From assembly GCA_944326235.1 (NCBI GenBank), contig CALVDH010000010.1:1-64000 (forward strand): 64,000 nt of DNA, read 5' to 3'. The notes under the pieces were generated by a model. It searched no databases. It saw only the letters and a list, made by a program, of their open reading frames with translations, and was not told the origin of the DNA. This DNA comes from an uncultured Bacteroidales bacterium. GTDB lineage: Bacteria; Bacteroidota; Bacteroidia; Bacteroidales; UBA932. The translations under genes and the position numbers were made by a program. Shown piece after piece: positions 1 through 64,000 of the stretch (the first letter of the stretch is position 1; the number at the start of each line of letters is the position of its first letter).

Positions 1-1170
1 TCCGCATCGGCATCCTGGAACATCCACAACGAGTCCTGGATGAAGGGTGCCTCCAGCTGGCTGAACATGCTGAAACTCCGTGCCAGCTACGGTGTAAACG
101 GTAACAACTCCATCGGAGCCTATCAGGCCTTCGGCGTATATGCCTCCACAGCCTACAACGGCGGTACTGGTATGCTGCCCAGCCGTCCTGAGAACGCAAA
201 CCTCTCCTGGGAGAAGAACAAGACCTGGAACGTCGGACTAGACTTCGGCTTCCTGAACAACCGCCTGAGCGGTACCGTCGAGTTCTATCAGCGTAACACC
301 ACCGACATGCTGCTGAGCAAGAGGGTTCCCGCCACTTCCGGTTTCACCTCCAACTTCATGAACATCGGTGCGCTGCAGAACACCGGAGTCGAGGTACAGA
401 TCGAGGGCGAGGCCATCCGCACCAATGACTGGTTGTGGACCATCGGCGTAAACGTGGCATGGAACAAGTCCAAGGTTCTCGACCTCGGTGACAACGAGTT
501 CCTGTCCTACAGCGGAGACTCCCGTCTGAGGCACATCGTAGGCCGCCAGTTCTTCACATACTATCTGCTCGACTACTACGGAGTGAACCCCTCCAACGGT
601 GAGGCTCTCTGGGTAGCTGAGGACGGCTCCATCACCAACGACTACAGCAAGGCCCGCTACTACGAGGCCGGCTCCCCCGAGCCCAAGCTCTTCGGAGGCT
701 TCAACACTACCGTATCCTGGAAGGGTCTCAGCCTGAGCGCCTTCTTCGAGTACAAGTGGGGCAATAAGGTATATCTCCTTGAGAACCGCTACTATACATC
801 CGACGGTAACCAGATGGGTACCAACCAGTCCATCTACGCCCTCGACTACTGGAAGAAGCCCGGCGACACCGGTACCAACCCCCGTCCCGTCGCAGGACAG
901 GCCACCAACTCCTACAGCTTCGGTTCCGACCGCTGGCTCGAGGACGGCAGCTACATCCGTCTGAAGGACATCACCCTGTCCTACCAGCTCCCTCAGAGTG
1001 CTGTTGAGAAGATCAAGCTTCAGGGTCTGAAATTCTATGTTTCCGGACAGAACCTCTACACCTTCCACGATGTATCCTACTGGGATCCCGAGAGAGGAGT
1101 TGACGGTATCGGCGCCGGTATCTACCCCATGACCAAGACCATCGTCGGCGGTATTGAAGTCACTTTCTAA
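1..1170 (+). CDS. SusC/RagA-type TonB-dependent outer membrane receptor, C-terminal part
   Basis: The frame is open from the first base, so the gene starts left of the window and only about 389 C-terminal residues are seen. They are barrel strands with the usual SusC landmarks: LKLRASYGVNGNNSIG, a WNVGLDFGFLNNRLSG strand, YWDPERG near the end and a terminal aromatic strand (GGIEVTF). Such proteins form the outer-membrane channel that, with a SusD lid, imports glycans or peptides using TonB energy. susD follows 16 bp later. No glycoside hydrolase is nearby but a secreted protease is, so a peptide or protein ligand (as for RagAB) is an inference. Plug, TonB box and signal peptide are outside the window. 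Confidence 0.95.
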   Translation, partial: SASASWNIHNESWMKGASSWLNMLKLRASYGVNGNNSIGAYQAFGVYASTAYNGGTGMLPSRPENANLSWEKNKTWNVGLDFGFLNNRLSGTVEFYQRNTTDMLLSKRVPATSGFTSNFMNIGALQNTGVEVQIEGEAIRTNDWLWTIGVNVAWNKSKVLDLGDNEFLSYSGDSRLRHIVGRQFFTYYLLDYYGVNPSNGEALWVAEDGSITNDYSKARYYEAGSPEPKLFGGFNTTVSWKGLSLSAFFEYKWGNKVYLLENRYYTSDGNQMGTNQSIYALDYWKKPGDTGTNPRPVAGQATNSYSFGSDRWLEDGSYIRLKDITLSYQLPQSAVEKIKLQGLKFYVSGQNLYTFHDVSYWDPERGVDGIGAGIYPMTKTIVGGIEVTF

Positions 1171-1186
1171 ACGTTAAAATGACAGA

Positions 1187-2743
1187 ATGATGAAAAAGAT
1201 ATTGATTATAAGCGCAATACTTTCAGTGCTCGCACTCACGGGCTGCAAGGACTTCCTCGTACAGGAGCCCGTCACCTCGCAGAGCTCCGAGCAGTTGCTC
1301 TCTGACTATACCGGTCTGAACAACGCCGTGGCCGGAGCCTACTCTCCCCTGGCGTCCACCAGCTGGTACGGAGCCACCTACTTCACCCTCGACGCCGACA
1401 CCCGCGCCGGCATCGCCGCATGGCCCAAGCTCTCCGACTTCCAGTCAGGACGTATGGCCACAGGCTTTACCCTCAACTACAATGACAACTCCACCTCCGG
1501 TCTCTGGAGCTTCGGCTACTACATCATCTCGGCCGCCAACAACGTTATCGACCAGCTCGACGCCATCGGCGAGACCCTGATAAACTCCAACGTAAGCCAG
1601 CAGGACCTGGACAACCTGAGAGCAGAGTGTCTCTTCCTCAGGGCCCTGTCCCACTTCGACCTGCTCCGCATCTACTCCAGGAACGACCAGCCTGAGCTCG
1701 GAGTGCCCGTAATCCTGCACACCGACCATACATCCACCGAGCAGCCCGCCAGGAACACCGTCCGTGAGGTCTATGACCAGATTGAGAAGGACCTTTTCCA
1801 GGCCGACTCACTGATGGCCGAGGGCTACAGCCGCAGCGGTGTGGCAGATGCCAACGCAGTGGCCAACAAGTATGTCATCAAGGCCCTCGCAGCCAGGGTG
1901 TACCTCTATGACGCCACCTTCACCAAGGGACTGGGTGAGAACGCAGCTGCCAAGTATCAGGCAGCCGCCGACTACGCTACAGAGGTAATCGAGAGCGGCA
2001 AATATAAGATGTGGACAGCCGAGGAGTATCCCTCTGTATGGCACAATGACGTAGGCAGCGGCGAGATCATCTTCGAGGTATACGGCAAGGCCTCCAACGG
2101 CTATGACGGATACTGGGAGGCAGCCTGCCACATGACCAACCCCAACGGATACGCCGACATCTGCGCATCTCCTTTTATCTATGACTCCTATGAGGACGGT
2201 GACGTCCGCGGAACCAAGGGCGTCCGCCAGGGTGTGGGTCCCAACGATGACGGCTCTATGTTCGTAACAGACCCCGACGGGGCTTCAGGCGACTACTGGA
2301 CCATGAAGTATCCCGGCAAGGGCGACGGCAACGTGACCGGTACTCCCGACGTGAACAACTGCCCGATCATCCGTCTCTCCGAGATGTATCTCATCAGGGC
2401 CGAGGCCATCGTCAACGGAGCCACCAGCACCAGCACTGCTGACGCAGACCTCAACACCATCAGAAGCAACCGCGGCGCTTCCAGCGAAGAGGCTTCCGAG
2501 CAGGCTATCTGGAACGAGTACAAGCTGGAGTTCTGCTTCGAGGGCCAGTTCTGGTTCACCACAGCCCGTCTCGCTACCACCAACCACAGCTGGGCAGTCA
2601 TTGAGTATAACGCAGACGAAGTGGTAAGAAGGAACAACCACTCCATACTGGATGCCTCTTCCATCTACTGGGCACTTCCTCTGAGCCGCTCCGAGATGGA
2701 CGTGAACAAGAACCTGGTACAGATGCCCGGTTACGAAAGGTAA
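1187..2743 (+). CDS. SusD/RagB family nutrient-binding outer membrane lipoprotein
   Basis: A 518-residue surface lipoprotein expected to sit as a lid on the SusC barrel encoded just upstream. A lipoprotein signal ends in LALTGC (Cys about residue 20). The N-terminal TPR-like helical part includes the family stretch ECLFLRALSHFDLLRIYS (about 147-164). The C-terminal part has the typical PIIRLSEMYLIRAEA segment (about 394-408), followed by NTIRSNRG and ALPLSRSEMDVNKNLVQMPGYER at the end. Length is normal for the family. Two ATG codons are in tandem; the first is used here. It is the second gene of a susC-susD-lipoprotein-lipoprotein operon. Confidence 0.95.
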   Translation: MMKKILIISAILSVLALTGCKDFLVQEPVTSQSSEQLLSDYTGLNNAVAGAYSPLASTSWYGATYFTLDADTRAGIAAWPKLSDFQSGRMATGFTLNYNDNSTSGLWSFGYYIISAANNVIDQLDAIGETLINSNVSQQDLDNLRAECLFLRALSHFDLLRIYSRNDQPELGVPVILHTDHTSTEQPARNTVREVYDQIEKDLFQADSLMAEGYSRSGVADANAVANKYVIKALAARVYLYDATFTKGLGENAAAKYQAAADYATEVIESGKYKMWTAEEYPSVWHNDVGSGEIIFEVYGKASNGYDGYWEAACHMTNPNGYADICASPFIYDSYEDGDVRGTKGVRQGVGPNDDGSMFVTDPDGASGDYWTMKYPGKGDGNVTGTPDVNNCPIIRLSEMYLIRAEAIVNGATSTSTADADLNTIRSNRGASSEEASEQAIWNEYKLEFCFEGQFWFTTARLATTNHSWAVIEYNADEVVRRNNHSILDASSIYWALPLSRSEMDVNKNLVQMPGYER

Positions 2744-2766
2744 TCAACTAAAAAATGACAACGACA

Positions 2767-3621
2767 ATGAAAAAGACACTTTTATATACTAGCATTATCG
2801 TCCTGGGAGCTCTGGCTGCGGCATCCTGCAACCTGAACAACTATCCCGTGTTCGACGACAACGACGCCTTCGTGGCGTTCGGCTCGACCACGGCCCAGTT
2901 CACAGAGCCCGCTGAACCCACTATCGTGGAGGTCAACGTAACCCTCGCATCCGTGGCCGGCATAGCCACTAATGTCAGCTATGAGGTACTGGACAGCACT
3001 GCCAAGGCCGGCGTGGACTACGAGCTGGTCGACGAGACCGGAGTCCTGCGCTTTGACGCAGAGAACCGCACCTGCCCTATCCAGATCAGGCTTCTCAATC
3101 CCAATTACGGAGAATACACCGGCAACAAGGTGTTCTCTATCAGACTCACCAGCACCGGTTCTGTAAATCTCGGAGCCGAGAAAACCTGCCTGGTGACTAT
3201 CGCCGACGCCGACCATCCTCTGGCACCGATCCTCGGTACATATCAGATGGAGGGAACCTCTTACTTCAATGGTCCCGCTTCATGGAACCTGACTATCGAG
3301 CGCGACCCTGACGGAGACGTAACCATGGTATGGTTCGAGAACCTCATGCCCGGCGGATACGGCGGATTCTACGGAACCGTTACATCCGAGAACAATATGC
3401 CCGTTCAGATCGACATACCTATCGGACAGGTATCTACCGGTACTCTCTATGGTATGGACGCCAACGGTGAGTACTACTACACCGCCGGCAGCATGCCCGT
3501 AGCAGTCACCAACGGTGGCAACACCATCACCTTCACGGAACTCGGACCTGCCCTCAATGCAGAAGGAACTTCGTTCTACGAGATTATCCTCGGAGGATGC
3601 TTCGGTAACAAAGTCCAGTAA
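2767..3621 (+). CDS. Surface lipoprotein with Calx-beta-like domain
   Basis: A predicted lipoprotein of about 284 residues: the signal ends in LAAASC, and the next residues are Asn-Leu-Asn-Asn. Residues about 40-150 look like a Calx-beta fold, with the characteristic run of AKAGVDYELVDETGVLRF, a middle strand and a closing CLVTIADAD. The C-terminal half (from ILGTYQMEG) resembles the beta-rich tail of accessory proteins in SusCD loci. The start chosen gives a normal n-region (MKKTLLY); an in-frame ATG 12 bp upstream (2755) is possible. The gene follows susD by about 20 bp, so it probably encodes an accessory ligand-binding or surface protein of the same uptake complex. The ligand is unknown. 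Confidence 0.8.
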   Translation: MKKTLLYTSIIVLGALAAASCNLNNYPVFDDNDAFVAFGSTTAQFTEPAEPTIVEVNVTLASVAGIATNVSYEVLDSTAKAGVDYELVDETGVLRFDAENRTCPIQIRLLNPNYGEYTGNKVFSIRLTSTGSVNLGAEKTCLVTIADADHPLAPILGTYQMEGTSYFNGPASWNLTIERDPDGDVTMVWFENLMPGGYGGFYGTVTSENNMPVQIDIPIGQVSTGTLYGMDANGEYYYTAGSMPVAVTNGGNTITFTELGPALNAEGTSFYEIILGGCFGNKVQ

Positions 3622-3649
3622 TTAACGTTAACTGAAAAATTAAAAGGAA

Positions 3650-5314
3650 ATGAAAAAATATCTTTTGACAATATCAGCGATTCTGATGCTGCTGGTCACC
3701 GGCTGTGAGATGTTTCCTCCCGATGACTCTCAGACACAGCCTGTAACTGTGGAGAAACCTGAGATCAGCGGAGTGTCGGCTGACGACACATCCATGACGG
3801 CTACTATCACTCCTGTCGCAGGTACCGGTTTCTACTCCTACGCAGTGATAGCCGGTCCCCGTCAGACCCTCGATCCCTCCACACTGCTGGGCCTCGGATA
3901 CAGCAATGCCGTAATCAGCGGTATCGCCAACTACGCCGAGCAGCAGTCCCTGACCATCTCCACCGACGGTCTCAGCCGCAACGTGATGTACTACATCTAC
4001 GCTGTAGCAGCCAGCGAGCAGGGTGTTCCCTCCGAGATAGAGGTGGACAGCGTGTACACTTCCAACAGCCTGACTCCCAACATCACAGGCTCGTTCTCCA
4101 TTGACACAGTGGGCGTAGTCTTCGCAGTTCCCTTCACTGAGAACGTACAGCTCAGCGGCAACGGTAACGTGTACGTGTCCTACTACAAGGTCAACGACCT
4201 CGCTGACTCAGTAAACACCAAGAAGCAGGTGGTTCCCGCAGACTCTCTCAGTGTTGAGGGCAATGTTCTCTATGTGGCCGTACCTGACAAGACCCCCGGT
4301 CTGTACATCACCCTCTCATGGGATGCAGGTATCCTGGTCAACAGCGCCGGAACTCCCAACCCCGCATGGACCAATGACGCCTACGGCAAGCAGAATCTCA
4401 AGATGCGCGCTGGCAGGGAGGCATGGAACCTCGGCTACGAACTGGTTCTGGACGCCGATGGCGACACTACCTATTTTGCAGGTGACGAGACATTCCTCTT
4501 CTCGGATTGGACTACATTTACAGCTGTATTCACACCTGAGAAAGAAATCGCTTACGATAACGGAACTGTAAGAGTAACCTACACCAGCGGCAACGGAGAC
4601 GTACTCAGTTATGACAACCAGTATTTCACTCTGAATGCAGACGGAAATGTAGTCGTTGCTCTTGACAGGGCTCCTTCCTACGGCGATGTGATTTCTTTCG
4701 CATTCCCCGCCGGACTGTTCCAGGATGTGTACGGCAACCCCAACGCAGCCTTTACCACCGAGCCTATCTATAACTACGCCTTCGATTATAAGGTGGAGGA
4801 CATAGAAGGTGTATACGAGGGAATAGGTCTGTCCTACTTCGACAACAATGCATATTATCTCAATTTTGACGACCCTATGAACGTCAATATTGAGATTGAG
4901 GTTGTAGAGGATGTTGACCTTGGAGAGGATTTCGACAACTTCAAAGCTAACGTAGTTGTCAAGAACCTGATGTTCACAGGCTCAGAGGTATACGGATATT
5001 TCGACACAACTGCCGGTACTATATCATTCCCTATTGGACAGTACATAGCCTCTAATGCTGACGGTTCCCAGAATTACTATTTTACAAGTGACCATTCTCC
5101 CGTAATTTGGAACATGCCGTCAAAGGGTAGTGTTGTATCACAGGATCTTTGGGGCTACCATGTGTATGATGCAGCCGGAAATGCTCTTGGATACTATGAT
5201 GCATTCTCAGTCACCCAGCTGACATTGCTCCAGGGAGGCGCACAGACCGCAAAGACTTCCGCCGCCCCTGTCCGCAAGCACGACCTCACAATCTCAGAAC
5301 TGCATACCCTGTAG
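3650..5314 (+). CDS. Surface lipoprotein, beta-rich, last gene of the first SusCD operon
   Basis: A 554-residue predicted lipoprotein with its lipobox at LLVTGC (Cys about 19), then an acidic linker and a fibronectin/Ig-like module (about 37-145). The middle holds further beta-sandwich-like segments, with DNGTVRVTYTSGNG and a 'DVYGNPNAAFT' type strand as in bacterial Ig-like (SusE/F-like or big-type) repeats. The tail (about 400-554) has no domain I recognise. The position, 28 bp after the Calx-beta lipoprotein gene and just before a terminator, makes it the last member of the uptake operon. A role in binding ligand at the surface is inferred from context only. Confidence 0.75.
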   Translation: MKKYLLTISAILMLLVTGCEMFPPDDSQTQPVTVEKPEISGVSADDTSMTATITPVAGTGFYSYAVIAGPRQTLDPSTLLGLGYSNAVISGIANYAEQQSLTISTDGLSRNVMYYIYAVAASEQGVPSEIEVDSVYTSNSLTPNITGSFSIDTVGVVFAVPFTENVQLSGNGNVYVSYYKVNDLADSVNTKKQVVPADSLSVEGNVLYVAVPDKTPGLYITLSWDAGILVNSAGTPNPAWTNDAYGKQNLKMRAGREAWNLGYELVLDADGDTTYFAGDETFLFSDWTTFTAVFTPEKEIAYDNGTVRVTYTSGNGDVLSYDNQYFTLNADGNVVVALDRAPSYGDVISFAFPAGLFQDVYGNPNAAFTTEPIYNYAFDYKVEDIEGVYEGIGLSYFDNNAYYLNFDDPMNVNIEIEVVEDVDLGEDFDNFKANVVVKNLMFTGSEVYGYFDTTAGTISFPIGQYIASNADGSQNYYFTSDHSPVIWNMPSKGSVVSQDLWGYHVYDAAGNALGYYDAFSVTQLTLLQGGAQTAKTSAAPVRKHDLTISELHTL

Positions 5315-5334
5315 TCCTGACCTAATAATCCAAA

Positions 5335-5367
5335 GGCTGCCCCGGCCCGTCTGAGGCAGCCTTTTTT
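5335..5367 (+). terminator. Rho-independent terminator after the first SusCD operon
   Basis: The 7-bp stem GGCTGCC/GGCAGCC (5335-5341 with 5355-5361) has a 13-nt loop and is followed by six T. It lies 20 bp after the stop of the last lipoprotein gene and 20 bp before the next start. Confidence 0.85.
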
Positions 5368-5387
5368 ATTATCTTAATAAAGAATTT

Positions 5388-6077
5388 ATGAAAACTAGAT
5401 TACTGACCCTTATCGCGGCGCTGCTGCTCGCCTCGGCCTCATGGCTGGGAGCGCAGCCCTACACGACGACCTGGCCTTACCTGTACTCCGACTTCCAGGA
5501 CGGGGTAATCTACATGACGGGCGGCCAGAAGATATACCACAAGCTGAACGTCCACCTGATGAAGGGACGCCTGCACTACCTGGACAACGACGTGGTGAAG
5601 GAGGCCTTCGCCGGCGATATCTTCTACGCTGAGATAGGCCCGGACTCCGACAAGTTCATGGTCGTGAACGGCGACATGATGAAGGTGGTGGCCGAGCAGC
5701 CCGGGGGCTTCGTGGCCGACCACATCACCGGTGACTTTGAGGCCCTCCTCACCGGCACCGGCGCCTACGGCATGCAGGCCAACACGGAGGCCATCCAGTC
5801 CTACTCCTCGCTGAACATTCAGGGTGCCGTGAACGTCAACCACATGCTGCTCCTCCAGGAGAAGCAGTCCGGCCAGGAGTTCGACCTCAAGCACCAGCTC
5901 TACATAGTAACCTCGGGCAAGGTCTGCCGCGCCGTCCGCAGGGACGTGGAGGCGCTGCTGGACAAGACTCAGAAGGCCCAGTTCAAGTCATACCTCAAGG
6001 AACACAAGGTGAAGTGGAAGGATCCACAGAGCCTGCTCCAGGTCGTGACGTTCCTGGACGAAGTCCTGCCCGATTAA
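5388..6077 (+). CDS. Secreted protein of unknown function
   Basis: I do not recognise this 229-residue protein. It has a clear cleavable signal peptide (hydrophobic residues 5-20, likely cut near SWLGA-QP). The mature part starts with aromatic residues (YTTTWPYLYSDF) followed by 'GVIYMTGGQKIYHKLNVHLMKGRLHYL', which reads like beta strands. The C-terminal 60 residues are charged and helical (AVRRDVEALLDKTQKAQFKSYLKEHKVKW). It is expected in the periplasm or on the surface. It starts just after a terminator and sits 22 bp before the protease gene, so the two may be co-transcribed. Function cannot be assigned from sequence. Confidence 0.75.
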   Translation: MKTRLLTLIAALLLASASWLGAQPYTTTWPYLYSDFQDGVIYMTGGQKIYHKLNVHLMKGRLHYLDNDVVKEAFAGDIFYAEIGPDSDKFMVVNGDMMKVVAEQPGGFVADHITGDFEALLTGTGAYGMQANTEAIQSYSSLNIQGAVNVNHMLLLQEKQSGQEFDLKHQLYIVTSGKVCRAVRRDVEALLDKTQKAQFKSYLKEHKVKWKDPQSLLQVVTFLDEVLPD

Positions 6078-6099
6078 TCCCATACATCAACACACCCAC

Positions 6100-8796
<2,697 letters not shown>

Positions 8797-8824
8797 AAAC
8801 ACAGGCATATACCCCATCTCACCG

Positions 8825-8858
8825 ACGGCGGGCCCTGCTAAGGCCCGCCGTATTTTTT
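8825..8858 (+). terminator. Rho-independent terminator after the S8 protease gene
   Basis: A perfect 10-bp GC-rich stem (8825-8834 with 8842-8851, ACGGCGGGCC) with a 7-nt loop is followed by TATTTTTT. It insulates the downstream promoter at 8880 from read-through. Confidence 0.9.
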
Positions 8859-8879
8859 ACAAAAACTTGCTGAATGCGC

Positions 8880-8909
8880 TTTGTTTTCTAATATTTTTAC
8901 GTATTTTCG
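8880..8909 (+). promoter_or_regulatory. Fixed promoter in front of the invertible SusC/SusD operon
   Basis: A TTTG -33 element (8880-8883) is followed, 18 bp later, by TATTTTCG (8902-8909), one mismatch from the Bacteroidales -7 consensus TAnnTTTG. The AT-rich stretch contrasts with its GC-rich surroundings. A transcript would start near 8915 and give a leader of about 80 nt to the ATG at 8997. The promoter lies outside the inverted repeats, so it would stay in place when the segment flips. Confidence 0.6.
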
Positions 8910-8996
8910 TACGCTTAATTGCAAAGTATAACATAAATTCACATTTTTTATAACACATTTTCAACCTACATTAACCACTCTAAAAGAACCACTTCA

Positions 8997-9098
8997 ATGA
9001 AAAAAATCAGACTTCTTCTGACCGGTCTGTTATCCGCGCTAACTGTCTCGCTATACGCGCAGGAAGTGCTGAGAATTAATACTCCAGTGATTCTTTAA
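8997..9098 (+). CDS. Orphan SusC signal-peptide start (5' exon-like stub of the invertible susC)
   Basis: The frame of 33 codons begins MKKIRLLLTGLLSALTVSLY and continues AQEV before running into unrelated sequence and a stop. The first 22 residues are a normal SusC signal peptide ending in an AXA-like site. The codons from TTA-TCC-GCG onward match, in the same frame, the start of the susC coding region on the opposite strand at 15,838. The stub therefore supplies the start codon and signal peptide only when the segment 9029-15839 is inverted. In the present orientation it would give only a short dead peptide. Confidence 0.85.
   Translation: MKKIRLLLTGLLSALTVSLYAQEVLRINTPVIL
9029..9064 (+). 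repeat. Left inverted repeat of the invertible segment
   Basis: The 36 bases pair with 15804-15839 read in reverse complement. There are 24 identical bases (GTTATCCGCGCTAACTGTCT plus CGCT), two mismatches, then 10 identical bases (ACGCGCAGGA), making 34 of 36. The match stops at both ends (T/A outside, A/C inside). It lies within codons 11-23 of the signal-peptide stub. Confidence 0.93.
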
Positions 9099-10380
9099 TT
9101 TCCACAGGGCCTTCCCATGTTCCAGTGAGGCTGTACTGGCCCTCCATCTGGAGGTTGAACTCAAAGGAGAAAGTATCCTCTCCTGTCTGACTGACGTCAA
9201 CTGTTCCTCCGGAGATGAATCCATATGTTTCTGAATAAGTTTCAGGATCTTCTATTATCAGAATTGAACCAGATTTTGTGAATAACATATCCATAAAGAA
9301 AGTTGCGTTTCCAAACTCTATAGTACCGGGCTCAAGTGTTCCGGTAACCATGTATCTGCCGGGAATCATCGCTCCATCAGTGTTTGCAGCCATGAAAGAC
9401 AGGGAAAGAGTAGTGTTGCCCTGGACAAAGTCTATGGCAAGATTACCTCCGTCCTCAAAACCGGTGTACCGCGCTTCTATAGATTCGGGAGTCAACGTCA
9501 TATCTTCGGTGACAGCGGAATAATTTCCATCGGGGCGAACCCAATCATCAGAAGGACTGTAATTTTTAAATGACTGAGGGCCATTGTAAACTACATGATG
9601 TGTCTCGCCTTCGATGGTGACTGTCAGTTCAAAATTCCAGTTGTCTCCGTCCTTGGTCACGACAAGTGTTCCTTCTTCAAAATCGTACGAAGTTCCGAGA
9701 CCCGAGAAATCGGTTTGCTTGAAACAACTGAGAGTAGTAAATGTTCCGTTTTCTTTTTTACTCTCCAGGTCAAATGTATAAGTTCCTTCTTGAACGAGAG
9801 CATTGGCTCCGTCCTCTGAAGTAGGCGCATAGAGATCAATAAGGTAATAGTTGCCTTCAGCCTCCATCATAACTTCGTCTATGAATCCTTTGTCAGACAG
9901 ATAAAAATAGTAATTTGCTGCGCCTGTTTTCTTTAGGTCGCCATAGTAGTACCCAGTGAAGACAGTAGCCGGGAACTCATGGTCATAAGCACTCTCGAAC
10001 CCTTCCTGAGCCACCACGACAGTCTCCTTGATGTAGTCGTACTGAATGGTGAGGGTGGTTTCGCGGGGCTGCTGGCCCTCGTTGGAGGCTACGTTGAAGG
10101 TAATCTTGCCCTCGGTGGCGAGGTCGATGTCGGTGATCCAGTCGATGCCCTCGGCTGCGGTTACCTGCATGGAAACACCTTCTACGGGATTCTTGAGGGT
10201 GTAGGTAATCTCACAGGGGCCGCCGGCTATGGCTACGTTGAGGGTGTCGGCCTCAGGAGAGGTGATGGTGAGTTCGGGGTTGCCGGTCTCCTCTTTCTCG
10301 GGCTTGTTGCAGGATGCGAGCATGAACACCGATGCCAGGGAAGCGGCAATCAGGGACAATTTGATAAAACTGCTTTTCAT
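9076..10380 (-). CDS. BACON-domain surface lipoprotein
   Basis: A 434-residue lipoprotein with a signal ending in FMLASC (Cys about 24). Residues about 38-130 form a BACON-type all-beta domain, recognisable from ITFNVASNEGQQPRETTLTI and the closing VVVAQEG. BACON domains occur in extracellular proteins of Bacteroidales and are thought to bind carbohydrate or mucin. The remaining 300 residues are repeated beta-rich segments (GYYYGDLKKTGAANYYFYLSD, TGFEDGGNLAIDF) that I cannot assign. It is the last gene of the invertible operon. In the ON orientation its stop would lie near 15,792, about 55 bp before the terminator. Confidence 0.85.
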   Translation of the reverse strand: MKSSFIKLSLIAASLASVFMLASCNKPEKEETGNPELTITSPEADTLNVAIAGGPCEITYTLKNPVEGVSMQVTAAEGIDWITDIDLATEGKITFNVASNEGQQPRETTLTIQYDYIKETVVVAQEGFESAYDHEFPATVFTGYYYGDLKKTGAANYYFYLSDKGFIDEVMMEAEGNYYLIDLYAPTSEDGANALVQEGTYTFDLESKKENGTFTTLSCFKQTDFSGLGTSYDFEEGTLVVTKDGDNWNFELTVTIEGETHHVVYNGPQSFKNYSPSDDWVRPDGNYSAVTEDMTLTPESIEARYTGFEDGGNLAIDFVQGNTTLSLSFMAANTDGAMIPGRYMVTGTLEPGTIEFGNATFFMDMLFTKSGSILIIEDPETYSETYGFISGGTVDVSQTGEDTFSFEFNLQMEGQYSLTGTWEGPVEIKESLEY

Positions 10381-10443
10381 GATGCTTTTGGTTTAATAAT
10401 TGGTTTGTAATAGTGTGTGTATGTAATATGTTTCTTTCAGTTA

Positions 10444-11328
10444 CTACATTCTTACCGCCACGTCTCCTTCGGCTATGAAGGAGTAGGCCGATACGCTGGA
10501 GCCGCTGACTTCTCCTGCCCAGAATCCATTACGGAAGATTATGCCTTCGTCAGTGAATTCCAGTATGGGCTCTCCGTTCTCAATCAGTCCCCCGGGACAG
10601 ATACCTACTGTCACGACACCGCCGGCGACAGGGGGAATCACCAGATTCTCCTGGTCAGTGGGGATGGTCATCGTATTGAGCTCCAGGATACCGTAAAGAC
10701 TGCGGCGGGTGGTGTTGGCTCCCTCGAGGTTGATGAACCAGTATTTGTTCGGGTCGCTCTCGTCGGGCAGGATGGTGAAGGTGTAGGGATCCGCGGTGCT
10801 GCCGTCAGCCAGGATGAACGAGGGGTCGATGGCGTACTGTCCCTCGATCTGGACCTTGTCGGGCTGAATCAGAGTTACGGTCGTAGAGGCATTGGCCCCG
10901 ACATATTCTCCCGAGAGGGCAAATGTCAGGCTGATGCTCAGGTAGTCCCTGTATCCGGGAATCTTGACCTCCAGAATCCCTTCGGGAAGGTTGTCCCCGT
11001 CCTCCGCCTCATCGTAGGCTCCGATGTATATCTCGTTGGAGGTTATGAGGATATGCTTGTTCTCCTCTACCGGTATCAGACTTCCGTCAGAGGCGGTTAT
11101 CTCGCCTGAGATGAATCTGACTACGGCCAGGGAGGATGTGGCGGACTGCTCCGTCATGCGGATGGGGATGTTGAGGTACTCGCTGGCCAGGTCAGCGGTG
11201 TCCAGGGTGCTGACGAACTCCACCGGAGTGCTGCCGGTGTGGACCGTGAAGTCCCGCTCGTAGGTGCTGCAGGCCCCCGCAAAGAGGGAGGCGGCAGCCA
11301 GTATGATGATTTTATCGGTTATTTTCAT
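10444..11328 (-). CDS. SusCD-associated lipoprotein (DUF4843-like)
   Basis: A 294-residue predicted lipoprotein: the lipobox is FAGACS and the mature protein starts STYERDFTVHTG. The first half reads like the N-terminal domain of DUF4843-type proteins found after susD genes (pattern VEFVSTLDTADLASEYLNIPIRM, then a central LSISLTFALSGEYVG). The second half has a conserved-looking NKYWFINLEGANTTRRSLYGIL block. It sits between susD (22 bp) and the BACON gene (63 bp) in the invertible operon. A role as an accessory surface protein of the importer is inferred from position. The family assignment is tentative. Confidence 0.75.
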   Translation of the reverse strand: MKITDKIIILAAASLFAGACSTYERDFTVHTGSTPVEFVSTLDTADLASEYLNIPIRMTEQSATSSLAVVRFISGEITASDGSLIPVEENKHILITSNEIYIGAYDEAEDGDNLPEGILEVKIPGYRDYLSISLTFALSGEYVGANASTTVTLIQPDKVQIEGQYAIDPSFILADGSTADPYTFTILPDESDPNKYWFINLEGANTTRRSLYGILELNTMTIPTDQENLVIPPVAGGVVTVGICPGGLIENGEPILEFTDEGIIFRNGFWAGEVSGSSVSAYSFIAEGDVAVRM

Positions 11329-11350
11329 TGTCCTTTTCCTGAAAAAATGA

Positions 11351-12868
11351 TTAATATCCTGAATTCTGCTGCCCCGCGATGTTGGGGTTGGCGTCTATCT
11401 CAGCCTGGGGGATGGGCCATACGAAACGGTCCTCCTGGGTTCCGCGGTAGAACTGCTCATTGGTTCCGGGGAGGTAGATGGCTCCGCTCTGCTGGGCGGC
11501 CCTGCGCTCTACGGGCTTGCCGAAACGCTTGAGGTCGTCGAGGTAGAAGCCCTCTCCCATCAGTTCGCGGATCCTCTCCTCGAGAATCTGGTTGAGCAGG
11601 GTCTCTCCGCTGTAGGTGGGAGCTGTATAGCCGGGGATGCGGTTGCTTCTCAGCGAGGTGAGCATCTCATTGGCAGGTCCCTCCTGGTTGCTGCGGGCGT
11701 ATGCCTCGGCCAGCAGCAGGTACATCTCGGCGATGCGGAAGGGCTTTACCTTGTGGATGTAGTTGGAGTTGCTGGCTCCGCGCTCGCGCAGGTCCGGGTT
11801 GCCGGGGAACTTGTTGAACAGGTACAGGTCGTACTTGGCGTTACCGGTCATGGTGATGGTGGCCTGGAGATACCAGCTGGTGAATCTCATGTCCTCTCCG
11901 AAGTCGCTGAAGAGGTCGATGACCCACTGCTCGGGAACGTAGTCAGGGGTGTAGATGCCTGTCAGGGCGTTGTATCCGGTGTAGTTGTAGGAATAGGAGG
12001 AAGGAAGGGCGTCCGGGTAGGCGGCGTCAAGCTGCAGGATGCACTCCTTTCCTGAGTCTACGCTCCAGATCTGGCGGAACTCGTCGGCACCGGCGGCCAG
12101 GGGGTACTCATCAATCAGAGGGGATGCCAGCGTGATGGCTGTCGTATAGTCGCCCATACTGAGGGCAACCCTGGCGCGGAGAGCGTCCACTGCATCCTCG
12201 GTAATCCAGATGCTGCCCACGCTGCCTCTGGTGGTTACGAGGGCGGAGGCGCTGTCGAGGTCCTGGATGATGTTGGCGTAGGTCTCCTGCAGGGTACCGC
12301 GCTGCATATAGGTGGTCTGGTCCGAGGAAGGAGAATATACCTTGCTGTAGGGGATACCGAAACTGTTCTCATTGCCCTTGTATGTCAGGCAGTAGCGCTC
12401 GGCCAGTCTGGAGTAGTACCAGGCGCGGAGGAAATAGGCCTCGCCGGTCCAGATGTCCAGTGTCTCGCTGTCCTCCTCGCTCCAGGTGCTTCTGTCCACC
12501 TTCGCGGCTCCGTCGATGAAGAAGTTGATGTTGGCTATGGCTGAGTAATAGTTGGCCCACATCGCGTCGGCGTCAGCGTCATCGGCTGTGAAAATCCAGT
12601 TGTACATGGCTCCGCCGCGGTTACCAAAAGAGGATGTGGCGTGGAAGAGGTCCGTCATGAGCTCAGGGCTGTAGGTGGTGGATCCTGCCGCGTTGGCCCG
12701 GAAGACGATGTAGAGACCGTCGCGCAGCCTGTCGGCATCCTCCATGGTCAGGAAGGCATTCTCGATACCGATGGTGCCCTCGGGGAACTTGTCCAGGCTG
12801 CAGGATGCGGCTGCTCCCAGCAGGGCTGCGGCTGCAATGGCTGTTAAAAGATGTATCTTTTTCTTCAT
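11351..12868 (-). CDS. SusD/RagB family outer membrane lipoprotein
   Basis: A 505-residue SusD homologue with a lipoprotein signal (AAASC, Cys about 23) followed by SLDKFPEGTIGIENAF. The TPR part contains GEAYFLRAWYYSRLAERY (about 149-166) and the C-terminal part KPFRIAEMYLLLAEAYAR, then LTSLRSNRIPG and a terminal IPQAEIDANPNIAGQQNSGY. Length is typical. It starts 21 bp after the susC stop and is co-oriented with susC inside the invertible segment, so it would be expressed or silenced together with its channel. Confidence 0.95.
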   Translation of the reverse strand: MKKKIHLLTAIAAAALLGAAASCSLDKFPEGTIGIENAFLTMEDADRLRDGLYIVFRANAAGSTTYSPELMTDLFHATSSFGNRGGAMYNWIFTADDADADAMWANYYSAIANINFFIDGAAKVDRSTWSEEDSETLDIWTGEAYFLRAWYYSRLAERYCLTYKGNENSFGIPYSKVYSPSSDQTTYMQRGTLQETYANIIQDLDSASALVTTRGSVGSIWITEDAVDALRARVALSMGDYTTAITLASPLIDEYPLAAGADEFRQIWSVDSGKECILQLDAAYPDALPSSYSYNYTGYNALTGIYTPDYVPEQWVIDLFSDFGEDMRFTSWYLQATITMTGNAKYDLYLFNKFPGNPDLRERGASNSNYIHKVKPFRIAEMYLLLAEAYARSNQEGPANEMLTSLRSNRIPGYTAPTYSGETLLNQILEERIRELMGEGFYLDDLKRFGKPVERRAAQQSGAIYLPGTNEQFYRGTQEDRFVWPIPQAEIDANPNIAGQQNSGY

Positions 12869-12889
12869 ATCTTGATGTCTTTTTGAAAG

Positions 12890-15839
12890 TTAGAATGTCA
12901 GTTCCACTCCGATGGTGAATTGTCTGGAGTTGGGGTAGACTCCGAGCTGGAGGTTGGTGTCCGCCTCAGGGTCATATCCGGAGTATTCCGTTACCGTGAA
13001 CAGGTTGCGTCCGATGGCGTAGACCCTGAAACCGCTGAGGAACTTGCTGCGCTCGATCAGCTGCTTGGGGAACTCGTAGGATATCTGCAGGTTCTTCAGG
13101 CGCAGGAACGAGGCATTCTCCAGCAGGGTATCGTCAAACTGTCTGGGGGAGTTGACACCCGGCACGTCGGTCACCTGTCCGGGCTCGGTCCAGATGTCCA
13201 GGAGGTCGGTCAGACCGTTGTAGCCGGTGGACACGAAGGTGGGGTCGGTGAGGAAGTAGCGGTCGTTGTTGATGGTCCACTTGCCGGCTACCCAGGAGAA
13301 ATCGGCTCCGACATACAGGCCCTTGTACTGGAAGTTGAGCTGTATACCGCCGGACCAGGGGGCAAATCTCTGCTTGCCGGTCATCACCGCGTATGCGTCG
13401 GAGAAGTTCTTGGTCTTATTGCCGTCGAGGTCATACCACATCTGCATACCGTCCCGGGGGTCCACACCGGCGGAGCGTACATAGAAGAACTCGCCGTAGG
13501 GGTAGCCCACCTGGTAGGAGATACCGGTGTTGGGCACGGTGTACTCGTCGCGGCCTCCGAAGAGGGCTGTGATCTCGTTGTGGTTGTAGTTGAAGTTGGT
13601 GCTGATGTTGAAGTAGACGTTCTGAGTCTGGATGATGTCGAAGCTCAGGTCCACGTCCACACCCCGGTTGAGCATGTCTCCGGCATTGCCCCATCCTCCG
13701 GTATGTCCGGTGATGTAGGAGTAGGGAATCTCCATGAGCAGGTCGCGGGTCATCTTGTTGTAGAACTCAACGCTCAGGTCCAGGAAGTTCCACAGACGGG
13801 CGCTCACGCCTATGTTGAGGTTCTCGACGGTCTCCCACGTCAGGTCGGGGTTGGAGGGGTTGGATATTCCCCAGCCGATGCCGCCGTCGTAGTTGCCGGA
13901 GTAGTTGCCTACGGTTCCGAGGGCGAGGTAGTGCCCGATACCGGAGTTACCGGTGGTTCCGTAGCTGGCCTTCAGGCGCAGGTCGTTGATCCAGTCCACT
14001 CCGTTGAGCCATTTCTCTCTCTTGACGTCCCACATCAGACCCACAGAGTAGAAGTTGGCATACTGGTTGTCGGCTCCGAAGAGGGAGGATCCGTCGATAC
14101 GCCATGAGGCATCGATGAAGTACCTCTCGTCGAAGTCGTAGGACAGACGGGCGAAATAGGAGTTGTAGGCAGTCTCCTCGCTGTAGTAGTCCGGAACGCT
14201 CACATTGGCCTGTGTGGCCTGCGAGATGAGGTCGTTGCGGTCGTCAGTCAGACCCGAGACGCTGACTCCGAACTGGCGCAGCTGGTCCAGGATGGCCTCC
14301 TGTCCTGCCAGGATGGTGAAGTGGTTGCGCTCCCATGCCGTGAACTTGTATTCCGCGGTATTGGTAAATGTGAACTGGTAGTATCTGCCGGTGCTCTCGG
14401 TCGCAGAGCCGGAGTCCCAGATTTCACCCTTGTAGGCCTTGGCCGAGGAGTTGTGGTAGAATCCTTCCAGAGCCTGCTGCGACCTGATGGTCAGGCCCTT
14501 TACCGGTGTCAGCTCGAGATAGGTGGCCGCGTTGAGACGGGCATAGCTGCTGGTGGAGGGCTGGAGGTCGTTGGCATAGAACGGGTTCCAGTAATTGATG
14601 GCACTCAGGAAGTGAGGCTCCTGGCTGTAGTCGATATACGGGTTGTTGGGGTCGTCGGTGTTGATATAGTAAGGTGTGGCCCAGGGCACGAGCATGTTGG
14701 CTGCATTGACAGGGTTCTGGATGGAGTTACGGAACTGGTCACCGGAGGTGTAGGGTCCTGTCTGGTAGTCCTGGTAGGTGAGGCCGATGTTGGCGCCCAG
14801 TTTCAGCCAGGAGTTAACCTTGGAGTTGATGTTGGTGCGGAGGTTGTAGCGGCCGAGCCTGGAGTCAGGCGCGATACCTGTCTGGTCAAATGCTCCCAGG
14901 GAGATATAGTAGTCAGTCTTGTCAGTAGCGCCGGAGAGAGTGATATCGGCGTTCCATACAGGGGCCGTCTCGTTGAATATGTATTTCAGCCAGTCAGTGT
15001 TGATGTTCAGATGCTGGGCCATGAGCATGTCGTCAGTCATCTGGAAATTGGGGTTGATCTTCTTGTTGAAGGTAAACCACTGCTCGCTGTTCATCAAGTC
15101 CATGTGATGGTCCACGATGGTGGAGATACCGTACTGGCCTCTGAGTACGAGGGTCGGTTTCTCCCCGCTGCGTCCTTTCTTGGTAGTGATGTACACCACT
15201 CCGTTGGCCGCTCTGGAACCGTAGATGGCGGTCGAGGAGGCGTCCTTCATGACGACGATATTCTCGATGTCGTTACTGTTGAGGCTGTTGAATATAGAAG
15301 CGGATACGGGCGCTCCGTCCAGCACGAAGAGGGGCGTGGAGGATGCGTTGATGGAGTTGACGCCGCGGAGCCTCATGCTAACCTCCGACATAGGCTCACC
15401 GGTAGACGAGAAAATCTGCAGACCGGAAACCTGTCCCTGGAGGGCGTCGCCGACATTGGCGGTGGGACGGTTCATCGTGACCTTGTTCTTGACGGTGGAC
15501 GCCGAGCCCACGACAGAAGAGATTTTCCTGGCAGTACCGTAGCCCACGACTATCACGTCGTCCAGGGTCTGCGCGTCCATCTCCAGCAGGATGTCGATGG
15601 TCGCCCGCCCGTTTACGGGTACAACCTGCGTAACATAGCCTAGAAAACTGATTTCCAGGACTCCGTCCGAGGGTACTGTGATAGAGTAGGCCCCCAAATC
15701 GTCAGTCATGGCGTACGTAGTGGTACTGCCCTGCAGCACTACGGTCGCTCCCGCCACTACCTCGCCGGTAGCAGCGTCAGTAACGGTACCCGCGACAGTG
15801 ATGTCCTGCGCGTGAAGCGAGACAGTTAGCGCGGATAAC
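12890..15839 (-). CDS. SusC/RagA-type TonB-dependent receptor, lacking its start (phase OFF)
   Basis: The coding region runs from TTA-TCC-GCG in the right inverted repeat (codon at 15838-15836) to a terminal barrel strand (FTIGVELTF). After the last signal-peptide codons (LHAQ) comes a carboxypeptidase-regulatory-like domain (ITVAGTVTDAATGEVVAGAT), then the TonB box and plug (DDVIVVGYGTARK, INSINASSTPLFVLDGAPV, MKDASSTAIYGSRAANGVV), then the barrel. No sensible start exists on this strand: upstream codons run through a terminator hairpin. Joined to the stub at 8997 by inversion, it would give 11 + 982 = 993 residues, a normal SusC length. There are no internal stops, so the gene looks intact but silent. 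Confidence 0.93.
15804..15839 (-). repeat. Right inverted repeat of the invertible segment
   Basis: It is the partner of 9029-9064, 34 of 36 bases identical in reverse complement. It encodes LSALTVSLHAQ on the minus strand, in the same frame as LSALTVSLYAQ in the left repeat. Beyond it (15840 onward) similarity to the left side ends. Confidence 0.93.
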
Positions 15840-15846
15840 TGACACG

Positions 15847-15882
15847 ATCCCGGCACCGTTCCGACGGCCTGCCGGGATTTTT
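15847..15882 (+). terminator. Fixed terminator at the right side of the invertible segment
   Basis: A 9-bp stem ATCCCGGCA/TGCCGGGAT (15847-15855 with 15870-15878) contains an inner CCG...CGG pairing and is followed by five T. It reads left to right and lies only 8 bp outside the right repeat. In the present orientation no plus-strand gene ends here. After inversion it would follow the BACON gene as the operon terminator. Confidence 0.85.
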
Positions 15883-15999
15883 CTACACATCCCCCCACCC
15901 TCCGGCACCTCCTCACTCCACCTCCTCCTCATCCTCAGCCTCTCTATCCCCACCAGCCAGCTTCACCCCCCTTTTCACCCACCTCCACAACGCATCCAT

Positions 16000-16039
16000 C
16001 CACAACGGCAGCAAATCCCGCAATTCCCTGCCGTTGCAG
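16000..16039 (+). repeat. 40-bp hairpin element, copy 1
   Basis: The left arm CCACAACGGCA and right arm TGCCGTTGCAG surround an 18-nt loop (16011-16028). The outermost bases of the right arm are imperfect. Confidence 0.75.
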
Positions 16040-16104
16040 AACTGCATTTCCCTCAGCATCCCTGCTACAGCCCTTCTGAGCAGCATTCCCCTTCCGTTTC
16101 CCTT

Positions 16105-16144
16105 CCACAACGGCACCAAATTCCGCGATTCTCTGCCGTTGTGG
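16105..16144 (+). repeat. 40-bp hairpin element, copy 2
   Basis: Perfect 11-bp arms CCACAACGGCA/TGCCGTTGTGG surround an 18-nt loop. Confidence 0.85.
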
Positions 16145-16439
16145 TAAGGCATTATCGTGCGTCAGTGGTCTGTGGCGCCGTCCTTTTCGCCGGCGATCTG
16201 CCGGTGGGCGGACGGGCTCCGTGCCGGTTCGTCCTGCGGTTCCCGTCTTTCCGTCCCCGCACGCCCTGCTATTGTAACCCCTTGATGGTCAGCTCAGAAC
16301 GACATAACTATGTGCTTTCGTCCGTTTTGAAAACTGACGCGTCCACGGCCACTTCCACAAAGTCTCAGGGTGTCAGGTAGTTCCTGAATCACCATGTGCG
16401 CACTATTCATTTTCGTTCTCTTGCCGACGCGGAGTGAAA

Positions 16440-16479
16440 CCGCAACGGCAGCAAATCCCGCAATTCCCTGCCGTTGCGG
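16440..16479 (+). repeat. 40-bp hairpin element, copy 3
   Basis: Perfect 11-bp arms CCGCAACGGCA/TGCCGTTGCGG surround an 18-nt loop nearly identical to that of copy 1. Confidence 0.85.
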
Positions 16480-16866
16480 CATGAGGCAGGTCGGTTCATA
16501 ACGAATTCGAGAAGGTGGTGGAGATAAGCCGTTTCAGCCGGCACCTTCCGGATGGGAATCCGAGGCTGGCCAGGCGAAAAGAAAGTCGGAGTGGGTGACC
16601 GATCAACGAAATCAAGAAGGTGCCGACTATACAGCGGGAGGTGTTTCTGAGGCCAGTCGACCAATAACGTCATCTGTGCACCTTCAGAAGGCGGGACGGG
16701 CACGGTGGAGGGAGAAACGCAGCTGCAGCAGGCTCTCGTGGGGGGTTACGCTTCTACGCACCTTCAGAGGGTGTGCAGAAAACGCGGTAAAACTGCACAC
16801 CTTAGGAAGGTGGAACAGGTGTAACTCCTTCGGAAGGAGTGGGGAAAACGTGCGGATTAGAACGGA

Positions 16867-16890
16867 AAAATCAACCTACTGGTTGATTTT
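16867..16890. promoter_or_regulatory. Perfect operator-like palindrome upstream of the TAC-like operon
   Basis: The 10-bp arms AAAATCAACC/GGTTGATTTT are separated by TACT. The right arm overlaps the presumed -33 element of the operon promoter. A palindrome at this place is where an HTH antitoxin would be expected to bind and repress its own operon (inference). Confidence 0.65.
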
Positions 16891-16911
16891 TGAAAATTAT
16901 TGTTATCTTTG
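16883..16911 (+). promoter_or_regulatory. Promoter of the TAC-like operon
   Basis: TATCTTTG (16904-16911) matches TAnnTTTG exactly, and TTGA (16883-16886) lies 17 bp upstream. The ATG at 16931 is only about 13 nt after the expected transcript start, preceded by GGAG. Confidence 0.7.
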
Positions 16912-16930
16912 CAGCCAAAATGGAGAAGTG

Positions 16931-17566
16931 ATGCAGTTCGATCTGATTTACCCCGAAGATGAAAACAAGATACGTGAAGTTCCGTGCGTAATAGCAGCAT
17001 CATACTTTGACGCAGAGGAACTGATAGGATTTGGAGTTGATCCCTCGGCGCCAGAGGTCAACGCCCCATTTGCAGACGACAACGAGTTTGAAAAGGTATT
17101 CAAGTTATGGGAATCGCCTTCATACCTCAGAAAATTTTTCGCGGACAGCATTAACTTTTTCGAACAGGATTATTGGGAGGATATTACCGAAGATGAATTT
17201 GTTCAAGACGTAACAAAATCGCTGAACAGAATCAGGAAAGAATTTATTAACTTGTTCAATGACAACAAACTGCACACAGTTGTAGAGCCTTTGGCTCCTG
17301 AAGAGGAGGATTTACGCCTGCATCAGAGCATTAGAGTGAAGATTAAACAAGGTTGGATTCATAAAAGGCTTGCTTTTCGATTCTACGCGATTGAAATTGA
17401 AGAAGAAAAATGCTACTTGATTACAGGAGCGGCAATAAAAATTCACAAAGACATGCTGAAGGCTCCTAATACAACGATTGAAAAAAGGAAAATGGAGTTT
17501 GCACTCGAAGAACTGGTTACAAACGGTATAGATACGAAAGAATTGTTCCTTGATTTCGTACTATAG
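16931..17566 (+). CDS. Possible toxin of a three-gene toxin-antitoxin-chaperone-like operon
   Basis: A 211-residue cytoplasmic protein without a signal peptide. The N-terminal half is acidic (about 24-95). The C-terminal half (about 133-205) has strands and a helix with FYAIEIEEEKCYLITGAAIKI, an arrangement I associate with RelE/HigB-like proteins of Bacteroidales that precede HTH antitoxin genes. That resemblance is from memory and weak; catalytic residues cannot be pointed out. The start is the second ATG after the promoter; the first (16920) stops after three codons. The gene is AT-richer than its surroundings, suggesting transfer. The HTH gene follows after 18 bp. If it is not a toxin, it remains a protein of unknown function. 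Confidence 0.6.
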   Translation: MQFDLIYPEDENKIREVPCVIAASYFDAEELIGFGVDPSAPEVNAPFADDNEFEKVFKLWESPSYLRKFFADSINFFEQDYWEDITEDEFVQDVTKSLNRIRKEFINLFNDNKLHTVVEPLAPEEEDLRLHQSIRVKIKQGWIHKRLAFRFYAIEIEEEKCYLITGAAIKIHKDMLKAPNTTIEKRKMEFALEELVTNGIDTKELFLDFVL

Positions 17567-17584
17567 ATACAAAACTAAATAGAA

Positions 17585-18001
17585 ATGGAAAAGAATACAA
17601 CAAAAAGGCGATTGAGAAAAGTGTCTTCCTGGATGTCAGATGCTGCCGCATCCATCAACAATGAGGACGAGATCCTTGCCGGGAAGAAAATAGTTCTCAA
17701 GATTCTCAGGTACATGGAATCAAACCGCATGTCGCAAAAGGAACTGGCCGGGAAACTTGGAGTCTCACCACAATACATAAATAAGTTTCTGCATGGACAG
17801 GAATGCGATATCAAGATATCCACAGCCATCAGATATGGGAAAATCCTCAATCTGAAACTTATTGAAATACCAGACGATACCGTCCATAAGCCAAGTTCAC
17901 CCACGATAATCTATGCTGCCAACAATTACATTGTAAGGACTCCATCGAAAAAAAAGTTCACCTACAACAGAAAAAGTGAACATCTATTCAAATACAACTA
18001 G
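17585..18001 (+). CDS. HTH (XRE/HigA-like) regulator, probable antitoxin with C-terminal extension
   Basis: A 138-residue protein. Residues about 34-92 form a Cro/C1-type helix-turn-helix (MSQKELAGKLGVSPQYINKF is the clearest part, 49-68). Beyond the HTH is a tail of about 40 residues (97-138) with SSPTIIYAANNYIVRTP and a basic, aromatic end. In TAC systems (Mycobacterium tuberculosis Rv1955-1957) the HigA antitoxin has a comparable C-terminal chaperone-addiction segment that SecB-like chaperone binds. Here the next gene starts 2 bp downstream and looks SecB-like, so the tail is a good candidate for such a segment. It probably represses the operon through the palindrome at 16867-16890. Confidence 0.8.
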   Translation: MEKNTTKRRLRKVSSWMSDAAASINNEDEILAGKKIVLKILRYMESNRMSQKELAGKLGVSPQYINKFLHGQECDIKISTAIRYGKILNLKLIEIPDDTVHKPSSPTIIYAANNYIVRTPSKKKFTYNRKSEHLFKYN

Positions 18002-18003
18002 CC

Positions 18004-18429
18004 ATGACAGACATCAAATATGCACTCCGGGGCATCACAGTGGAGCAATTCGCGACACTTTTTGAGCCCACAAGCGATCGGTTTGAGATTCTTGTGTCAA
18101 TTCCAATCAAGACCAACTACGATGAGAGATCACTCGCCGTCGGTGCCAACATCCAGTATGTCGAGGATGGTAAAACCTTTCTGACTGCAGAGGTTTTTTG
18201 CCACTATGAGATAGAAAAAGAATGCTGGGACAATCTCTCTGAGGGGAACACAAAAGACGTTGTTCTTCCGAAAGAACTCATGGACTCACTCGCAAGAATT
18301 GCAATAGGAACTGCCCGAGGAGCAATCTGCGTAAAGACAGAGAACTCAGTATTTGCCAAATACTATTTACCAATCATAGAGATCGGGGCTTCTCACGAAA
18401 AGAACGGATTTGTCATACCGAGAACATAA
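18004..18429 (+). CDS. SecB-like chaperone of the TAC-like operon
   Basis: A 141-residue protein. The pattern of strands (FEILVSIPIKTNY, LAVGANIQYV, FLTAEVFCHYEIEKE) followed by LMDSLARIAIGTARGAICVK and a YLPIIEI end resembles the SecB fold, in which the last helix is preceded by a 'R-G-F-P-L-P-x-N/E' stretch. SecB itself is a tetrameric holdase. In TAC systems a solitary SecB-like protein stabilises the antitoxin. Because Bacteroidota commonly lack a canonical secB, general export duty is less likely. The gene is translationally close to the HTH gene (2-bp gap) and is followed by a terminator. The family call rests on pattern only. Confidence 0.65.
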   Translation: MTDIKYALRGITVEQFATLFEPTSDRFEILVSIPIKTNYDERSLAVGANIQYVEDGKTFLTAEVFCHYEIEKECWDNLSEGNTKDVVLPKELMDSLARIAIGTARGAICVKTENSVFAKYYLPIIEIGASHEKNGFVIPRT

Positions 18430-18443
18430 AGAATTTAATTTAA

Positions 18444-18474
18444 AGAGCCGCCCCTGTCACCAGAGAGCGGCTCT
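18444..18474. terminator. Bidirectional terminator between the TAC-like operon and hppA
   Basis: An 8-bp stem AGAGCCGC/GCGGCTCT (18444-18451 with 18467-18474) has a 15-nt loop, CAGTTTTA on the right and AAATTAAATT on the left. It lies between two convergent genes. Confidence 0.75.
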
Positions 18475-18479
18475 CAGTT

Positions 18480-20696
18480 TTACAGTACGCTGAATACTAC
18501 GTTCAGACCTGCCGTCACGATGGACACCATGCTCATGAGCTTGATGAGGATGTTGAGCGAAGGGCCGGAGGTATCCTTGAAGGGGTCGCCTACGGTGTCG
18601 CCTACGACGGTGGCCTTGTGGGCGTCGGAGCCCTTGCCGCCGAGGTTGCCTTCCTCCACGTACTTCTTGGCGTTGTCCCAGGCACCGCCGGAGTTGGCCA
18701 TGAAGATAGCCAGCACGAAGCCGGAGCCGAGGGAGCCTACGAGCAGACCGACTGTACCGGCCACTCCGAAGAACAGGCCTACGAGCAGAGGCACGATGAT
18801 GGCCAGCAGCGAGGGCAGCAGCATCTCCTGCTGGGCGCCCTTGGTGGAGATGGCCACGCAGCGGGCATAGTCAGGTGTGGCCTGACCGGTGAGGATGCCC
18901 TTGATCTCACGGAACTGACGGCGCACCTCCTCGACCATCTTCTGGGCGGCCCGTCCTACTGCGTTCATCGTCAGACCGCAGAAGAGGAAGGACATCATGG
19001 CGCCGATGAAGACTCCTGCCAGGACGGTGGGGTTCATCAGGTTGATATGGTAGTACTCCATGAAATCGGGTATGGTGGCCTGAGCGACTTCGACGGTACG
19101 TCCGCCACCGAGTTCGAGGACAGTCTCCCCTATCCTCTGCAGACCGATCTTGATCTCCTCGAGGTAGGAGGCCAGCAGGGCGAGGGCGGTCAGGGCGGCA
19201 GAGCCGATGGCGAAGCCCTTGCCGGTAGCGGCGGTGGTGTTGCCGAGGGCGTCGAGGATATCGGTGCGCTGGCGTACTTCGGGCTCGAGCTCGCTCATCT
19301 GGGCATTGCCGCCGGCGTTGTCCGCGATGGGACCGTAGGCGTCAGTTGCCAGGGTGATGCCGAGAGTCGAGAGCATGCCGACTGCTGCGATACCGATACC
19401 GTAGAGGCCGAGGCTGAGGTTCTGGGCCGAAAGCATATTCGTTACATCGAAGCCGATGGCGCAGAGATAGGCCAGGATGATGGCCACCACGATGGTGATG
19501 ACGGGTATGGCTGTCGAGATCATACCGAGACCCACACCGGAGATGATGACAGTGGCCGGACCGGTATTGGAGCTCTCCGCGAGCTTGCGGGTCGGCTTAT
19601 AGGAGTGCGAGGTGAAGTACTCGGTGGACTGGCCGATGATGATACCGGCCACCAGGCCCACGATGACAGAGCAGGATACCCATGCCCAGTTGGGAATGCC
19701 GAGCACGTAGAGTATTCCGAATGTAGCCACGGCGATGAGAGCCGAAGAGACATTGGTTCCCACGCTCAGGGAGCGGAGCAGCTGTTTCATGCCGGCTCCC
19801 TCCTTGGTCTTCACGAGATAGATACCGATGACGGACAGGATGATACCTACCGCAGCGATGAGCATGGGAGCAAATACCGCCCTGAGCTGCATCGAGGTAT
19901 CCGCGTAGGAATAGAACGCCGAGGCACCGAGCGCGGCAGTGGCCAGGATTGAGCCGCAGTAGGACTCATACAGGTCGGCGCCCATACCGGCTACGTCACC
20001 TACATTGTCACCCACGTTGTCCGCGATGGTGGCGGGATTGCGGGGGTCATCCTCGGGGATACCGGCCTCAACCTTACCCACCAGGTCCGCGCCCACGTCA
20101 GCAGCCTTGGTGTAGATACCGCCGCCTACACGGGCGAAGAGAGCCTGTGTGGAGGCACCCATTCCGAAGGTCAGCATGGTCGTGGTGATGACCACCAGCT
20201 TCTGAGGGCCGTCCGCATTGACAAATGTATCCAGAATGATGTACCACAGAGAGATATCCAGCAGACCGAGACCCACTACGGTAAGTCCCATGACGGCGCC
20301 CGAGCGGAAGGCCAGCTTAAGGCCGGAGTTCAGCGAGCGGCGGGCGGCATTGGCGGTCCTGCCGGAAGCGTATGTCGCAGTCTTCATGCCGATGAATCCC
20401 GCCAGGCCGGAGAAGAATCCGCCGGTCAGGAATGCGAAGGGCACCCAGTGGTTCTGCACGTCGAAGCCGTAGGCCAGGACGGCAAAGAAAATGGCCAGGA
20501 TGATGAACACGATGGTCACCACCTTGTACTGCTGTTTGAGATAGGCCATGGCGCCCTTGCGGACGTGAGCCGCAATCTCTCTCATGGTAGGCGTACCCTC
20601 GTCCTCCTTGAGCATTTTCCTGTAAAAATAGAAGGCAAATCCCAGTGCAATGAGGGACGACAGGGGCACGAGCCAGAATAATAAATCTACAGACAT
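18480..20696 (-). CDS. hppA: Membrane-bound ion-pumping pyrophosphatase
   Basis: A 738-residue integral inner-membrane protein with about 16 hydrophobic segments, the normal size. It hydrolyses pyrophosphate and uses the energy to move Na+ or H+ outward. The substrate-binding signatures are present: ADVGADLVGKVEAGIPEDDP (about 185-205), IADNVGDNVGDVAGMGADL, a second DNAGGNAQM and a C-terminal SDAHKATVVGDTVGDPFKDT. The GNTTAATGKG motif has Ala where K+-independent enzymes have Lys, so it should be K+-dependent. Which ion is pumped cannot be decided from what I can see. It is the last gene of a presumptive operon with murI 23 bp upstream. Confidence 0.97.
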   Translation of the reverse strand: MSVDLLFWLVPLSSLIALGFAFYFYRKMLKEDEGTPTMREIAAHVRKGAMAYLKQQYKVVTIVFIILAIFFAVLAYGFDVQNHWVPFAFLTGGFFSGLAGFIGMKTATYASGRTANAARRSLNSGLKLAFRSGAVMGLTVVGLGLLDISLWYIILDTFVNADGPQKLVVITTTMLTFGMGASTQALFARVGGGIYTKAADVGADLVGKVEAGIPEDDPRNPATIADNVGDNVGDVAGMGADLYESYCGSILATAALGASAFYSYADTSMQLRAVFAPMLIAAVGIILSVIGIYLVKTKEGAGMKQLLRSLSVGTNVSSALIAVATFGILYVLGIPNWAWVSCSVIVGLVAGIIIGQSTEYFTSHSYKPTRKLAESSNTGPATVIISGVGLGMISTAIPVITIVVAIILAYLCAIGFDVTNMLSAQNLSLGLYGIGIAAVGMLSTLGITLATDAYGPIADNAGGNAQMSELEPEVRQRTDILDALGNTTAATGKGFAIGSAALTALALLASYLEEIKIGLQRIGETVLELGGGRTVEVAQATIPDFMEYYHINLMNPTVLAGVFIGAMMSFLFCGLTMNAVGRAAQKMVEEVRRQFREIKGILTGQATPDYARCVAISTKGAQQEMLLPSLLAIIVPLLVGLFFGVAGTVGLLVGSLGSGFVLAIFMANSGGAWDNAKKYVEEGNLGGKGSDAHKATVVGDTVGDPFKDTSGPSLNILIKLMSMVSIVTAGLNVVFSVL

Positions 20697-20719
20697 TGTT
20701 TTGTTTTAGAATTAAGTGG

Positions 20720-21481
20720 TTACTGAATATTGATTTGGTGAAAATGTTCCGCAGTAAGTTCAGGGTCGATGGAAACGGCTGTCCGCATCAGGACGGATGG
20801 ATCTCCGGTAGAATAGAATCCGGCAGTGCCTCCTCCCTCCTCCGGGGACCGCAGCACGCGGGCAGTCTGCCGTGCGACGGCCGGGGCGGGATTGATGATC
20901 CTCACATCCGGGCCGGCGACCCGTGCGATCTCCTTCTCCAGGAAGGGGAAATGGGTACAGCCCAGGACAATGACATCGGCGCCCTCCTCCGTCATCTCCT
21001 CCACATACCGCCGCACCAGTTCCGTGGGGACCTCTCCCCTCTCCACCGCCTCCACCAGTCCGCGGCCGACTTTCTCGACTATACGGATGCCGGAGGCGTA
21101 CCTCATGACGGTGTCATGGTAGAGGCTGCCCTTGAAGGTATTGGCCGTGGCCAGCACTCCTACGACTCCGGTCCGGGAGGCCAGGGCAGCAGGCTTGACG
21201 GCAGGTTCCATGCCTACGAAGGGGACGGCATAATGTGAGCGCAGATAAGAGATAGCGGCAGCCGTAGCCGTATTGCAGGCCACGACCACCGCTTCCGCTC
21301 CACGGCCGATGAGGAAATCCGTCACGGCGCGGGCCCGTCCGGTGATATACTCGGGAGACTTTTCCCCATAAGGACAATGGGCCGAATCGGCGACATACAC
21401 ATAGTCCTGCCGAGGCATCAGGGCACGGAGCTCTTTCCACACGGAAAGTCCGCCGATTCCCGAATCATAGACTCCGACCAT
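20720..21481 (-). CDS. murI: Glutamate racemase
   Basis: A 253-residue cytoplasmic enzyme that interconverts L- and D-glutamate for peptidoglycan synthesis. The two catalytic cysteines are visible as Cys69 (VVACNTATA) and Cys175 (VLGCTHFPF). The N terminus has the diagnostic GVYDSGIGGLSVWKEL and later DSAHCPYGEKS. Length is normal. It lies 20 bp after the TlpA-like gene and 23 bp before hppA, all on the same strand, so it is probably transcribed from the promoter upstream of the gamma carbonic anhydrase gene. Confidence 0.97.
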   Translation of the reverse strand: MVGVYDSGIGGLSVWKELRALMPRQDYVYVADSAHCPYGEKSPEYITGRARAVTDFLIGRGAEAVVVACNTATAAAISYLRSHYAVPFVGMEPAVKPAALASRTGVVGVLATANTFKGSLYHDTVMRYASGIRIVEKVGRGLVEAVERGEVPTELVRRYVEEMTEEGADVIVLGCTHFPFLEKEIARVAGPDVRIINPAPAVARQTARVLRSPEEGGGTAGFYSTGDPSVLMRTAVSIDPELTAEHFHQINIQ

Positions 21482-21501
21482 AACCGGATGAGCTGCTTAT
21501 A

Positions 21502-22620
21502 CTATTTCTTGAGATACTCGTCGAGCAGGGCCTCTATCTCGTCTTCAGCGACCTTGCGGCCGATGATGTTGCCCTCTGAGTCCACGAAGGTGTTCTGGGG
21601 GATGAAGTTGACATTGTACATCTGACCCACCTCGCTCTGCCAGAACTTGAGGTCGGAGACATGTGTCCAGGTGAGCTTGTCATCCTTGATGCCCTTGACC
21701 CATGCGTCATGGTCGCGGTCCAGGGAGACGCCGATAATCTCGAATCCCAGCTTGTGGTACTTGTTGTATATCTTCACGAGAGTGGGATTGAAGTTACGGC
21801 AGGGCCCGCACCAGCTGGCCCAGAAGTCGATCATGGTCACCTTGCCCTTGGGATAGAACTCGGAGAGGGTTACAGGCTTGCCGTCGGGGTTGTTGAGCGT
21901 GAAGTCAGGGGCCTTGTTGCCTACGGCGAGGCTCAGTTCCTTCTGCAGGTATTCGTCAATGACTGAGATGAACCTGTTCTCTGCGAACTCAGGCAGGGCC
22001 CTGTAGCTTTCTACCAGCGCGGAGAGGGTGTCGGGAGTCATGTAGTAATACTCCCTGTTCTGCATGATGAAGTAGAGGGCGAAATCCGATACGGGAGCCT
22101 CGGCTGTGAGGGCCTCACGTACTGCGTCCAGCTCCTCCTGATACTGACTGTAGATCCTGATGGCGGAGTCGCGCACTGCCTCGGTGGAGGTGGGTCTGCG
22201 CATGTCCTTGATGACGTTCATGATGTCATATTTCTCGCCGAGGGCCTTGGACTGCTCGCCGTAGCGGTTGAGAAGGGTCTGGGTAGGACCTCCGGTGATT
22301 ACCGGCTCTGCGAAAGTGGTGTCAGTGGTGATGGTGACCTGCGCATTCTCCAGGAAGAGAGATATCATTCCGGGAATTCCGTCTATAGTGATCAGGTATG
22401 CCTCGGGAGTGGTTACAGAACCCTTGAACACAAACTTACCGTTGATAACCTCGGCTGTATCCCTGATGGGATTCTCCCTGTCCCTGTTGAAGAGATAGGC
22501 TGTGCCGTTGACCAGCTTGTCGCTGTCTCCGGTGACGGTTCCCTTGATGGTGTACTTGTCACCGCTGTTGCATGCCGCTGCCAGAACTACGGCAGCGCAG
22601 ATAAAGAGTAATTTTTTCAT
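21502..22620 (-). CDS. TlpA-like thiol-disulfide lipoprotein with DUF4369 N-terminal domain
   Basis: A 372-residue predicted lipoprotein (lipobox LAAAC, mature start NSGDKYTIKGTVTG). The first 120 residues resemble DUF4369 (GTAYLFNRDRENPIRDTAEV, LITIDGIPGMISLFLENA). A helical linker follows, and from about 235 there is an AhpC/TlpA thioredoxin fold with the redox pair Cys271/Cys274 in ASWCGPCRNF. It is expected at the periplasmic face as a thiol-disulfide reductase or oxidoreductase; the partner is unknown. It is the second gene of the run gamma carbonic anhydrase - this gene - murI - hppA. Confidence 0.9.
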   Translation of the reverse strand: MKKLLFICAAVVLAAACNSGDKYTIKGTVTGDSDKLVNGTAYLFNRDRENPIRDTAEVINGKFVFKGSVTTPEAYLITIDGIPGMISLFLENAQVTITTDTTFAEPVITGGPTQTLLNRYGEQSKALGEKYDIMNVIKDMRRPTSTEAVRDSAIRIYSQYQEELDAVREALTAEAPVSDFALYFIMQNREYYYMTPDTLSALVESYRALPEFAENRFISVIDEYLQKELSLAVGNKAPDFTLNNPDGKPVTLSEFYPKGKVTMIDFWASWCGPCRNFNPTLVKIYNKYHKLGFEIIGVSLDRDHDAWVKGIKDDKLTWTHVSDLKFWQSEVGQMYNVNFIPQNTFVDSEGNIIGRKVAEDEIEALLDEYLKK

Positions 22621-22641
22621 AATGGTAGATATTGTTGATTA

Positions 22642-23178
22642 TTATTTGTTTTCTTCTCCGTCCAGGAACCACTCCTTGTACATCATGTAGCCCTGCGCGT
22701 TCTTGTGGGCGGACTGCTGCACCGCGTCGGTTCCGTCCTTGACCTTCTTGGCAGGAACTCCGGCGTAGACTCCCGGTTCCAGCTTCGAGTTACTCAGGAC
22801 CACAGCCCCTGCGGCGATAATGCTGCCGTCTGCGACCTCCACTCCGTCCAGGAGCACGGCACCCATGCCCACGAGCACGTCGTTTCCGACCTTCGCCCCG
22901 TGAATGACCGCATTGTGACCTACCGAGACATCGTCGCCTATCTCCACGACAGACCTTTTATACAATGTATGGAGCACCGCTCCGTCCTGGATATTCACCC
23001 GATTGCCCAGGCGGATGGGATTCACGTCGCCGCGGAGCACCGCCCCGTACCATATACTGCAGTCGTCTCCTATCTCCACATCCCCGATAATCGCCGCATT
23101 CTCAGCGATAAAGCATCCCTTCCCGATCTTCGGTGTGATTCCGTTCAAAGGTCGTATAATAGCCATATCATATTCCAT
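22642..23178 (-). CDS. Gamma carbonic anhydrase-family hexapeptide-repeat protein
   Basis: A 178-residue left-handed beta-helix protein with repeating hexapeptides (AAIIGDVEIGDDCSIWYGAV; VSVGHNAVIHGAKVGNDVLV). The three histidines expected to hold zinc are in VLHTL, VGHN and IHG. The C-terminal helix is charged. It resembles YrdA/PaaY-type proteins; carbonic anhydrase activity is plausible but unproven for many of them. The start at 23178 gives MEYDMAIIRPL; the internal ATG at 23166 is an alternative. A TATATTTG promoter box lies 15 bp upstream, making this the first gene of a four-gene operon ending with hppA. Confidence 0.9.
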   Translation of the reverse strand: MEYDMAIIRPLNGITPKIGKGCFIAENAAIIGDVEIGDDCSIWYGAVLRGDVNPIRLGNRVNIQDGAVLHTLYKRSVVEIGDDVSVGHNAVIHGAKVGNDVLVGMGAVLLDGVEVADGSIIAAGAVVLSNSKLEPGVYAGVPAKKVKDGTDAVQQSAHKNAQGYMMYKEWFLDGEENK

Positions 23179-23192
23179 TTAAAAACAACCCA

Positions 23193-23200
23193 CAAATATA
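23193..23200 (-). promoter_or_regulatory. -7 promoter box for the gamma-CA/tlpA/murI/hppA run
   Basis: On the minus strand TATATTTG fits TAnnTTTG exactly, in an AT-rich stretch 15 bp before the ATG at 23178. The -33 element is not clear. Confidence 0.65.
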
Positions 23201-23252
23201 AAAAAATAATAAACACGCCCTACATGATTATCCGCGAACTTACCCTGACTTT

Positions 23253-23292
23253 CCGCAACGGCAGTGAATCGCACGTTTTGCTGCCGTTGTGG
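23253..23292 (-). repeat. 40-bp hairpin element, copy 4
   Basis: CCGCAACGGCA/TGCCGTTGTGG arms surround an 18-nt loop. Read on the minus strand, the loop (GCAAAACGTGCGATTCAC) resembles those of copies 1-3, so this copy is reversed. It sits in the 311-bp gap 23179-23489 between a promoter and the gdhA terminator; nothing else is evident there. Confidence 0.8.
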
Positions 23293-23324
23293 AATGACAA
23301 TAAGCAGCAAGCGCCACAGTGAAA

Positions 23325-23360
23325 TAAAAAAGACCGCATCCATATCGGATACGGTCTTTA
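23325..23360 (-). terminator. Terminator downstream of gdhA
   Basis: On the minus strand AAAGACCGTATCC pairs with GGATGCGGTCTTT (one mismatch) around a 5-nt loop and runs into further T. It lies about 130 bp after the gdhA stop. Confidence 0.75.
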
Positions 23361-23489
23361 CACTGAGGGTTGTCAGAGTGGGTGAAGAGCAAGGCGTCGA
23401 GGTTCAGAGCGAAGGAGTTTACTCCTGTAAATGACTGAGCCGTGATACCGAAGATGACGCCGCAATTCGCCTGTTATGACGCGCCGAAA

Positions 23490-24833
23490 CTAGATGATAC
23501 CCTGCTCGAGCATAGCCTGAGCCACCTTCATGAAGCCGGCAATGTTGGCACCCTTAACGTAGTCAACATGACCGTCGGGCTGAGTACCGAACTTAACGCA
23601 GGCCTCGTGGATGCTCTGCATGATGTAGTGCAGCTTCTCGTCCACTTCCTTGGCAGACCAGCTGATGTGAGTAGCGTTCTGGGTCATCTCGAGACCAGAG
23701 GTTGCTACACCACCGGCGTTGACAGCCTTACCGGGAGCGAAGAGGATGCCCTTGCTCTGGAACTCGTGGATGGCCTCAGGGGTGCAGCCCATGTTGGAAA
23801 CCTCGCAGCAGCACCATGTACCGTTGGCGATCAGCTCCTTGGCATCGTCACCGTTCAGCTCGTTCTGGAAAGCGCAGGGCAGAGCGATGTCGCACTTAAC
23901 GCTCCAAGCCTTCTTACCGGCTGTGAACTTGGTGGCCTGAGGGAACTTGTCGTTCATATCCTGAACTTTGTTCCTGTTGGAAGCACGCATAACGAGCATG
24001 TAGTCGATCATCTCGTCGGTGATACCGCCGGGGATCTCGCAGACTCCGTCAGGACCGGAGATAGCGATAACCTTTGCGCCGAGCTCCTTAGCCTTTGTTG
24101 CGGCGCCCCATGCTACGTTACCGAAGCCGGAGAGAGCGACTGTCTTGTCCTTGATGTCCTTGCCGGCATGGTGGAGGAGGTGCTGTGTGAAGTACAGAGC
24201 GCCGAATCCTGTAGCCTCGGGACGGAGGATGGAACCACCCCATGTGCCGCCCTTACCGGTGAGAACGCCAGTGTTGTACTCGCGTGCGAGCTTCTTGTAC
24301 ATTCCGTACAGATAGCCGATCTCACGTCCGCCGACACCTACGTCACCTGCAGGGATATCGGTATCGGGACCGATGCATCTCCAGAGCTCATACATGAAGG
24401 CCTGGCAGAACCTCATGATCTCAGCGTCAGACTTGCCGACGGGATCGAAGTCAGAACCGCCCTTTGCACCGCCCATAGGCAGAGTTGTCAGAGCGTTCTT
24501 GAAAGTCTGCTCGAAACCGAGGAACTTCAGCATGGAAGGAGTAACTGCCTTGTGGAAGCGGAGACCTCCCTTGTAGGGGCCGATAGCGGAGTTGAACTGA
24601 ACCCTGTAGCCGAGGTTGGTCTGAACATCACCCTTGTCGTCAACCCAGGTAACCCTGAATGTGAAGATACGGTCGGGCTCTACGATCCTTTCAACGATCT
24701 TAGCCTTCTCGAACTCGGGATGCTGGTTGTAAACCTCTTCGATGGACTCGAGCACTTCGCGGACTGCCTGCAGGTACTCTTTCTCGTTACCATACTTGGC
24801 CTCAAGTTTGGCCATGATTTCTGAAACTTTCAT
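23490..24833 (-). CDS. gdhA: NADP-type glutamate dehydrogenase
   Basis: A 447-residue hexameric-type GdhA that aminates 2-oxoglutarate to glutamate. Recognisable blocks are FRVTWVDDKGDVQTNLGYRV, YKGGLRFHKAV with the substrate-binding lysine, LPMGGAKGGSDFDP with the catalytic lysine region, PAGDVGVGGREIGYLYG and the dinucleotide-binding VALSGFGNVAWGAA. Length and motifs match the NADP(H) enzymes of Bacteroides. It lies 51 bp after korB on the same strand; it may share the korAB transcript or have its own promoter in the AT-rich gap (24834-24884), where I see no clear consensus. Confidence 0.97.
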   Translation of the reverse strand: MKVSEIMAKLEAKYGNEKEYLQAVREVLESIEEVYNQHPEFEKAKIVERIVEPDRIFTFRVTWVDDKGDVQTNLGYRVQFNSAIGPYKGGLRFHKAVTPSMLKFLGFEQTFKNALTTLPMGGAKGGSDFDPVGKSDAEIMRFCQAFMYELWRCIGPDTDIPAGDVGVGGREIGYLYGMYKKLAREYNTGVLTGKGGTWGGSILRPEATGFGALYFTQHLLHHAGKDIKDKTVALSGFGNVAWGAATKAKELGAKVIAISGPDGVCEIPGGITDEMIDYMLVMRASNRNKVQDMNDKFPQATKFTAGKKAWSVKCDIALPCAFQNELNGDDAKELIANGTWCCCEVSNMGCTPEAIHEFQSKGILFAPGKAVNAGGVATSGLEMTQNATHISWSAKEVDEKLHYIMQSIHEACVKFGTQPDGHVDYVKGANIAGFMKVAQAMLEQGII

Positions 24834-24884
24834 ATTAAAAGTGTTTTTAGTGTTTATTAAAATGGTTCAATTGTTTTTCATTCA

Positions 24885-25901
24885 TTATTTCACTTCCCAT
24901 GTCGATCCGCTGTGCAGCAGCTCGTCCATGTTGTGGATGGTCGACTTGGCCCTGACTTCCTCCAGCTGGTCGCGGACGTTGTCGTCGTAGGTCTTGTCAG
25001 GCACGTCGCGGATGACTCCGAGAGCCACCGGATACTCGGGCCACTTCATGTCGATGAGCATGCTGTGCATACCCATGTCGGCGGTGTGGGCGTCATGTAC
25101 CAGGATGTCATCCTCGGTTACTCCGCCCTCGCCTATCGTCACTACCTTGAGTTCCTTGTTGACGAGTACCAGACCCTTGTTGCGGTCCTTTCCGAAGATC
25201 ATCCTCTCACCATGGCGAAGAACTATCGTACGGTCGGCCCTGACTTCCTTGTCGGAGATCTCGCGGTGCGAGCCGTCGTTGTAGATGACGCAGTTGACCA
25301 GCATCTCGGTCACCGAGCATCCGTCATGTCTTGCTGACGCAACGAATATCTCCTGATTCAGTTTCAGTTCCGAATCTATGCTTCGTGCAAAGAATGTGCC
25401 GCGTGCGCCCATTACGAGGGCTCCCGGATTGAAGGGATGCTCCACGGTTCCGTAAGGGGAGGTCTTGGTGATCTTGCCCAGAGGAGATGTCGGGGAATAC
25501 TGCCCTTTTGTCAGTCCGTAGATACGGTTGTTGAAAAGCACGATGTTGATGTCGATGTTGCGGCGGATAGCGTGGATGAAGTGGTTTCCGCCGATGGCCA
25601 GGGCGTCGCCGTCACCGGTAGCCTGCCAGATTGACAGATTGGGATTGGCCACCTTCATGCCGGTCGATATGGCCGTGGCACGGCCGTGTATTCCGTGGAA
25701 ACCGTAAGTGTTCATATAGTAGGGCAGTCGCGACGAGCAGCCGATACCGGATACGAACACGAAACGCTCCATGGGGTATCCGCGTTCTTCCGCCACCTGG
25801 GGAAGAGCCCTCTGAAGAGAGGCGAGTACGGAATGGTCACCGCATCCGGGGCACCACCTTACTTCCTGATTGCTTTTGAAATCCTGTGCTGTATATTTCA
25901 T
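24885..25901 (-). CDS. korB: 2-oxoacid:ferredoxin oxidoreductase, beta subunit
   Basis: This is the thiamine-diphosphate subunit (338 residues) of an oxoacid:ferredoxin oxidoreductase, most likely acting on 2-oxoglutarate. It begins RWCPGCGDHSVLASL, whose cysteines bind the 4Fe-4S cluster, and carries the ThDP motif GDGDALAIGGNHFIHA then NNRIYGLTKGQYSPTS. The start at 25901 (MKYTAQDFK) is preceded by an AGGAGG ribosome site; a longer frame to 25937 is not needed. It overlaps no gene and follows the alpha-gamma subunit by about 14 bp. Confidence 0.95.
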   Translation of the reverse strand: MKYTAQDFKSNQEVRWCPGCGDHSVLASLQRALPQVAEERGYPMERFVFVSGIGCSSRLPYYMNTYGFHGIHGRATAISTGMKVANPNLSIWQATGDGDALAIGGNHFIHAIRRNIDINIVLFNNRIYGLTKGQYSPTSPLGKITKTSPYGTVEHPFNPGALVMGARGTFFARSIDSELKLNQEIFVASARHDGCSVTEMLVNCVIYNDGSHREISDKEVRADRTIVLRHGERMIFGKDRNKGLVLVNKELKVVTIGEGGVTEDDILVHDAHTADMGMHSMLIDMKWPEYPVALGVIRDVPDKTYDDNVRDQLEEVRAKSTIHNMDELLHSGSTWEVK

Positions 25902-25914
25902 GATGTCTGTCCTC

Positions 25915-27756
25915 CTATAATAATTTGTTGACTGCATCCACGACGTCCTTTACGATGAAAGGCTGTCCCTGCACCTTGTTGAGCTGATAGTAATTGAATT
26001 TCTGATGCTTTGCCCTCAGATAGTTGGCGAACTGACCGGAGTTGAGCTCGCAGACGATGATCTTCTTGAACTTCGAGAAGACCTCCTCAGTGTTGAGAGG
26101 CAGGGGGTTGATATAGTCGAAGTGAGCCAGGGAAACGCTCTTGCCCTGCTTGTGGAACTCCTTGACTGCCGTGTAGAGGTGGCCGAAAGTACCGCCCCAT
26201 CCCACGATGAGGACTTCGCCGCTCTCGTCGCCGATGACCTTCAGCGGGGGTATGTCCACTGCGGCATGAGCCACCTTCCTGGCCCTGAGGTCCACCATCA
26301 TCTGATGGTTCTGGGGATCGGAGGAGATCACTCCGGCAGGACTCTTCTCCAGACCACCGACGCGGTGCTCCAGACCGGGAGTTCCGGGCACTGCCCATCT
26401 GCGGACAAATGTCTCGGGGTCTCTCTCGAAGGGGCTGAACTTACCGCCGCACTCGGAGGCGTCCTTGATGAAGGGAGGATGTATCTCGGGCAGGTCCTTC
26501 ATGGAAGGAATGCGCCAGGGTTCGGAGCCGTTGCCCAGGAAGCCCTCGGTAAGGAGGATGACGGGCATCATGTGCTCCATGGCGAACTTACCTGCGTAGA
26601 ATGCTTTCTCGAAGCAGTCCGAAGGAGAGTGGGCGGCCATCACCATGATGGGGCACTCGCCGTTGCGGCCGTAAAGGGCCTGGTTGAGGTCGGTCTGCTC
26701 GGTCTTGGTGGGAATACCGGTGGACGGACCGCTGCGCTGCACGTCCACAAGTACGAGGGGCAGCTCGGTGATCATGGCCAGACCGAGGGCCTCGGACTTC
26801 AGGGAGAGACCGGGACCGGAGGTGGTGGTCACGGCGAAGTTGCCGGCGTACGCTGCGCCGATGGCGGTACAGATGCCGGCGATCTCGTCCTCGCACTGAA
26901 GGGTCTTGGCCTTGAGCTCCTTGTGGATGGCCAGTTCCTCGAGGATAGCGGTGGCGGGGGTGATGGGATACGAGCCGCAGAAGAGAGGCACACCTGACTT
27001 CTCGGATGCTGCGAGCAGTCCCCATGCGGTGGCCTGGTTACCGTTGATGTTGCGGTAGGTACCCTTTTCCTGCTTGGCGGGCTGCACGTAATAGGTGTTG
27101 GCTATCGCGTGGATGTTGGAGGCGTAGTTGAAGCCGTCCTTGAGCACCTTCTTGTTGGTCTCGATGAGGGCGGGTTTCTTCTTGAACTTGCGCTCGAGGT
27201 ACTCGAAGGTGTGGTCCAGCTCCTTGTTGAACATGAAGAAGCACATACCGAGGGTGAACATGTTCTTGCACCTTACGATGGCCTTCAGGTCCAGACCGCT
27301 GTCCTTGAGGCTCTCCTTAGTCAGAGTGGTTATGGGGGAGACTATGATATTGCGGTCCCCGATACCGAGTTCCTCGATAGGATTCATGGTCTTGAAACCA
27401 GCCTTCTGAATACCTTTCTCATCGAAGGCATCCTCGTCGAGGATGATGGTCGCCGTGGGCTTGGCCCATTTGGCGTTTGCCATCAGTGCTGCCGGGTTCA
27501 TCGCTACGAGTACATCGCAGAAATCGCCCGGGGTGTTGATTTCAATGGAACCGATGTGTACCTGAAAGCCGGACACACCTGAAACTGTGCCTTGAGGCGC
27601 CCGTATCTCCGCCGGATAATCGGGGAAAGTGGAGATCTCGTTACCGAAAAGCGCGGAAGAGTCCGCGAAAAGGGTTCCGGTCAACTGCATGCCGTCACCG
27701 GAATCGCCTGCAAATCTGATAACGATATCTTCAACATCAATAATCTTGTGTTGCAT
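25915..27756 (-). CDS. korA: 2-oxoacid:ferredoxin oxidoreductase, fused gamma-alpha subunit
   Basis: A 613-residue protein combining an N-terminal gamma domain (about 8-190: IRFAGDSGDGMQLTGTLFAD, FPDYPAEIRAPQGTVSGV) with an alpha domain (about 215-600: GNQATAWGLLAASEKSGVPLFCGSYPITPAT, then the pyrimidine-binding part). Together with KorB it oxidatively decarboxylates a 2-oxoacid to acyl-CoA while reducing ferredoxin. The start is set at 27756 (MQHKIIDVEDIVIRF) because the upstream in-frame ATG at 27792 falls inside the -7 promoter box. It is the first gene of korA-korB. Confidence 0.94.
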   Translation of the reverse strand: MQHKIIDVEDIVIRFAGDSGDGMQLTGTLFADSSALFGNEISTFPDYPAEIRAPQGTVSGVSGFQVHIGSIEINTPGDFCDVLVAMNPAALMANAKWAKPTATIILDEDAFDEKGIQKAGFKTMNPIEELGIGDRNIIVSPITTLTKESLKDSGLDLKAIVRCKNMFTLGMCFFMFNKELDHTFEYLERKFKKKPALIETNKKVLKDGFNYASNIHAIANTYYVQPAKQEKGTYRNINGNQATAWGLLAASEKSGVPLFCGSYPITPATAILEELAIHKELKAKTLQCEDEIAGICTAIGAAYAGNFAVTTTSGPGLSLKSEALGLAMITELPLVLVDVQRSGPSTGIPTKTEQTDLNQALYGRNGECPIMVMAAHSPSDCFEKAFYAGKFAMEHMMPVILLTEGFLGNGSEPWRIPSMKDLPEIHPPFIKDASECGGKFSPFERDPETFVRRWAVPGTPGLEHRVGGLEKSPAGVISSDPQNHQMMVDLRARKVAHAAVDIPPLKVIGDESGEVLIVGWGGTFGHLYTAVKEFHKQGKSVSLAHFDYINPLPLNTEEVFSKFKKIIVCELNSGQFANYLRAKHQKFNYYQLNKVQGQPFIVKDVVDAVNKLL

Positions 27757-27789
27757 AAGGGTAGGTTGGTAGGTGTTAATAATTTTAGA

Positions 27790-27797
27790 CAAATGTA
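27790..27797 (-). promoter_or_regulatory. -7 promoter box of korAB
   Basis: TACATTTG on the minus strand matches TAnnTTTG. It lies 34 bp before the korA ATG at 27756 in an AT-rich gap. Confidence 0.7.
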
Positions 27798-27849
27798 AGG
27801 AATTTCCCTTAATATCGGGAATTTATTTTGCAAGTTTTAATAAAATGTG

Positions 27850-27883
27850 AAAGGACCTCTCCGCAACCGGCGGAGAAGTCCTT
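27850..27883 (-). terminator. Terminator downstream of ompH
   Basis: AAGGACTTCTCCGC pairs with GCGGAGAGGTCCTT (one mismatch) around a short loop on the minus strand, followed by TCACATTTTATT. It lies about 30 bp after the ompH stop. Confidence 0.7.
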
Positions 27884-27911
27884 CCATATCTTCAGGGATA
27901 CCGCTGTCAGC

Positions 27912-28460
27912 CTACATCTGGGGCTGAGCCTGAGGAAGCTGCTTGTCGGGAGATATTCCCAGCTCAGCCTTCACCTGTGCGGTGATGTCCATGCTGAGTG
28001 CAGCGTCAAAATAAGGTATCGCGCCGGACGAGAGGTCGAAGACGTAAATCAGTCCGTTGGCCTTGCCCACCTTCGAGACAGCCTCGTTGGCCTTCTGGGA
28101 GATGGGAGCCATGAGCTGCTGCTGCAGGTTGTTCAGGTCCATCTGGGCATTCTGCTGATACTGCTGGAGGCGGGCCTGGAGGTCCTGTATCTCCTGCTGT
28201 TTGGTGGCCAGGACGGAGGGTGTCCAGTTGGCGCTCATCTGCTCATAAGTGGAGATCTTGGTGTTGTACTCCTCGATCATGGCGTTGTAGGTGGTCTGGA
28301 TGTCCTGGTTGAATTTTTCAAGCTGTACGCGTGCGGAGTCCATCTCGTCCATCAGGAATACTACTTCCTGCATGTTGATATGGCCGAATTTCAGTTCCTG
28401 GGCCGTGGCGGTGAAAGCGGCCGCGATCACGCTCAGGGCGATTAAAGTGATTCGTTTCAT
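27912..28460 (-). CDS. OmpH/Skp-family periplasmic chaperone
   Basis: A 182-residue protein with a cleavable signal (MKRITLIALSVIAAAFTATA-Q) and a long coiled coil (about 40-125, rich in Gln and Leu: LATKQQEIQDLQARLQQYQQ). This is the shape of Skp, the trimeric holdase that carries outer-membrane proteins to the Bam complex. The end is a Pro/Gln-rich tail. It lies 68 bp after bamA on the same strand, the usual neighbourhood, and has its own promoter box in that gap. Confidence 0.9.
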   Translation of the reverse strand: MKRITLIALSVIAAAFTATAQELKFGHINMQEVVFLMDEMDSARVQLEKFNQDIQTTYNAMIEEYNTKISTYEQMSANWTPSVLATKQQEIQDLQARLQQYQQNAQMDLNNLQQQLMAPISQKANEAVSKVGKANGLIYVFDLSSGAIPYFDAALSMDITAQVKAELGISPDKQLPQAQPQM

Positions 28461-28496
28461 GTTATTAATTTAAATAGTCTTTGTCTTAATTGGCTG

Positions 28497-28504
28497 CAAA
28501 TGTA
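28497..28504 (-). promoter_or_regulatory. -7 promoter box of ompH
   Basis: TACATTTG on the minus strand lies 36 bp before the ompH start, within the bamA-ompH gap. Confidence 0.6.
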
Positions 28505-28528
28505 GTAAATATTCTGTTACATGAAGCA

Positions 28529-31063
28529 TCAGAACTGCTGACCTATCACGAAATGGAAGTTCGAGCCTCCCCTCTCCTGGTCCTGGACAGGGTCGAAGCC
28601 CCATCCCCAGTCCACTCCGAGCAGTCCGATCATCGGGAGCATGATCCTCACGCCGACTCCGGCCGAGCGCTTGATCTGGAACGGGTTGAATTCCTGTATA
28701 TGCTCCCAGCAGTTTCCTCCCTCAAGGAAGGCCAGCACGAATATCGTGGACTGCGGCTGAAGGACTACGGGGTAGCGCAGCTCTATGGTGAACTTGTCGT
28801 ACACGTGGCCTACGTATATGCCCTCGTCATTGACAGGAGTAAGCGAGTAGTTGGAATAACCGCGGAGGGAGATAATCTCCGAGCCGTAGGTATTGTATCC
28901 CGACATACCGTCTCCGCCGACCTGGTAGCCCTCGAACGGGGAGTAGCCCAGATTCTTGTTGTAATAGCCCAGATAACCGAACTGCGCCCTGGTCATCAGC
29001 ACCAGGTCTCCCACCAGCCGGACGTAGAGGGCTCCCTTGAAGGTCCACTTGTGGTACTCGATCCAGCGGTAGCGGTCCTGGTCCGTCATGTTGATGTAGT
29101 CGGTGCTCTTGTCCCTGAATGCCGAGTAAGGAGGGGTCAGCTGGACGGAGAACTGGAAGTCCGAGCCCTCGCGGGGGTAGATGGCCTGGTCGGTGGAGTT
29201 ACGCGCCAGGGTCAGCTTGTAACTTATGTTGTTGGACTTACCTGTGTCGAAGAGGAAGTTGTACTGCCAGTCATGCAGGTTGTAGGTCTGCCAGCTGAGC
29301 TCGTGGTACAGGACGAAATAGTTGTCGGGCCACTTCAGACGGCTTCCGAGAGCCGCCGCGATGCCGTAGACCTCATAATACTCGTCGGTGTTCTGGATCT
29401 GGTACCAGTAATAGGAGTTGGTCTGACGGGTGTAGTATCCGGTCAGGTTGAACGACGTAGGCTTCTTGCCGAAGAGCCAGGGCTCGATGAAGTTGATGGA
29501 ACCGGCGGTATAGTACGTACCGTTGGTCTGGAACCTCAGGGACAGGGTCTGGGCATCACCCAGGGGCACGGGCCTCCAGGCGCCTTTCTTGAAGAGCCGC
29601 TTGATGGAGAAGTTGTTGAAGCTGACGCCTACCGTACCTACGAAGGAGTAACCGCCCCATCCTCCGGACAGCTCGAACTGCGAGTTGGGTTTCTCGGCCA
29701 CGTTGTAGGAGATGTCCACCGTGTTGTTTATCTGGTTGGGGATGACAGAGTAACCGCGGGTATGGTCCAGAGCCTGCTCGGGGTCGAAGTTGCCCATTGA
29801 GGCTATCTCCCTGAGAGAGCGCTCCAGCATCGACTGGCTGTAGAGGTATCCCGGCTTGGTGAATATCTGGCGGCGGACCACCTTCTCGTTGGTGATGGTG
29901 TTTCCGCTGACGATTATCTTGTTGAAGGTGGCCGGCTTGCCCTCCACCATGCGGAGCTCGACATCCACCGAGTCACCCACGATGTTGGTCTCCACCGGCA
30001 CGATGTTGAAGAAGATGTAGCCCTGGTCGGCATAGAGGGTGTGTATGTCCATGAACTCCTTCTTGGGGTCTCCGAAGAGTCTCTTCTCCAGATTGACCAC
30101 ATCGTACACGTCGCCCTTCTTGATCATGAGTATGCCGTTGAGCTGATCGGCCGTATAGAGGGAGTTTCCGGTCCAGGTGATGTTGCGGAAATAGTAGCGC
30201 TGGCCCTCGTCGATGACGAAGTCTATGCCCAGCCTGTCCTCCTCTATATAATATATGGAGTCCTTGACGATCCTGGCGTCCCGGTAACCGGCCTCGTTGA
30301 AGGCGCTGATGAGGGACTGCTTGTCGTTCTCGTATTCCTTCTCGTTGAATTTCTTGGACTTGAAGAGGTTCCTGATACGCATGTCGCGGGTCTTGGCCAT
30401 GGAGCCGACCAGCTTGCCCTCAGGCACATGGTCGTTGCCGGTGAAGGTTATCGTCTTGATCTTGACCTTGGACTTGCGGTCCACCTTGAAAGTCACCCTC
30501 ACAGCGTTCTTGACCACTGTGTCGTTGACCTGTATGACGTCCACGTCGGCGTTGATGAAGCCCTTCTCCTTGTAATAGTTCTTGATGATGCCGACAGATG
30601 AGCGGAGCACGTAGTCAGAGAGCGGCACTCCACGGCGCAGGCTCAGGCGGTCCTGCAGCTCCGACTGCTCCGAGTTCTTGACCCCCTGGAAGTTCCATCT
30701 GGACACCCTGGGCCTCTCCTGCAGGTGCAGGGCCAGGAAGACGGTGTCTCCTCCGGAGGACAGGGAGTCTATATTGAGGGATACATCGGAAAAATGCCTC
30801 TGCCCCCATATTCTGTTTACAATCGACGTGGCCTGCTCGCCCGGGATGGTTATTTCCATTCCCTCCCGCAGACCGGTCAGGGCTATGATCTGCTGCTCGC
30901 CAAGGTACTTGATGCCCTCTACCTTTATGCCTCCCACGATATATTTGCGGGGATGCGCATAGTCCACCACCAGAGAGGACTGGTTCTGCTGTGCATGGCC
31001 GGCAAATACTGAGCACAGCAGCAGGAGAGGGAGCAAAAGCCTTTTCACCTTCTTCATCTTCAT
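28529..31063 (-). CDS. bamA: Outer membrane protein assembly factor BamA
   Basis: An 844-residue Omp85 protein with signal peptide (LLLPLLLLCSVFAGHA-Q), then about five POTRA domains (about 35-430; for example FTGNDHVPEGKL and GNSLYTADQLNGILMIKKGDVYD) and a 16-stranded barrel. The barrel includes an IVVSGN-type strand, the conserved GGDGMSGYNTYG loop region and a terminal FHFVIGQQF strand. BamA is the central insertase of outer-membrane barrels. The start codon overlaps the uppS stop by 4 bp (ATGA type), so nadK-uppS-bamA form one operon. Confidence 0.97.
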   Translation of the reverse strand: MKMKKVKRLLLPLLLLCSVFAGHAQQNQSSLVVDYAHPRKYIVGGIKVEGIKYLGEQQIIALTGLREGMEITIPGEQATSIVNRIWGQRHFSDVSLNIDSLSSGGDTVFLALHLQERPRVSRWNFQGVKNSEQSELQDRLSLRRGVPLSDYVLRSSVGIIKNYYKEKGFINADVDVIQVNDTVVKNAVRVTFKVDRKSKVKIKTITFTGNDHVPEGKLVGSMAKTRDMRIRNLFKSKKFNEKEYENDKQSLISAFNEAGYRDARIVKDSIYYIEEDRLGIDFVIDEGQRYYFRNITWTGNSLYTADQLNGILMIKKGDVYDVVNLEKRLFGDPKKEFMDIHTLYADQGYIFFNIVPVETNIVGDSVDVELRMVEGKPATFNKIIVSGNTITNEKVVRRQIFTKPGYLYSQSMLERSLREIASMGNFDPEQALDHTRGYSVIPNQINNTVDISYNVAEKPNSQFELSGGWGGYSFVGTVGVSFNNFSIKRLFKKGAWRPVPLGDAQTLSLRFQTNGTYYTAGSINFIEPWLFGKKPTSFNLTGYYTRQTNSYYWYQIQNTDEYYEVYGIAAALGSRLKWPDNYFVLYHELSWQTYNLHDWQYNFLFDTGKSNNISYKLTLARNSTDQAIYPREGSDFQFSVQLTPPYSAFRDKSTDYINMTDQDRYRWIEYHKWTFKGALYVRLVGDLVLMTRAQFGYLGYYNKNLGYSPFEGYQVGGDGMSGYNTYGSEIISLRGYSNYSLTPVNDEGIYVGHVYDKFTIELRYPVVLQPQSTIFVLAFLEGGNCWEHIQEFNPFQIKRSAGVGVRIMLPMIGLLGVDWGWGFDPVQDQERGGSNFHFVIGQQF

Positions 31064-31764
31064 TTGGAGTCGTTCGTTTCTTGGGTTATCTGGTCACCGG
31101 TCTTCCCGAAGCGTCTCTGGCGGGAGGCATAGTCTTCAAGAGCCTTTCGGAACTCGGCTTTGCGAAAATCGGGCCAAAGCACCGGGGTAAAATAAAATTC
31201 GGTGTAGGCACACTGCCACAGGAGGAAGTTGCTTATCCTCTGCTCTCCGCTGGTACGGATCAGCAGGTCCGGGTCAGGAATACCGGCAGTGGCCAGGTAA
31301 TCCCCGTAGCGTCCCTCCGGCGCTCCGTCGGCGGCCCAGCGCTCAGCGGCCTGTTCTATATCCCACCGTCCGCTGTAACTCAGGAAGATAACCAGGCTTA
31401 GGCCGGTGTTGGCGGCAGTCTCGGCCATGGCCCCGTCTATGTCCCGGTTGAGCGCCTCGGAGAGTCTGGAACGGTTGCCCACGACGATGAATCTTATGTT
31501 GTTCTTCTCGAAAGTCGGTCTCTCGTTAAGTATGGACTTGGCCATCAGGTGCATCAGTTCCGTCACCTCCGCCTCGGGACGGGCCCAGTTCTCCTCGGAG
31601 AACGCGAAGAGGCTGAGCCATCTGACCCCCGCCTCCACGGCATACTCGCAGCAGGCCCTTACACTCTCGGTACCCTCATAGTGGCCGTATATCCTCTCCT
31701 TGCCGCGCATCTTAGCCCAGCGTCCGTTTCCGTCCATTATTATCGCGACATGTGTTGGTATCAT
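31060..31764 (-). CDS. uppS: Isoprenyl transferase (undecaprenyl diphosphate synthase)
   Basis: A 234-residue cis-prenyltransferase that builds undecaprenyl diphosphate, the lipid carrier of cell-wall synthesis. The catalytic Asp11 is in AIIMDGNGRWAK, and the conserved end motif is DLLIRTSGEQRISNFLLWQ followed by AYTEFYFTPVLWPDF. Length is slightly short but normal. It overlaps both neighbours by 4 bp (nadK before, bamA after), showing translational coupling. Confidence 0.97.
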   Translation of the reverse strand: MIPTHVAIIMDGNGRWAKMRGKERIYGHYEGTESVRACCEYAVEAGVRWLSLFAFSEENWARPEAEVTELMHLMAKSILNERPTFEKNNIRFIVVGNRSRLSEALNRDIDGAMAETAANTGLSLVIFLSYSGRWDIEQAAERWAADGAPEGRYGDYLATAGIPDPDLLIRTSGEQRISNFLLWQCAYTEFYFTPVLWPDFRKAEFRKALEDYASRQRRFGKTGDQITQETNDSK

Positions 31765-32666
31765 ATTCTTACGTATTTGTTCTTTTCATTTCTGCGGTCC
31801 TCGCCCCACAGCAGCTTCTCGTTAAGGGCCTCGAAGAAGGCATCCCTGCCGAAGCTGACGCAGTTGAGGCCGAAAGGAGCCTTGCGCACCGTTATCCGCC
31901 TCCGCTCAGCGATGCCGGAGGAACGGTTGTCCGCCGATATCATGGTTCCGTGGCCGCTGGAACGGATGACCACCTCTACCACCGACGAGTCGGGGATGAT
32001 GAGGGGCCTCACGTTGAGATTATGCGGGGCCATGGGGGTGATGATGAACACGGACGAGTCCGGCACTGCCACCGGTCCTCCGAAACTGAGCGAGTACGCG
32101 GTGGAGCCGGTAGCCGTGGCTATCAGCAGTCCGTCCGCCCAGTAGGTGGGAATCCTCATCCCGTCTATCAGCACCTCTATTCCTATCATATAAGGCTCGG
32201 AGCGCTGCAGGGTAATCTCATTGAGGGCGTAGGGATAGAAATCCGCAGGCCTGTCCTCGTACGAGACCTCCAGCAGACTCCGTTTCCGTACACTGTAGTC
32301 CCCCGCCAGCATCCGGTCCACTATCCCGCAGCCGGAGTCGCCGCTGCCGGTGGATGTCAGGAAGCCCAGACGCCCGAAATTGATGCCGGCGACCGGGATA
32401 CCGCTGTCCCCCACTATCGTCAGGGCACTGAGGAAGGTGCCGTCCCCGCCCAGGGAGAGGAAGATGTCCACGTCTCCGGGCAGGTCCTCCGGACCGGAGA
32501 ACTCCCCTATGTCCGCCCCTCCGTCCAGTCCGCGCTCCCTGATGCAGGAGGCCAGGGCAGAACAGCACGTCACCCTCACGCCCTTGCGGGCGAGGTGCTC
32601 CAGCAGTGTTCTTATTCTTCCTTCGGCATCCGGGCCGAACTTACGGCCGTATAGGGCGAAATGCAT
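31761..32666 (-). CDS. nadK: NAD kinase
   Basis: A 301-residue enzyme phosphorylating NAD to NADP. The ATP-binding GGDGT is in LSLGGDGTFLSAL (about 68-80), and NGINFGRLGFLT and ATATGSTAYSLSFGGPV are the other family blocks. It is the first gene of nadK-uppS-bamA. An AATATTTG sequence about 30 bp upstream on the minus strand may be its -7 box (one mismatch). Confidence 0.96.
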   Translation of the reverse strand: MHFALYGRKFGPDAEGRIRTLLEHLARKGVRVTCCSALASCIRERGLDGGADIGEFSGPEDLPGDVDIFLSLGGDGTFLSALTIVGDSGIPVAGINFGRLGFLTSTGSGDSGCGIVDRMLAGDYSVRKRSLLEVSYEDRPADFYPYALNEITLQRSEPYMIGIEVLIDGMRIPTYWADGLLIATATGSTAYSLSFGGPVAVPDSSVFIITPMAPHNLNVRPLIIPDSSVVEVVIRSSGHGTMISADNRSSGIAERRRITVRKAPFGLNCVSFGRDAFFEALNEKLLWGEDRRNEKNKYVRI

Positions 32667-32739
32667 TTTCCAAGTGTTAGAAACGTAAAATCAAGTTGCA
32701 AATATTGCGATTTTATTTTAAAAAGATACAGATATTATA

Positions 32740-32747
32740 TAATTTTG
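32740..32747 (+). promoter_or_regulatory. -7 promoter box before the second OmpH-like gene
   Basis: TAATTTTG fits TAnnTTTG; it lies 44 bp before the ATG at 32791 in a strongly AT-rich gap. Confidence 0.6.
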
Positions 32748-32790
32748 TGTGTTTTTTGAAATTTACAATTTAGACCAACATTTTGCAAAT

Positions 32791-33399
32791 ATGAAGAAAG
32801 CCAATCTCATCATCAACATCGTACTGATCGTCGCCGTAGCGGCACTGTTCGTCCTGCACTTCACCGGCAGAGGCAAGGCCTCACAGATCCAGACAGCTGG
32901 AAGCGAGAGTGTTACTGCAACCAAGGGAGACATAGTGTACATCAACCTGGACACCCTCATCAACCAGTATGACATGTACAACGACCTCCGCTCGGAGCTG
33001 CAGGGCAAGCTCAGCGCGATAGAGAACGATATCAACAAGCAGGGACGCGCACTGGAGAACGACATCAAGAGTTTCCAGGAGAAGATGCAGAAGGGTCTGC
33101 TGACCCGCTCCCAGGCCGAGAGCATGAACAACGACCTGGCCCAGCGCGACCAGGACCTGAGGAACCTCACCCAGCAGAAACAGATGGAGATGGCCGAGGA
33201 GGAGAGCGTGATGTTCAATAAGGTGATGGACGCCATAACCACATACGTGGCCGAGTACAACAGGCAGAAGCAGTACTCCCTCATCCTGACCACCACCACA
33301 GCCACCACCACCGTCATCAACGGCAATGCCGGCCTGGACATCACCCAGGACATCCTGAACGGACTCAACGCCGAATATATCAAGAACAGAAACAAATAA
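32791..33399 (+). CDS. OmpH/Skp-like coiled-coil protein with N-terminal membrane anchor
   Basis: A 202-residue protein starting MKKANLIINIVLIVAVAALF, a hydrophobic helix without an obvious cleavage site, so it may stay anchored in the inner membrane facing the periplasm. Residues about 40-160 resemble OmpH: a DIVYINLDTLINQYD start like the Skp core strand, then a long coiled coil (LRSELQGKLSAIENDINKQG). It is distinct from the signal-peptide-bearing OmpH at 27912. It is followed after 7 bp by a glycosyltransferase gene with a TTG start, suggesting a shared transcript. The precise role is unknown. Confidence 0.85.
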   Translation: MKKANLIINIVLIVAVAALFVLHFTGRGKASQIQTAGSESVTATKGDIVYINLDTLINQYDMYNDLRSELQGKLSAIENDINKQGRALENDIKSFQEKMQKGLLTRSQAESMNNDLAQRDQDLRNLTQQKQMEMAEEESVMFNKVMDAITTYVAEYNRQKQYSLILTTTTATTTVINGNAGLDITQDILNGLNAEYIKNRNK

Positions 33400-33406
33400 A
33401 AACACC

Positions 33407-34525
33407 TTGAGAATCGCCATCCTATCGTGCTTTCCTCCCTACCGCGGAGGTATCTCCCAGTTCAACACATCCCTGTATCAGGAACTGGCCGGGAGATGCA
33501 CGGTAGGAGCGTTCAATTTCAAGAGACAGTATCCGGAGTTCCTCTTCCCGGGCAAGACCCAGTACATCGAAGACGGCAGCCGTCCTCCCTTTGAGACATC
33601 CCGGGTACTGGACACGGCCAATCCGCTGTCCTACATCTCCACGGCCAGGACCATCCGCGCATGGAAGCCGGACCTGCTGCTGATGAGATACTGGATGCCG
33701 TACTTCGCCCCGTCCCAGGGATACGTGGCCAGGCACATGGCCCCCGGATGCAAGGTCATCTCGATACTCGACAACGTCATACCGCACGAGCACCATTTCT
33801 TCGACCGTCCGCTGACTACCTATTATATAAATGGTCACGACGGTTTCGTCGTACTGTGCAATGCCGTCCGCGACGACCTCCTGCGCCTGAAGCCGGACGC
33901 CCGCCACATCGTCTCCCCCCACCCGATATACTCCAACTTCGGAGAGAAGGTCCCGAGGGAGCAGGCCTGCCGGACCCTGGGCATAGACCCCGGAAAGAAG
34001 ACACTGCTGTTCTTCGGGCTCATACGCGAGTATAAGGGACTGGACATCCTCCTGGAGGCCTTCTCCACCCTGGACGACAGCTACCAGCTGGTCATCGCAG
34101 GAGAGCCCTACGGTTCCTTCGAGCCGTACGCCAGACTGATTGAGGCCAGTCCCAACCGCAGCCGCATCCACCTCTTCGACCGCTTCATAAGCGACAGCGA
34201 GGTGGCCCCCTTCTTCTGTGCCGCGGACCTCTGCGTCCTCCCCTACCGCTCGGCGACCCAGAGCGGCATCAGCTCCATAGCCTACCATTTTGACCTCCCA
34301 ATGGTCACCACCTCGGTCGGCGGCCTGAAGGAGATGATCGGAGACTCGGGCACGGGAATTGTAACAGACAGCATCAGCCCGGAGGCAGTCCGGGAAGCCG
34401 TCATCAGGTATTTCTCCGACGACAGTATCCGCCGCGGATGCCTGGAGGCCATAGCCGGAGAGAAGGACAGACTCTCGTGGAAGAGATTCTGCTCGAACCT
34501 GCTGGATTTTTACAACAGTCTATAA
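33407..34525 (+). CDS. Glycosyltransferase family 4 protein
   Basis: A 372-residue GT-B glycosyltransferase. The N-terminal Rossmann half begins [19 protein letters not shown], where the GG is the typical acceptor-side loop. The C-terminal half has [19 protein letters not shown] and a sugar-nucleotide site around [20 protein letters not shown]. The only sensible start is TTG (33407); no ATG exists in the first 100 codons that would keep the GG loop. It probably transfers a sugar to a cell-surface glycan, but donor and acceptor cannot be told. purC follows after 16 bp. Confidence 0.88.
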
Positions 34526-34541
34526 TAAAACACCATACACC

Positions 34542-35495
34542 ATGAAAGCAATTACACAGACCGCATTCAGTTTCAGCCATCAGACGGGCAAGTACGAGGG
34601 GAAAGTCCGCGACGTCTACACTATCGACGACCGCTACATCGCGATGATAGCTACTGACAGGATCTCGGCATTTGACGTCATCCTGCCCAAGGGAATACCT
34701 TATAAGGGACAAGTGCTCAACCAGATAGCCTCCATGTTCCTGGATGCCACAGCCGACATCGTACAGAACTGGAAGATAGCCTCGCCCGATCCCATGGTGA
34801 CCGTAGGCTACAAGTGCCAGGGTCTGCCCATAGAGATGATCGTCAGGGGCTACCTGACCGGCAGCTCGTGGAGGGCTTACAAGAACGGAGCCCGCGAGAT
34901 CTGCGGAGTACCCATCCCCGACGGCATGCGCGAGCACCAGAAGTTCGAGCACCCCATCATCACCCCGACCACTAAGGCCGAGATAGGCACCCACGACGAG
35001 GACATCTCCAAGGAGGAGATCATCCGCCGCGGTCTGGTATCAGCCGAAGACTACGCCAAGCTCGAGGACTATGCCCTCAGACTCTTCCAGAGAGGCACAG
35101 AGATGGCCGCCCAGCGCGGTCTGATACTCGTGGACACCAAGTACGAGTTCGGCAAGAGAGACGGAGAGCTCTACCTCATCGACGAGATACATACCCCCGA
35201 CTCATCCCGCTACTTCTACGCGGACGGCTACGAGGAGCGCTTCGCCAAGGGCGAGCCCCAGAGGCAGCTCTCCAAGGAGTTTGTCCGTGAGTGGCTGATG
35301 GCCAACGGATTCAGCGGCCAGGCCGGACAGCAGGTGCCCGAGATGACCGACGAGATCGTAGGCAGCATCTCCGACCGCTACATAGAGCTCTTCGAGCACA
35401 TCACCGGAAAGAAGTTCGAGCCCGCCGAATACGGAGAGGATCCCTACGCCCGTATCGAGGCCAACATCAACAACACTCTCGCCCGACTGGTATGA
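34542..35495 (+). CDS. purC: Phosphoribosylaminoimidazolesuccinocarboxamide synthase
   Basis: A 317-residue SAICAR synthetase, the step of purine synthesis that joins aspartate to CAIR. It has [30 protein letters not shown], the [13 protein letters not shown] block and [11 protein letters not shown]...[12 protein letters not shown]. The length of about 317 fits the longer form found in Bacteroidota. Its stop overlaps the next gene's ATG (ATGA), so the LysM gene is coupled to it. Confidence 0.97.
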
Positions 35496-37300
35496 GACTG
35501 CTGCTGACCGTCCTGCTGGGCCTGATGCTCGCAGCTCCGGCCGCCGTGAGAGCCGGCGCCCAGGAATTCGTGGCCACGCCCGTGGAGATATCCGCCGACA
35601 AGGTCAATGTCAAGGGCACCGTCTACTACCTCCACAAAGTGCTCAAGGGCCACACCCTGTACTCCATCTCGAAAGCCTACGGTGTAGACATAGACGCTAT
35701 CAAGGCTGCCAATCCGTCCCTGTCCGAAGGACTGAAGGCCGGCATGCTGCTCTACATCCCGGAACTCCCCGCCCGGACGGATGCATCCGCGGATACAGCC
35801 GTTCCCGCAGTCAAGGTTACGGCGGAGAACTCCGTACCGGCCGATTCTGAGGTACGCGCCGATGACAAGAAGACCGCCCCCGCCGGAAAGGCCAGGGCCG
35901 CAAAGCAAAAGAAATACCGGAAGTACAATGTAAAATGGTACGAGACCCTGGACGACGTGGCCGTCAAGTTCAATGTCACCACAGAGGCCATCATAGCCCT
36001 CAACGGCATAGACCCTGACTCCGGCAAGCGCATCCGCTCCGTCCTGATTCCGGACAGCGCCTACATGCAGGAGTTCAATGCGGGAAGGATACCGGAAGAC
36101 GGAGAGCCCGGGACCGACCGGGAGGAGCGGACCGCACGCCATGCCGAAGGTCTCACCCCCGCAGAGGAGTCCGTTCCGGCCGAGACCGCGGTCCGGGAAT
36201 GGGAAGTAATCCCCGACCCCAGCGGCACCGAACGCCGGATAACCCTGGTCCTGCCGTTCAATGCCAGCCGACTTACGGGTAGTCTGAACGCCTATACGGC
36301 CGACTTCTACGCCGGAGCGATGATCGCAGCGGCGGACCTCAAGGAAAGGGGACTTTTCACCAACTTCCACCTCAACGTCATCGACATCAACCGCTACGGC
36401 AGCGCATGGGAGCTGGTGGCGGACAACGCCCTCAGCGGCAGTGACCTCATCATCGGCCCCATATCCGAACGGGACATGCAGCCCATAGCCTCATGGGCCC
36501 GGAGCAGGAGAGTGCCGGTGGTATCCCCGCTGGACCTGAAAACAGCCTCCCTCCTGCAGGACAACCCCTGCCTGTACCTCTTTCCCCCTCAGTCGGACCT
36601 GGCCCTGGGACATCAGCTGGACAAGATAGCGGAGGCCTCCCTCAACTCCGACACCACCGAATCCGTGACTGTCATCTACGAGCAGGGCTATGAGCGTTCC
36701 GACCTGGTCCTCCAGACCATGAGCGGACTGGCGGAGAGAGGCATAGCCTTCAAGACCTTCAAGTACGACTTTCTCAGCGGCCGCGGCATCGACTCGCTGA
36801 TGAGCCGGTCGCTGGACACGGTCCTGGTCAACCGGGTGATCATCCCCTCCATGAGCGAGGCCTTCATCACCGACGCCCTCCGCAACCTCAGCCTCATCCA
36901 GAGTTCCCGCGGATACATCATTGACGTCTACGGCCTGAGCCGCTGGAAGAGCTTCGAGACAGTGGAGCAGGACTATTTCCATGCCCTCGACCTGCGCCTG
37001 GCCATGTCCTACCACATAGACTACAACTCCCCGGAGGTCATGGACTTCATCCACAAGTACAGGGCCGCCTTCAACACAGAGCCCACATCCTTCGCATTCC
37101 AGGGATACGACATCATGACATTCTTCGTGGAGGCCATGAACACCCTGGGCAGGGACTTCCCGGACGGCATAGCCCGCGTAAGGAGGAATCTGCTGCAGTC
37201 GGACGTGATGTTCGAAGAGGTCAGCCCCGGCTCCGGCTACCAGAACACGGCGTTCAAGGACATCTGCTTCACCTCGGGGTGGAGAGTCCTCAACGAATAA
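35492..37300 (+). CDS. LysM protein with periplasmic-binding-protein-like domain
   Basis: A 602-residue secreted protein: signal peptide 1-25 ([21 protein letters not shown]), LysM module 1 (about 44-88, [20 protein letters not shown]), a Lys/Ala-rich linker, and LysM module 2 (about 146-190, weaker). From about 240 it reads like a type-1 periplasmic binding fold ([42 protein letters not shown]). LysM modules bind peptidoglycan, so it is likely a periplasmic, wall-associated protein; whether the C-terminal part binds a small ligand is unknown. The start chosen overlaps the purC stop and gives a good signal peptide. A terminator follows. Confidence 0.88.
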
Positions 37301-37307
37301 ATGAAAG

Positions 37308-37349
37308 AAGGTCCGCCACACGACGAATGTGACGGACCTTCCTGTTTTT
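37308..37349 (+). terminator. Terminator after the LysM gene
   Basis: An 8-bp stem AAGGTCCG/CGGACCTT (37308-37315 with 37333-37340), extended by inner CACA/TGTG pairing, is followed by CCTGTTTTT. Confidence 0.8.
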
Positions 37350-37365
37350 CAGACGCCGCAGGAGC

Positions 37366-39102
37366 CTATTTTACGCAGTTGCGGTTGAAATCCTCTATCC
37401 ACTGCTTCTCGGCAGCGTCCAGCATATCATAATTGACCGGAGACATGTCTATGGGGGCGACCGTCAGGGTCTCGAAGGCCAGGAACTCCCCGTAGTCGTT
37501 CTTCTCATGAGATACTGTCAGCACTGCATTCTCATGACGGATGCCGTACTGGCCCTCGACGTAGATGGCAGGCTCGTTGGACATGACCATACCCTCTGCC
37601 AGAGGCACCGGGTTCTCTTCCATCCGGACGCTCTGAGGCCCCTCGTGCACACAGAGGTTGTGCCCGATACCGTGCTGGGTACCGTGCCAGTACATCCGGC
37701 ACCGCTTCATCACCGGCCCGCGGGCCAGGATATCCAGCAGACAGCCCCTCATACCCTTGTAGAAGACCACCATGCTCAGGTCTATCATACCTTTGAGCAC
37801 GGCTGTATAATCGTCCTTCTGTTCCCGCGTCAGAGGACCGAGAGGGATGGTCCTGGTAGTGTCGGTAGTGCCGTAGGTGTACTGCGCACCGGTGTCGATG
37901 AGCAGGAAGCCCTCAGGACGGATGACAGCACTGCTCTCAGCCGTAGGCACGTAGTGAGGCAGGGCCGCATTCGCTCCGAAGCCCACAATCGCGGGGAAAC
38001 TCTCGCCCAGATAGTCCGGGCACTCGCTGCGGTACTCTATCAGCTTGAGAGCCACGTCATACTCCTTTATACCCTTGTCTGCATTGGCCTTTACCCAGTC
38101 TATCGTCTTGACCAGAGCCTTGGCGTCCTCCTGGAAAGCGCGGCGGTATCCCTCTATCTCCACGGGATTCTTTATCGCCTTCATGAAGTTAAGTGTGCCG
38201 CCCGCCGTGGGATCGGCCATGTAGGGCCGGAAAGGAGCACGCTGATGTATGTTCTCCATCGAGGCGAAGAAATACTTGGCCGTAATCTTCCCTGACGAGA
38301 ATATGCGGACACAGTCCTTGGGCAGGTCCTTCAGGAAGCGGCCGAACTCCTCGTAGTCCTTGAGTATCACGCCCTCCTTGAGCAGGGCCGACATAGCGTC
38401 ATGTTCCAGCATCTCCTGACGCAGGAAGAGGGTGACGCATGCGCGGGTAACCACTGCATAGGACAGGGGCAGGGGGTTGTACTCGATATCGGTTCCGCGG
38501 ATGTTGCAGAGCCAGGCCACCTCGTCCATGGCCGTCACGATGTAGGCGAACTCCATCCCGGGATCGAGTTTTTCCACCAGACGGCGGTGCTTCGAGGACA
38601 CGCTCTCTCCGCAGATGCTCTCGGGCACAAAGCGCACGGGGTTGAATTGAAGAGCGGGACGGTCCTTCCATATCCTGTCGAAGGGATCTTCTATGAGCGT
38701 GACGTTGAGGGGCGAAAGGGCATCCAGCATGTTCTGGTACTCGGCATAGGAGAACAGGTCCTCATCCATGGCCACGATATCATCGTCGGAGAGGTGCTCC
38801 TTGATCCACTGCTGGACGGTGGGCTCGCCCTCGACCCTGAGCTTGATCATCCGGATATCGGTGCCCTGCAGCTGCGCGGCTGCCTGGATGAAGAAACGGG
38901 AGTCCACCCACAGCGCAGCCTCTTTCTGAGTGATAACGAGGGTGGCGGCCTCTCCGGTAAAGCCGGAAAGCCACTCCAGTATCTTGTAGTGCGCCGGTAT
39001 ATACTCCCCGAAATGGGGATCTGTGGACGGAATAATCATCGCCGAGATATCATCCTCGGCCAGGACCTTACGGAGAAGGTCGATTCGCTGGGTTCTTTCC
39101 AT
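37366..39102 (-). CDS. Aminopeptidase P family (M24) metallopeptidase
   Basis: A 578-residue Xaa-Pro aminopeptidase-type enzyme with two creatinase-like N-terminal domains (about 1-300) and a C-terminal pita-bread domain. The metal ligands are visible in LLIDTGAQYTYGTTDTTRTI (two Asp), GIGHNLCVHEGP (His), NEPAIYVEG (Glu) and the final IRHENAV (Glu). There is no signal peptide, so it is probably cytosolic, removing N-terminal residues before proline. The start at 39102 (MERTQRIDLLRKV) is chosen over the upstream frame to 39168, which would overlap recN. Confidence 0.93.
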   Translation of the reverse strand: MERTQRIDLLRKVLAEDDISAMIIPSTDPHFGEYIPAHYKILEWLSGFTGEAATLVITQKEAALWVDSRFFIQAAAQLQGTDIRMIKLRVEGEPTVQQWIKEHLSDDDIVAMDEDLFSYAEYQNMLDALSPLNVTLIEDPFDRIWKDRPALQFNPVRFVPESICGESVSSKHRRLVEKLDPGMEFAYIVTAMDEVAWLCNIRGTDIEYNPLPLSYAVVTRACVTLFLRQEMLEHDAMSALLKEGVILKDYEEFGRFLKDLPKDCVRIFSSGKITAKYFFASMENIHQRAPFRPYMADPTAGGTLNFMKAIKNPVEIEGYRRAFQEDAKALVKTIDWVKANADKGIKEYDVALKLIEYRSECPDYLGESFPAIVGFGANAALPHYVPTAESSAVIRPEGFLLIDTGAQYTYGTTDTTRTIPLGPLTREQKDDYTAVLKGMIDLSMVVFYKGMRGCLLDILARGPVMKRCRMYWHGTQHGIGHNLCVHEGPQSVRMEENPVPLAEGMVMSNEPAIYVEGQYGIRHENAVLTVSHEKNDYGEFLAFETLTVAPIDMSPVNYDMLDAAEKQWIEDFNRNCVK

Positions 39103-39127
39103 AGATCTGAATATAATTAAGTTGTAA

Positions 39128-40756
39128 CTACTTGTCTGCTTTGGCCAGCAGTTCCCGCGCGTTCTCAACGGCGGCTGATGTAAGCTCCGAGCCGCTGAGC
39201 ATACGGGCGACTTCCGCGACTCTCTCCTCCCCCTCTATCCTGCGGATACCGGTCCTGGCCGTACCGTCCGCATCGAATTCCTTGTAGACCAGATAGTGCG
39301 AGCCCTTCTTCGAAGCGATCTGGGGCAGATGGGTGATGGCGAATATCTGCATCCTCTCCCCCATCCGGCCTATCATGTCTCCCATCTTGTCGGCTATCCT
39401 GCCGGAGACTCCGGTGTCTATCTCGTCAAATATCATTGTCGGCAGCGACGTATAGCGGGCCAGCAGCCCCTTGAGGGACAGCATTACCCGCGACAGCTCT
39501 CCGCCTGAGGCCACCTTCGAGATATCCCGGAGGGACGCCGGACCATTGGCCGAGAACATAAAATCCAGCCTGTCGCCCCCCGAAAGAGTCAGCCTCTCCG
39601 CCGGAGTGACCACGGCCCGGAAGACCGCATGAGGCATCTCCAGGGAACGTATATCGTCCTGCAGCTCGGATGAAAGGGCGTCACAGGCCCCGCAGCGCTG
39701 CTCCGACAGACGGTCCGCAAGTTCTCTGCGGCGCCGGTCCAGCACCTCCAGTTCCTTTTTCAGCTCCGCCAGCCGCTCCTGCTGCTGCTCAGTACCGCTG
39801 AGAGAGGCAGCAAGGCTGTCGCGGAGCGCGATCAGGGCTTCCACGCTGTCGCAGCCGTATTTTCTCTGGAGTGAATATATCAGGGACATACGTTCCTCCA
39901 CCGCTTCCAGCCGCTCCGGGGATACGGTTATGCCGGAGGATATGTCCTCTATCTCCCGCTCTATGTCCGAGACTTCTATCCTGCAGGAGTCCAGGCGGTC
40001 AGCCAGAGGCTGCAGACGGGAGTCGTATGAAGAGTATTTGGAAAGACGCGCTGATGCGTCCTTGAGCAGCTGAGCCACTGAAAGTTCCTCGGGATTGAGG
40101 GAAGAATAGGCCGACTCGAGCCCGCCGCGGATATCCTCCGCATGGGCCAGAGCCTTCTGCTCCGCCTCCAGGGCCTCCTGCTCCCCGGATACCAGCCGGG
40201 CTTCCTGCAGACGGCCGAGCTGGAACTGCCGGTACTCGGAGTCCCTCTCCGCTTCGGCTATGGAGTCCTCCAGGGAGCGTATTTCACTGTCCTTGGACTC
40301 ATACTCTCCGTACACCCTCCTGTACTCCTCCAAGAGCGGTGCCGTACCGGCGAAATGGTCTATCACTCCCAGGCGGAAGTCCGGATCCGTCAGAAGCAGA
40401 TGCTGGTGCTGCTCGTGTATATCGATGATCCGGGATGAAATGGCAGAGAGGTCGGCCAGGGAGACCGGCTCGTCGTTCAGGAAGGAACGGGAGCGGCCGG
40501 CCGGGGTAATGACGCGGCGGAGGATGTATTCCTCTCCTGTCTTCCCGTCATGGAACTCGGCCTCGACGACGCAGTTGCGGGTATTGTCGCTGAACACCGA
40601 AGAATCGGCGCGGCGGCCCAGGATAAGGGAGAGGGCGCCCAGGAGAATGGATTTTCCGGCACCCGTCTCGCCGGTGATGATGACCAGGCCGTCCGGGAAT
40701 GTGATGTCCAGGGATGAGATCAGGGCGTAATTGGATATGGAAAGACGGGTCAGCAT
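39128..40756 (-). CDS. recN: DNA repair protein RecN
   Basis: A 542-residue SMC-like ATPase of double-strand-break repair. Walker A is in ITGETGAGKSILLGAL (about 30-45), followed by a coiled-coil middle (about 155-350). The ABC signature is VASGGELSRVMLSLKG and Walker B is PTMIFDEIDTGVSG, then an IFAITHLPQIAS end. Its start overlaps the coaBC stop by 7 bp, so coaBC-recN are coupled; rpoZ and bamD lie upstream in the same direction. Confidence 0.97.
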   Translation of the reverse strand: MLTRLSISNYALISSLDITFPDGLVIITGETGAGKSILLGALSLILGRRADSSVFSDNTRNCVVEAEFHDGKTGEEYILRRVITPAGRSRSFLNDEPVSLADLSAISSRIIDIHEQHQHLLLTDPDFRLGVIDHFAGTAPLLEEYRRVYGEYESKDSEIRSLEDSIAEAERDSEYRQFQLGRLQEARLVSGEQEALEAEQKALAHAEDIRGGLESAYSSLNPEELSVAQLLKDASARLSKYSSYDSRLQPLADRLDSCRIEVSDIEREIEDISSGITVSPERLEAVEERMSLIYSLQRKYGCDSVEALIALRDSLAASLSGTEQQQERLAELKKELEVLDRRRRELADRLSEQRCGACDALSSELQDDIRSLEMPHAVFRAVVTPAERLTLSGGDRLDFMFSANGPASLRDISKVASGGELSRVMLSLKGLLARYTSLPTMIFDEIDTGVSGRIADKMGDMIGRMGERMQIFAITHLPQIASKKGSHYLVYKEFDADGTARTGIRRIEGEERVAEVARMLSGSELTSAAVENARELLAKADK

Positions 40757-41973
40757 CCTCCCTCCAGCAGTTTTTCGATGTTGTCGACTATGGCGGAAGC
40801 CACTTCCCGCTTGGAGGCCAGGGGGATGTCCTGGGAGCTGCCGTCGCGGCGGAAAACGGTGACCTTGTTGGTGTCCACGCCGAAACCGGCTCCGGGATCG
40901 CGCATGGAATTGAGGACTATCATGTCCATGTTCTTGCGGCGGAGTTTGGAGAGCGCGTTCTCGCGGGCATTGTCCGTCTCCAGGGCGAAGCCGGCTATGA
41001 CTCCGTCCGGACGGCGGGACGAGCCTATGGCCGCCGCTATGTCCTTGGTGGGCAGCAGCTCGAGGGTCATGCGGCTGCCGTCCTTCTTGATTTTGGTGTC
41101 ACTGGGAGATGCCGGGGTGAAGTCCGCCACCGCCGCGCAGAGCACGGTGATGTCGCAGCCTCTGCCGTATTCCTCGACTGCGGCCCGGTACATTTCCTCG
41201 GCCGAGACCACCTTCCTTACCTCTACCCCGGGGTGTGAGGGATAGACTGCGGCAGGACCGGAGACCACCGTCACCTGAGCGCCGCGGCGGGAGAGCTCGT
41301 CGGCTATTGCGGAAGCCATTTTCCCGGAGGAGTGGTTCGAGATGAAGCGTACGGGGTCGATGGCCTCGCGGGTGGGGCCTGAGGTGACCACGGCCCTGCG
41401 GCCTGCGAGGGTCTGCGCCGGGATGGATGTCCCCAGCATTTTTACGACATGCTCCAGAATTTTTTCCGGTTCCTCCATCCTGCCCTTGCCCTCCAGTCCG
41501 CTGGCCAGTTCTCCGGAGGCAGCCTCGACGATGCTCACTCCCCTGTCCCTGAGAATCCTGAGGGACTCCTGAGTGGCGGGATGAGCGTACATGTCCAGGT
41601 CCATGGCCGGCGCCGCCATTACCGGGCAGCGGGCCGAGAGATAGGTCGTCAGCAGCAGATTGTCGGCTATGCCGTGGGCCATCTTCGAGAGGGTGTTGGC
41701 GGAAGCCGGTGCAATCAGGTAGAGATCAGCCCAGATGCCGAGTGATACATGACTGTTCCACTGGCCGTTCTCGGGGTCGAAGAACTCCACCAGGATAGGG
41801 TTGCGGGACAGGGTCGCCATGGTCAGGGGGGTAATGAACTGCTTGGCCGCGGCCGTCATGATGACCTTGACCTCGGCGCCTTCCCTGACCAGCAGACGGG
41901 TGAGCCATGCCGCCTTATAGGCCGCAATGCTTCCCGTGATGCCCAGAAGTATGTGTTTGCCCTTGAGCAGCAT
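40750..41973 (-). CDS. coaBC: Bifunctional phosphopantothenoylcysteine decarboxylase/synthetase
   Basis: A 407-residue CoA-biosynthesis enzyme. The N-terminal CoaC flavoprotein (about 1-185) begins GKHILLGITGSIAAYKAAWL and contains the substrate/flavin segment FDPENGQWNSHVSLG. The C-terminal CoaB (about 190-407) has VVTSGPTREAIDPVRFISNHSSGKMA and the KKDGSRM...LPTKDI loop. It joins cysteine to 4'-phosphopantothenate and decarboxylates the product. It sits 15 bp after rpoZ and overlaps recN. Confidence 0.97.
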   Translation of the reverse strand: MLLKGKHILLGITGSIAAYKAAWLTRLLVREGAEVKVIMTAAAKQFITPLTMATLSRNPILVEFFDPENGQWNSHVSLGIWADLYLIAPASANTLSKMAHGIADNLLLTTYLSARCPVMAAPAMDLDMYAHPATQESLRILRDRGVSIVEAASGELASGLEGKGRMEEPEKILEHVVKMLGTSIPAQTLAGRRAVVTSGPTREAIDPVRFISNHSSGKMASAIADELSRRGAQVTVVSGPAAVYPSHPGVEVRKVVSAEEMYRAAVEEYGRGCDITVLCAAVADFTPASPSDTKIKKDGSRMTLELLPTKDIAAAIGSSRRPDGVIAGFALETDNARENALSKLRRKNMDMIVLNSMRDPGAGFGVDTNKVTVFRRDGSSQDIPLASKREVASAIVDNIEKLLEGGC

Positions 41974-41988
41974 GGCTAGTGAGAAGGA

Positions 41989-42306
41989 CTACTGGCGGTC
42001 CTCGGCCATGCGGTAGTAAATCTCGTTGTTGCGGAACTCCTCAACAGCGACGAGGGTCGGCTTGGGCAGCCTCTCGTAGTGCTTGGATATCTCTATCTGC
42101 TCGCGGTTCTCGAAGGTCTCCTCGAGGGTGTCGGCGTAGTTGGAGAACTCCTCGAGTTTCTGGCTGAGTTCCTGCTTTACATTGGCCGATATCTGGTTGG
42201 CCCTCTTGGCGATGATCATGACGGTCTCGTAGATGTTGCCGGTGGGCTTTGCCAGCTCGGAGAGGTTGCGGGTGATGGTGTTTGTAGGTACCTGTTTGAT
42301 TTCCAT
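41989..42306 (-). CDS. rpoZ: RNA polymerase omega/Rpb6-like subunit
   Basis: A 105-residue protein whose first half (TGNIYETVMIIAKRANQISANV) matches the omega/Rpb6 core, in which a helix packs around the beta' C terminus and aids polymerase assembly. The rest is acidic and helical and ends IYYRMAEDRQ. Its place between bamD and coaBC is the arrangement seen in other Bacteroidales, supporting the call despite weak similarity to proteobacterial omega. Confidence 0.88.
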   Translation of the reverse strand: MEIKQVPTNTITRNLSELAKPTGNIYETVMIIAKRANQISANVKQELSQKLEEFSNYADTLEETFENREQIEISKHYERLPKPTLVAVEEFRNNEIYYRMAEDRQ

Positions 42307-42326
42307 GGTTTTATCTATTGCTTTAA

Positions 42327-43151
42327 CTATTTCTTGTCTTTATTCAGGAAGTTCTGCGCCCTTTGCGCCAGTCCGTCCAGTTCCCTGCGGTAGCCGGACT
42401 CGGGGAACTCACTGACGAAGGTATAGTAGTCATCGGTAAAGGTGACGTACCTCTCCCTCTGCTTCTCGGGCACGCTGTTGAAAGCGTACTTATAAGCCGA
42501 CAGAGCCGTATAGTACATGATGTCCTCGCGGTAACGGTTCGAGGCGTCCTCCTTCAGCACCAGGCGGAGGGCATAGTGCGCCGCCTTGTAGTCCTCTATC
42601 GTATAATACAGCTTGGCCGACTCGTACTCCTTGCGGTCCAGCCTTTCCTCCAGGTCCTCTATCATGGCGCGGCACTGGGGGGTATAGTCGTTGTCGGGAT
42701 AGTCTATCAGATATTCGTTGATGGCAGCCAGGGCCTTGTAGGTAGGCGTCTGGTCCAGCTCATACCTGTAGGTGCCCTGATACAGGCAGTCCAGATACAT
42801 GAAGCGGGCCTTGTTTACGAAGGGACTGCGCGGGAACATGCTGATGTAGGAATCAAAAGCCTGCTCTGCCGCCACCATGTCGCCGAAACAGTAATGCGAA
42901 TACGCGGTATAGTACTGGACAGTGTCATCCTGGAGGGTTCCTCTGACACCCAGTTTCAGGGACTCGAACATGGATGCGGCCTTGGAATACTTGCCGGCAT
43001 CGAACAGCTCGAAGGCCATCCGGTACTTGGCGGGCACGTCGTTGCTCTCCAGCATCATCTCGTACTGACTCTTGCAGGAGAAGGTCATAAACACCGCCAG
43101 GGATGCGGCCAGCAGGAGCGCCGGCTTTCTGAATACAGTCTTCAACATCAT
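42327..43151 (-). CDS. bamD: Outer membrane protein assembly lipoprotein BamD
   Basis: A predicted lipoprotein of about 274 residues (signal ending MTFSC), built of TPR helices: YRMAFELFDAGKYSKAASMFESLK, YSHYCFGDMVAAEQAFDSYISMFPRSPF. BamD is the essential partner of BamA in outer-membrane barrel assembly. Start: the ATG at 43163 overlaps the upstream stop and would lie only about 9 nt after the expected transcript start, so 43151 is preferred. It heads the run bamD-rpoZ-coaBC-recN. Confidence 0.92.
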   Translation of the reverse strand: MMLKTVFRKPALLLAASLAVFMTFSCKSQYEMMLESNDVPAKYRMAFELFDAGKYSKAASMFESLKLGVRGTLQDDTVQYYTAYSHYCFGDMVAAEQAFDSYISMFPRSPFVNKARFMYLDCLYQGTYRYELDQTPTYKALAAINEYLIDYPDNDYTPQCRAMIEDLEERLDRKEYESAKLYYTIEDYKAAHYALRLVLKEDASNRYREDIMYYTALSAYKYAFNSVPEKQRERYVTFTDDYYTFVSEFPESGYRRELDGLAQRAQNFLNKDKK

Positions 43152-43155
43152 ATTC

Positions 43156-44124
43156 TCAAACATTTCGTTCCGAACTTACAAAGATACAATATTTCTTTCT
43201 AATGTATACTTCCAATCTGTAGCCCCACACCAACATTATCGCCCACACCCATCTCGAGAGCAGGAGCACCCACCACACGGCGCCTACCGAAGCCAGGAGG
43301 ATCACATCCTCCAAGTTACTGTGGCTTATGCCGATATGCATATTCAGCCCGTCTATGTCTTCCTTGCGGAGCTTTCCGGTGGAGGCCTCGTCTATCATCG
43401 CAGCAGCCCCGTAGGCCAGGCCAAGGGTGTTGGCGATGATCCAGAGGACAGCGCAGCGCGACGACAGGCCGAAGACATGCATCACCGGACGCAGGGCCCT
43501 GGAGATGGCGCGGATGATGCCGAACTCTGCCATCACCGCCTGCAGGATGTTGAGCGCGAAGATGATTATCAGCATCTTGGGCACAAGCACCGCGGTATTC
43601 CTGAGCCAGTCCGTCAGTTCTGTCCCGAACTCGTGGACCACAGCGCCCTGCACTGCCCCTCCCGCGGCCGGAGCCTCTCCCGGAAGGATTATGTTCAGCA
43701 GGTATGCAAGAATTATTCCCGAAAGTGTCCGCACCAGCACAACCCGGAGAGTGGAACTGCCTGTCTTATGCTGTACCGCACTCTCTACTATCATGTTATG
43801 AGAGCAAAGAGCCATTACGCCCATTATGGTCATGGCCCTCGGATCGAGGTCCAGGGTGACCGAGGCGGCTATGGCCGAGTACATATTCACGAAATAGCCG
43901 GAGACGTAGGCCAGGGCGGCCTCACCGGGCAGGCCGAAGTGGATGAAAACCGGCGAGAGAACCTTCGAAATCCACTCTATCACTCCGAAATGACCCAGCA
44001 GCATGATGGCGAAGGAGACCGCCACCGTGATCTTGACCATCCACAGGGCCGTCTTCTTAGTGGAGGGCAGGCACCTTTTTACCGCCGCCCAGCTGCGCGT
44101 TCTGAACTCCTTGCCGGTCATCAT
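43156..44124 (-). CDS. Nucleoside-recognition (Gate) domain membrane protein
   Basis: A 322-residue integral membrane protein with about eight hydrophobic segments, containing two Gate-type repeats as in spore-maturation SpmA/SpmB proteins. Residues LGHFGVIEWISKVLSPVFIHFGLPGEAALAYVSG (about 43-76) are the first, and a related copy begins about 205 (FGIIRAISRALRPVMHVFGL). The transported substrate is unknown. Its 3' end carries the promoter box of bamD, and it follows an SDR gene by about 42 bp. Confidence 0.85.
   Translation of the reverse strand: MMTGKEFRTRSWAAVKRCLPSTKKTALWMVKITVAVSFAIMLLGHFGVIEWISKVLSPVFIHFGLPGEAALAYVSGYFVNMYSAIAASVTLDLDPRAMTIMGVMALCSHNMIVESAVQHKTGSSTLRVVLVRTLSGIILAYLLNIILPGEAPAAGGAVQGAVVHEFGTELTDWLRNTAVLVPKMLIIIFALNILQAVMAEFGIIRAISRALRPVMHVFGLSSRCAVLWIIANTLGLAYGAAAMIDEASTGKLRKEDIDGLNMHIGISHSNLEDVILLASVGAVWWVLLLSRWVWAIMLVWGYRLEVYIRKKYCIFVSSERNV
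43179..43186 (-). promoter_or_regulatory. -7 promoter box of the bamD operon, at the edge of the upstream gene
   Basis: TATCTTTG on the minus strand matches TAnnTTTG; it lies within the last codons of the Gate-domain gene, 27 bp before the ATG at 43151. Confidence 0.6.
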
Positions 44125-44166
44125 TCCTGTCTTTTCTTTTCCGACTCCTGTCCTCCTTGTCAGGCG

Positions 44167-44979
44167 CTACTTCAGATTCCACTTGCGGGTAACCTTTCGC
44201 TCTATCGGGCCTATGAGGGAGGGCCTCAGCAAAGGAGCCACGAGCCAGGCTATCTTGTTGACCAGTCCGGGGATTCTGCCGCTGCGGCCGCGGAACATCA
44301 TGTTCAGTGCCTTGCGGGCCGCTGTTTCCGGACGGATCATCACTCCAAGATGACGCGCGATACGGCTCAGCTTTGGCGTGAGACCTACCAGGGGCGTATC
44401 CACCGCGCCGAAATAGATCGAGCACACATTCACCCCTGTCTTACGGCATTCGGTCCTGAGGGCACGGGTGAATATCCTGGTGAAGGACTTGGTAGAAGCG
44501 TAGGTGGTCAGGAAAGGGAAGGGGAACCAGGCCGCCAGCGAGGAAATGTTCATCACATAGCCTTTCCGACGCTCCAGCATGGCCGGCATGAAATAACTGC
44601 ACAGCATGGCCGTGGCGTGATTGTGGACCATGATGATGGAGGAAACCTGGGCAGGTGAGATATTGCGGAAGTGCCTGGCATGGAGCAAGCCCGCGTTGTT
44701 GATAAGCACCTCCACCTCTGCGTTCGGACGCTGCTCCTTCACCGTGTCGTAAACCTTTTTGGGAGCCTCCACCGTAGAGAGGTCAATGCCTATCGACAGA
44801 AAATCCAGGTCCGGATGGGCCTGTCTCATCTCCGCCGCCACAGCATCGGTCTCGTTCTGGAACAGGGCCACGATGATCACGTTGTAGCCCCGCTGCGCCA
44901 GCATCCGCACATATTCCAGTCCCATACCGGAGGAGCCTCCGGTCACCAGCGCGTATTTGTTATGTAATTGCTGCTGCAT
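44167..44979 (-). CDS. Short-chain dehydrogenase/reductase
   Basis: A 270-residue SDR with the cofactor motif TGGSSGMGLEYVR (about 14-26), the NNAG motif in EVLINNAGLLHAR and the active-site Ser-Tyr-Lys in ISSLAAWFPFPFLTTYASTKSF. Length is at the upper end of the classical family. The substrate is unknown; similar proteins act on ketones of lipids or steroids. It has its own promoter (see 45006-45036). Confidence 0.92.
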   Translation of the reverse strand: MQQQLHNKYALVTGGSSGMGLEYVRMLAQRGYNVIIVALFQNETDAVAAEMRQAHPDLDFLSIGIDLSTVEAPKKVYDTVKEQRPNAEVEVLINNAGLLHARHFRNISPAQVSSIIMVHNHATAMLCSYFMPAMLERRKGYVMNISSLAAWFPFPFLTTYASTKSFTRIFTRALRTECRKTGVNVCSIYFGAVDTPLVGLTPKLSRIARHLGVMIRPETAARKALNMMFRGRSGRIPGLVNKIAWLVAPLLRPSLIGPIERKVTRKWNLK

Positions 44980-45005
44980 TCTGCACCTTAATTTATTACA
45001 AGCCG

Positions 45006-45036
45006 CAAAAATAAGACAATTTTGACTTTCCGCAAA
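45006..45036 (-). promoter_or_regulatory. Promoter of the SDR gene
   Basis: On the minus strand TTTG (45033-45036) and TATTTTTG (45006-45013) are 19 bp apart, a full match to both Bacteroidales elements. The ATG at 44979 is 27 bp downstream of the -7 box. Confidence 0.8.
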
Positions 45037-45071
45037 TCCGATTCCATCACCTTCCGCTAAAGAATTTTTCC

Positions 45072-45079
45072 TATCTTTG
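45072..45079 (+). promoter_or_regulatory. -7 promoter box of the rubrerythrin gene
   Basis: TATCTTTG matches TAnnTTTG; it lies 41 bp before the ATG at 45121. Confidence 0.7.
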
Positions 45080-45120
45080 CCCTAGTTTAATATTTTTTCA
45101 CCTTTTAACAATACTACACC

Positions 45121-45696
45121 ATGGCATCAATCAAAGGAACCAGAACAGAGAAGAACCTCCTCGCCTCATTCGCAGGTGAGTCCCAGGCCCGCGGCCGCTA
45201 CACCTACTTCGCAAGCGTAGCCAAGAAAGAGGGCTATGAGCAGATAGCCGCCATCTTCCTCGAGACCGCCGAGCAGGAGAAGGAGCACGCCAAGAAATTC
45301 TTCAAATTCCTCGAGGGCGGCATGGTAGAGATTACCTCCACCTACCCCGCCGGCATCATCTCCACCACACTTGAGAATCTCCGCGCAGCTGCCGAGGGCG
45401 AGAACGAGGAGTGGACAGTCCTCTATCCCGAAGCAGCCAAGGTGGCCCGCGAGGAAGGCTTCACAGAGATCGCAGTAGCCTTCGAGATGATTGCCCGCGT
45501 CGAGGCCGAGCACGAGGCCCGTTACCGCAAGCTCCTCGAAAGAGTCGAGAGCGGCCGCTTCTTCGAGCGCGACGGCGAGATCTACTGGCAGTGCCGCAAC
45601 TGCGGTTACGTTCACAAGGGCAAGAAAGCTCCGCAGAAATGCCCCGCCTGCCAGCATCCTCAGGCCTACTTCGAGCCCAAGAAGGAGAATTATTAG
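45121..45696 (+). CDS. rbr: Rubrerythrin
   Basis: A 191-residue peroxide-reducing non-haem iron protein. The N-terminal ferritin-like four-helix bundle has the diiron ligand helices (SFAGESQARGRYTYFA, ETAEQEKEHAKKF, EEGFTEIAVAFEMIARVEAEHEARY). The C-terminal rubredoxin knuckle has Cys158/Cys161 (CRNCGY) and Cys174/Cys177 (CPACQH). It protects anaerobes from hydrogen peroxide. The gene stands alone between its own promoter and a terminator. The stop codon lies inside a perfect 13-bp inverted repeat (45687-45715). Confidence 0.97.
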   Translation: MASIKGTRTEKNLLASFAGESQARGRYTYFASVAKKEGYEQIAAIFLETAEQEKEHAKKFFKFLEGGMVEITSTYPAGIISTTLENLRAAAEGENEEWTVLYPEAAKVAREEGFTEIAVAFEMIARVEAEHEARYRKLLERVESGRFFERDGEIYWQCRNCGYVHKGKKAPQKCPACQHPQAYFEPKKENY

Positions 45697-45715
45697 TGCT
45701 GCGCACTAATAATTC
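45687..45715. repeat. Perfect inverted repeat over the rubrerythrin stop codon
   Basis: GAATTATTAGTGC and GCACTAATAATTC (13 bp each) flank TGC. The TAG stop (45694-45696) is in the left arm. A smaller GGAGCAAGCTCC hairpin follows. It could protect the mRNA 3' end, as it is not itself followed by T. Confidence 0.8.
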
Positions 45716-45815
45716 TCCGGAGCAAGCTCCTGAGAAGGTTTCCACCCCCTCCCAACCCTCCCCAAGAGGGAGGGCCTGGTCGCTTCGCTCCGAGTGCGCC
45801 CGCTGCATCACATTT

Positions 45816-45847
45816 AAGGCTGCCTTCCCGGCGGCCTTTTCTTTTTC
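45816..45847 (+). terminator. Terminator after rubrerythrin
   Basis: AAGGCTGCC (45816-45824) pairs with GGCGGCCTT (45830-45838) with one G-T pair, and is followed by TTCTTTTTC. The rest of the gap 45697-46014 holds two palindromes of the CACCTTCCGAAGGTG family (about 45886 and 45916) and the prfB promoter. Confidence 0.75.
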
Positions 45848-45934
45848 ATAATACTTTACTCTGCCCTGTCCTGTCCCACCTTCCGAAGGTGAGACTCTTT
45901 TCCGCATTTTCCACTCACCTTCCAAAGGTGCGCA

Positions 45935-45966
45935 TTTTACGCATTCCAGCGGAATTGCTATATTTG
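45935..45966 (+). promoter_or_regulatory. Promoter of prfB
   Basis: TATATTTG (45959-45966) matches TAnnTTTG, with TTTA as -33 element 19 bp upstream. It lies 48 bp before the ATG at 46015. Confidence 0.7.
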
Positions 45967-46014
45967 CGGCACGGAACATTGAAACATTTACGACTAACCA
46001 AATAACCACGGAAG

Positions 46015-47107
46015 ATGATTACCACAGAACAGGTGAGAGACTTGCGTCAGCGTATCGATACGCTGGGGAGGTGTCTTTGACATCGCTGCGAAGAAGGAGC
46101 AGGTAGCTCAGATGCAGCAGCACAGTGCCGGGCCCGGATTCTGGGACGACCCGAAGGAGGCCGAGGCATTTCTTAAGAAAATGTCGGGCGTGAAATTCTG
46201 GACCGACGCCTACGATGAACTCAGGAAAATGGACGAGGACCTGGAGGTTCTCCTGGAATTTGCCCGGGAGGACGAGTCCGCCCAGCAGGACGCCGACGCC
46301 CAGTTCGAAGCCCTCACCGGGAAGGTCGAGGACCTGGAACTGCGCAATATGCTCGGCGAGGAAGGGGACAATCTCGGGGCCATCCTCAAGATCAATTCCG
46401 GAGCCGGCGGCACCGAGAGCAACGACTGGTCGGCCATGCTCATGCGCATGTACGTCCGCTGGGGCGAGCGCAACGGCTACAAGGTGGCTGTCAGCGACCT
46501 CATCGAGGGGGACGAGGCCGGCATCAAGTCGGTGACCATCGAGTTCGAGGGAGACTACGCCTTCGGCTACCTCAAGGGCGAGAGCGGAGTACACCGCCTG
46601 GTGCGCATCTCCCCGTTCAATGCCCAGGGCAAGCGGCAGACGACATTCTCCTCCGTCTTCGTCTACCCTCTCGTGGACGACACCATCGAGATAGAAATCA
46701 ACCCGGCCGACCTCGAGTGGGACACCTACCGCTCGTCAGGAGCCGGCGGCCAGAACGTCAACAAGGTCGAGACCGGCGTCCGCGTGCGCCACATCCCCAC
46801 CGGCATAGTGGTCGAGAATACCGAGACCCGCTCCCAGCTCGACAACAGGCAGCGGGCCCTCCGCATCCTCAAGTCGCACCTCTACGACCTGGAACTCAAG
46901 AAACGCCAGGAGAAACAGGCAGAGCTCGAAGGCAAGAAAAAGAAAATCGAATGGGGCTCCCAGATACGCAGCTACGTCCTGCACCCCTACAAGATGGTAA
47001 AAGACCTGCGTACCGGATATGAGACTTCCGATACGCAGGGCGTTCTCGACGGAGACCTCAACGCCTTCATGAAGTCCTTCCTCATGGAAGCCGGCTCCGC
47101 TTCGTAA
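46015..47107 (+). CDS. prfB: Peptide chain release factor 2 with programmed +1 frameshift
   Basis: RF2 releases peptides at UGA and UAA. The first frame starts MITTEQVRDLRQRIDTL and stops at TGA 46078-46080. The slip site CTT-TGA-C is preceded by a GGGGAGG pairing sequence, the standard prfB arrangement. After a +1 shift the frame continues DIAAKKEQVAQMQQ and encodes 363 residues in all. Gly-Gly-Gln 244-246 (SSGAGGQNVNKVETG) is the catalytic motif. Frameshifting is expected to be autoregulated by RF2 level. The segment is therefore one gene, although no single open frame spans it. Confidence 0.97.
46069..46081 (+). promoter_or_regulatory. Programmed +1 ribosomal frameshift site in prfB
   Basis: AGGTGTCTTTGAC: the ribosome pauses at the in-frame TGA (46078) and slips from CTT to TTT, then reads GAC (46079). 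The purine-rich GGGGAGG just upstream (about 46064-46070) acts as the internal pairing element. Confidence 0.95.
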
Positions 47108-47422
47108 CACCTACACTCGTCCGTAGCGCCAGCTTTGGAACGGGCCCTGAGGCAACACCGGCGACAAGTGTCTCTGAGGCCGGTCCAGCTATAACGAAAA
47201 CGAGAAGGTGGTGGAGAAAGGACGCTTCACCCGGCACCTTCCGGAGGGGGAATCGAGGCATGGCCCGCGAGACTGGTCTCTGACGCAGTTCGGCCAATAA
47301 CGAAAACGAGAAGGTGGTAGCAATAGGCCGTTTCACCCGGCACCTTCTGGAGGAGTAGGGAAATGCCGGGAACTGAACACCCCTTCCGGAGGGGTGGAAA
47401 GGGCGGAGGAGAAAATGTGGCA

Positions 47423-47461
47423 CCACAACGGCACCGAATGGCGGGTTTTGCTGCCGTTGTG
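47423..47461 (-). repeat. 40-bp hairpin element, copy 5
   Basis: CCACAACGGCA/TGCCGTTGTG arms surround an 18-nt loop. The loop matches the other copies when read on the minus strand. Confidence 0.8.
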
Positions 47462-47527
47462 AAAGGAGGAAGAAGATGCAATATGCGCCACAGTATCTAT
47501 AGCAAGGATGCCACTGAAAGAACTGCT

Positions 47528-47567
47528 CCGCAACGGCAGGAAAACATGGGAAAAGCTGCCGTTGTGG
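47528..47567 (-). repeat. 40-bp hairpin element, copy 6
   Basis: CCGCAACGGCA/TGCCGTTGTGG arms surround an 18-nt loop; the loop sequence is the most diverged of the set. Confidence 0.75.
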
Positions 47568-47597
47568 GGAGGTGGGGAGGTGGGCGGAACGAGAACT

Positions 47598-47725
47598 GGT
47601 AAAGGACGAGAAAAGAAAGAGAGGAAGAAAGAAGGAAGGAAGAGAGAGAAGAGCGAGGAGAAAAAGAGAAAGAAAAAAGAAAAGGAGAGCGAGGAGACAG
47701 AGAGGAAACAAGAGAAAGGAAACAG
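47598..47725 (+). repeat. Polypurine tract of about 128 bp
   Basis: The plus strand is almost only A and G over this stretch (isolated C and T are few), with GAAAGA/GAGGAA-type words but no fixed period. Confidence 0.85.
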
Positions 47726-47755
47726 CACGGACAACTGGAAAGATAACAGGAGCGT

Positions 47756-47848
47756 CCGGAATAGTATTACCCCTTGGAGACGTTGGCTCCCGAAAAGGGA
47801 GGGGACCCACGAAGTGGGGAGGATCTCCAAGGGGTAATACTATTTCGG
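47756..47848. repeat. 93-bp element with 25-bp terminal inverted repeats
   Basis: The left arm 47756-47780 and right arm 47824-47848 are complementary at 24 of 25 bases (core TAGTATTACCCCTTGGAGA). The 43-bp middle is GC-rich and itself can fold (CTCCC...GGGAGGGG). It codes for nothing. A MITE-like insertion or a structured RNA are both possible. Confidence 0.75.
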
Positions 47849-47971
47849 GCGCGTAGGCCCACAGATGCCGGCGTACAAAAGCCGTTTCACGAACGATACC
47901 GATAGACTAAAGCGGGTCTACTGTTCCCGAGCAAACCGGGGCACTGCCAAGACCGACAGCCGAAAGTCGGC

Positions 47972-48946
47972 TTACAGCTCCCAGGCAAGGGCCGAGGCGC
48001 CGAGGATGGCGGCGTCGGAGTCCTTCAGGGTGGAGTACAGGAGGCGGATCTTGCCTTTCCAGACATCCAGCAGGTTCTCGTTCATGGCGTCGAGGATGGA
48101 CTCGGTCAGGAACTCCTTCGAGCGGGCCAGGCCTCCGAAGAGGATGATGGCTTCGGGAGCGCTGAATGCCACGAAGTTGGCAAAGGCCTCACCCATGATG
48201 CGGCCGGTGTAGTGGAATATCTCGATGGCCAGTTTGTCACCCTTGGTGGCGGCGTCGTAGATGTCCTTGGACGTAATCTTCTCGGGATCGAGGGACCTCA
48301 GCAGGCTCTTGTCCTTGCGCTCGGCGAGGAATTCACGGGCAGTGCGGGCCACGCCGGTAGCCGAGGTGTAGGTCTCCAGACAGCCCTTGCGGCCGCAGTT
48401 GCACTGTCTGCCGCCGCGCACGATGATAGTGTGGCCGAGCTCGCCTGCGAAGCCGTCGTGGCCGTAGACGATATTGCCGCCTATCACTATACCGCTGCCG
48501 ACACCAGTTCCGAGGGTAATCATGATGAAATCCTTCATGCCCTTGGCTATGCCGTATGTCATCTCGCCGACAGCCGCAGCGTTGGCGTCGTTGGTGATGG
48601 CCACGGGGATGCCGACTATGTCCTTTATCATCTTGGCGAAGAAGATGACCATCGGTTTGTCGTTCTCGTCGTACGCCCACTTGAGGTTGGGAGCGAACTC
48701 GATGGTGCCCTTGTAGTAGTTGCCGTTGGGGGCTCCGATACCGATACCCTTCACCTCACCGTCGTTCTCGGCCTTCTTGATAAGGTCCTTGATGGCCGTG
48801 GTCAGATCATCCACATAAGTGGACAGTTCCCTCTGGAGAGAGGATATTACACTCTGATACAAGATGTTGCCTCGGGCATCGACTACACCGAGCTTGGTGG
48901 ACTGACCGCCCACGTCGATACCCATTACCAGTGCCTGTTTTGCCAT
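47972..48946 (-). CDS. ROK family sugar kinase (glucokinase-like)
   Basis: A 324-residue cytoplasmic kinase. The ATP-binding start is GIDVGGQSTKLGVVD, and the catalytic Asp lies in ITNDANAAAVGE. The zinc motif of the ROK family is GRQCNCGRKGCLETYTSA with a His in ELGHTIIV. It phosphorylates glucose or a related hexose after uptake. The neighbour 12 bp upstream encodes an MFS sugar transporter, so the pair probably imports and traps one hexose. Which sugar is not decidable here. Confidence 0.93.
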   Translation of the reverse strand: MAKQALVMGIDVGGQSTKLGVVDARGNILYQSVISSLQRELSTYVDDLTTAIKDLIKKAENDGEVKGIGIGAPNGNYYKGTIEFAPNLKWAYDENDKPMVIFFAKMIKDIVGIPVAITNDANAAAVGEMTYGIAKGMKDFIMITLGTGVGSGIVIGGNIVYGHDGFAGELGHTIIVRGGRQCNCGRKGCLETYTSATGVARTAREFLAERKDKSLLRSLDPEKITSKDIYDAATKGDKLAIEIFHYTGRIMGEAFANFVAFSAPEAIILFGGLARSKEFLTESILDAMNENLLDVWKGKIRLLYSTLKDSDAAILGASALAWEL

Positions 48947-48958
48947 AATACCTAGTAT

Positions 48959-50293
48959 TTATTCTGTTACAATATCCTTGTTGACATTCTTATAACCCAC
49001 CAGCGCATAGAAGAGGATGTAGGCCGCGCATACCAGTGGCACGAGGAAGCTGGTCAGGAAGGAGCCGGTGACATCGGCGATGGCGCCCTGGAGCGGAATG
49101 AGGATACCGCCGCCGCATACCATCGTCATGAACATGCCGGAAGCCACGGAGGTGTACTTGCCCAGACCCTCGACGGCCATGTTGAAGATACCGCCCCAGC
49201 ATACCGAGGTGCACAGGCCGCAGAGCACGAGCAGCATCATGCCCACAGGGATGTCAGCCGACACGAAATGCCCGGTCGAGCCCTCGAAGCCGAAGAAACG
49301 CACGGTCGAGGTAGTCGGCAGCAGCATGCCCAGGATGATGAACAGGATGCAGACCGAAGACACGAAGAGTATCTGCGCCCGGCTGGAGAAGCGTCCTCCG
49401 AGCAGACCTCCGCACAGACGGCCGATGAGCATCATCAGCCAGAACACACCGGCGATGGAAGCGGCCACACCGGAGTCCATTCCGAAGCCGGGAGTAGCGG
49501 CGTCGGTAGCGGTGGACAGATACTGGAGCACGTAGGTAGGTATGCCCACCTCGACGCCCATATACAGGAAGATAGCGATGATACCCAGGTTGAAGTGACG
49601 GAAGGAGAATGCGCTGTGGCGCTTGCCGTCAGCTGACACGGCCGGTTTCTCAGCCGCAGCCTCCGAGGCCTTCTCGAGCTCAGGCTCGGGAATCCTGACG
49701 AAGGACAGCACGATGAACACCAGCAGGAAAATGCCCAGTGCGATGAAGAGAGCCGGAGTGGCGTCGGATATCTGCGCCTTCGAGGCATCCCCCACGAGGG
49801 CACCTACGAAGATAGTCACGAAAGTAGCCGCCAGGGAGTTGCCCACGCCGCCGAACTGAATCAGCTGGTTGCCCCTCTTGCCGCCTCCTCCGAGGGTGTT
49901 CAGCATAGGGTTCACGACAGTGTTCAGCATGCACATGCAGAATCCGGCGATGAAGGCTCCGGCGAGATACACGCCGTAGCTCTGTACGGCATTCCATCCG
50001 GAGACATACTGCAGGAAGACTCCGAGGAAGCCCACTGCGATAGCGGTCAGGGCCGTCTTCTTATAGCCTATCCTCTTGAGGAGTATGCCGGCGGGGATAC
50101 CCATCACGGCGTAGGCGATGAAATTGGCCGCGTTGCCGAGCTGGGCCATGGCGTTGGAAACTTCAAATTGATTTTTCACGATTACCGCCATCGGGTTGCA
50201 GAGATTGGTCACGAAGGCGATCATGAAGAACAGCAGGTACATCATTGCGATGGGGAGCGCATAGTTCTTCTTCACGGTTTGAGTTGTAGACAT
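48959..50293 (-). CDS. MFS sugar transporter (FucP/GluP type)
   Basis: A 444-residue inner-membrane transporter with about 12 hydrophobic segments. The N terminus (ALPIAMMYLLFFMIAFVTNLCNPM) and GNAANFIAYAVMGIPAGILLKRIGYKKTAL are typical of the FucP/GluP branch of sugar:H+ symporters. A charged cytoplasmic loop (about 210-235) separates the halves. It is co-transcribed with the ROK kinase gene downstream. TAACTTTG 35-42 bp upstream serves as the promoter -7 box. Confidence 0.93.
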   Translation of the reverse strand: MSTTQTVKKNYALPIAMMYLLFFMIAFVTNLCNPMAVIVKNQFEVSNAMAQLGNAANFIAYAVMGIPAGILLKRIGYKKTALTAIAVGFLGVFLQYVSGWNAVQSYGVYLAGAFIAGFCMCMLNTVVNPMLNTLGGGGKRGNQLIQFGGVGNSLAATFVTIFVGALVGDASKAQISDATPALFIALGIFLLVFIVLSFVRIPEPELEKASEAAAEKPAVSADGKRHSAFSFRHFNLGIIAIFLYMGVEVGIPTYVLQYLSTATDAATPGFGMDSGVAASIAGVFWLMMLIGRLCGGLLGGRFSSRAQILFVSSVCILFIILGMLLPTTSTVRFFGFEGSTGHFVSADIPVGMMLLVLCGLCTSVCWGGIFNMAVEGLGKYTSVASGMFMTMVCGGGILIPLQGAIADVTGSFLTSFLVPLVCAAYILFYALVGYKNVNKDIVTE

Positions 50294-50327
50294 CTTTCTT
50301 AAAGGTTAGTGTTTGTTTTACAAACTA

Positions 50328-50335
50328 CAAAGTTA
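50328..50335 (-). promoter_or_regulatory. -7 promoter box of the transporter-kinase operon
   Basis: TAACTTTG on the minus strand fits TAnnTTTG. A TTTG about 22 bp further upstream (inside the 3' end of recX) may be the -33 element. Confidence 0.65.
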
Positions 50336-50348
50336 GTAATTTTTCCAA

Positions 50349-50777
50349 TTACTCCTCCAAAGAATCCAGAACTTCCGTCACCCTCTCATAATCATATCCG
50401 CGGGAAAGAGCGAAGCGCAGGACCTTCTGACGCCGTTCGAAGGGCGTGGCGGCCTTGACACTCCTCCATTTGACCTCAACGACCTCCCGCATGCGGCGGG
50501 CACTCTCCCCCTCATCCACCTCCTCCAGCGCAGCCTTCACGACATCAGGGGCAATACCCTTCGCGCTCAGGGCAAATGCTATCTTCCGGGGGCCCCACCC
50601 GGAAAGAGCGGCCTTGTCCCTTGCGAAGGCGCGGGCATAGCGGGCATCGTCGACATACCGCTCCGACCGCAGGCGTTCCAGCACGGCGGCGGCCTCCTCC
50701 CCCGTGACGCCCTTGCGGCGCAGCAGGTCCAGGACACCGCGGCTGCAGTATTCCCGCCGGGAGCACAGCCAGGCCAT
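50349..50777 (-). CDS. recX: Regulatory protein RecX
   Basis: A protein of about 142 residues made of three-helix repeats, as in RecX, which modulates RecA filaments. Diagnostic words are AWLCSRREYCSRGVLDLLRRKGV at the start, SERYVDDARYARAFARDKAALSGWGPRKI and a final FALSRGYDYERVTEVLD. The start at 50777 avoids overlapping the patatin gene; an upstream ATG (50825) would overlap it by 32 bp. It is the last gene of a five-gene same-strand run starting with blaI. Confidence 0.9.
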   Translation of the reverse strand: MAWLCSRREYCSRGVLDLLRRKGVTGEEAAAVLERLRSERYVDDARYARAFARDKAALSGWGPRKIAFALSAKGIAPDVVKAALEEVDEGESARRMREVVEVKWRSVKAATPFERRQKVLRFALSRGYDYERVTEVLDSLEE

Positions 50778-50793
50778 ACGGTTGAAAAGAACG

Positions 50794-53187
50794 TCAGAAG
50801 TAGTATCCGAGGCTGACATACACACCCATTTTCTTAGTCAGGTCCGACCAGGAGAAATCCACGTCCACGGGCCCTATCGGCAGGTCGTACGAATACCGCA
50901 CTCCGAAGCCCCACCAGTTGCCGGCACTCATGCGGCCGTCGTCGAGCTGATGCCGGGATGCGAAGAAATTCTGCAGCCCGTCCGACTCCCTGGCGTAGTT
51001 GACCATGCCGGTGACATAGTGCTTGCCGTAGACATTGACCCGGAAGTCGCTGCGGAGGATGACCAGCGAGTTGTCCATTATCTCCGGACGGTTGAAGCCT
51101 ATGAAGGGCAGCTGGTGCGAAGCATACCTCCCGGGCATGACCCCGCCCATTATCGTACTGTAGGCCCTGAAATAACTGCCTCCTATCAGGAACCTGGAAT
51201 ACACCTGCGGGGATATCACCAGCCTCTCCCCGAATGCCGGTATATACGAGGTGAAGGAGAGCGTCACGTCCCCGAACGTGCCGAAGTCTCCGGAGGCATT
51301 GAAATCATGGAACTTCCAACTGCCGTCCAGGGTCAGGTCCACGCCTTTGGTCGCGAAGGAAGAACGGTTCTTGCTGTCAAACCGAATCCGTGTATAAAGT
51401 CCCAGATACGAACTCCTGAGAGTCTCGTCCCCCTCTACTGGCGTAATTCCTCCCTCATCGAGAATCGGCTGGAGATAATGCTGGTAGATGTAGTTCTCAT
51501 AGCAGAGGCCGAGTTCCGTAGTCATGAACCGGGAGTGGTACTCGGAAAAATATGCCTTGACCTTCTGGTTGTAGAACAGGGCGTTGGCATAGGTCCTCCC
51601 GCCGTCGGTGATATTGGTCTCCTCCTTGCGGAAGGAGTAGGATATGTTGAAGCGCGGTATGACACGGGGTACGAACGAGACCTGCACCTTGGCCCAGGGG
51701 TTGTAGCTCAGGCGGGTGGAGACATTGAATTTCACTCCGGTCAGTTTCTGCTCGTTGATGCCCAGTCCGAGCAGGATGGCGGCCGCTTCCTGGGAGTCAA
51801 AACGGAAGCCGAAACCGAAGTTGTGCGGCACGTCGGGCACCAGCGCGATATTGACCTGCCAGGTGCTGTCCACGGGATCGGGCTGAAGGGTATAGCTGAT
51901 CTTGGAGAAGGTATTGGTCCCGTAGAACATGGCCACGGCCTTCTCTATCTCCCTGCCGGTCATCCTCTTCTTCTTCAGCAGTCCGGACTTCCTCAGCAGC
52001 CATTCCCCGTCCTTGAGCCCCACTCCGCTGACCGAGATGGAGCTTACGGTCAGGGTATCGCTGTCCATATTCCTGGCCCGGGGAGCCTGCAGCTGCTTGC
52101 CGCAGGGACCGTAGGAGTCCAGCATCTCCTTGAGAGCCCGGAGCTCCTCCCTGTGCCGGTCCGCTGCCGCATAACCGTTGCGCACCAGGGTGCGGATGCT
52201 GGCCTTGTCGAAACTCATGGGCCCGTATCCGGTCACGTCCGGCTCGATGAAGATATCGCACGAGGCTATGTTGTCGTTGGACTTGCGCTGCGTCACCACG
52301 CCCATGAGCTGGTCTATGAGCTGCGGCAGGGAGTTGAGCGCGTCTGGATCGCCCCTCAGCGTACTGGACACCCTCACACCTATTATTATATCGGCGCCCA
52401 TCGCCCGGCATATATCCACGGGGAAGTTATTGAGCATCCCTCCGTCGACCAGCACCATATTGCCCATCCTCACCGGCGAGAACACCCCGGGGATAGCCAT
52501 GCTGGCCCTGATGGCCTTGGACAGATAACCGCTGTGGAAGACCACCTCCTGCCCGGTGACCATATCGGTGGCCACGCAGGCGTATGGTATGGGCAGTCTG
52601 TTGAAATCTATCGAGTCCTGATAGCCGACCGAAAGGGAATTGAGCAGATTCTCCACATTGTTGCCGTTGATGAAGCCGGCCGGCAGCGAGCCCACGAAGG
52701 TATTGATTCCCTCTCCGTGCGCCGACCGCTCTCCGGACGCCTCCTGGTCCCTGCGGCTGCGTCCCGCCTCCATCTGCCTCTCCAGGGAAGCCGCCGTGGT
52801 GAACGGCACGGTCAGCAGATACTTGGAACTGTGCTCCTTATCCTGAAACGAGAGCTGGTCCCGGGTGACGCTGTTGCTCATGATGACCGACCAGTCCACA
52901 CTGCTGATGAGCGAGTCCATCTCGTCCGGCGAGTAACCCATGCAATACAGCCCGCCGATGATGGAGCCCATGCTGGTGCCCGCCACGAAATCCACCGGAA
53001 TGCCCATCTCCTCGATGACCTTCAGCGCCCCGATGTGAGCCGAGCCCTTCGCCCCTCCCCCGCTGAGCACCACTCCCACCTTGGGACGGGTACGTCCGAG
53101 GGAGTCCGCCGCAGACGCAGGAGCAGCCGCTGTACACGCCAGCAGCAGGAATGACGCCGGGAACAATATTTTCCTGAAAAACCCCAT
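50794..53187 (-). CDS. Patatin-like phospholipase with outer membrane barrel
   Basis: A 797-residue exported protein: signal peptide (ILFPASFLLLACTAAAPASA), then a patatin domain (about 33-330) with oxyanion GGGAKG (LSGGGAKGSAHIGAL), nucleophile Ser72 in AGTSMGSIIGG and Asp248 in VLVDGGMLNNFPVD. A POTRA-like segment follows (about 390-470), then a C-terminal barrel ending in VYVSLGYYF. The layout is like PlpD-type lipases of the Omp85 family, which place a lipase at the surface or in the periplasm. Substrate is unknown. It starts 1 bp after the rlmN stop. Confidence 0.93.
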   Translation of the reverse strand: MGFFRKILFPASFLLLACTAAAPASAADSLGRTRPKVGVVLSGGGAKGSAHIGALKVIEEMGIPVDFVAGTSMGSIIGGLYCMGYSPDEMDSLISSVDWSVIMSNSVTRDQLSFQDKEHSSKYLLTVPFTTAASLERQMEAGRSRRDQEASGERSAHGEGINTFVGSLPAGFINGNNVENLLNSLSVGYQDSIDFNRLPIPYACVATDMVTGQEVVFHSGYLSKAIRASMAIPGVFSPVRMGNMVLVDGGMLNNFPVDICRAMGADIIIGVRVSSTLRGDPDALNSLPQLIDQLMGVVTQRKSNDNIASCDIFIEPDVTGYGPMSFDKASIRTLVRNGYAAADRHREELRALKEMLDSYGPCGKQLQAPRARNMDSDTLTVSSISVSGVGLKDGEWLLRKSGLLKKKRMTGREIEKAVAMFYGTNTFSKISYTLQPDPVDSTWQVNIALVPDVPHNFGFGFRFDSQEAAAILLGLGINEQKLTGVKFNVSTRLSYNPWAKVQVSFVPRVIPRFNISYSFRKEETNITDGGRTYANALFYNQKVKAYFSEYHSRFMTTELGLCYENYIYQHYLQPILDEGGITPVEGDETLRSSYLGLYTRIRFDSKNRSSFATKGVDLTLDGSWKFHDFNASGDFGTFGDVTLSFTSYIPAFGERLVISPQVYSRFLIGGSYFRAYSTIMGGVMPGRYASHQLPFIGFNRPEIMDNSLVILRSDFRVNVYGKHYVTGMVNYARESDGLQNFFASRHQLDDGRMSAGNWWGFGVRYSYDLPIGPVDVDFSWSDLTKKMGVYVSLGYYF

Positions 53188-53188
53188 A

Positions 53189-54226
53189 TCAGCTGTCTTT
53201 TTTACCTCCCTTGCCGCTGAGCATCCCGCAGGCCGCGAGAATATCCTCTCCGCGGGAGGCCCTCAGGGTAGTCAGCACCCCGGCCGAATTCAGCCTCTCC
53301 TTGAACTGCTCGATGACAGGCATCGGCGAGGGGGCCAGGGGCGAGTCGGGAATGCGGTGGAAACGGATCAGATTGACCCTGCACTCCAGTCCGCGCAGCA
53401 TCCGGGCCAGGGCATCGGCATGCCGCTTGTCGTCGTTCACCCCGGCGAACATGATGTATTCGAAGCTCACCCTCCGCTGACCCGTAAAGTCGTATTCCCG
53501 TATCAGGGACAATGTCTTACTCAGCGGGAAAGGCTTCTCCATCGGCATCAGCTCCGCCCTCTCCTCCGGGAATGGGTCATGCAGGCTCACGGCCAGGTGG
53601 CAGGAGCACTCGTCCATGAAGCGGCGCAGAGGCGACTCTCCGGTGCGGGGATCGGACGTCACTCCTATGGTCGAGAGGGTTATGCGCTTGGGGCTCCATC
53701 CGAACCCCCAGGGGGCTGTGAGTATGTCAATGACGCGGCGGACGCTGTCCCAGTTGTCCAGGGGCTCGCCCATGCCCATGAACACGGTATTGGTCAGTTC
53801 CGCGGCCTCGTCCACCTCCAGGAACTGGGAAAGAATCTCCGCGGGAGTCAGGTTGCCGTGCCATCCCCCGCGTCCGGTCATGCAGAAGCGGCAGCCCATG
53901 CGGCAGCCCTTCTGGGAGGAGACGCAGAGGGTACTGCGGTCCTTGTCGGGAATCATCACGGCCTCCACCCCGGGACCGAAGGGGAAGAGGTACTTCTTCG
54001 TACCGTCCGCCGACGATATCAGGTCGACGTAGGCGGTGCGGCCCACCGTGTAGTCGCCGGCGAGAGCCGCCCTGGCCGCCTTGGGCAGGTTGGTCATCTC
54101 CTCGATGGAGCGCACCCGCTTGCGGTAGAGCCAGTCCGCCATCTGCGAGGCCGCAAAAGGCTTGAGGCCGTACTGTGCGCAGACGGCCCTGAGTTCTTCT
54201 ATATTTTTCCCTAACAGCGGTTCCAT
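53189..54226 (-). CDS. rlmN: 23S rRNA (adenine2503-C2)-methyltransferase RlmN
   Basis: A 345-residue radical-SAM enzyme that methylates A2503 of 23S rRNA and A37 of some tRNAs. The iron-sulphur cysteines are Cys108, Cys112 and Cys115 in KGCRMGCRFCMTGRGG. Other family blocks are NTVFMGMGEPLDNWD and SLHDPFPEERAELMP. The N-terminal accessory domain (LKPFAASQMADWLYRKRV) is also present. It starts 12 bp after blaR1 and is followed at once by the patatin gene. Confidence 0.97.
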   Translation of the reverse strand: MEPLLGKNIEELRAVCAQYGLKPFAASQMADWLYRKRVRSIEEMTNLPKAARAALAGDYTVGRTAYVDLISSADGTKKYLFPFGPGVEAVMIPDKDRSTLCVSSQKGCRMGCRFCMTGRGGWHGNLTPAEILSQFLEVDEAAELTNTVFMGMGEPLDNWDSVRRVIDILTAPWGFGWSPKRITLSTIGVTSDPRTGESPLRRFMDECSCHLAVSLHDPFPEERAELMPMEKPFPLSKTLSLIREYDFTGQRRVSFEYIMFAGVNDDKRHADALARMLRGLECRVNLIRFHRIPDSPLAPSPMPVIEQFKERLNSAGVLTTLRASRGEDILAACGMLSGKGGKKDS

Positions 54227-54238
54227 GCGGCGGTCATA

Positions 54239-55570
54239 TTAGTTTTTAGTCTGAAAATATACTGGGAAATTGTAAGTTACATCCACCGGCCTGCCGTCCG
54301 CCTGCCCGGGAGTCCAGCGCGGGGAGCGGCCGACCACATCCAGCACGGCATCGGCGAAGACATTGTAGTCGAAATCCTCTACCCTCTCGCCCATCACATC
54401 CAGGCGGACCATCCGTACGTCCGAGACCTCACCGGTACTGCGTATCCGGAACTGGACGGTCACCCTGGCGCCGGCCCCGTTTTCCCTGGCCTCCTGAGGA
54501 TATTCCAGGGAAGAGTACACCCAGCGCGTAAACTCCTCGGCGCTGCCGCCCATGAACAAGGGCTTCCCTTCCACTTTTGGATACGGCACCGGCGTCCCTG
54601 CCGGCTCACTTGCCTGTACTTCCGCCGGCTGCATCCGGGCAGCTGTCAGCGGTCTGGCGAAAAGCACCGCGGCCGCCAGAGCCACCGGCACCACATAGAG
54701 CAGACGGAGGCAGACCCTCCAGCCCTCGGGTGCCGCTTTCTGTATCATGGCGATACGGCGGTAGAGAGTGGAATTGCGGAACGGGCTGGCCAGCGATACG
54801 GCCATCCCCCTTGCAGCCCGCCCCACCAGGGAGAGCTGATAGCCCCTGCGGTCGGCCCCGGAGGAAAGCACGGCATCGTCCGCCTCGAACTCGCAGTTCT
54901 GACGGAAATCCCGGAGCAGCAGCCATGCAGCCGGATTGAACCATTGGAGACAGAGCAGCAGGGACGCATTGAGCAGCAGGAGCGAATGTCTCATACGGAC
55001 GTGGGCCAGCTCGTGCTGCATGACGTAACTGCCTGTATCGAAGTCCTCTTCCGCCGGGAGGAAAATAATGCCGAACCAGCTCATCGGCTCCACCCTGCGT
55101 CCCCTTCGGGAGGGGACCGAAACTACCGTCACCGCCCTGCCGCCGGCCATAGTCCTGCAGCGGCGGCCCCTCAGAAGCAGGGCGACAGCCGCAGCTACGG
55201 GCACTGCCACCTGAATCAGCAGGGTGAGCGCCACTCCAGCCACATACACCGCCGCCAGCACCTCCGGCAGCCATGAAGCGTCCCTGGCGCCTGCAGTCTC
55301 AGCCACGGCCAGGGACGCCTCTCCGTCGGAGTACACGGTCAGCCCGGCGAGGGTCATCAGACCCACCACCCCCGGGTCACGGCCGTCCGGCACGGGAATG
55401 CTCAGGCGGGAGAGCAGCAACGGCGCACACAGGGAGAAATACAGGATCACATTGAGCAGCACCCTATTGACCCTGAATGTCTTCTGAGAGCGCAGCAGCA
55501 GCCTGAAACCACCCCAAAGCACCGCCAGCACCGCGGCCGAGCCGACAGCGTATGTCAGCAGAGCGTTCAT
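54239..55570 (-). CDS. BlaR1/MecR1-like M56 membrane peptidase with TonB C-terminal domain
   Basis: A 443-residue membrane protein: four hydrophobic segments in the first 300 residues, with a zinc-peptidase motif His186-Glu187-x-x-His190 (QHELAHVRMRHS). Its last 100 residues are a TonB-type domain (SLEYPQEARENGAGARVTVQFRI). In BlaR1 systems such a peptidase senses a signal and leads to loss of the repressor BlaI. The C-terminal sensor of true BlaR1 (penicillin-binding) is replaced here by the TonB-like domain, so the signal is unknown. The BlaI-type repressor gene lies 12 bp upstream. Confidence 0.9.
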   Translation of the reverse strand: MNALLTYAVGSAAVLAVLWGGFRLLLRSQKTFRVNRVLLNVILYFSLCAPLLLSRLSIPVPDGRDPGVVGLMTLAGLTVYSDGEASLAVAETAGARDASWLPEVLAAVYVAGVALTLLIQVAVPVAAAVALLLRGRRCRTMAGGRAVTVVSVPSRRGRRVEPMSWFGIIFLPAEEDFDTGSYVMQHELAHVRMRHSLLLLNASLLLCLQWFNPAAWLLLRDFRQNCEFEADDAVLSSGADRRGYQLSLVGRAARGMAVSLASPFRNSTLYRRIAMIQKAAPEGWRVCLRLLYVVPVALAAAVLFARPLTAARMQPAEVQASEPAGTPVPYPKVEGKPLFMGGSAEEFTRWVYSSLEYPQEARENGAGARVTVQFRIRSTGEVSDVRMVRLDVMGERVEDFDYNVFADAVLDVVGRSPRWTPGQADGRPVDVTYNFPVYFQTKN

Positions 55571-55582
55571 CCTGTTCCGATG

Positions 55583-55948
55583 TTACTTACCTTCCTTCTC
55601 GATCATGTCGATGATCTCCTTGAGGTCGTCCACGCTCAGGCGCTCGTTCTCGACGAACTGCGACACGACCTTCTTGTAGGAGTTGTCCAGATAGTCGCGC
55701 ACCACTCCGCCCAGATATCTCTGGCCGTACTGCTCGCGGTTCATGGTGGCGGCATAGCGGTAGGACAGGCCTTCCGGCTTGTGGGTGGTGAAGCCCTTCT
55801 TCTCCAGGGAGCGGACCATCGTGGATACAGTGTTGAAATGAGGCTTGGGCTCGGCATACAGGCTGAGCATCTCGGACACTGTCAGCGGGCCGTTGTCCCA
55901 GAGGAGGTCCATTACCTCTTCCTCGCGTTTTGTGATTTCACTTCTCAT
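55583..55948 (-). CDS. BlaI/MecI/CopY family repressor
   Basis: A 121-residue winged-helix protein with the BlaI pattern EITKREEEVMDLLWDNGPLTVSEM and HFNTVSTMVRSLEKKGFTTHKPEGLSYRY, and a C-terminal dimerisation helix (VDDLKEIIDMIEKEGK). It is the partner of the M56 peptidase encoded next. The start at 55948 (MRSEITKREEE) is chosen because the frame continuing to 56080 would cross the promoter box. A typical TACA-N-TGTA operator was not found near the promoter. Confidence 0.93.
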   Translation of the reverse strand: MRSEITKREEEVMDLLWDNGPLTVSEMLSLYAEPKPHFNTVSTMVRSLEKKGFTTHKPEGLSYRYAATMNREQYGQRYLGGVVRDYLDNSYKKVVSQFVENERLSVDDLKEIIDMIEKEGK

Positions 55949-55996
55949 GGTATTGCGGATTAAATTATTGTCTTCGGCAGTCTTCGATTGACCATA

Positions 55997-56004
55997 CAAA
56001 AATA
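55997..56004 (-). promoter_or_regulatory. -7 promoter box of the blaI operon
   Basis: TATTTTTG on the minus strand lies 48 bp before the ATG at 55948, in an AT-rich stretch. A CTCCTTCCGAAGGAG palindrome (about 56039) stands upstream. Confidence 0.65.
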
Positions 56005-56081
56005 ATAAATTTTTCCTAAAATCCACATTCACCCTTGACTCCTTCCGAAGGAGTGAAACAGAACCGGAAGGCGCGGGCACC

Positions 56082-58928
56082 TCAGAAGGTGAAATAGACC
56101 CCGGCGAGAATGTTCAGCGGACGGATGCGGTACTCGCAGGAGAACTGCTGGAGGGCGTTGAAGATGGAATAGGCGTATGTGCGCTGGTTGAGCAGGTTGC
56201 GGGCGGTGAGGCTGAGTTCCGGCCCGCCCTTGAGGCGCCAGGCGACGGAGGCGTCGAGCAGGACGGTGTTCTTGGCCTGGTCGGCTGTGAGCATGGTGTA
56301 GTAGTGCTCGGCGGACAGCTTCAGGTCCAGGCTGCGGTGCGGGGAGAGGTTCAGGGAAAGGGTGTGGCTGAAATTGTCCTTGGACTCGGAGGTGCCGGTG
56401 CCGGGCAGGGAGAGAATGTAATGCGAATAGCCGAGTTCGTAGGAGAGGCTCATCCAGCGGGTCAGGCGGCCGTTGAAGGTCGGGCGCAGGGAAATGGTCT
56501 GCGAGAGGTAGGGGGTGCGGACCCCGTCCTGCAGGATGGAGGTGGTAGAAAAATCCATGTAGGACAATGTCACTCCGACCTTGCCGTTGATGCCGTATAT
56601 GCCGATGCTGCTGCTCAGGGAGGCGTACCAGCTCTCGCCGCGGCTGGGGGCATACTCCGTGCCGGTGACGATGTAGTCACCGAGGAAGTCCTGGGTGGAG
56701 GAGGTCTGGAGGATGTTCCAGGAGCGGTTGACGGTGCCGTCGATGTAGAACATGTTCACCGGGTCCTTGAAGTTGATGCGGCCGGTGACGCTGTAGGACT
56801 CGTCCTGGGCGGTGTTCAGGGAGCCGGCGGTGAGGTAGCGGTAGTTGCGCAGGATGTAGCCGCTGTAGAAATAGTGAATGTCCAGGGCGGAGTTGGACGC
56901 GCTGCCGGAGACGGTCAGGCTCAGGCGCGGGCCTGGCATGTACTTGACGGAGCCGGAGGCGCGGTAGATGAAATGGTCGGTGTCCAGGCCCCAGTACCTG
57001 GCCCAGCTGACGGGGACGGAGAGACGGGCTTCCCAGCTCTTGGAGTCATACTCCAGAGAAGGGGTGACGTAAGGGCGGATGTATGCGGCGGTCAGGTCGT
57101 TGCGGAAATTCCCGAAGGCACCGGAGCCGCCCACCCCCTCCAGCCGGCTGTCCAGCCTGCGGACCGAAGCATCGAGGCCGCCCCGGAGGCCGATGGTCAG
57201 GCCGCGGGACACCCGGAAGTCCGTCGAGACGTAGGTATCCGTATTGAAGTCCAATATGCCCACGCGCTGCCGCTGGACGCTGTCCGCACTCCCGTTCCCG
57301 CTCCCGTCGCGGAGCACCGTCAGCCGCTGGTCGTACTGCGTGAAATCGTTCTGCGACATCAGGGTCAGGGAGCGGCCGCCCTTCCGGTGGATGTATCGGA
57401 GGTCGTCGCTGACGGTGATGTACGGCAGGCGGGCCGTCTGGGTGTTGGGGTACTGGCCCGTCATAGTCTGGAGGGCGTCCTGGAACTCCCCTTCTGCCCG
57501 GAGCACGTTGCGGAAGAAATATTCGTCGCGGTTGGCCCCCGCCTCCACCCGGGCCTGGACGTTGTGCTGCCTGGTCATGGCCTCCTCGCTCTCCTCTATG
57601 GTGCGCTCGCCGTCCTCGAAATAATAGGTGGTCTCCGAGGAATTGGAGGACTCCAGACGGTCAAATACGTAGGAGGCCGAGGCATTGAGCTTCCAGTCAT
57701 TGCGGAGCTTCCAGGTATTGGAGGTATTGGCCAGGGCCGAGGTATTGAAGCGCACGCGGTCCGCATCCAGCGGAGCCTCGCTGGTCCCCACGGAGATGAA
57801 GCCGTCCTCCCCCCCGCCGCCGGAACGGTCGTAGATGCTCAGGCCGCTGAGTTCCCCCGAAAGGTCCTCCCCGGTATTGTTCGTCTTGATATTGTTCACG
57901 CTGTTCCACTTGCGGCCAACCCGCATCAGGAAGAGGTTTCCGTCCCAGAGTGCCTGAGGGTCAGAAGTGACACCGCCCGAGAGAGCCGCCGAGCCTACCC
58001 ATTTGCCCCGGGCATGGTCCTGCAGCACCAGGTTGATGGCCGGCTTCTCCCCCGAGGTTATGCCCTTGAGGGCCTTGACCGGCTGATGTTTCTCGATGAT
58101 CTCTACCTTCTTTACGTCCTGAGCCGAGAGATTCCTGGTCAGCAGCGAGTAGCGGCCGCCGAGCAGATCCATGCCCTCCACGTAGAGATTGCCGATAGAC
58201 TCCCCGTTGTAGTAGATATCCCCGCCCTCGCGCACCTCCACCCCCGGCATCCGCTTGAGCACGTCCGAGATACTCTTGTCCTGCTGCTCCACGAAACTCT
58301 GCACGTTGTACTCCACCGTATCGCCGAACAGATTCACCTTCGGGGCCCGCACCACCACCTCCTTGATATTCAGGGCCTGCGGCTGCAGCTCCACCTGGAT
58401 GTTCTGCCAGTCCGTGACGCTGCTCCTACTGCCGACGGTACCGTCTCCTTCAAGCCCTTCCTTTCCTATCCGGCCTGCACCGGTCTCTCCACTTTCCCCG
58501 GCAATCCGCTTACCGACAGCATCACCGCCTCCATCGTTCCCCGCCACTAAAGCCAATGTCACCATAGCGTAGCCCAGCATCGACACCCTTACCGAATCCC
58601 CGGCAGCCGGCATCCCGCTTACCTGCAGCTCGAAGCGCCCCTGCACGTCCGACAGCGCGTACTCCGTACCCTCCTGCCCTGCCGGCACATACAGCACCAC
58701 TGCTCCGGCCACCGGCGTTCCTTTCCCGGCTTCCACCACCACGCCGCTTATCACCTCAGACTGCCGCATACTATATTTTTCCAAAGCCTGAACAGACACA
58801 GCTTCTGCTTGAAAATACCCGATACAAAGCAAAAGTGCATCGACTATAACTGCAAGTCCCCGTCCCTGCTTCCACCTTTTCCTCCCCACCTTCTGTTCCA
58901 CCTTCCGAAGGTGAGCAGTTTCCCGCAT
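56082..58928 (-). CDS. TonB-dependent receptor-like outer membrane barrel (GLPGLI-associated)
   Basis: A protein of about 948 residues. A hydrophobic segment LAVIVDALLLCIGYFQAEA (about 25-43) is the signal peptide. A carboxypeptidase-like domain follows (VISGVVVEAGKGTPVAGAVVLYV), then a plug with YNVQSFVEQQDKSISDVLKRMPGVEV and YNGESIGNLYVEGMDLLGGRYSLLT. The barrel ends with RPLNILAGVYFTF. Start: ATG 58928 lies in a repeat palindrome; GTG codons at 58901 and 58889 are alternatives. The frame stays open upstream only because it crosses a 117-bp tandem repeat. Two GLPGLI genes precede it, a common pairing; its cargo is unknown. Confidence 0.88.
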   Translation of the reverse strand: MRETAHLRKVEQKVGRKRWKQGRGLAVIVDALLLCIGYFQAEAVSVQALEKYSMRQSEVISGVVVEAGKGTPVAGAVVLYVPAGQEGTEYALSDVQGRFELQVSGMPAAGDSVRVSMLGYAMVTLALVAGNDGGGDAVGKRIAGESGETGAGRIGKEGLEGDGTVGSRSSVTDWQNIQVELQPQALNIKEVVVRAPKVNLFGDTVEYNVQSFVEQQDKSISDVLKRMPGVEVREGGDIYYNGESIGNLYVEGMDLLGGRYSLLTRNLSAQDVKKVEIIEKHQPVKALKGITSGEKPAINLVLQDHARGKWVGSAALSGGVTSDPQALWDGNLFLMRVGRKWNSVNNIKTNNTGEDLSGELSGLSIYDRSGGGGEDGFISVGTSEAPLDADRVRFNTSALANTSNTWKLRNDWKLNASASYVFDRLESSNSSETTYYFEDGERTIEESEEAMTRQHNVQARVEAGANRDEYFFRNVLRAEGEFQDALQTMTGQYPNTQTARLPYITVSDDLRYIHRKGGRSLTLMSQNDFTQYDQRLTVLRDGSGNGSADSVQRQRVGILDFNTDTYVSTDFRVSRGLTIGLRGGLDASVRRLDSRLEGVGGSGAFGNFRNDLTAAYIRPYVTPSLEYDSKSWEARLSVPVSWARYWGLDTDHFIYRASGSVKYMPGPRLSLTVSGSASNSALDIHYFYSGYILRNYRYLTAGSLNTAQDESYSVTGRINFKDPVNMFYIDGTVNRSWNILQTSSTQDFLGDYIVTGTEYAPSRGESWYASLSSSIGIYGINGKVGVTLSYMDFSTTSILQDGVRTPYLSQTISLRPTFNGRLTRWMSLSYELGYSHYILSLPGTGTSESKDNFSHTLSLNLSPHRSLDLKLSAEHYYTMLTADQAKNTVLLDASVAWRLKGGPELSLTARNLLNQRTYAYSIFNALQQFSCEYRIRPLNILAGVYFTF

Positions 58929-59301
58929 TTTCCGCACACCTTCCGAAGGTGGGCAGATGCAGCACTGCCACGAGAGACGCCTGTCACCGCATTTCCCCGT
59001 CCACCATACCTTTCCCACCTTCCGAAGGCGGGCATTTTCCTGCGTTTTCTGCACACCTTCCAAAGGTGGGCAGATGCAGCACTGCCACGAGAACTGCCTG
59101 GCGCTGCATTTCTCCGTCCACCATACCTTTCCCACCTTCCGAAGGCGGGCATTTTCCTGCGTTTTCCGCACACCTTCCGAAGGTGGGCAGATGCAGCACC
59201 GCCACGAGAACTGCCTGGCGCTGCATTTCTCCGTCCACCATACCTTTCCCACCTTCCGAAGGCGGGCATTTTCCTGCGTTTTCCGCACACCTTCCGAAGG
59301 T
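58911..59301. repeat. Tandem array of 117-bp units (palindrome family), about 3.4 copies
   Basis: CACACCTTCC-type palindromes start at 58935, 59052, 59169 and 59286, and a second set (CCCACCTTCC) at 59014, 59131 and 59248, all exactly 117 bp apart. Between them the phrases GCAGATGCAGCACTGCCACG and CCGTCCACCATACC repeat with few changes. The array fills the 460-bp gap 58929-59390 between two genes; nothing else is seen there. The same unit, in opposite orientation, forms the array at 61874-62130. Confidence 0.9.
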
Positions 59302-59390
59302 GAGCAAGGTCTGCAAACGGAGAATCCGAAAATATTGTCAGAGAAATGCTTCATATCGTTCATTACGTCCCGCAACTCGACCTATTTTAC

Positions 59391-60332
59391 CTATTCTAAT
59401 ATCTCCTGAAACTCGTACCTCAGCGCATTGACCAGCTTCGGGTCATTGGGATCCACCTCCTTGCCCTCCGAAGTGGTAAGCCTGATGCTCGTCACGTCCA
59501 TTCCGGCGGTAACAAAGCCGATCGGATCCTCGATATAGCGGCGCAGGGTGCGGTAGTACTTGCGCAGATCGGTGCGGACATACTGTTCGTCCGGCATCAT
59601 CACCGGCAGACCGGCCACCTGACGGATACCCGTGAGCAGATACACATACTGACAATCAGTATCGTACACGTGCATCACCAGCCCGGGCAGACCGCAGAAC
59701 TTCCAGGGCCCTTCGGACAGCGGCAGCTCCGGAGCGAACCAAGCCACGTAGTCCCGGCCCCGGAACGAGCATTCCGCACGCCTCACCCGGTATCCGAGCA
59801 GCTCCTTCCACTCATCAGTCACGACCCAGCCGAGATCCGGCACGGCCTCAACCACCTCGAACCAGTCCAGCATCTTGTCTATCATCGTCATCCGCCCAGT
59901 CTTGGGCCAGTTCTTGAATATCTGCACATCCGTTCCGCCCTTCACGTCCCCGACCGAGGAAAAATCATTAGTTCCGGACTGCACCAGCGAGGTTATCAGC
60001 GAATCGCGGTAATACTGGCTGTAGCTGTAGAACCGCGATATCCCGTCCGGACCGCCGCACTGCAGCAGCATCACGTCATCGGCGATATCGGTACTGTCGC
60101 CCGAGAGCAGGGTCCCATCCGGAGTCATCCGCGTCCCCGAGGTCGTGTCCTGCAGCCAGGCATAGCGGTATGTGCACTCTATCAAGGCCGTACCAATCCG
60201 CTCATAGCCCTGTGTCTCCTCCGAGAAAATGGTCACGGTGTTCTGTCCGGCTACTGCAAGCGGGAACAATATCAGCATCCCGACTACTACCGCCATCACA
60301 TCCGCCATCCTCAAGCGCCTACGCCACTCCAT
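59391..60332 (-). CDS. GLPGLI family protein (second copy)
   Basis: A 313-residue exported protein: signal peptide (MADVMAVVVGMLILFPLAVAG-Q), then a conserved start ERIGTALIECTYRYAWLQDTT and the family motif KFCGLPGLVMHVYD with GLPGLV at residues 214-219. The start at 60332 is chosen because it puts the motif at exactly the same residue number as in the paralogue downstream of 61756. A continuous frame reaches ATG 60818 only by crossing a 105-bp tandem array. Function of the family is unknown; its members usually lie next to TonB-dependent barrels, as here. Confidence 0.88.
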   Translation of the reverse strand: MEWRRRLRMADVMAVVVGMLILFPLAVAGQNTVTIFSEETQGYERIGTALIECTYRYAWLQDTTSGTRMTPDGTLLSGDSTDIADDVMLLQCGGPDGISRFYSYSQYYRDSLITSLVQSGTNDFSSVGDVKGGTDVQIFKNWPKTGRMTMIDKMLDWFEVVEAVPDLGWVVTDEWKELLGYRVRRAECSFRGRDYVAWFAPELPLSEGPWKFCGLPGLVMHVYDTDCQYVYLLTGIRQVAGLPVMMPDEQYVRTDLRKYYRTLRRYIEDPIGFVTAGMDVTSIRLTTSEGKEVDPNDPKLVNALRYEFQEILE

Positions 60333-60414
60333 ACCCTGCTTCCGGTCCCAATTTTCACAGTACCCCATATCCACCTTATCCCCGCCCCAGTTGCGTCCCA
60401 TCAGTCTGCCTCTG

Positions 60415-60454
60415 CCGCAATGGCACCATTTCCCCCGATTTGCTGCCGTTGTGG
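60415..60454 (+). repeat. 40-bp hairpin element, copy 7 (array unit 1)
   Basis: CCGCAATGGCA/TGCCGTTGTGG arms, one mismatch, surround an 18-nt loop. Confidence 0.85.
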
Positions 60455-60519
60455 TAGAGCGGAATGCGAGGAACCACGCATACAGAGCCTGTAGAGAGGC
60501 CACCACTGAAACGTCCCTG

Positions 60520-60559
60520 CCGCAACGGCACCATTTCCCGCGATTCGCTGCCGTTGTGG
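60520..60559 (+). repeat. 40-bp hairpin element, copy 8 (array unit 2)
   Basis: CCGCAACGGCA/TGCCGTTGTGG arms surround the 18-nt loop CCATTTCCCGCGATTCGC. Confidence 0.9.
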
Positions 60560-60624
60560 TAGAGCGGGATGCAAAGTACCGTGCATACAGAGCTTGTAGA
60601 GAGGCCACCGCAGAAACACCTCTA

Positions 60625-60664
60625 CCGCAACGGCACCTTTTCCCGCGATTCGCTGCCGTTGCGG
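60625..60664 (+). repeat. 40-bp hairpin element, copy 9 (array unit 3)
   Basis: CCGCAACGGCA/TGCCGTTGCGG, perfect arms, 18-nt loop. Confidence 0.9.
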
Positions 60665-60729
60665 TAGAGCCGGATGCAAAGTACCGCGCATACAGAGCCT
60701 GTAGAGAGGCCACCACTGAAACGTCCCTG

Positions 60730-60769
60730 CCGCAACGGCACCATTTCCCGCGATTCGCTGCCGTTGTGG
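60730..60769 (+). repeat. 40-bp hairpin element, copy 10 (array unit 4)
   Basis: It has the same arms and the same 18-nt loop as copy 8. Confidence 0.9.
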
Positions 60770-60829
60770 AAAGAGCACCGGAAAATGCGGAGATGAAATC
60801 AACGATATATTTTCTCATAAACTGTGACT

Positions 60830-61756
60830 TTAAAGTATCTCCTGAAAATCAAACTTGAGCTTGAACGGATCGCTCCCGTCCGCCGGCTTTGAGACCCGCA
60901 CCGAGGAGATGGCCGAAACATCGACCTCGGAGATTATCAGCATCGGATTCTCATTGTAGCGGCGCAGGGTGCGCAGGTACTTCTCCACATCGGTCCGGAT
61001 ATACTGCGCGTCAGGCATTTCCACCCGTATACCGCTGTCCGCCACCGACAGCCCCTGCAGCACGTAATGGTACTGCTGCCGGGTATCGTACACCTCCAGA
61101 ATCAGCCCGGGCAGGCCGCAGAACTTCCAAGGTCCCTCGGACAACGGCAGTTCCGGCGCGAACCATGCCACATAGTCCCGGCCCCGGAACGAGCACTCCG
61201 CCCGCCTCACCCGATATCCCAGCACCTCCTTCCATTCATCAAGCACCCTCCAGCCGAAATCCGGCACCGCCTCCTCCATCAGATAGCTCTCAGTACCAAT
61301 GATATCGGTCGAGGTCATCCGCCCCGGCTCAGGAAAATTCTTGTACATGGTAAATGCCGTACCGGCCGGCAGCGACCATACATCCTGCGCCGCCCCGCCG
61401 CCTCCGTCCGCAGCCAGCATCAGCGAATCCAGATAGTACCGGTCATAGCTGTAGAACCGCGACACCCCGGAAGGCCCGCCGCACTGCAGCAGCATCATTC
61501 CCCGCTCCACATCAGCACTGTCCCCGGAGACCAGCCCGCCGTCCGCAGACATCCGCGCAGTCGTATCCCGCAGCCAGGAATATCCGTAGCGGCACTCAAT
61601 CCGTGCAGTCCCTATACTGTCCATCCGGTAAGCCGTCGGCTTGAACATCACCTGTATCGACTGGCACCTGCCGTCTGTGGGCGAAAATACCATCGGCAGC
61701 AGGCCTCCGAGAGACCATGCCGCAGCATAAAAGATTACAAGCGAGATTTTTCTCAT
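60830..61756 (-). CDS. GLPGLI family protein (first copy)
   Basis: A 308-residue exported protein with signal peptide (ISLVIFYAAAWSLGGLLPMVF, cut near GRCQ-S). It shares IGTARIECRYGYSWLRDTTA, the block DVERGMMLLQCGGPSGVSRFYSYDRYYLDSL and KFCGLPGLILEVYD (GLPGLI at 214-219) with the next gene; the two are clear tandem duplicates. Its promoter box is 33 bp upstream, preceded by 10-bp-spaced GTTAA repeats. Function is unknown. It is expected in the periplasm, next to the barrel encoded downstream. Confidence 0.9.
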   Translation of the reverse strand: MRKISLVIFYAAAWSLGGLLPMVFSPTDGRCQSIQVMFKPTAYRMDSIGTARIECRYGYSWLRDTTARMSADGGLVSGDSADVERGMMLLQCGGPSGVSRFYSYDRYYLDSLMLAADGGGGAAQDVWSLPAGTAFTMYKNFPEPGRMTSTDIIGTESYLMEEAVPDFGWRVLDEWKEVLGYRVRRAECSFRGRDYVAWFAPELPLSEGPWKFCGLPGLILEVYDTRQQYHYVLQGLSVADSGIRVEMPDAQYIRTDVEKYLRTLRRYNENPMLIISEVDVSAISSVRVSKPADGSDPFKLKFDFQEIL

Positions 61757-61788
61757 ATCATCATTCGGTTTTGATTGTTTTCCGACAG

Positions 61789-61796
61789 CAAAATTA
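61789..61796 (-). promoter_or_regulatory. -7 promoter box of the GLPGLI/TonB-receptor operon
   Basis: TAATTTTG on the minus strand fits TAnnTTTG and lies 33 bp before the ATG at 61756. The -33 region has no good TTTG, as is usual for activator-dependent promoters. Confidence 0.7.
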
Positions 61797-61830
61797 CCCT
61801 ACGCACGCCATCCCGAACGTCAACAGATGC

Positions 61831-61856
61831 CTAACAAATGTTAACAACTCTTAACC
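61831..61856 (-). promoter_or_regulatory. Direct-repeat site, three GTTAA units at 10-bp spacing
   Basis: On the minus strand the sequence reads GTTAAGAGTT, GTTAACATTT, GTTAGG: three units one helical turn apart, about 35 bp upstream of the -7 box. Direct repeats of TTAAC type at 10-11 bp are the binding pattern of OmpR/PhoP-family regulators; binding here is inferred. Confidence 0.6.
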
Positions 61857-61873
61857 TCCCGGGAAGGCATCTG

Positions 61874-62130
61874 CACACCTTCGGAAGGTGGAACGGGCAT
61901 GGTGGAGGGAGAAACGCAGCTACAGCAGGCTCTCGTGGAGGCTCTGCATCTGCGCACCTTCGGAAGGTGAGGCGGAAACGCGGCAAAACCGCGCACCTCC
62001 GGAAGGTGGAACGGGCATGGTGGAGGGAGAAACGCAGCTACAGCAGGCTCTCGTGGGGGTTCCGATTCTGCGCACCTTCGGAAGGTGAGGCGAAAATGCG
62101 GCAAAACAGCACACCTTCGGAAGGAGTGAC
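61874..62130. repeat. Tandem array of 118-bp units (palindrome family), about 2.2 copies
   Basis: Palindromes CACACCTTCGGAAGGTGG and variants start at 61874, 61992 and 62110, and the alternate set at 61953 and 62071, all 118 bp apart. Between them GGTGGAGGGAGAAACGCAGC and TACAGCAGGCTCTCGTGG repeat. The unit is the reverse orientation of the array at 58911-59301 and also occurs once at about 16,680-16,780. It fills most of the 640-bp gap between the divergent promoters. Confidence 0.9.
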
Positions 62131-62176
62131 GGGGGAACAGCGCACTTTCCGAAGGTGGGTCAGATAAGGTGGGCAG

Positions 62177-62192
62177 GTTAACGAATGTTAAT
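62177..62192 (+). promoter_or_regulatory. Direct-repeat site, two GTTAA units at 10-bp spacing
   Basis: GTTAACGAAT then GTTAAT, 10 bp apart, read toward the kinase gene, 27 bp before the -7 box at 62219. It is the same motif, in the same relation to its promoter, as the site before the GLPGLI operon. Confidence 0.6.
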
Positions 62193-62218
62193 TTCTGCGG
62201 ATGTCCGGAAACCCTGTG

Positions 62219-62226
62219 TATATTTG
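62219..62226 (+). promoter_or_regulatory. -7 promoter box of the histidine kinase/response regulator operon
   Basis: TATATTTG fits TAnnTTTG exactly. The leader to the ATG at 62398 is then about 165 nt, with no gene or clear structure seen in it. Confidence 0.65.
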
Positions 62227-62397
62227 CAGTGCGATACCACGGCTAGATGCAGTGACACAGGTACCGAACCGAAACGGCCAGACGTAACGGCACCATAAAA
62301 CCGCGACGCAGATACCGGGTCGGAACGCCCAAACGCAGTCCGGCACCCAAGCCATTCCCGCCGAGGTACCGCCCCACGTACAACAAACCACCGGACC

Positions 62398-63933
62398 ATG
62401 AAGACCATGCAGAGCAGACGCACATTCATCCTCATAGGGGCAGCCGTAGGAGCGGCCCTCGTCGCAGCCATTACTCTTACGATGGTGTGGCTCGTGGACT
62501 CGTACCACGACCGGCAGCGGGAATTCGAGGGAAGGATAAACTCCGCCCTGGATGAGGCCGTCGCCGCCGAGAGGGAGGCACGCACGACAGAGGGGAGGAG
62601 TCTCATCCTGATCGAGACCGACACCACGGACGGATTCGACATTTTCAAGGACGTAATCGAGAACATACCGGTCGAGGAGATTGCCTCCATAAAGGTCTAC
62701 AAAAGCGGGACAACCTACACCGACGCCATCCGCCGTATCGTAGCCACCGTCCCCGACTCCGACAGCCTGAGCGGCTTCCACACCTCCAACTTCCTGCTGA
62801 CATTCTACGCCATACTGCGCTACAAGGACATATCCTACCCCTGCTCGGTCACAGTCGGAACCGAGGCCAGGGATACGACAGGCCTGAACATATCGATGGA
62901 CTCCCTGAAGCGCTTCCTCGGCGGATTCGGCCCGGACGTGAAAATCACCGGTTCGTTCACCGTCACCCCGGACAGGGACTCCGTATCCAGGACATTGTAC
63001 TCCGACAGCACGGTCATAGACAGGCCGGTGACATTTACCCGCACGATACTCATCGGTGACTCCACGCCCCGGATAGTCTGCACCGTGCAGATGACCGACC
63101 CCTCCCGGGACTTCCTACGGGAAATGGCAGGCCTCATCGCCGGCATCCTCGCCATAACCGCCATCCTCTGCTTCAGCTACATCTACCTGCTGCACACCGT
63201 ATTCCGCCAGAAGACCCTCAGCGAGATGCGCCGCGACCTGACCCACAACATCACCCACGAGCTCAAGACCCCGATAGCCACCGCGTCAGCAGCCAGCGAG
63301 GCCCTGCTCGACTATTCCGCCGACGAGGACCCCGAACGCCGCCGCCGCTACCTGGAGATCATCCGCGACCAGCTCGGAGCACTCTCCGCAATGGTCGGCC
63401 GCATCCTCGACATCTCCCTCCAGGAACGGGACGACATAGCATTGAACCCCACCCTCTGTGACTTGCAAGAAATGCTCCACCGCCTATGCACTGAACTGAC
63501 CGTCAGCACCGCCGGCCGCGCCCGCATCACTGAGGACTACCCCGAAGGCCCCGCCCCCTGCATCACCGCCGACGCCTTCCACCTCTCCGCCGCCATCTCC
63601 AACATCCTGGACAATGCGGTCAAATATTCCGCCGCCTCCCCCGAAATCACCGTCCGCCTCCGGAGAGCAGCCGCCGACGGCAGCATCCGCATCGAGGTGC
63701 AGGACAACGGCATCGGCATCCCCGCCTCCCAGCGCCGCCGCATCTTCGAGAAATACTACCGCATCCCCACCGGCGACGTGCAGAATGTCAGGGGCTTCGG
63801 CATCGGCCTCTACTACACCCGTCTCGTGGTGGAAAAGCACGGCGGGACCATCAGCGTCAGCCCCGCTCCGGGCGGCGGCTCGATATTCACCCTCACCCTA
63901 AAAGGCATTCAGGACAATGGAAAACGCGGATAA
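62398..63933 (+). CDS. Membrane sensor histidine kinase
   Basis: A 511-residue kinase: TM1 about 10-32, a periplasmic sensor of about 210 residues, TM2 about 242-264. Next is the dimerisation domain with the phosphorylated His287 in HNITHELKTPIA, then the ATPase domain with N-box (ISNILDNAVKYS), G1 (VQDNGIGIP) and G2 (GFGIGLYYTRLVVEKHGG) motifs. The sensor domain matches nothing I recognise. The response regulator gene overlaps its 3' end by 17 bp, so the two form one signalling pair. The ATG at 62407 is an alternative start. Confidence 0.95.
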   Translation: MKTMQSRRTFILIGAAVGAALVAAITLTMVWLVDSYHDRQREFEGRINSALDEAVAAEREARTTEGRSLILIETDTTDGFDIFKDVIENIPVEEIASIKVYKSGTTYTDAIRRIVATVPDSDSLSGFHTSNFLLTFYAILRYKDISYPCSVTVGTEARDTTGLNISMDSLKRFLGGFGPDVKITGSFTVTPDRDSVSRTLYSDSTVIDRPVTFTRTILIGDSTPRIVCTVQMTDPSRDFLREMAGLIAGILAITAILCFSYIYLLHTVFRQKTLSEMRRDLTHNITHELKTPIATASAASEALLDYSADEDPERRRRYLEIIRDQLGALSAMVGRILDISLQERDDIALNPTLCDLQEMLHRLCTELTVSTAGRARITEDYPEGPAPCITADAFHLSAAISNILDNAVKYSAASPEITVRLRRAAADGSIRIEVQDNGIGIPASQRRRIFEKYYRIPTGDVQNVRGFGIGLYYTRLVVEKHGGTISVSPAPGGGSIFTLTLKGIQDNGKRG

Positions 63934-64000
63934 CAGAATACGGCTGCTCCTCGTCGAGGACGAGCGGACCCTGGCGGGCATCATCGCCGACACCCTCTCG
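63917..64000 (+). CDS. Response regulator, N-terminal part (cut by window edge)
   Basis: 28 codons are seen: MENADNRIRLLLVEDERTLA and then GIIADTLS. The LLLVEDE core is the start of a receiver domain, with the acidic pair that binds magnesium. The phosphorylated Asp and the output domain lie beyond the window. It overlaps the kinase gene by 17 bp. An OmpR-type DNA-binding domain is expected from the kinase type but is not seen. Confidence 0.85.
   Translation, partial: MENADNRIRLLLVEDERTLAGIIADTLS

Follow-up and report, generated by a model that had tools for sequence, protein, structure and literature searches.

A putative single-cassette ON/OFF inversion switch of a SusC/SusD operon, with repeats inside signal-peptide codons, in a relative of Candidatus Coprenecus

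RagAB of Porphyromonas gingivalis is a peptide importer, and we know of no inversion at ragAB. Inversion of related genes is described in Bacteroides fragilis, where a RagA/SusC shufflon (Region EE in strain NCTC 9343, and the Tsr0667-controlled clusters in YCH46) inverts large susC/susD segments to a fixed expression site, the repeats lying over the ragA/susC start codon (PMC5729914, PMC4747536). A second kind of system is the invertible promoters of Bacteroidales, which carry GTTAC-N7-GTAAC repeats at capsule and S-layer operons, a promoter of about 290 bp being flipped in B. xylanisolvens (PMC12118408).

Here we analyse a 64,000-nucleotide stretch of DNA (hereafter the window) from a relative of Candidatus Coprenecus, in which a 6.8-kb segment carrying susC, susD and two lipoprotein genes is very probably inverted through site-specific recombination, at two 15-bp dyads placed within signal-peptide codons. 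As in the B. fragilis shufflon, the susC/susD pair lies inside the inverted segment, inverted repeats are found at the susC start, and the expression site is fixed. However, several cassettes compete in B. fragilis, whereas the window holds one, which would be either ON or OFF (three are present at the homologous locus of the sister genomes G013 and G017); and the crossover would fall 11 codons into the signal peptide, at a different dyad, rather than over the start codon. The Tsr0667 site reportedly has the consensus AGTYYYN4GDACT, which has one match in the window, at 46542, and none in the repeat arms, with 0.44 expected by chance. The locus resembles the GTTAC-N7-GTAAC promoters in having a palindromic core within inverted repeats at a surface operon, but its spacer is 5 instead of 7, and the genes would flip while the leader stays; GTTAC-N7-GTAAC itself has 0 matches in the window. 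Since the leader and its predicted promoter are located outside the inverted segment, to the left of the exact core, the locus does not belong to the invertible promoters.

The segment carries four genes, all on the minus strand. The SusC/RagA body (12890..15838) comprises 982 codons and corresponds to a full-length TIGR04056 SusC/RagA protein from its residue 13 onwards (722.9 bits, against a curated cut-off of 368.25). Its frame stays open over 15916 to 12890 and offers no ATG ahead of the body, in line with the first-pass annotation that susC lacks a start of its own; GTG codons do occur upstream. It is followed by a SusD/RagB homologue (11351..12868; PF07980 and PF14322, nearest solved relative RagB), by a lipoprotein gene (10444..11328) that has no match in Pfam or NCBIfam and whose homologues also come after susD in relatives, and, as the last gene, by a BACON-like lipoprotein (9076..10380; PF13004 at 24.9 bits, just below the cut-off of 25). 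These calls agree with the four-gene operon susC-susD-lipoprotein-BACON lipoprotein first annotated, the PF13004 match being marginal. All four frames are open, and comparison of SusC with L010 gives dN 0.19 and dS 1.11. By sequence, the nearest solved relatives of SusC and SusD are RagA and RagB, a likeness to the P. gingivalis importer beside which the term "nutrient receptor", used in the first-pass annotation, is best read as putative. Rfam searches of the window and of the loci of four relatives gave no matches, and a tRNA search of the window found none.

The leader (8997..9098, plus strand) holds the SusC start codon and the first part of the signal peptide, contributing 11 codons from outside the inverted segment; translation agrees with the signal-peptide start that had been placed at 8997, facing the segment. 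In the present orientation the frame from this ATG reads MKKIRLLLTGLLSALTVSLYAQEVLRINTPVIL and then stops, a dead end of 33 aa. A promoter is predicted at 8880..8909 (plus strand), as first annotated, on a loose match of TTTG-N18-TATTTTCG to the Bacteroidota promoter consensus; a sigma-70-type scan found no promoter at 8880-8909, and the same loose motif was not found within 160 bp upstream of the leaders in 11 relatives. Between the upstream subtilase gene and this promoter, a terminator-like hairpin (8825..8851, plus strand; a 10-pair stem followed by a T run, fold z −4.59) would insulate the leader. Just beyond the right arm is another terminator-like hairpin with a T run (15846..15879, plus strand; −21.9 kcal/mol, z −5.16), which the terminator scan did not list and which 0 of 200 shuffles matched in folding.

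The two inverted-repeat arms (left, 9025..9064, plus strand; right, 15804..15843, minus strand) are 40 nt long, identical at 37 of 40 positions and exact over 24 bp, and enclose the 6.8-kb segment; the 36-bp repeats with 34 identities noted earlier (9029-9064 on the left) are present as a subset of them. Exact inverted matches between arms more than 200 bp apart reach at most 24 bp in the window, while their maxima in 20 Markov-sampled controls are 14-17 bp. The core 22-mer has exactly two copies in the 2.47-Mb genome and was found in 0 of 98 other genomes with up to 3 mismatches allowed. Both arms contain the dyad GTTAT-CCGCG-CTAAC (9029..9043, plus strand, and 15825..15839, minus strand), and the corresponding 15-bp pattern GTTAY-N5-STAAC, lying within signal-peptide codons, is likely the recombination core. 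This pattern, defined after the sites had been inspected, matches twice in the window, both times within the arms, where 0.15 matches are expected by chance; genome-wide it shows no enrichment (11 matches vs 51 for a reversed control).

The OFF junctions are directly observed in the window, the leader running into its dead end and the SusC body lacking an ATG. When the segment is inverted in silico at the arms, the leader's 11 codons join the body in frame to give a SusC of 993 aa, which would have a complete signal peptide, as the first-pass annotation had foreseen in proposing that inversion would unite leader and susC. The ON junction is seen at the protein level in P0003 (993 aa), which is identical to the predicted product at 991 of 993 residues, all 11 leader residues included. 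P0003 represents 83 clustered sequences from 14 contigs; the comparison covers the representative protein, as protein, with the surrounding DNA and arms outside it. Because P0003 joins the window's leader to the window's body, we read the window as the OFF form of a SusC gene that is seen ON elsewhere. Among the best 61 of 120 matches listed to the SusC body (P0003-P0063), a leader is at the N-terminus in 38 and absent in 23, some of the latter being truncated predictions, and this split was not used as a test. The source field of P0003 is "-", a mark for proteins encoded in the window; leader and body are separate in the window, and two residues of P0003 depart from it. In the proposed switch, inversion at these arms would produce the ON form, in which transcription would start at the promoter predicted for the leader and end at the terminator hairpin flanking the right arm on its outer side. 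A single recombinase acting in trans would drive the inversion, which would be reversible within a culture, and OFF cells would be without the receptor.

The same dyad is found elsewhere in this genome (G000). An inverted pair of it, 6.5 kb apart, is located inside a leucine-rich repeat (LRR) lipoprotein gene. The product predicted after a swap agrees with P0123 (99.0% over 1,304 aa), a headless form is likewise on record (P0125, 94%), and the gene appears to hold a second inverton flanked by the same dyad. Such a repeat might also have misled assembly, and the OFF orientation would then be an artefact: the genome is a draft of 63 contigs, and the SusC contigs C57 and C31 end or begin within one base of such sites. 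Yet the exact repeat in the window is only 24 bp, less than the word lengths with which assemblers usually work; the contig continues across both junctions; and at the C1 locus the contig likewise passes through the junctions of a 26-bp repeat. We regard an artefact as very improbable.

The first-pass annotation had suggested comparing related genomes for the opposite orientation, and such a pair exists. Near the H+-pyrophosphatase (PPase) gene, the sisters G013 and G017 have a homologous locus with three SusC bodies and one leader. Their left flanks are collinear at 98%, and the segment from leader to PPase is directly seen to be inverted between them (halves 97.8% and 88% identical), because of which the SusC joined to the leader in G013 is leaderless in G017, and vice versa. 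The locus reads as a three-cassette shufflon caught in opposite orientations; since the bodies agree at 96-100% over their first 200 bp, homologous recombination may also act there. The window's locus might then be one arm of a larger shufflon, with other cassettes absent from the assembly and the leader serving other SusC bodies as well. G000, at 94% completeness, contains three SusC bodies with this type of N-terminus, of which two are truncated by contig ends and none is joined to a leader in the assembly; a single leader was found. On the other side, the window is continuous from leader to PPase with one body, at E ≤ 1e-100 the window's SusC has a single match in G000, and for the C57 body a record exists with another leader, MKKIRLFLTGL (P0132), because of which a second leader probably exists beyond this assembly. 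A larger shufflon is thus possible but, in our estimate, unlikely.

Among 14 genomes of the genus, leaderless partner bodies are present in five, all of which have the dyad at a leader/body junction; of the nine without such bodies, one does (Fisher p 0.003). This count includes the window's own genome and genomes related to one another, relies on a partner-body probe taken from a dyad genome, which diverged partners may escape, and places under "without" G005, which has the dyad on a contig ending within the body, so that a partner is not judgeable. There were 23 body-start matches, including G003:C77 and G006; the five of 19 genus genomes with no such match (G001, G004, G007, G009 and G018) were left out of the count, and G001 and G004 among them have leadered bodies without the dyad (L034 and L033). 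Partner sites are in part imperfect dyads, as at both silent sites in G013 and both in G017. The remaining eight of the 14 have a leadered body, no partner found and no dyad. Strains with differing repeats and a susC start of its own had been named in the first-pass annotation as evidence against a switch; such genomes do exist, but they do not refute it, because the same eight also have no dyad.

These eight genomes would suit an inversion that took place once in this lineage, through either homologous or illegitimate recombination, and left the operon stranded, and no reversal has been seen within one strain. Against this, the shared homology is merely 40 nt (24 exact), which is short for homologous recombination; all four operon frames have stayed open; both forms are seen at the second locus that carries this dyad; and the event must be very recent or recurrent, because the ON form is identical at 991 of 993 residues. 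A one-off event is accordingly improbable, though less so than an artefact, and a site-specific switch is the reading we prefer.

The contig of the window gave no match to a tyrosine or serine recombinase. The best candidate family, G000:C3, is present in all 6 of the dyad genomes (≥41% identity) and in 4 of 8 non-dyad genomes (≥39%), some matches being partial or having an internal stop; its presence does not discriminate between the two groups, and no recombinase could be linked to the dyad. The C8 and C47 recombinases, which we take to be housekeeping XerD/XerC, have 75-77% orthologues in G013 and G017. The neighbourhoods of the C3, C5, C20, C61 and C7 recombinases yielded hairpins or weak pairs only, nothing like arms of 24-26 bp; where arms lie far apart there, they are 70-88% complementary. 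The surroundings of the serine recombinase showed short palindromic repeats and weak pairs; serine recombinases occur in 15 of 19 genus genomes, including seven of the eight without the dyad.

The first-pass annotation knew of SusC/SusD inversion in B. fragilis but of no such locus in which a whole four-gene operon is switched with a crossover inside signal-peptide codons. With the repeats in B. fragilis lying at the start codon, the novelty is smaller than claimed; what appears new is the single-cassette ON/OFF form with its signal-peptide crossover, the dyad site, and the reuse of this site in another gene family, though these may overlap with the Tsr0667 work, a catalogue of gene-altering inversions and the Nature 2024 work on intragenic inversions. 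No paper in the literature covered combines SusC, SusD, "DNA inversion" and "signal peptide", and Coprenecus is named in none of the 15 listed of 911 inversion papers.

The findings suggest that loci of one kind can take the form of a multi-cassette SusC shufflon or of a simple ON/OFF switch, and the dyad offers an exact site to search for. Its presence in a surface lipoprotein unrelated to SusC suggests control of several surface proteins by one recombinase, exerted at sites within genes, which would escape scans for promoter inversion. We put at about even a broader view, in which the lineage would use GTTAY-N5-STAAC as a portable, codon-compatible mark for in-frame cutting and rejoining across the genome, one trans-acting recombinase reading both SusC signal peptides and the LRR lipoprotein, bodies sharing N-terminal export parts, and a shufflon with a single body becoming a whole-operon ON/OFF switch. 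All-or-none display of an outer-membrane importer may matter for how gut Rikenellaceae interact with phages, antibodies and nutrients.

The operon segment of the window is enclosed by two inverted arms, at 9025-9064 on the left and 15804-15843 on the right, which are identical at 37 of 40 positions and share an exact core of 24 bp; the longest exact inverted match in 20 Markov-sampled windows was 14-17 bp. Between the arms, all on the minus strand, lie genes for a SusC/RagA body, SusD/RagB and two lipoproteins, the first of unknown family and the second BACON-like, scoring slightly below the Pfam cut-off. The body has 982 codons and no ATG (GTG codons occur upstream), while a leader frame encoding MKKIRLLLTGL starts at 8997, left of the segment, passes through the left arm and reaches a dead end at 33 aa. 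The first-pass annotation had described both the bounding repeats and a susC frame without its own start, and both descriptions hold. Immediately beyond the right arm, a plus-strand hairpin with a T run (15846-15879, z -5.16) is where the inverted operon would terminate. A terminator-like hairpin is also found 3' of the upstream subtilase gene.

In-silico inversion at the shared core joins leader and body in frame, giving a product of 993 aa. Among the 5.8 billion proteins searched is P0003, also 993 aa long, which differs from this product only by T267A and A424S and carries exactly the window leader. It is important to note that P0003 stands for 83 sequences on 14 contigs, that the representative sequence was the one compared, and that its source is given as '-', a mark also used for window-encoded proteins. 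Leader and body stand apart in the window, however, and the two differing residues show that P0003 comes from another strain; since it carries the window leader joined to the body, the two parts that lie 6.8 kb apart here are fused elsewhere, as the earlier prediction that inversion would unite them requires. P0004, the nearest other SusC at 86% identity, comes from a 225-kb contig and lacks a leader in its predicted form, which suggests a close relative that may also be OFF or silent.

The leader junction, within the signal-peptide codons, contains the 15-bp dyad GTTAY-N5-STAAC. Its distribution was examined in the 14 genus genomes, from 19 searched, that matched a body-start probe taken from a dyad genome. 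Leaderless partner bodies occur in five of them (the window's own genome G000, G003, G013, G016, and G017), all with the dyad, which is found in one of the nine others, G005, whose contig stops inside the body (Fisher p 0.003, for a motif picked post hoc and genomes that are related). The silent sites in G013 and G017 are imperfect dyads. In the own genome, the pattern with a spacer of 5-7 matched 11 times, against 51 for the reversed control. These 11 matches occupy 9 places: the two in the window, an inverted pair on C1, one where contig C57 ends, and four elsewhere. The window also holds four palindromic repeats, CAACGGCA...TGCCGTTG, at 15996-16048, 16101-16153, 16436-16488, and 23249-23301.

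Genome search places G005, G006, and G015 in the same genus as the window; Coprenecus is placed in Rikenellaceae (NCBI taxonomy). The H+-pyrophosphatase (PPase) gene found to the right of the window operon is also close to SusC in 8 of 14 loci examined and in 6 of the 12 that have just one such SusC; it may lie on the leader side or on the far side, depending on the locus. G013 and G017 each have three SusC bodies near the PPase gene, one leadered and two leaderless. To the left of the locus the two genomes are collinear at 98%, but the leader-to-PPase segment is inverted (halves 97.8% and 88%); therefore the leadered SusC and a leaderless SusC have swapped places. Beyond alignment position 600 bp, the leadered G013 body is 95-99% identical to the leaderless G017 body, and the leaderless G013 body 66-95% to the leadered G017 body, against 55-86% between the two leadered bodies; the first 200 bp of all four copies are 96-100% alike. 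The opposite orientations sought in related genomes are thus seen between these two, at a homologous PPase-linked locus. G016 has one leader between two divergent bodies, 1.46 kb apart. In G003, the leader contig C17 and contig C84, which ends behind another gene, have 130 bp in common, starting at the site, as expected if two upstream contexts run into one body, but equally if two bodies begin identically. A conserved element, hairpin-like by sequence, AAGCTGAC...CCCCTGAATGTAGG...GCCGGTGC, precedes the SusC leader in several relatives, at about 4088-4162 of locus L211 and at the same place in L084, L169, and L171. In three of these four loci a T run follows it; the element had no match in Rfam and was not seen upstream of the window leader.

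The C1 dyads sit in 26-bp arms (25 identical), 6.5 kb apart, within the codons VMQSNGQ of a gene for a leucine-rich repeat (LRR) lipoprotein and of a headless LRR frame that runs the other way. This second inverton (L126 6636-13169, G000:C1:46635-53168) has a predicted AAA-ATPase/PDDEXK_9 gene between its arms. In-silico C-terminal swapping yields 1,304 aa, matched over its full length at 99.0% by P0123, and P0125 records the headless form, beginning MQSNGQ; both product forms are therefore present in the public database. Contigs C57 (L127) and C31 (L129) end or begin within one base of such sites, at leader-severed SusC bodies, which hints that orientations were mixed in the population assembled, and the C57 body is publicly recorded with the leader MKKIRLFLTGL (P0132, 99%). 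This genome thus has intragenic dyads at no fewer than two switching loci, which belong to two gene families. C57 also carries a second copy of the SusC/SusD/Calx-beta/subtilase cluster that lies to the left of the switch (window 40-8796); identity is 76-96% for four of the six genes and 48% and 36% for the remaining two.

With homology of 40 nt (26 at C1), recombination at the window locus and at C1 is more likely to be site-specific than homologous. The own genome has seven PF00589 matches, six above the cut-off, and one serine recombinase; the window contig has neither kind. A tyrosine recombinase on contig C3 (422 aa) is followed by another frame, which we take to be an UpxY-like antiterminator. 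The family of the C3 enzyme supplies the sole tyrosine recombinase other than Xer found in G003 (86% complete) and occurs in all six dyad genomes, but also in four of the eight that lack the dyad; we regard it only as a candidate for the switch recombinase. Near the serine recombinase on contig C13 (L098 659-910), a GAGAAGGTGCCG...CGGCACCTTCTC repeat recurs in several inverted copies.

The window locus works like the RagA/SusC shufflon of B. fragilis, but with one cassette and a crossover 11 codons into the signal peptide. Its site does not fit the Tsr0667 consensus (AGTYYYN4GDACT). Nor does it fit the GTTAC-N7-GTAAC sites described in PMC12118408. Because the left arm still codes for a SusC signal-peptide end (...LYAQE), we think that the locus is a shufflon that has lost its other cassette and become an ON/OFF switch. 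Among solved structures, the closest are RagA (E 8e-191) and RagB of P. gingivalis, and no recognised enzyme was found among the four operon genes; the operon probably encodes an outer-membrane importer, perhaps for peptides. Comparison of SusC with its homologue in L010 (dN 0.19, dS 1.11) indicates purifying selection, which fits a gene expressed for much of its history.
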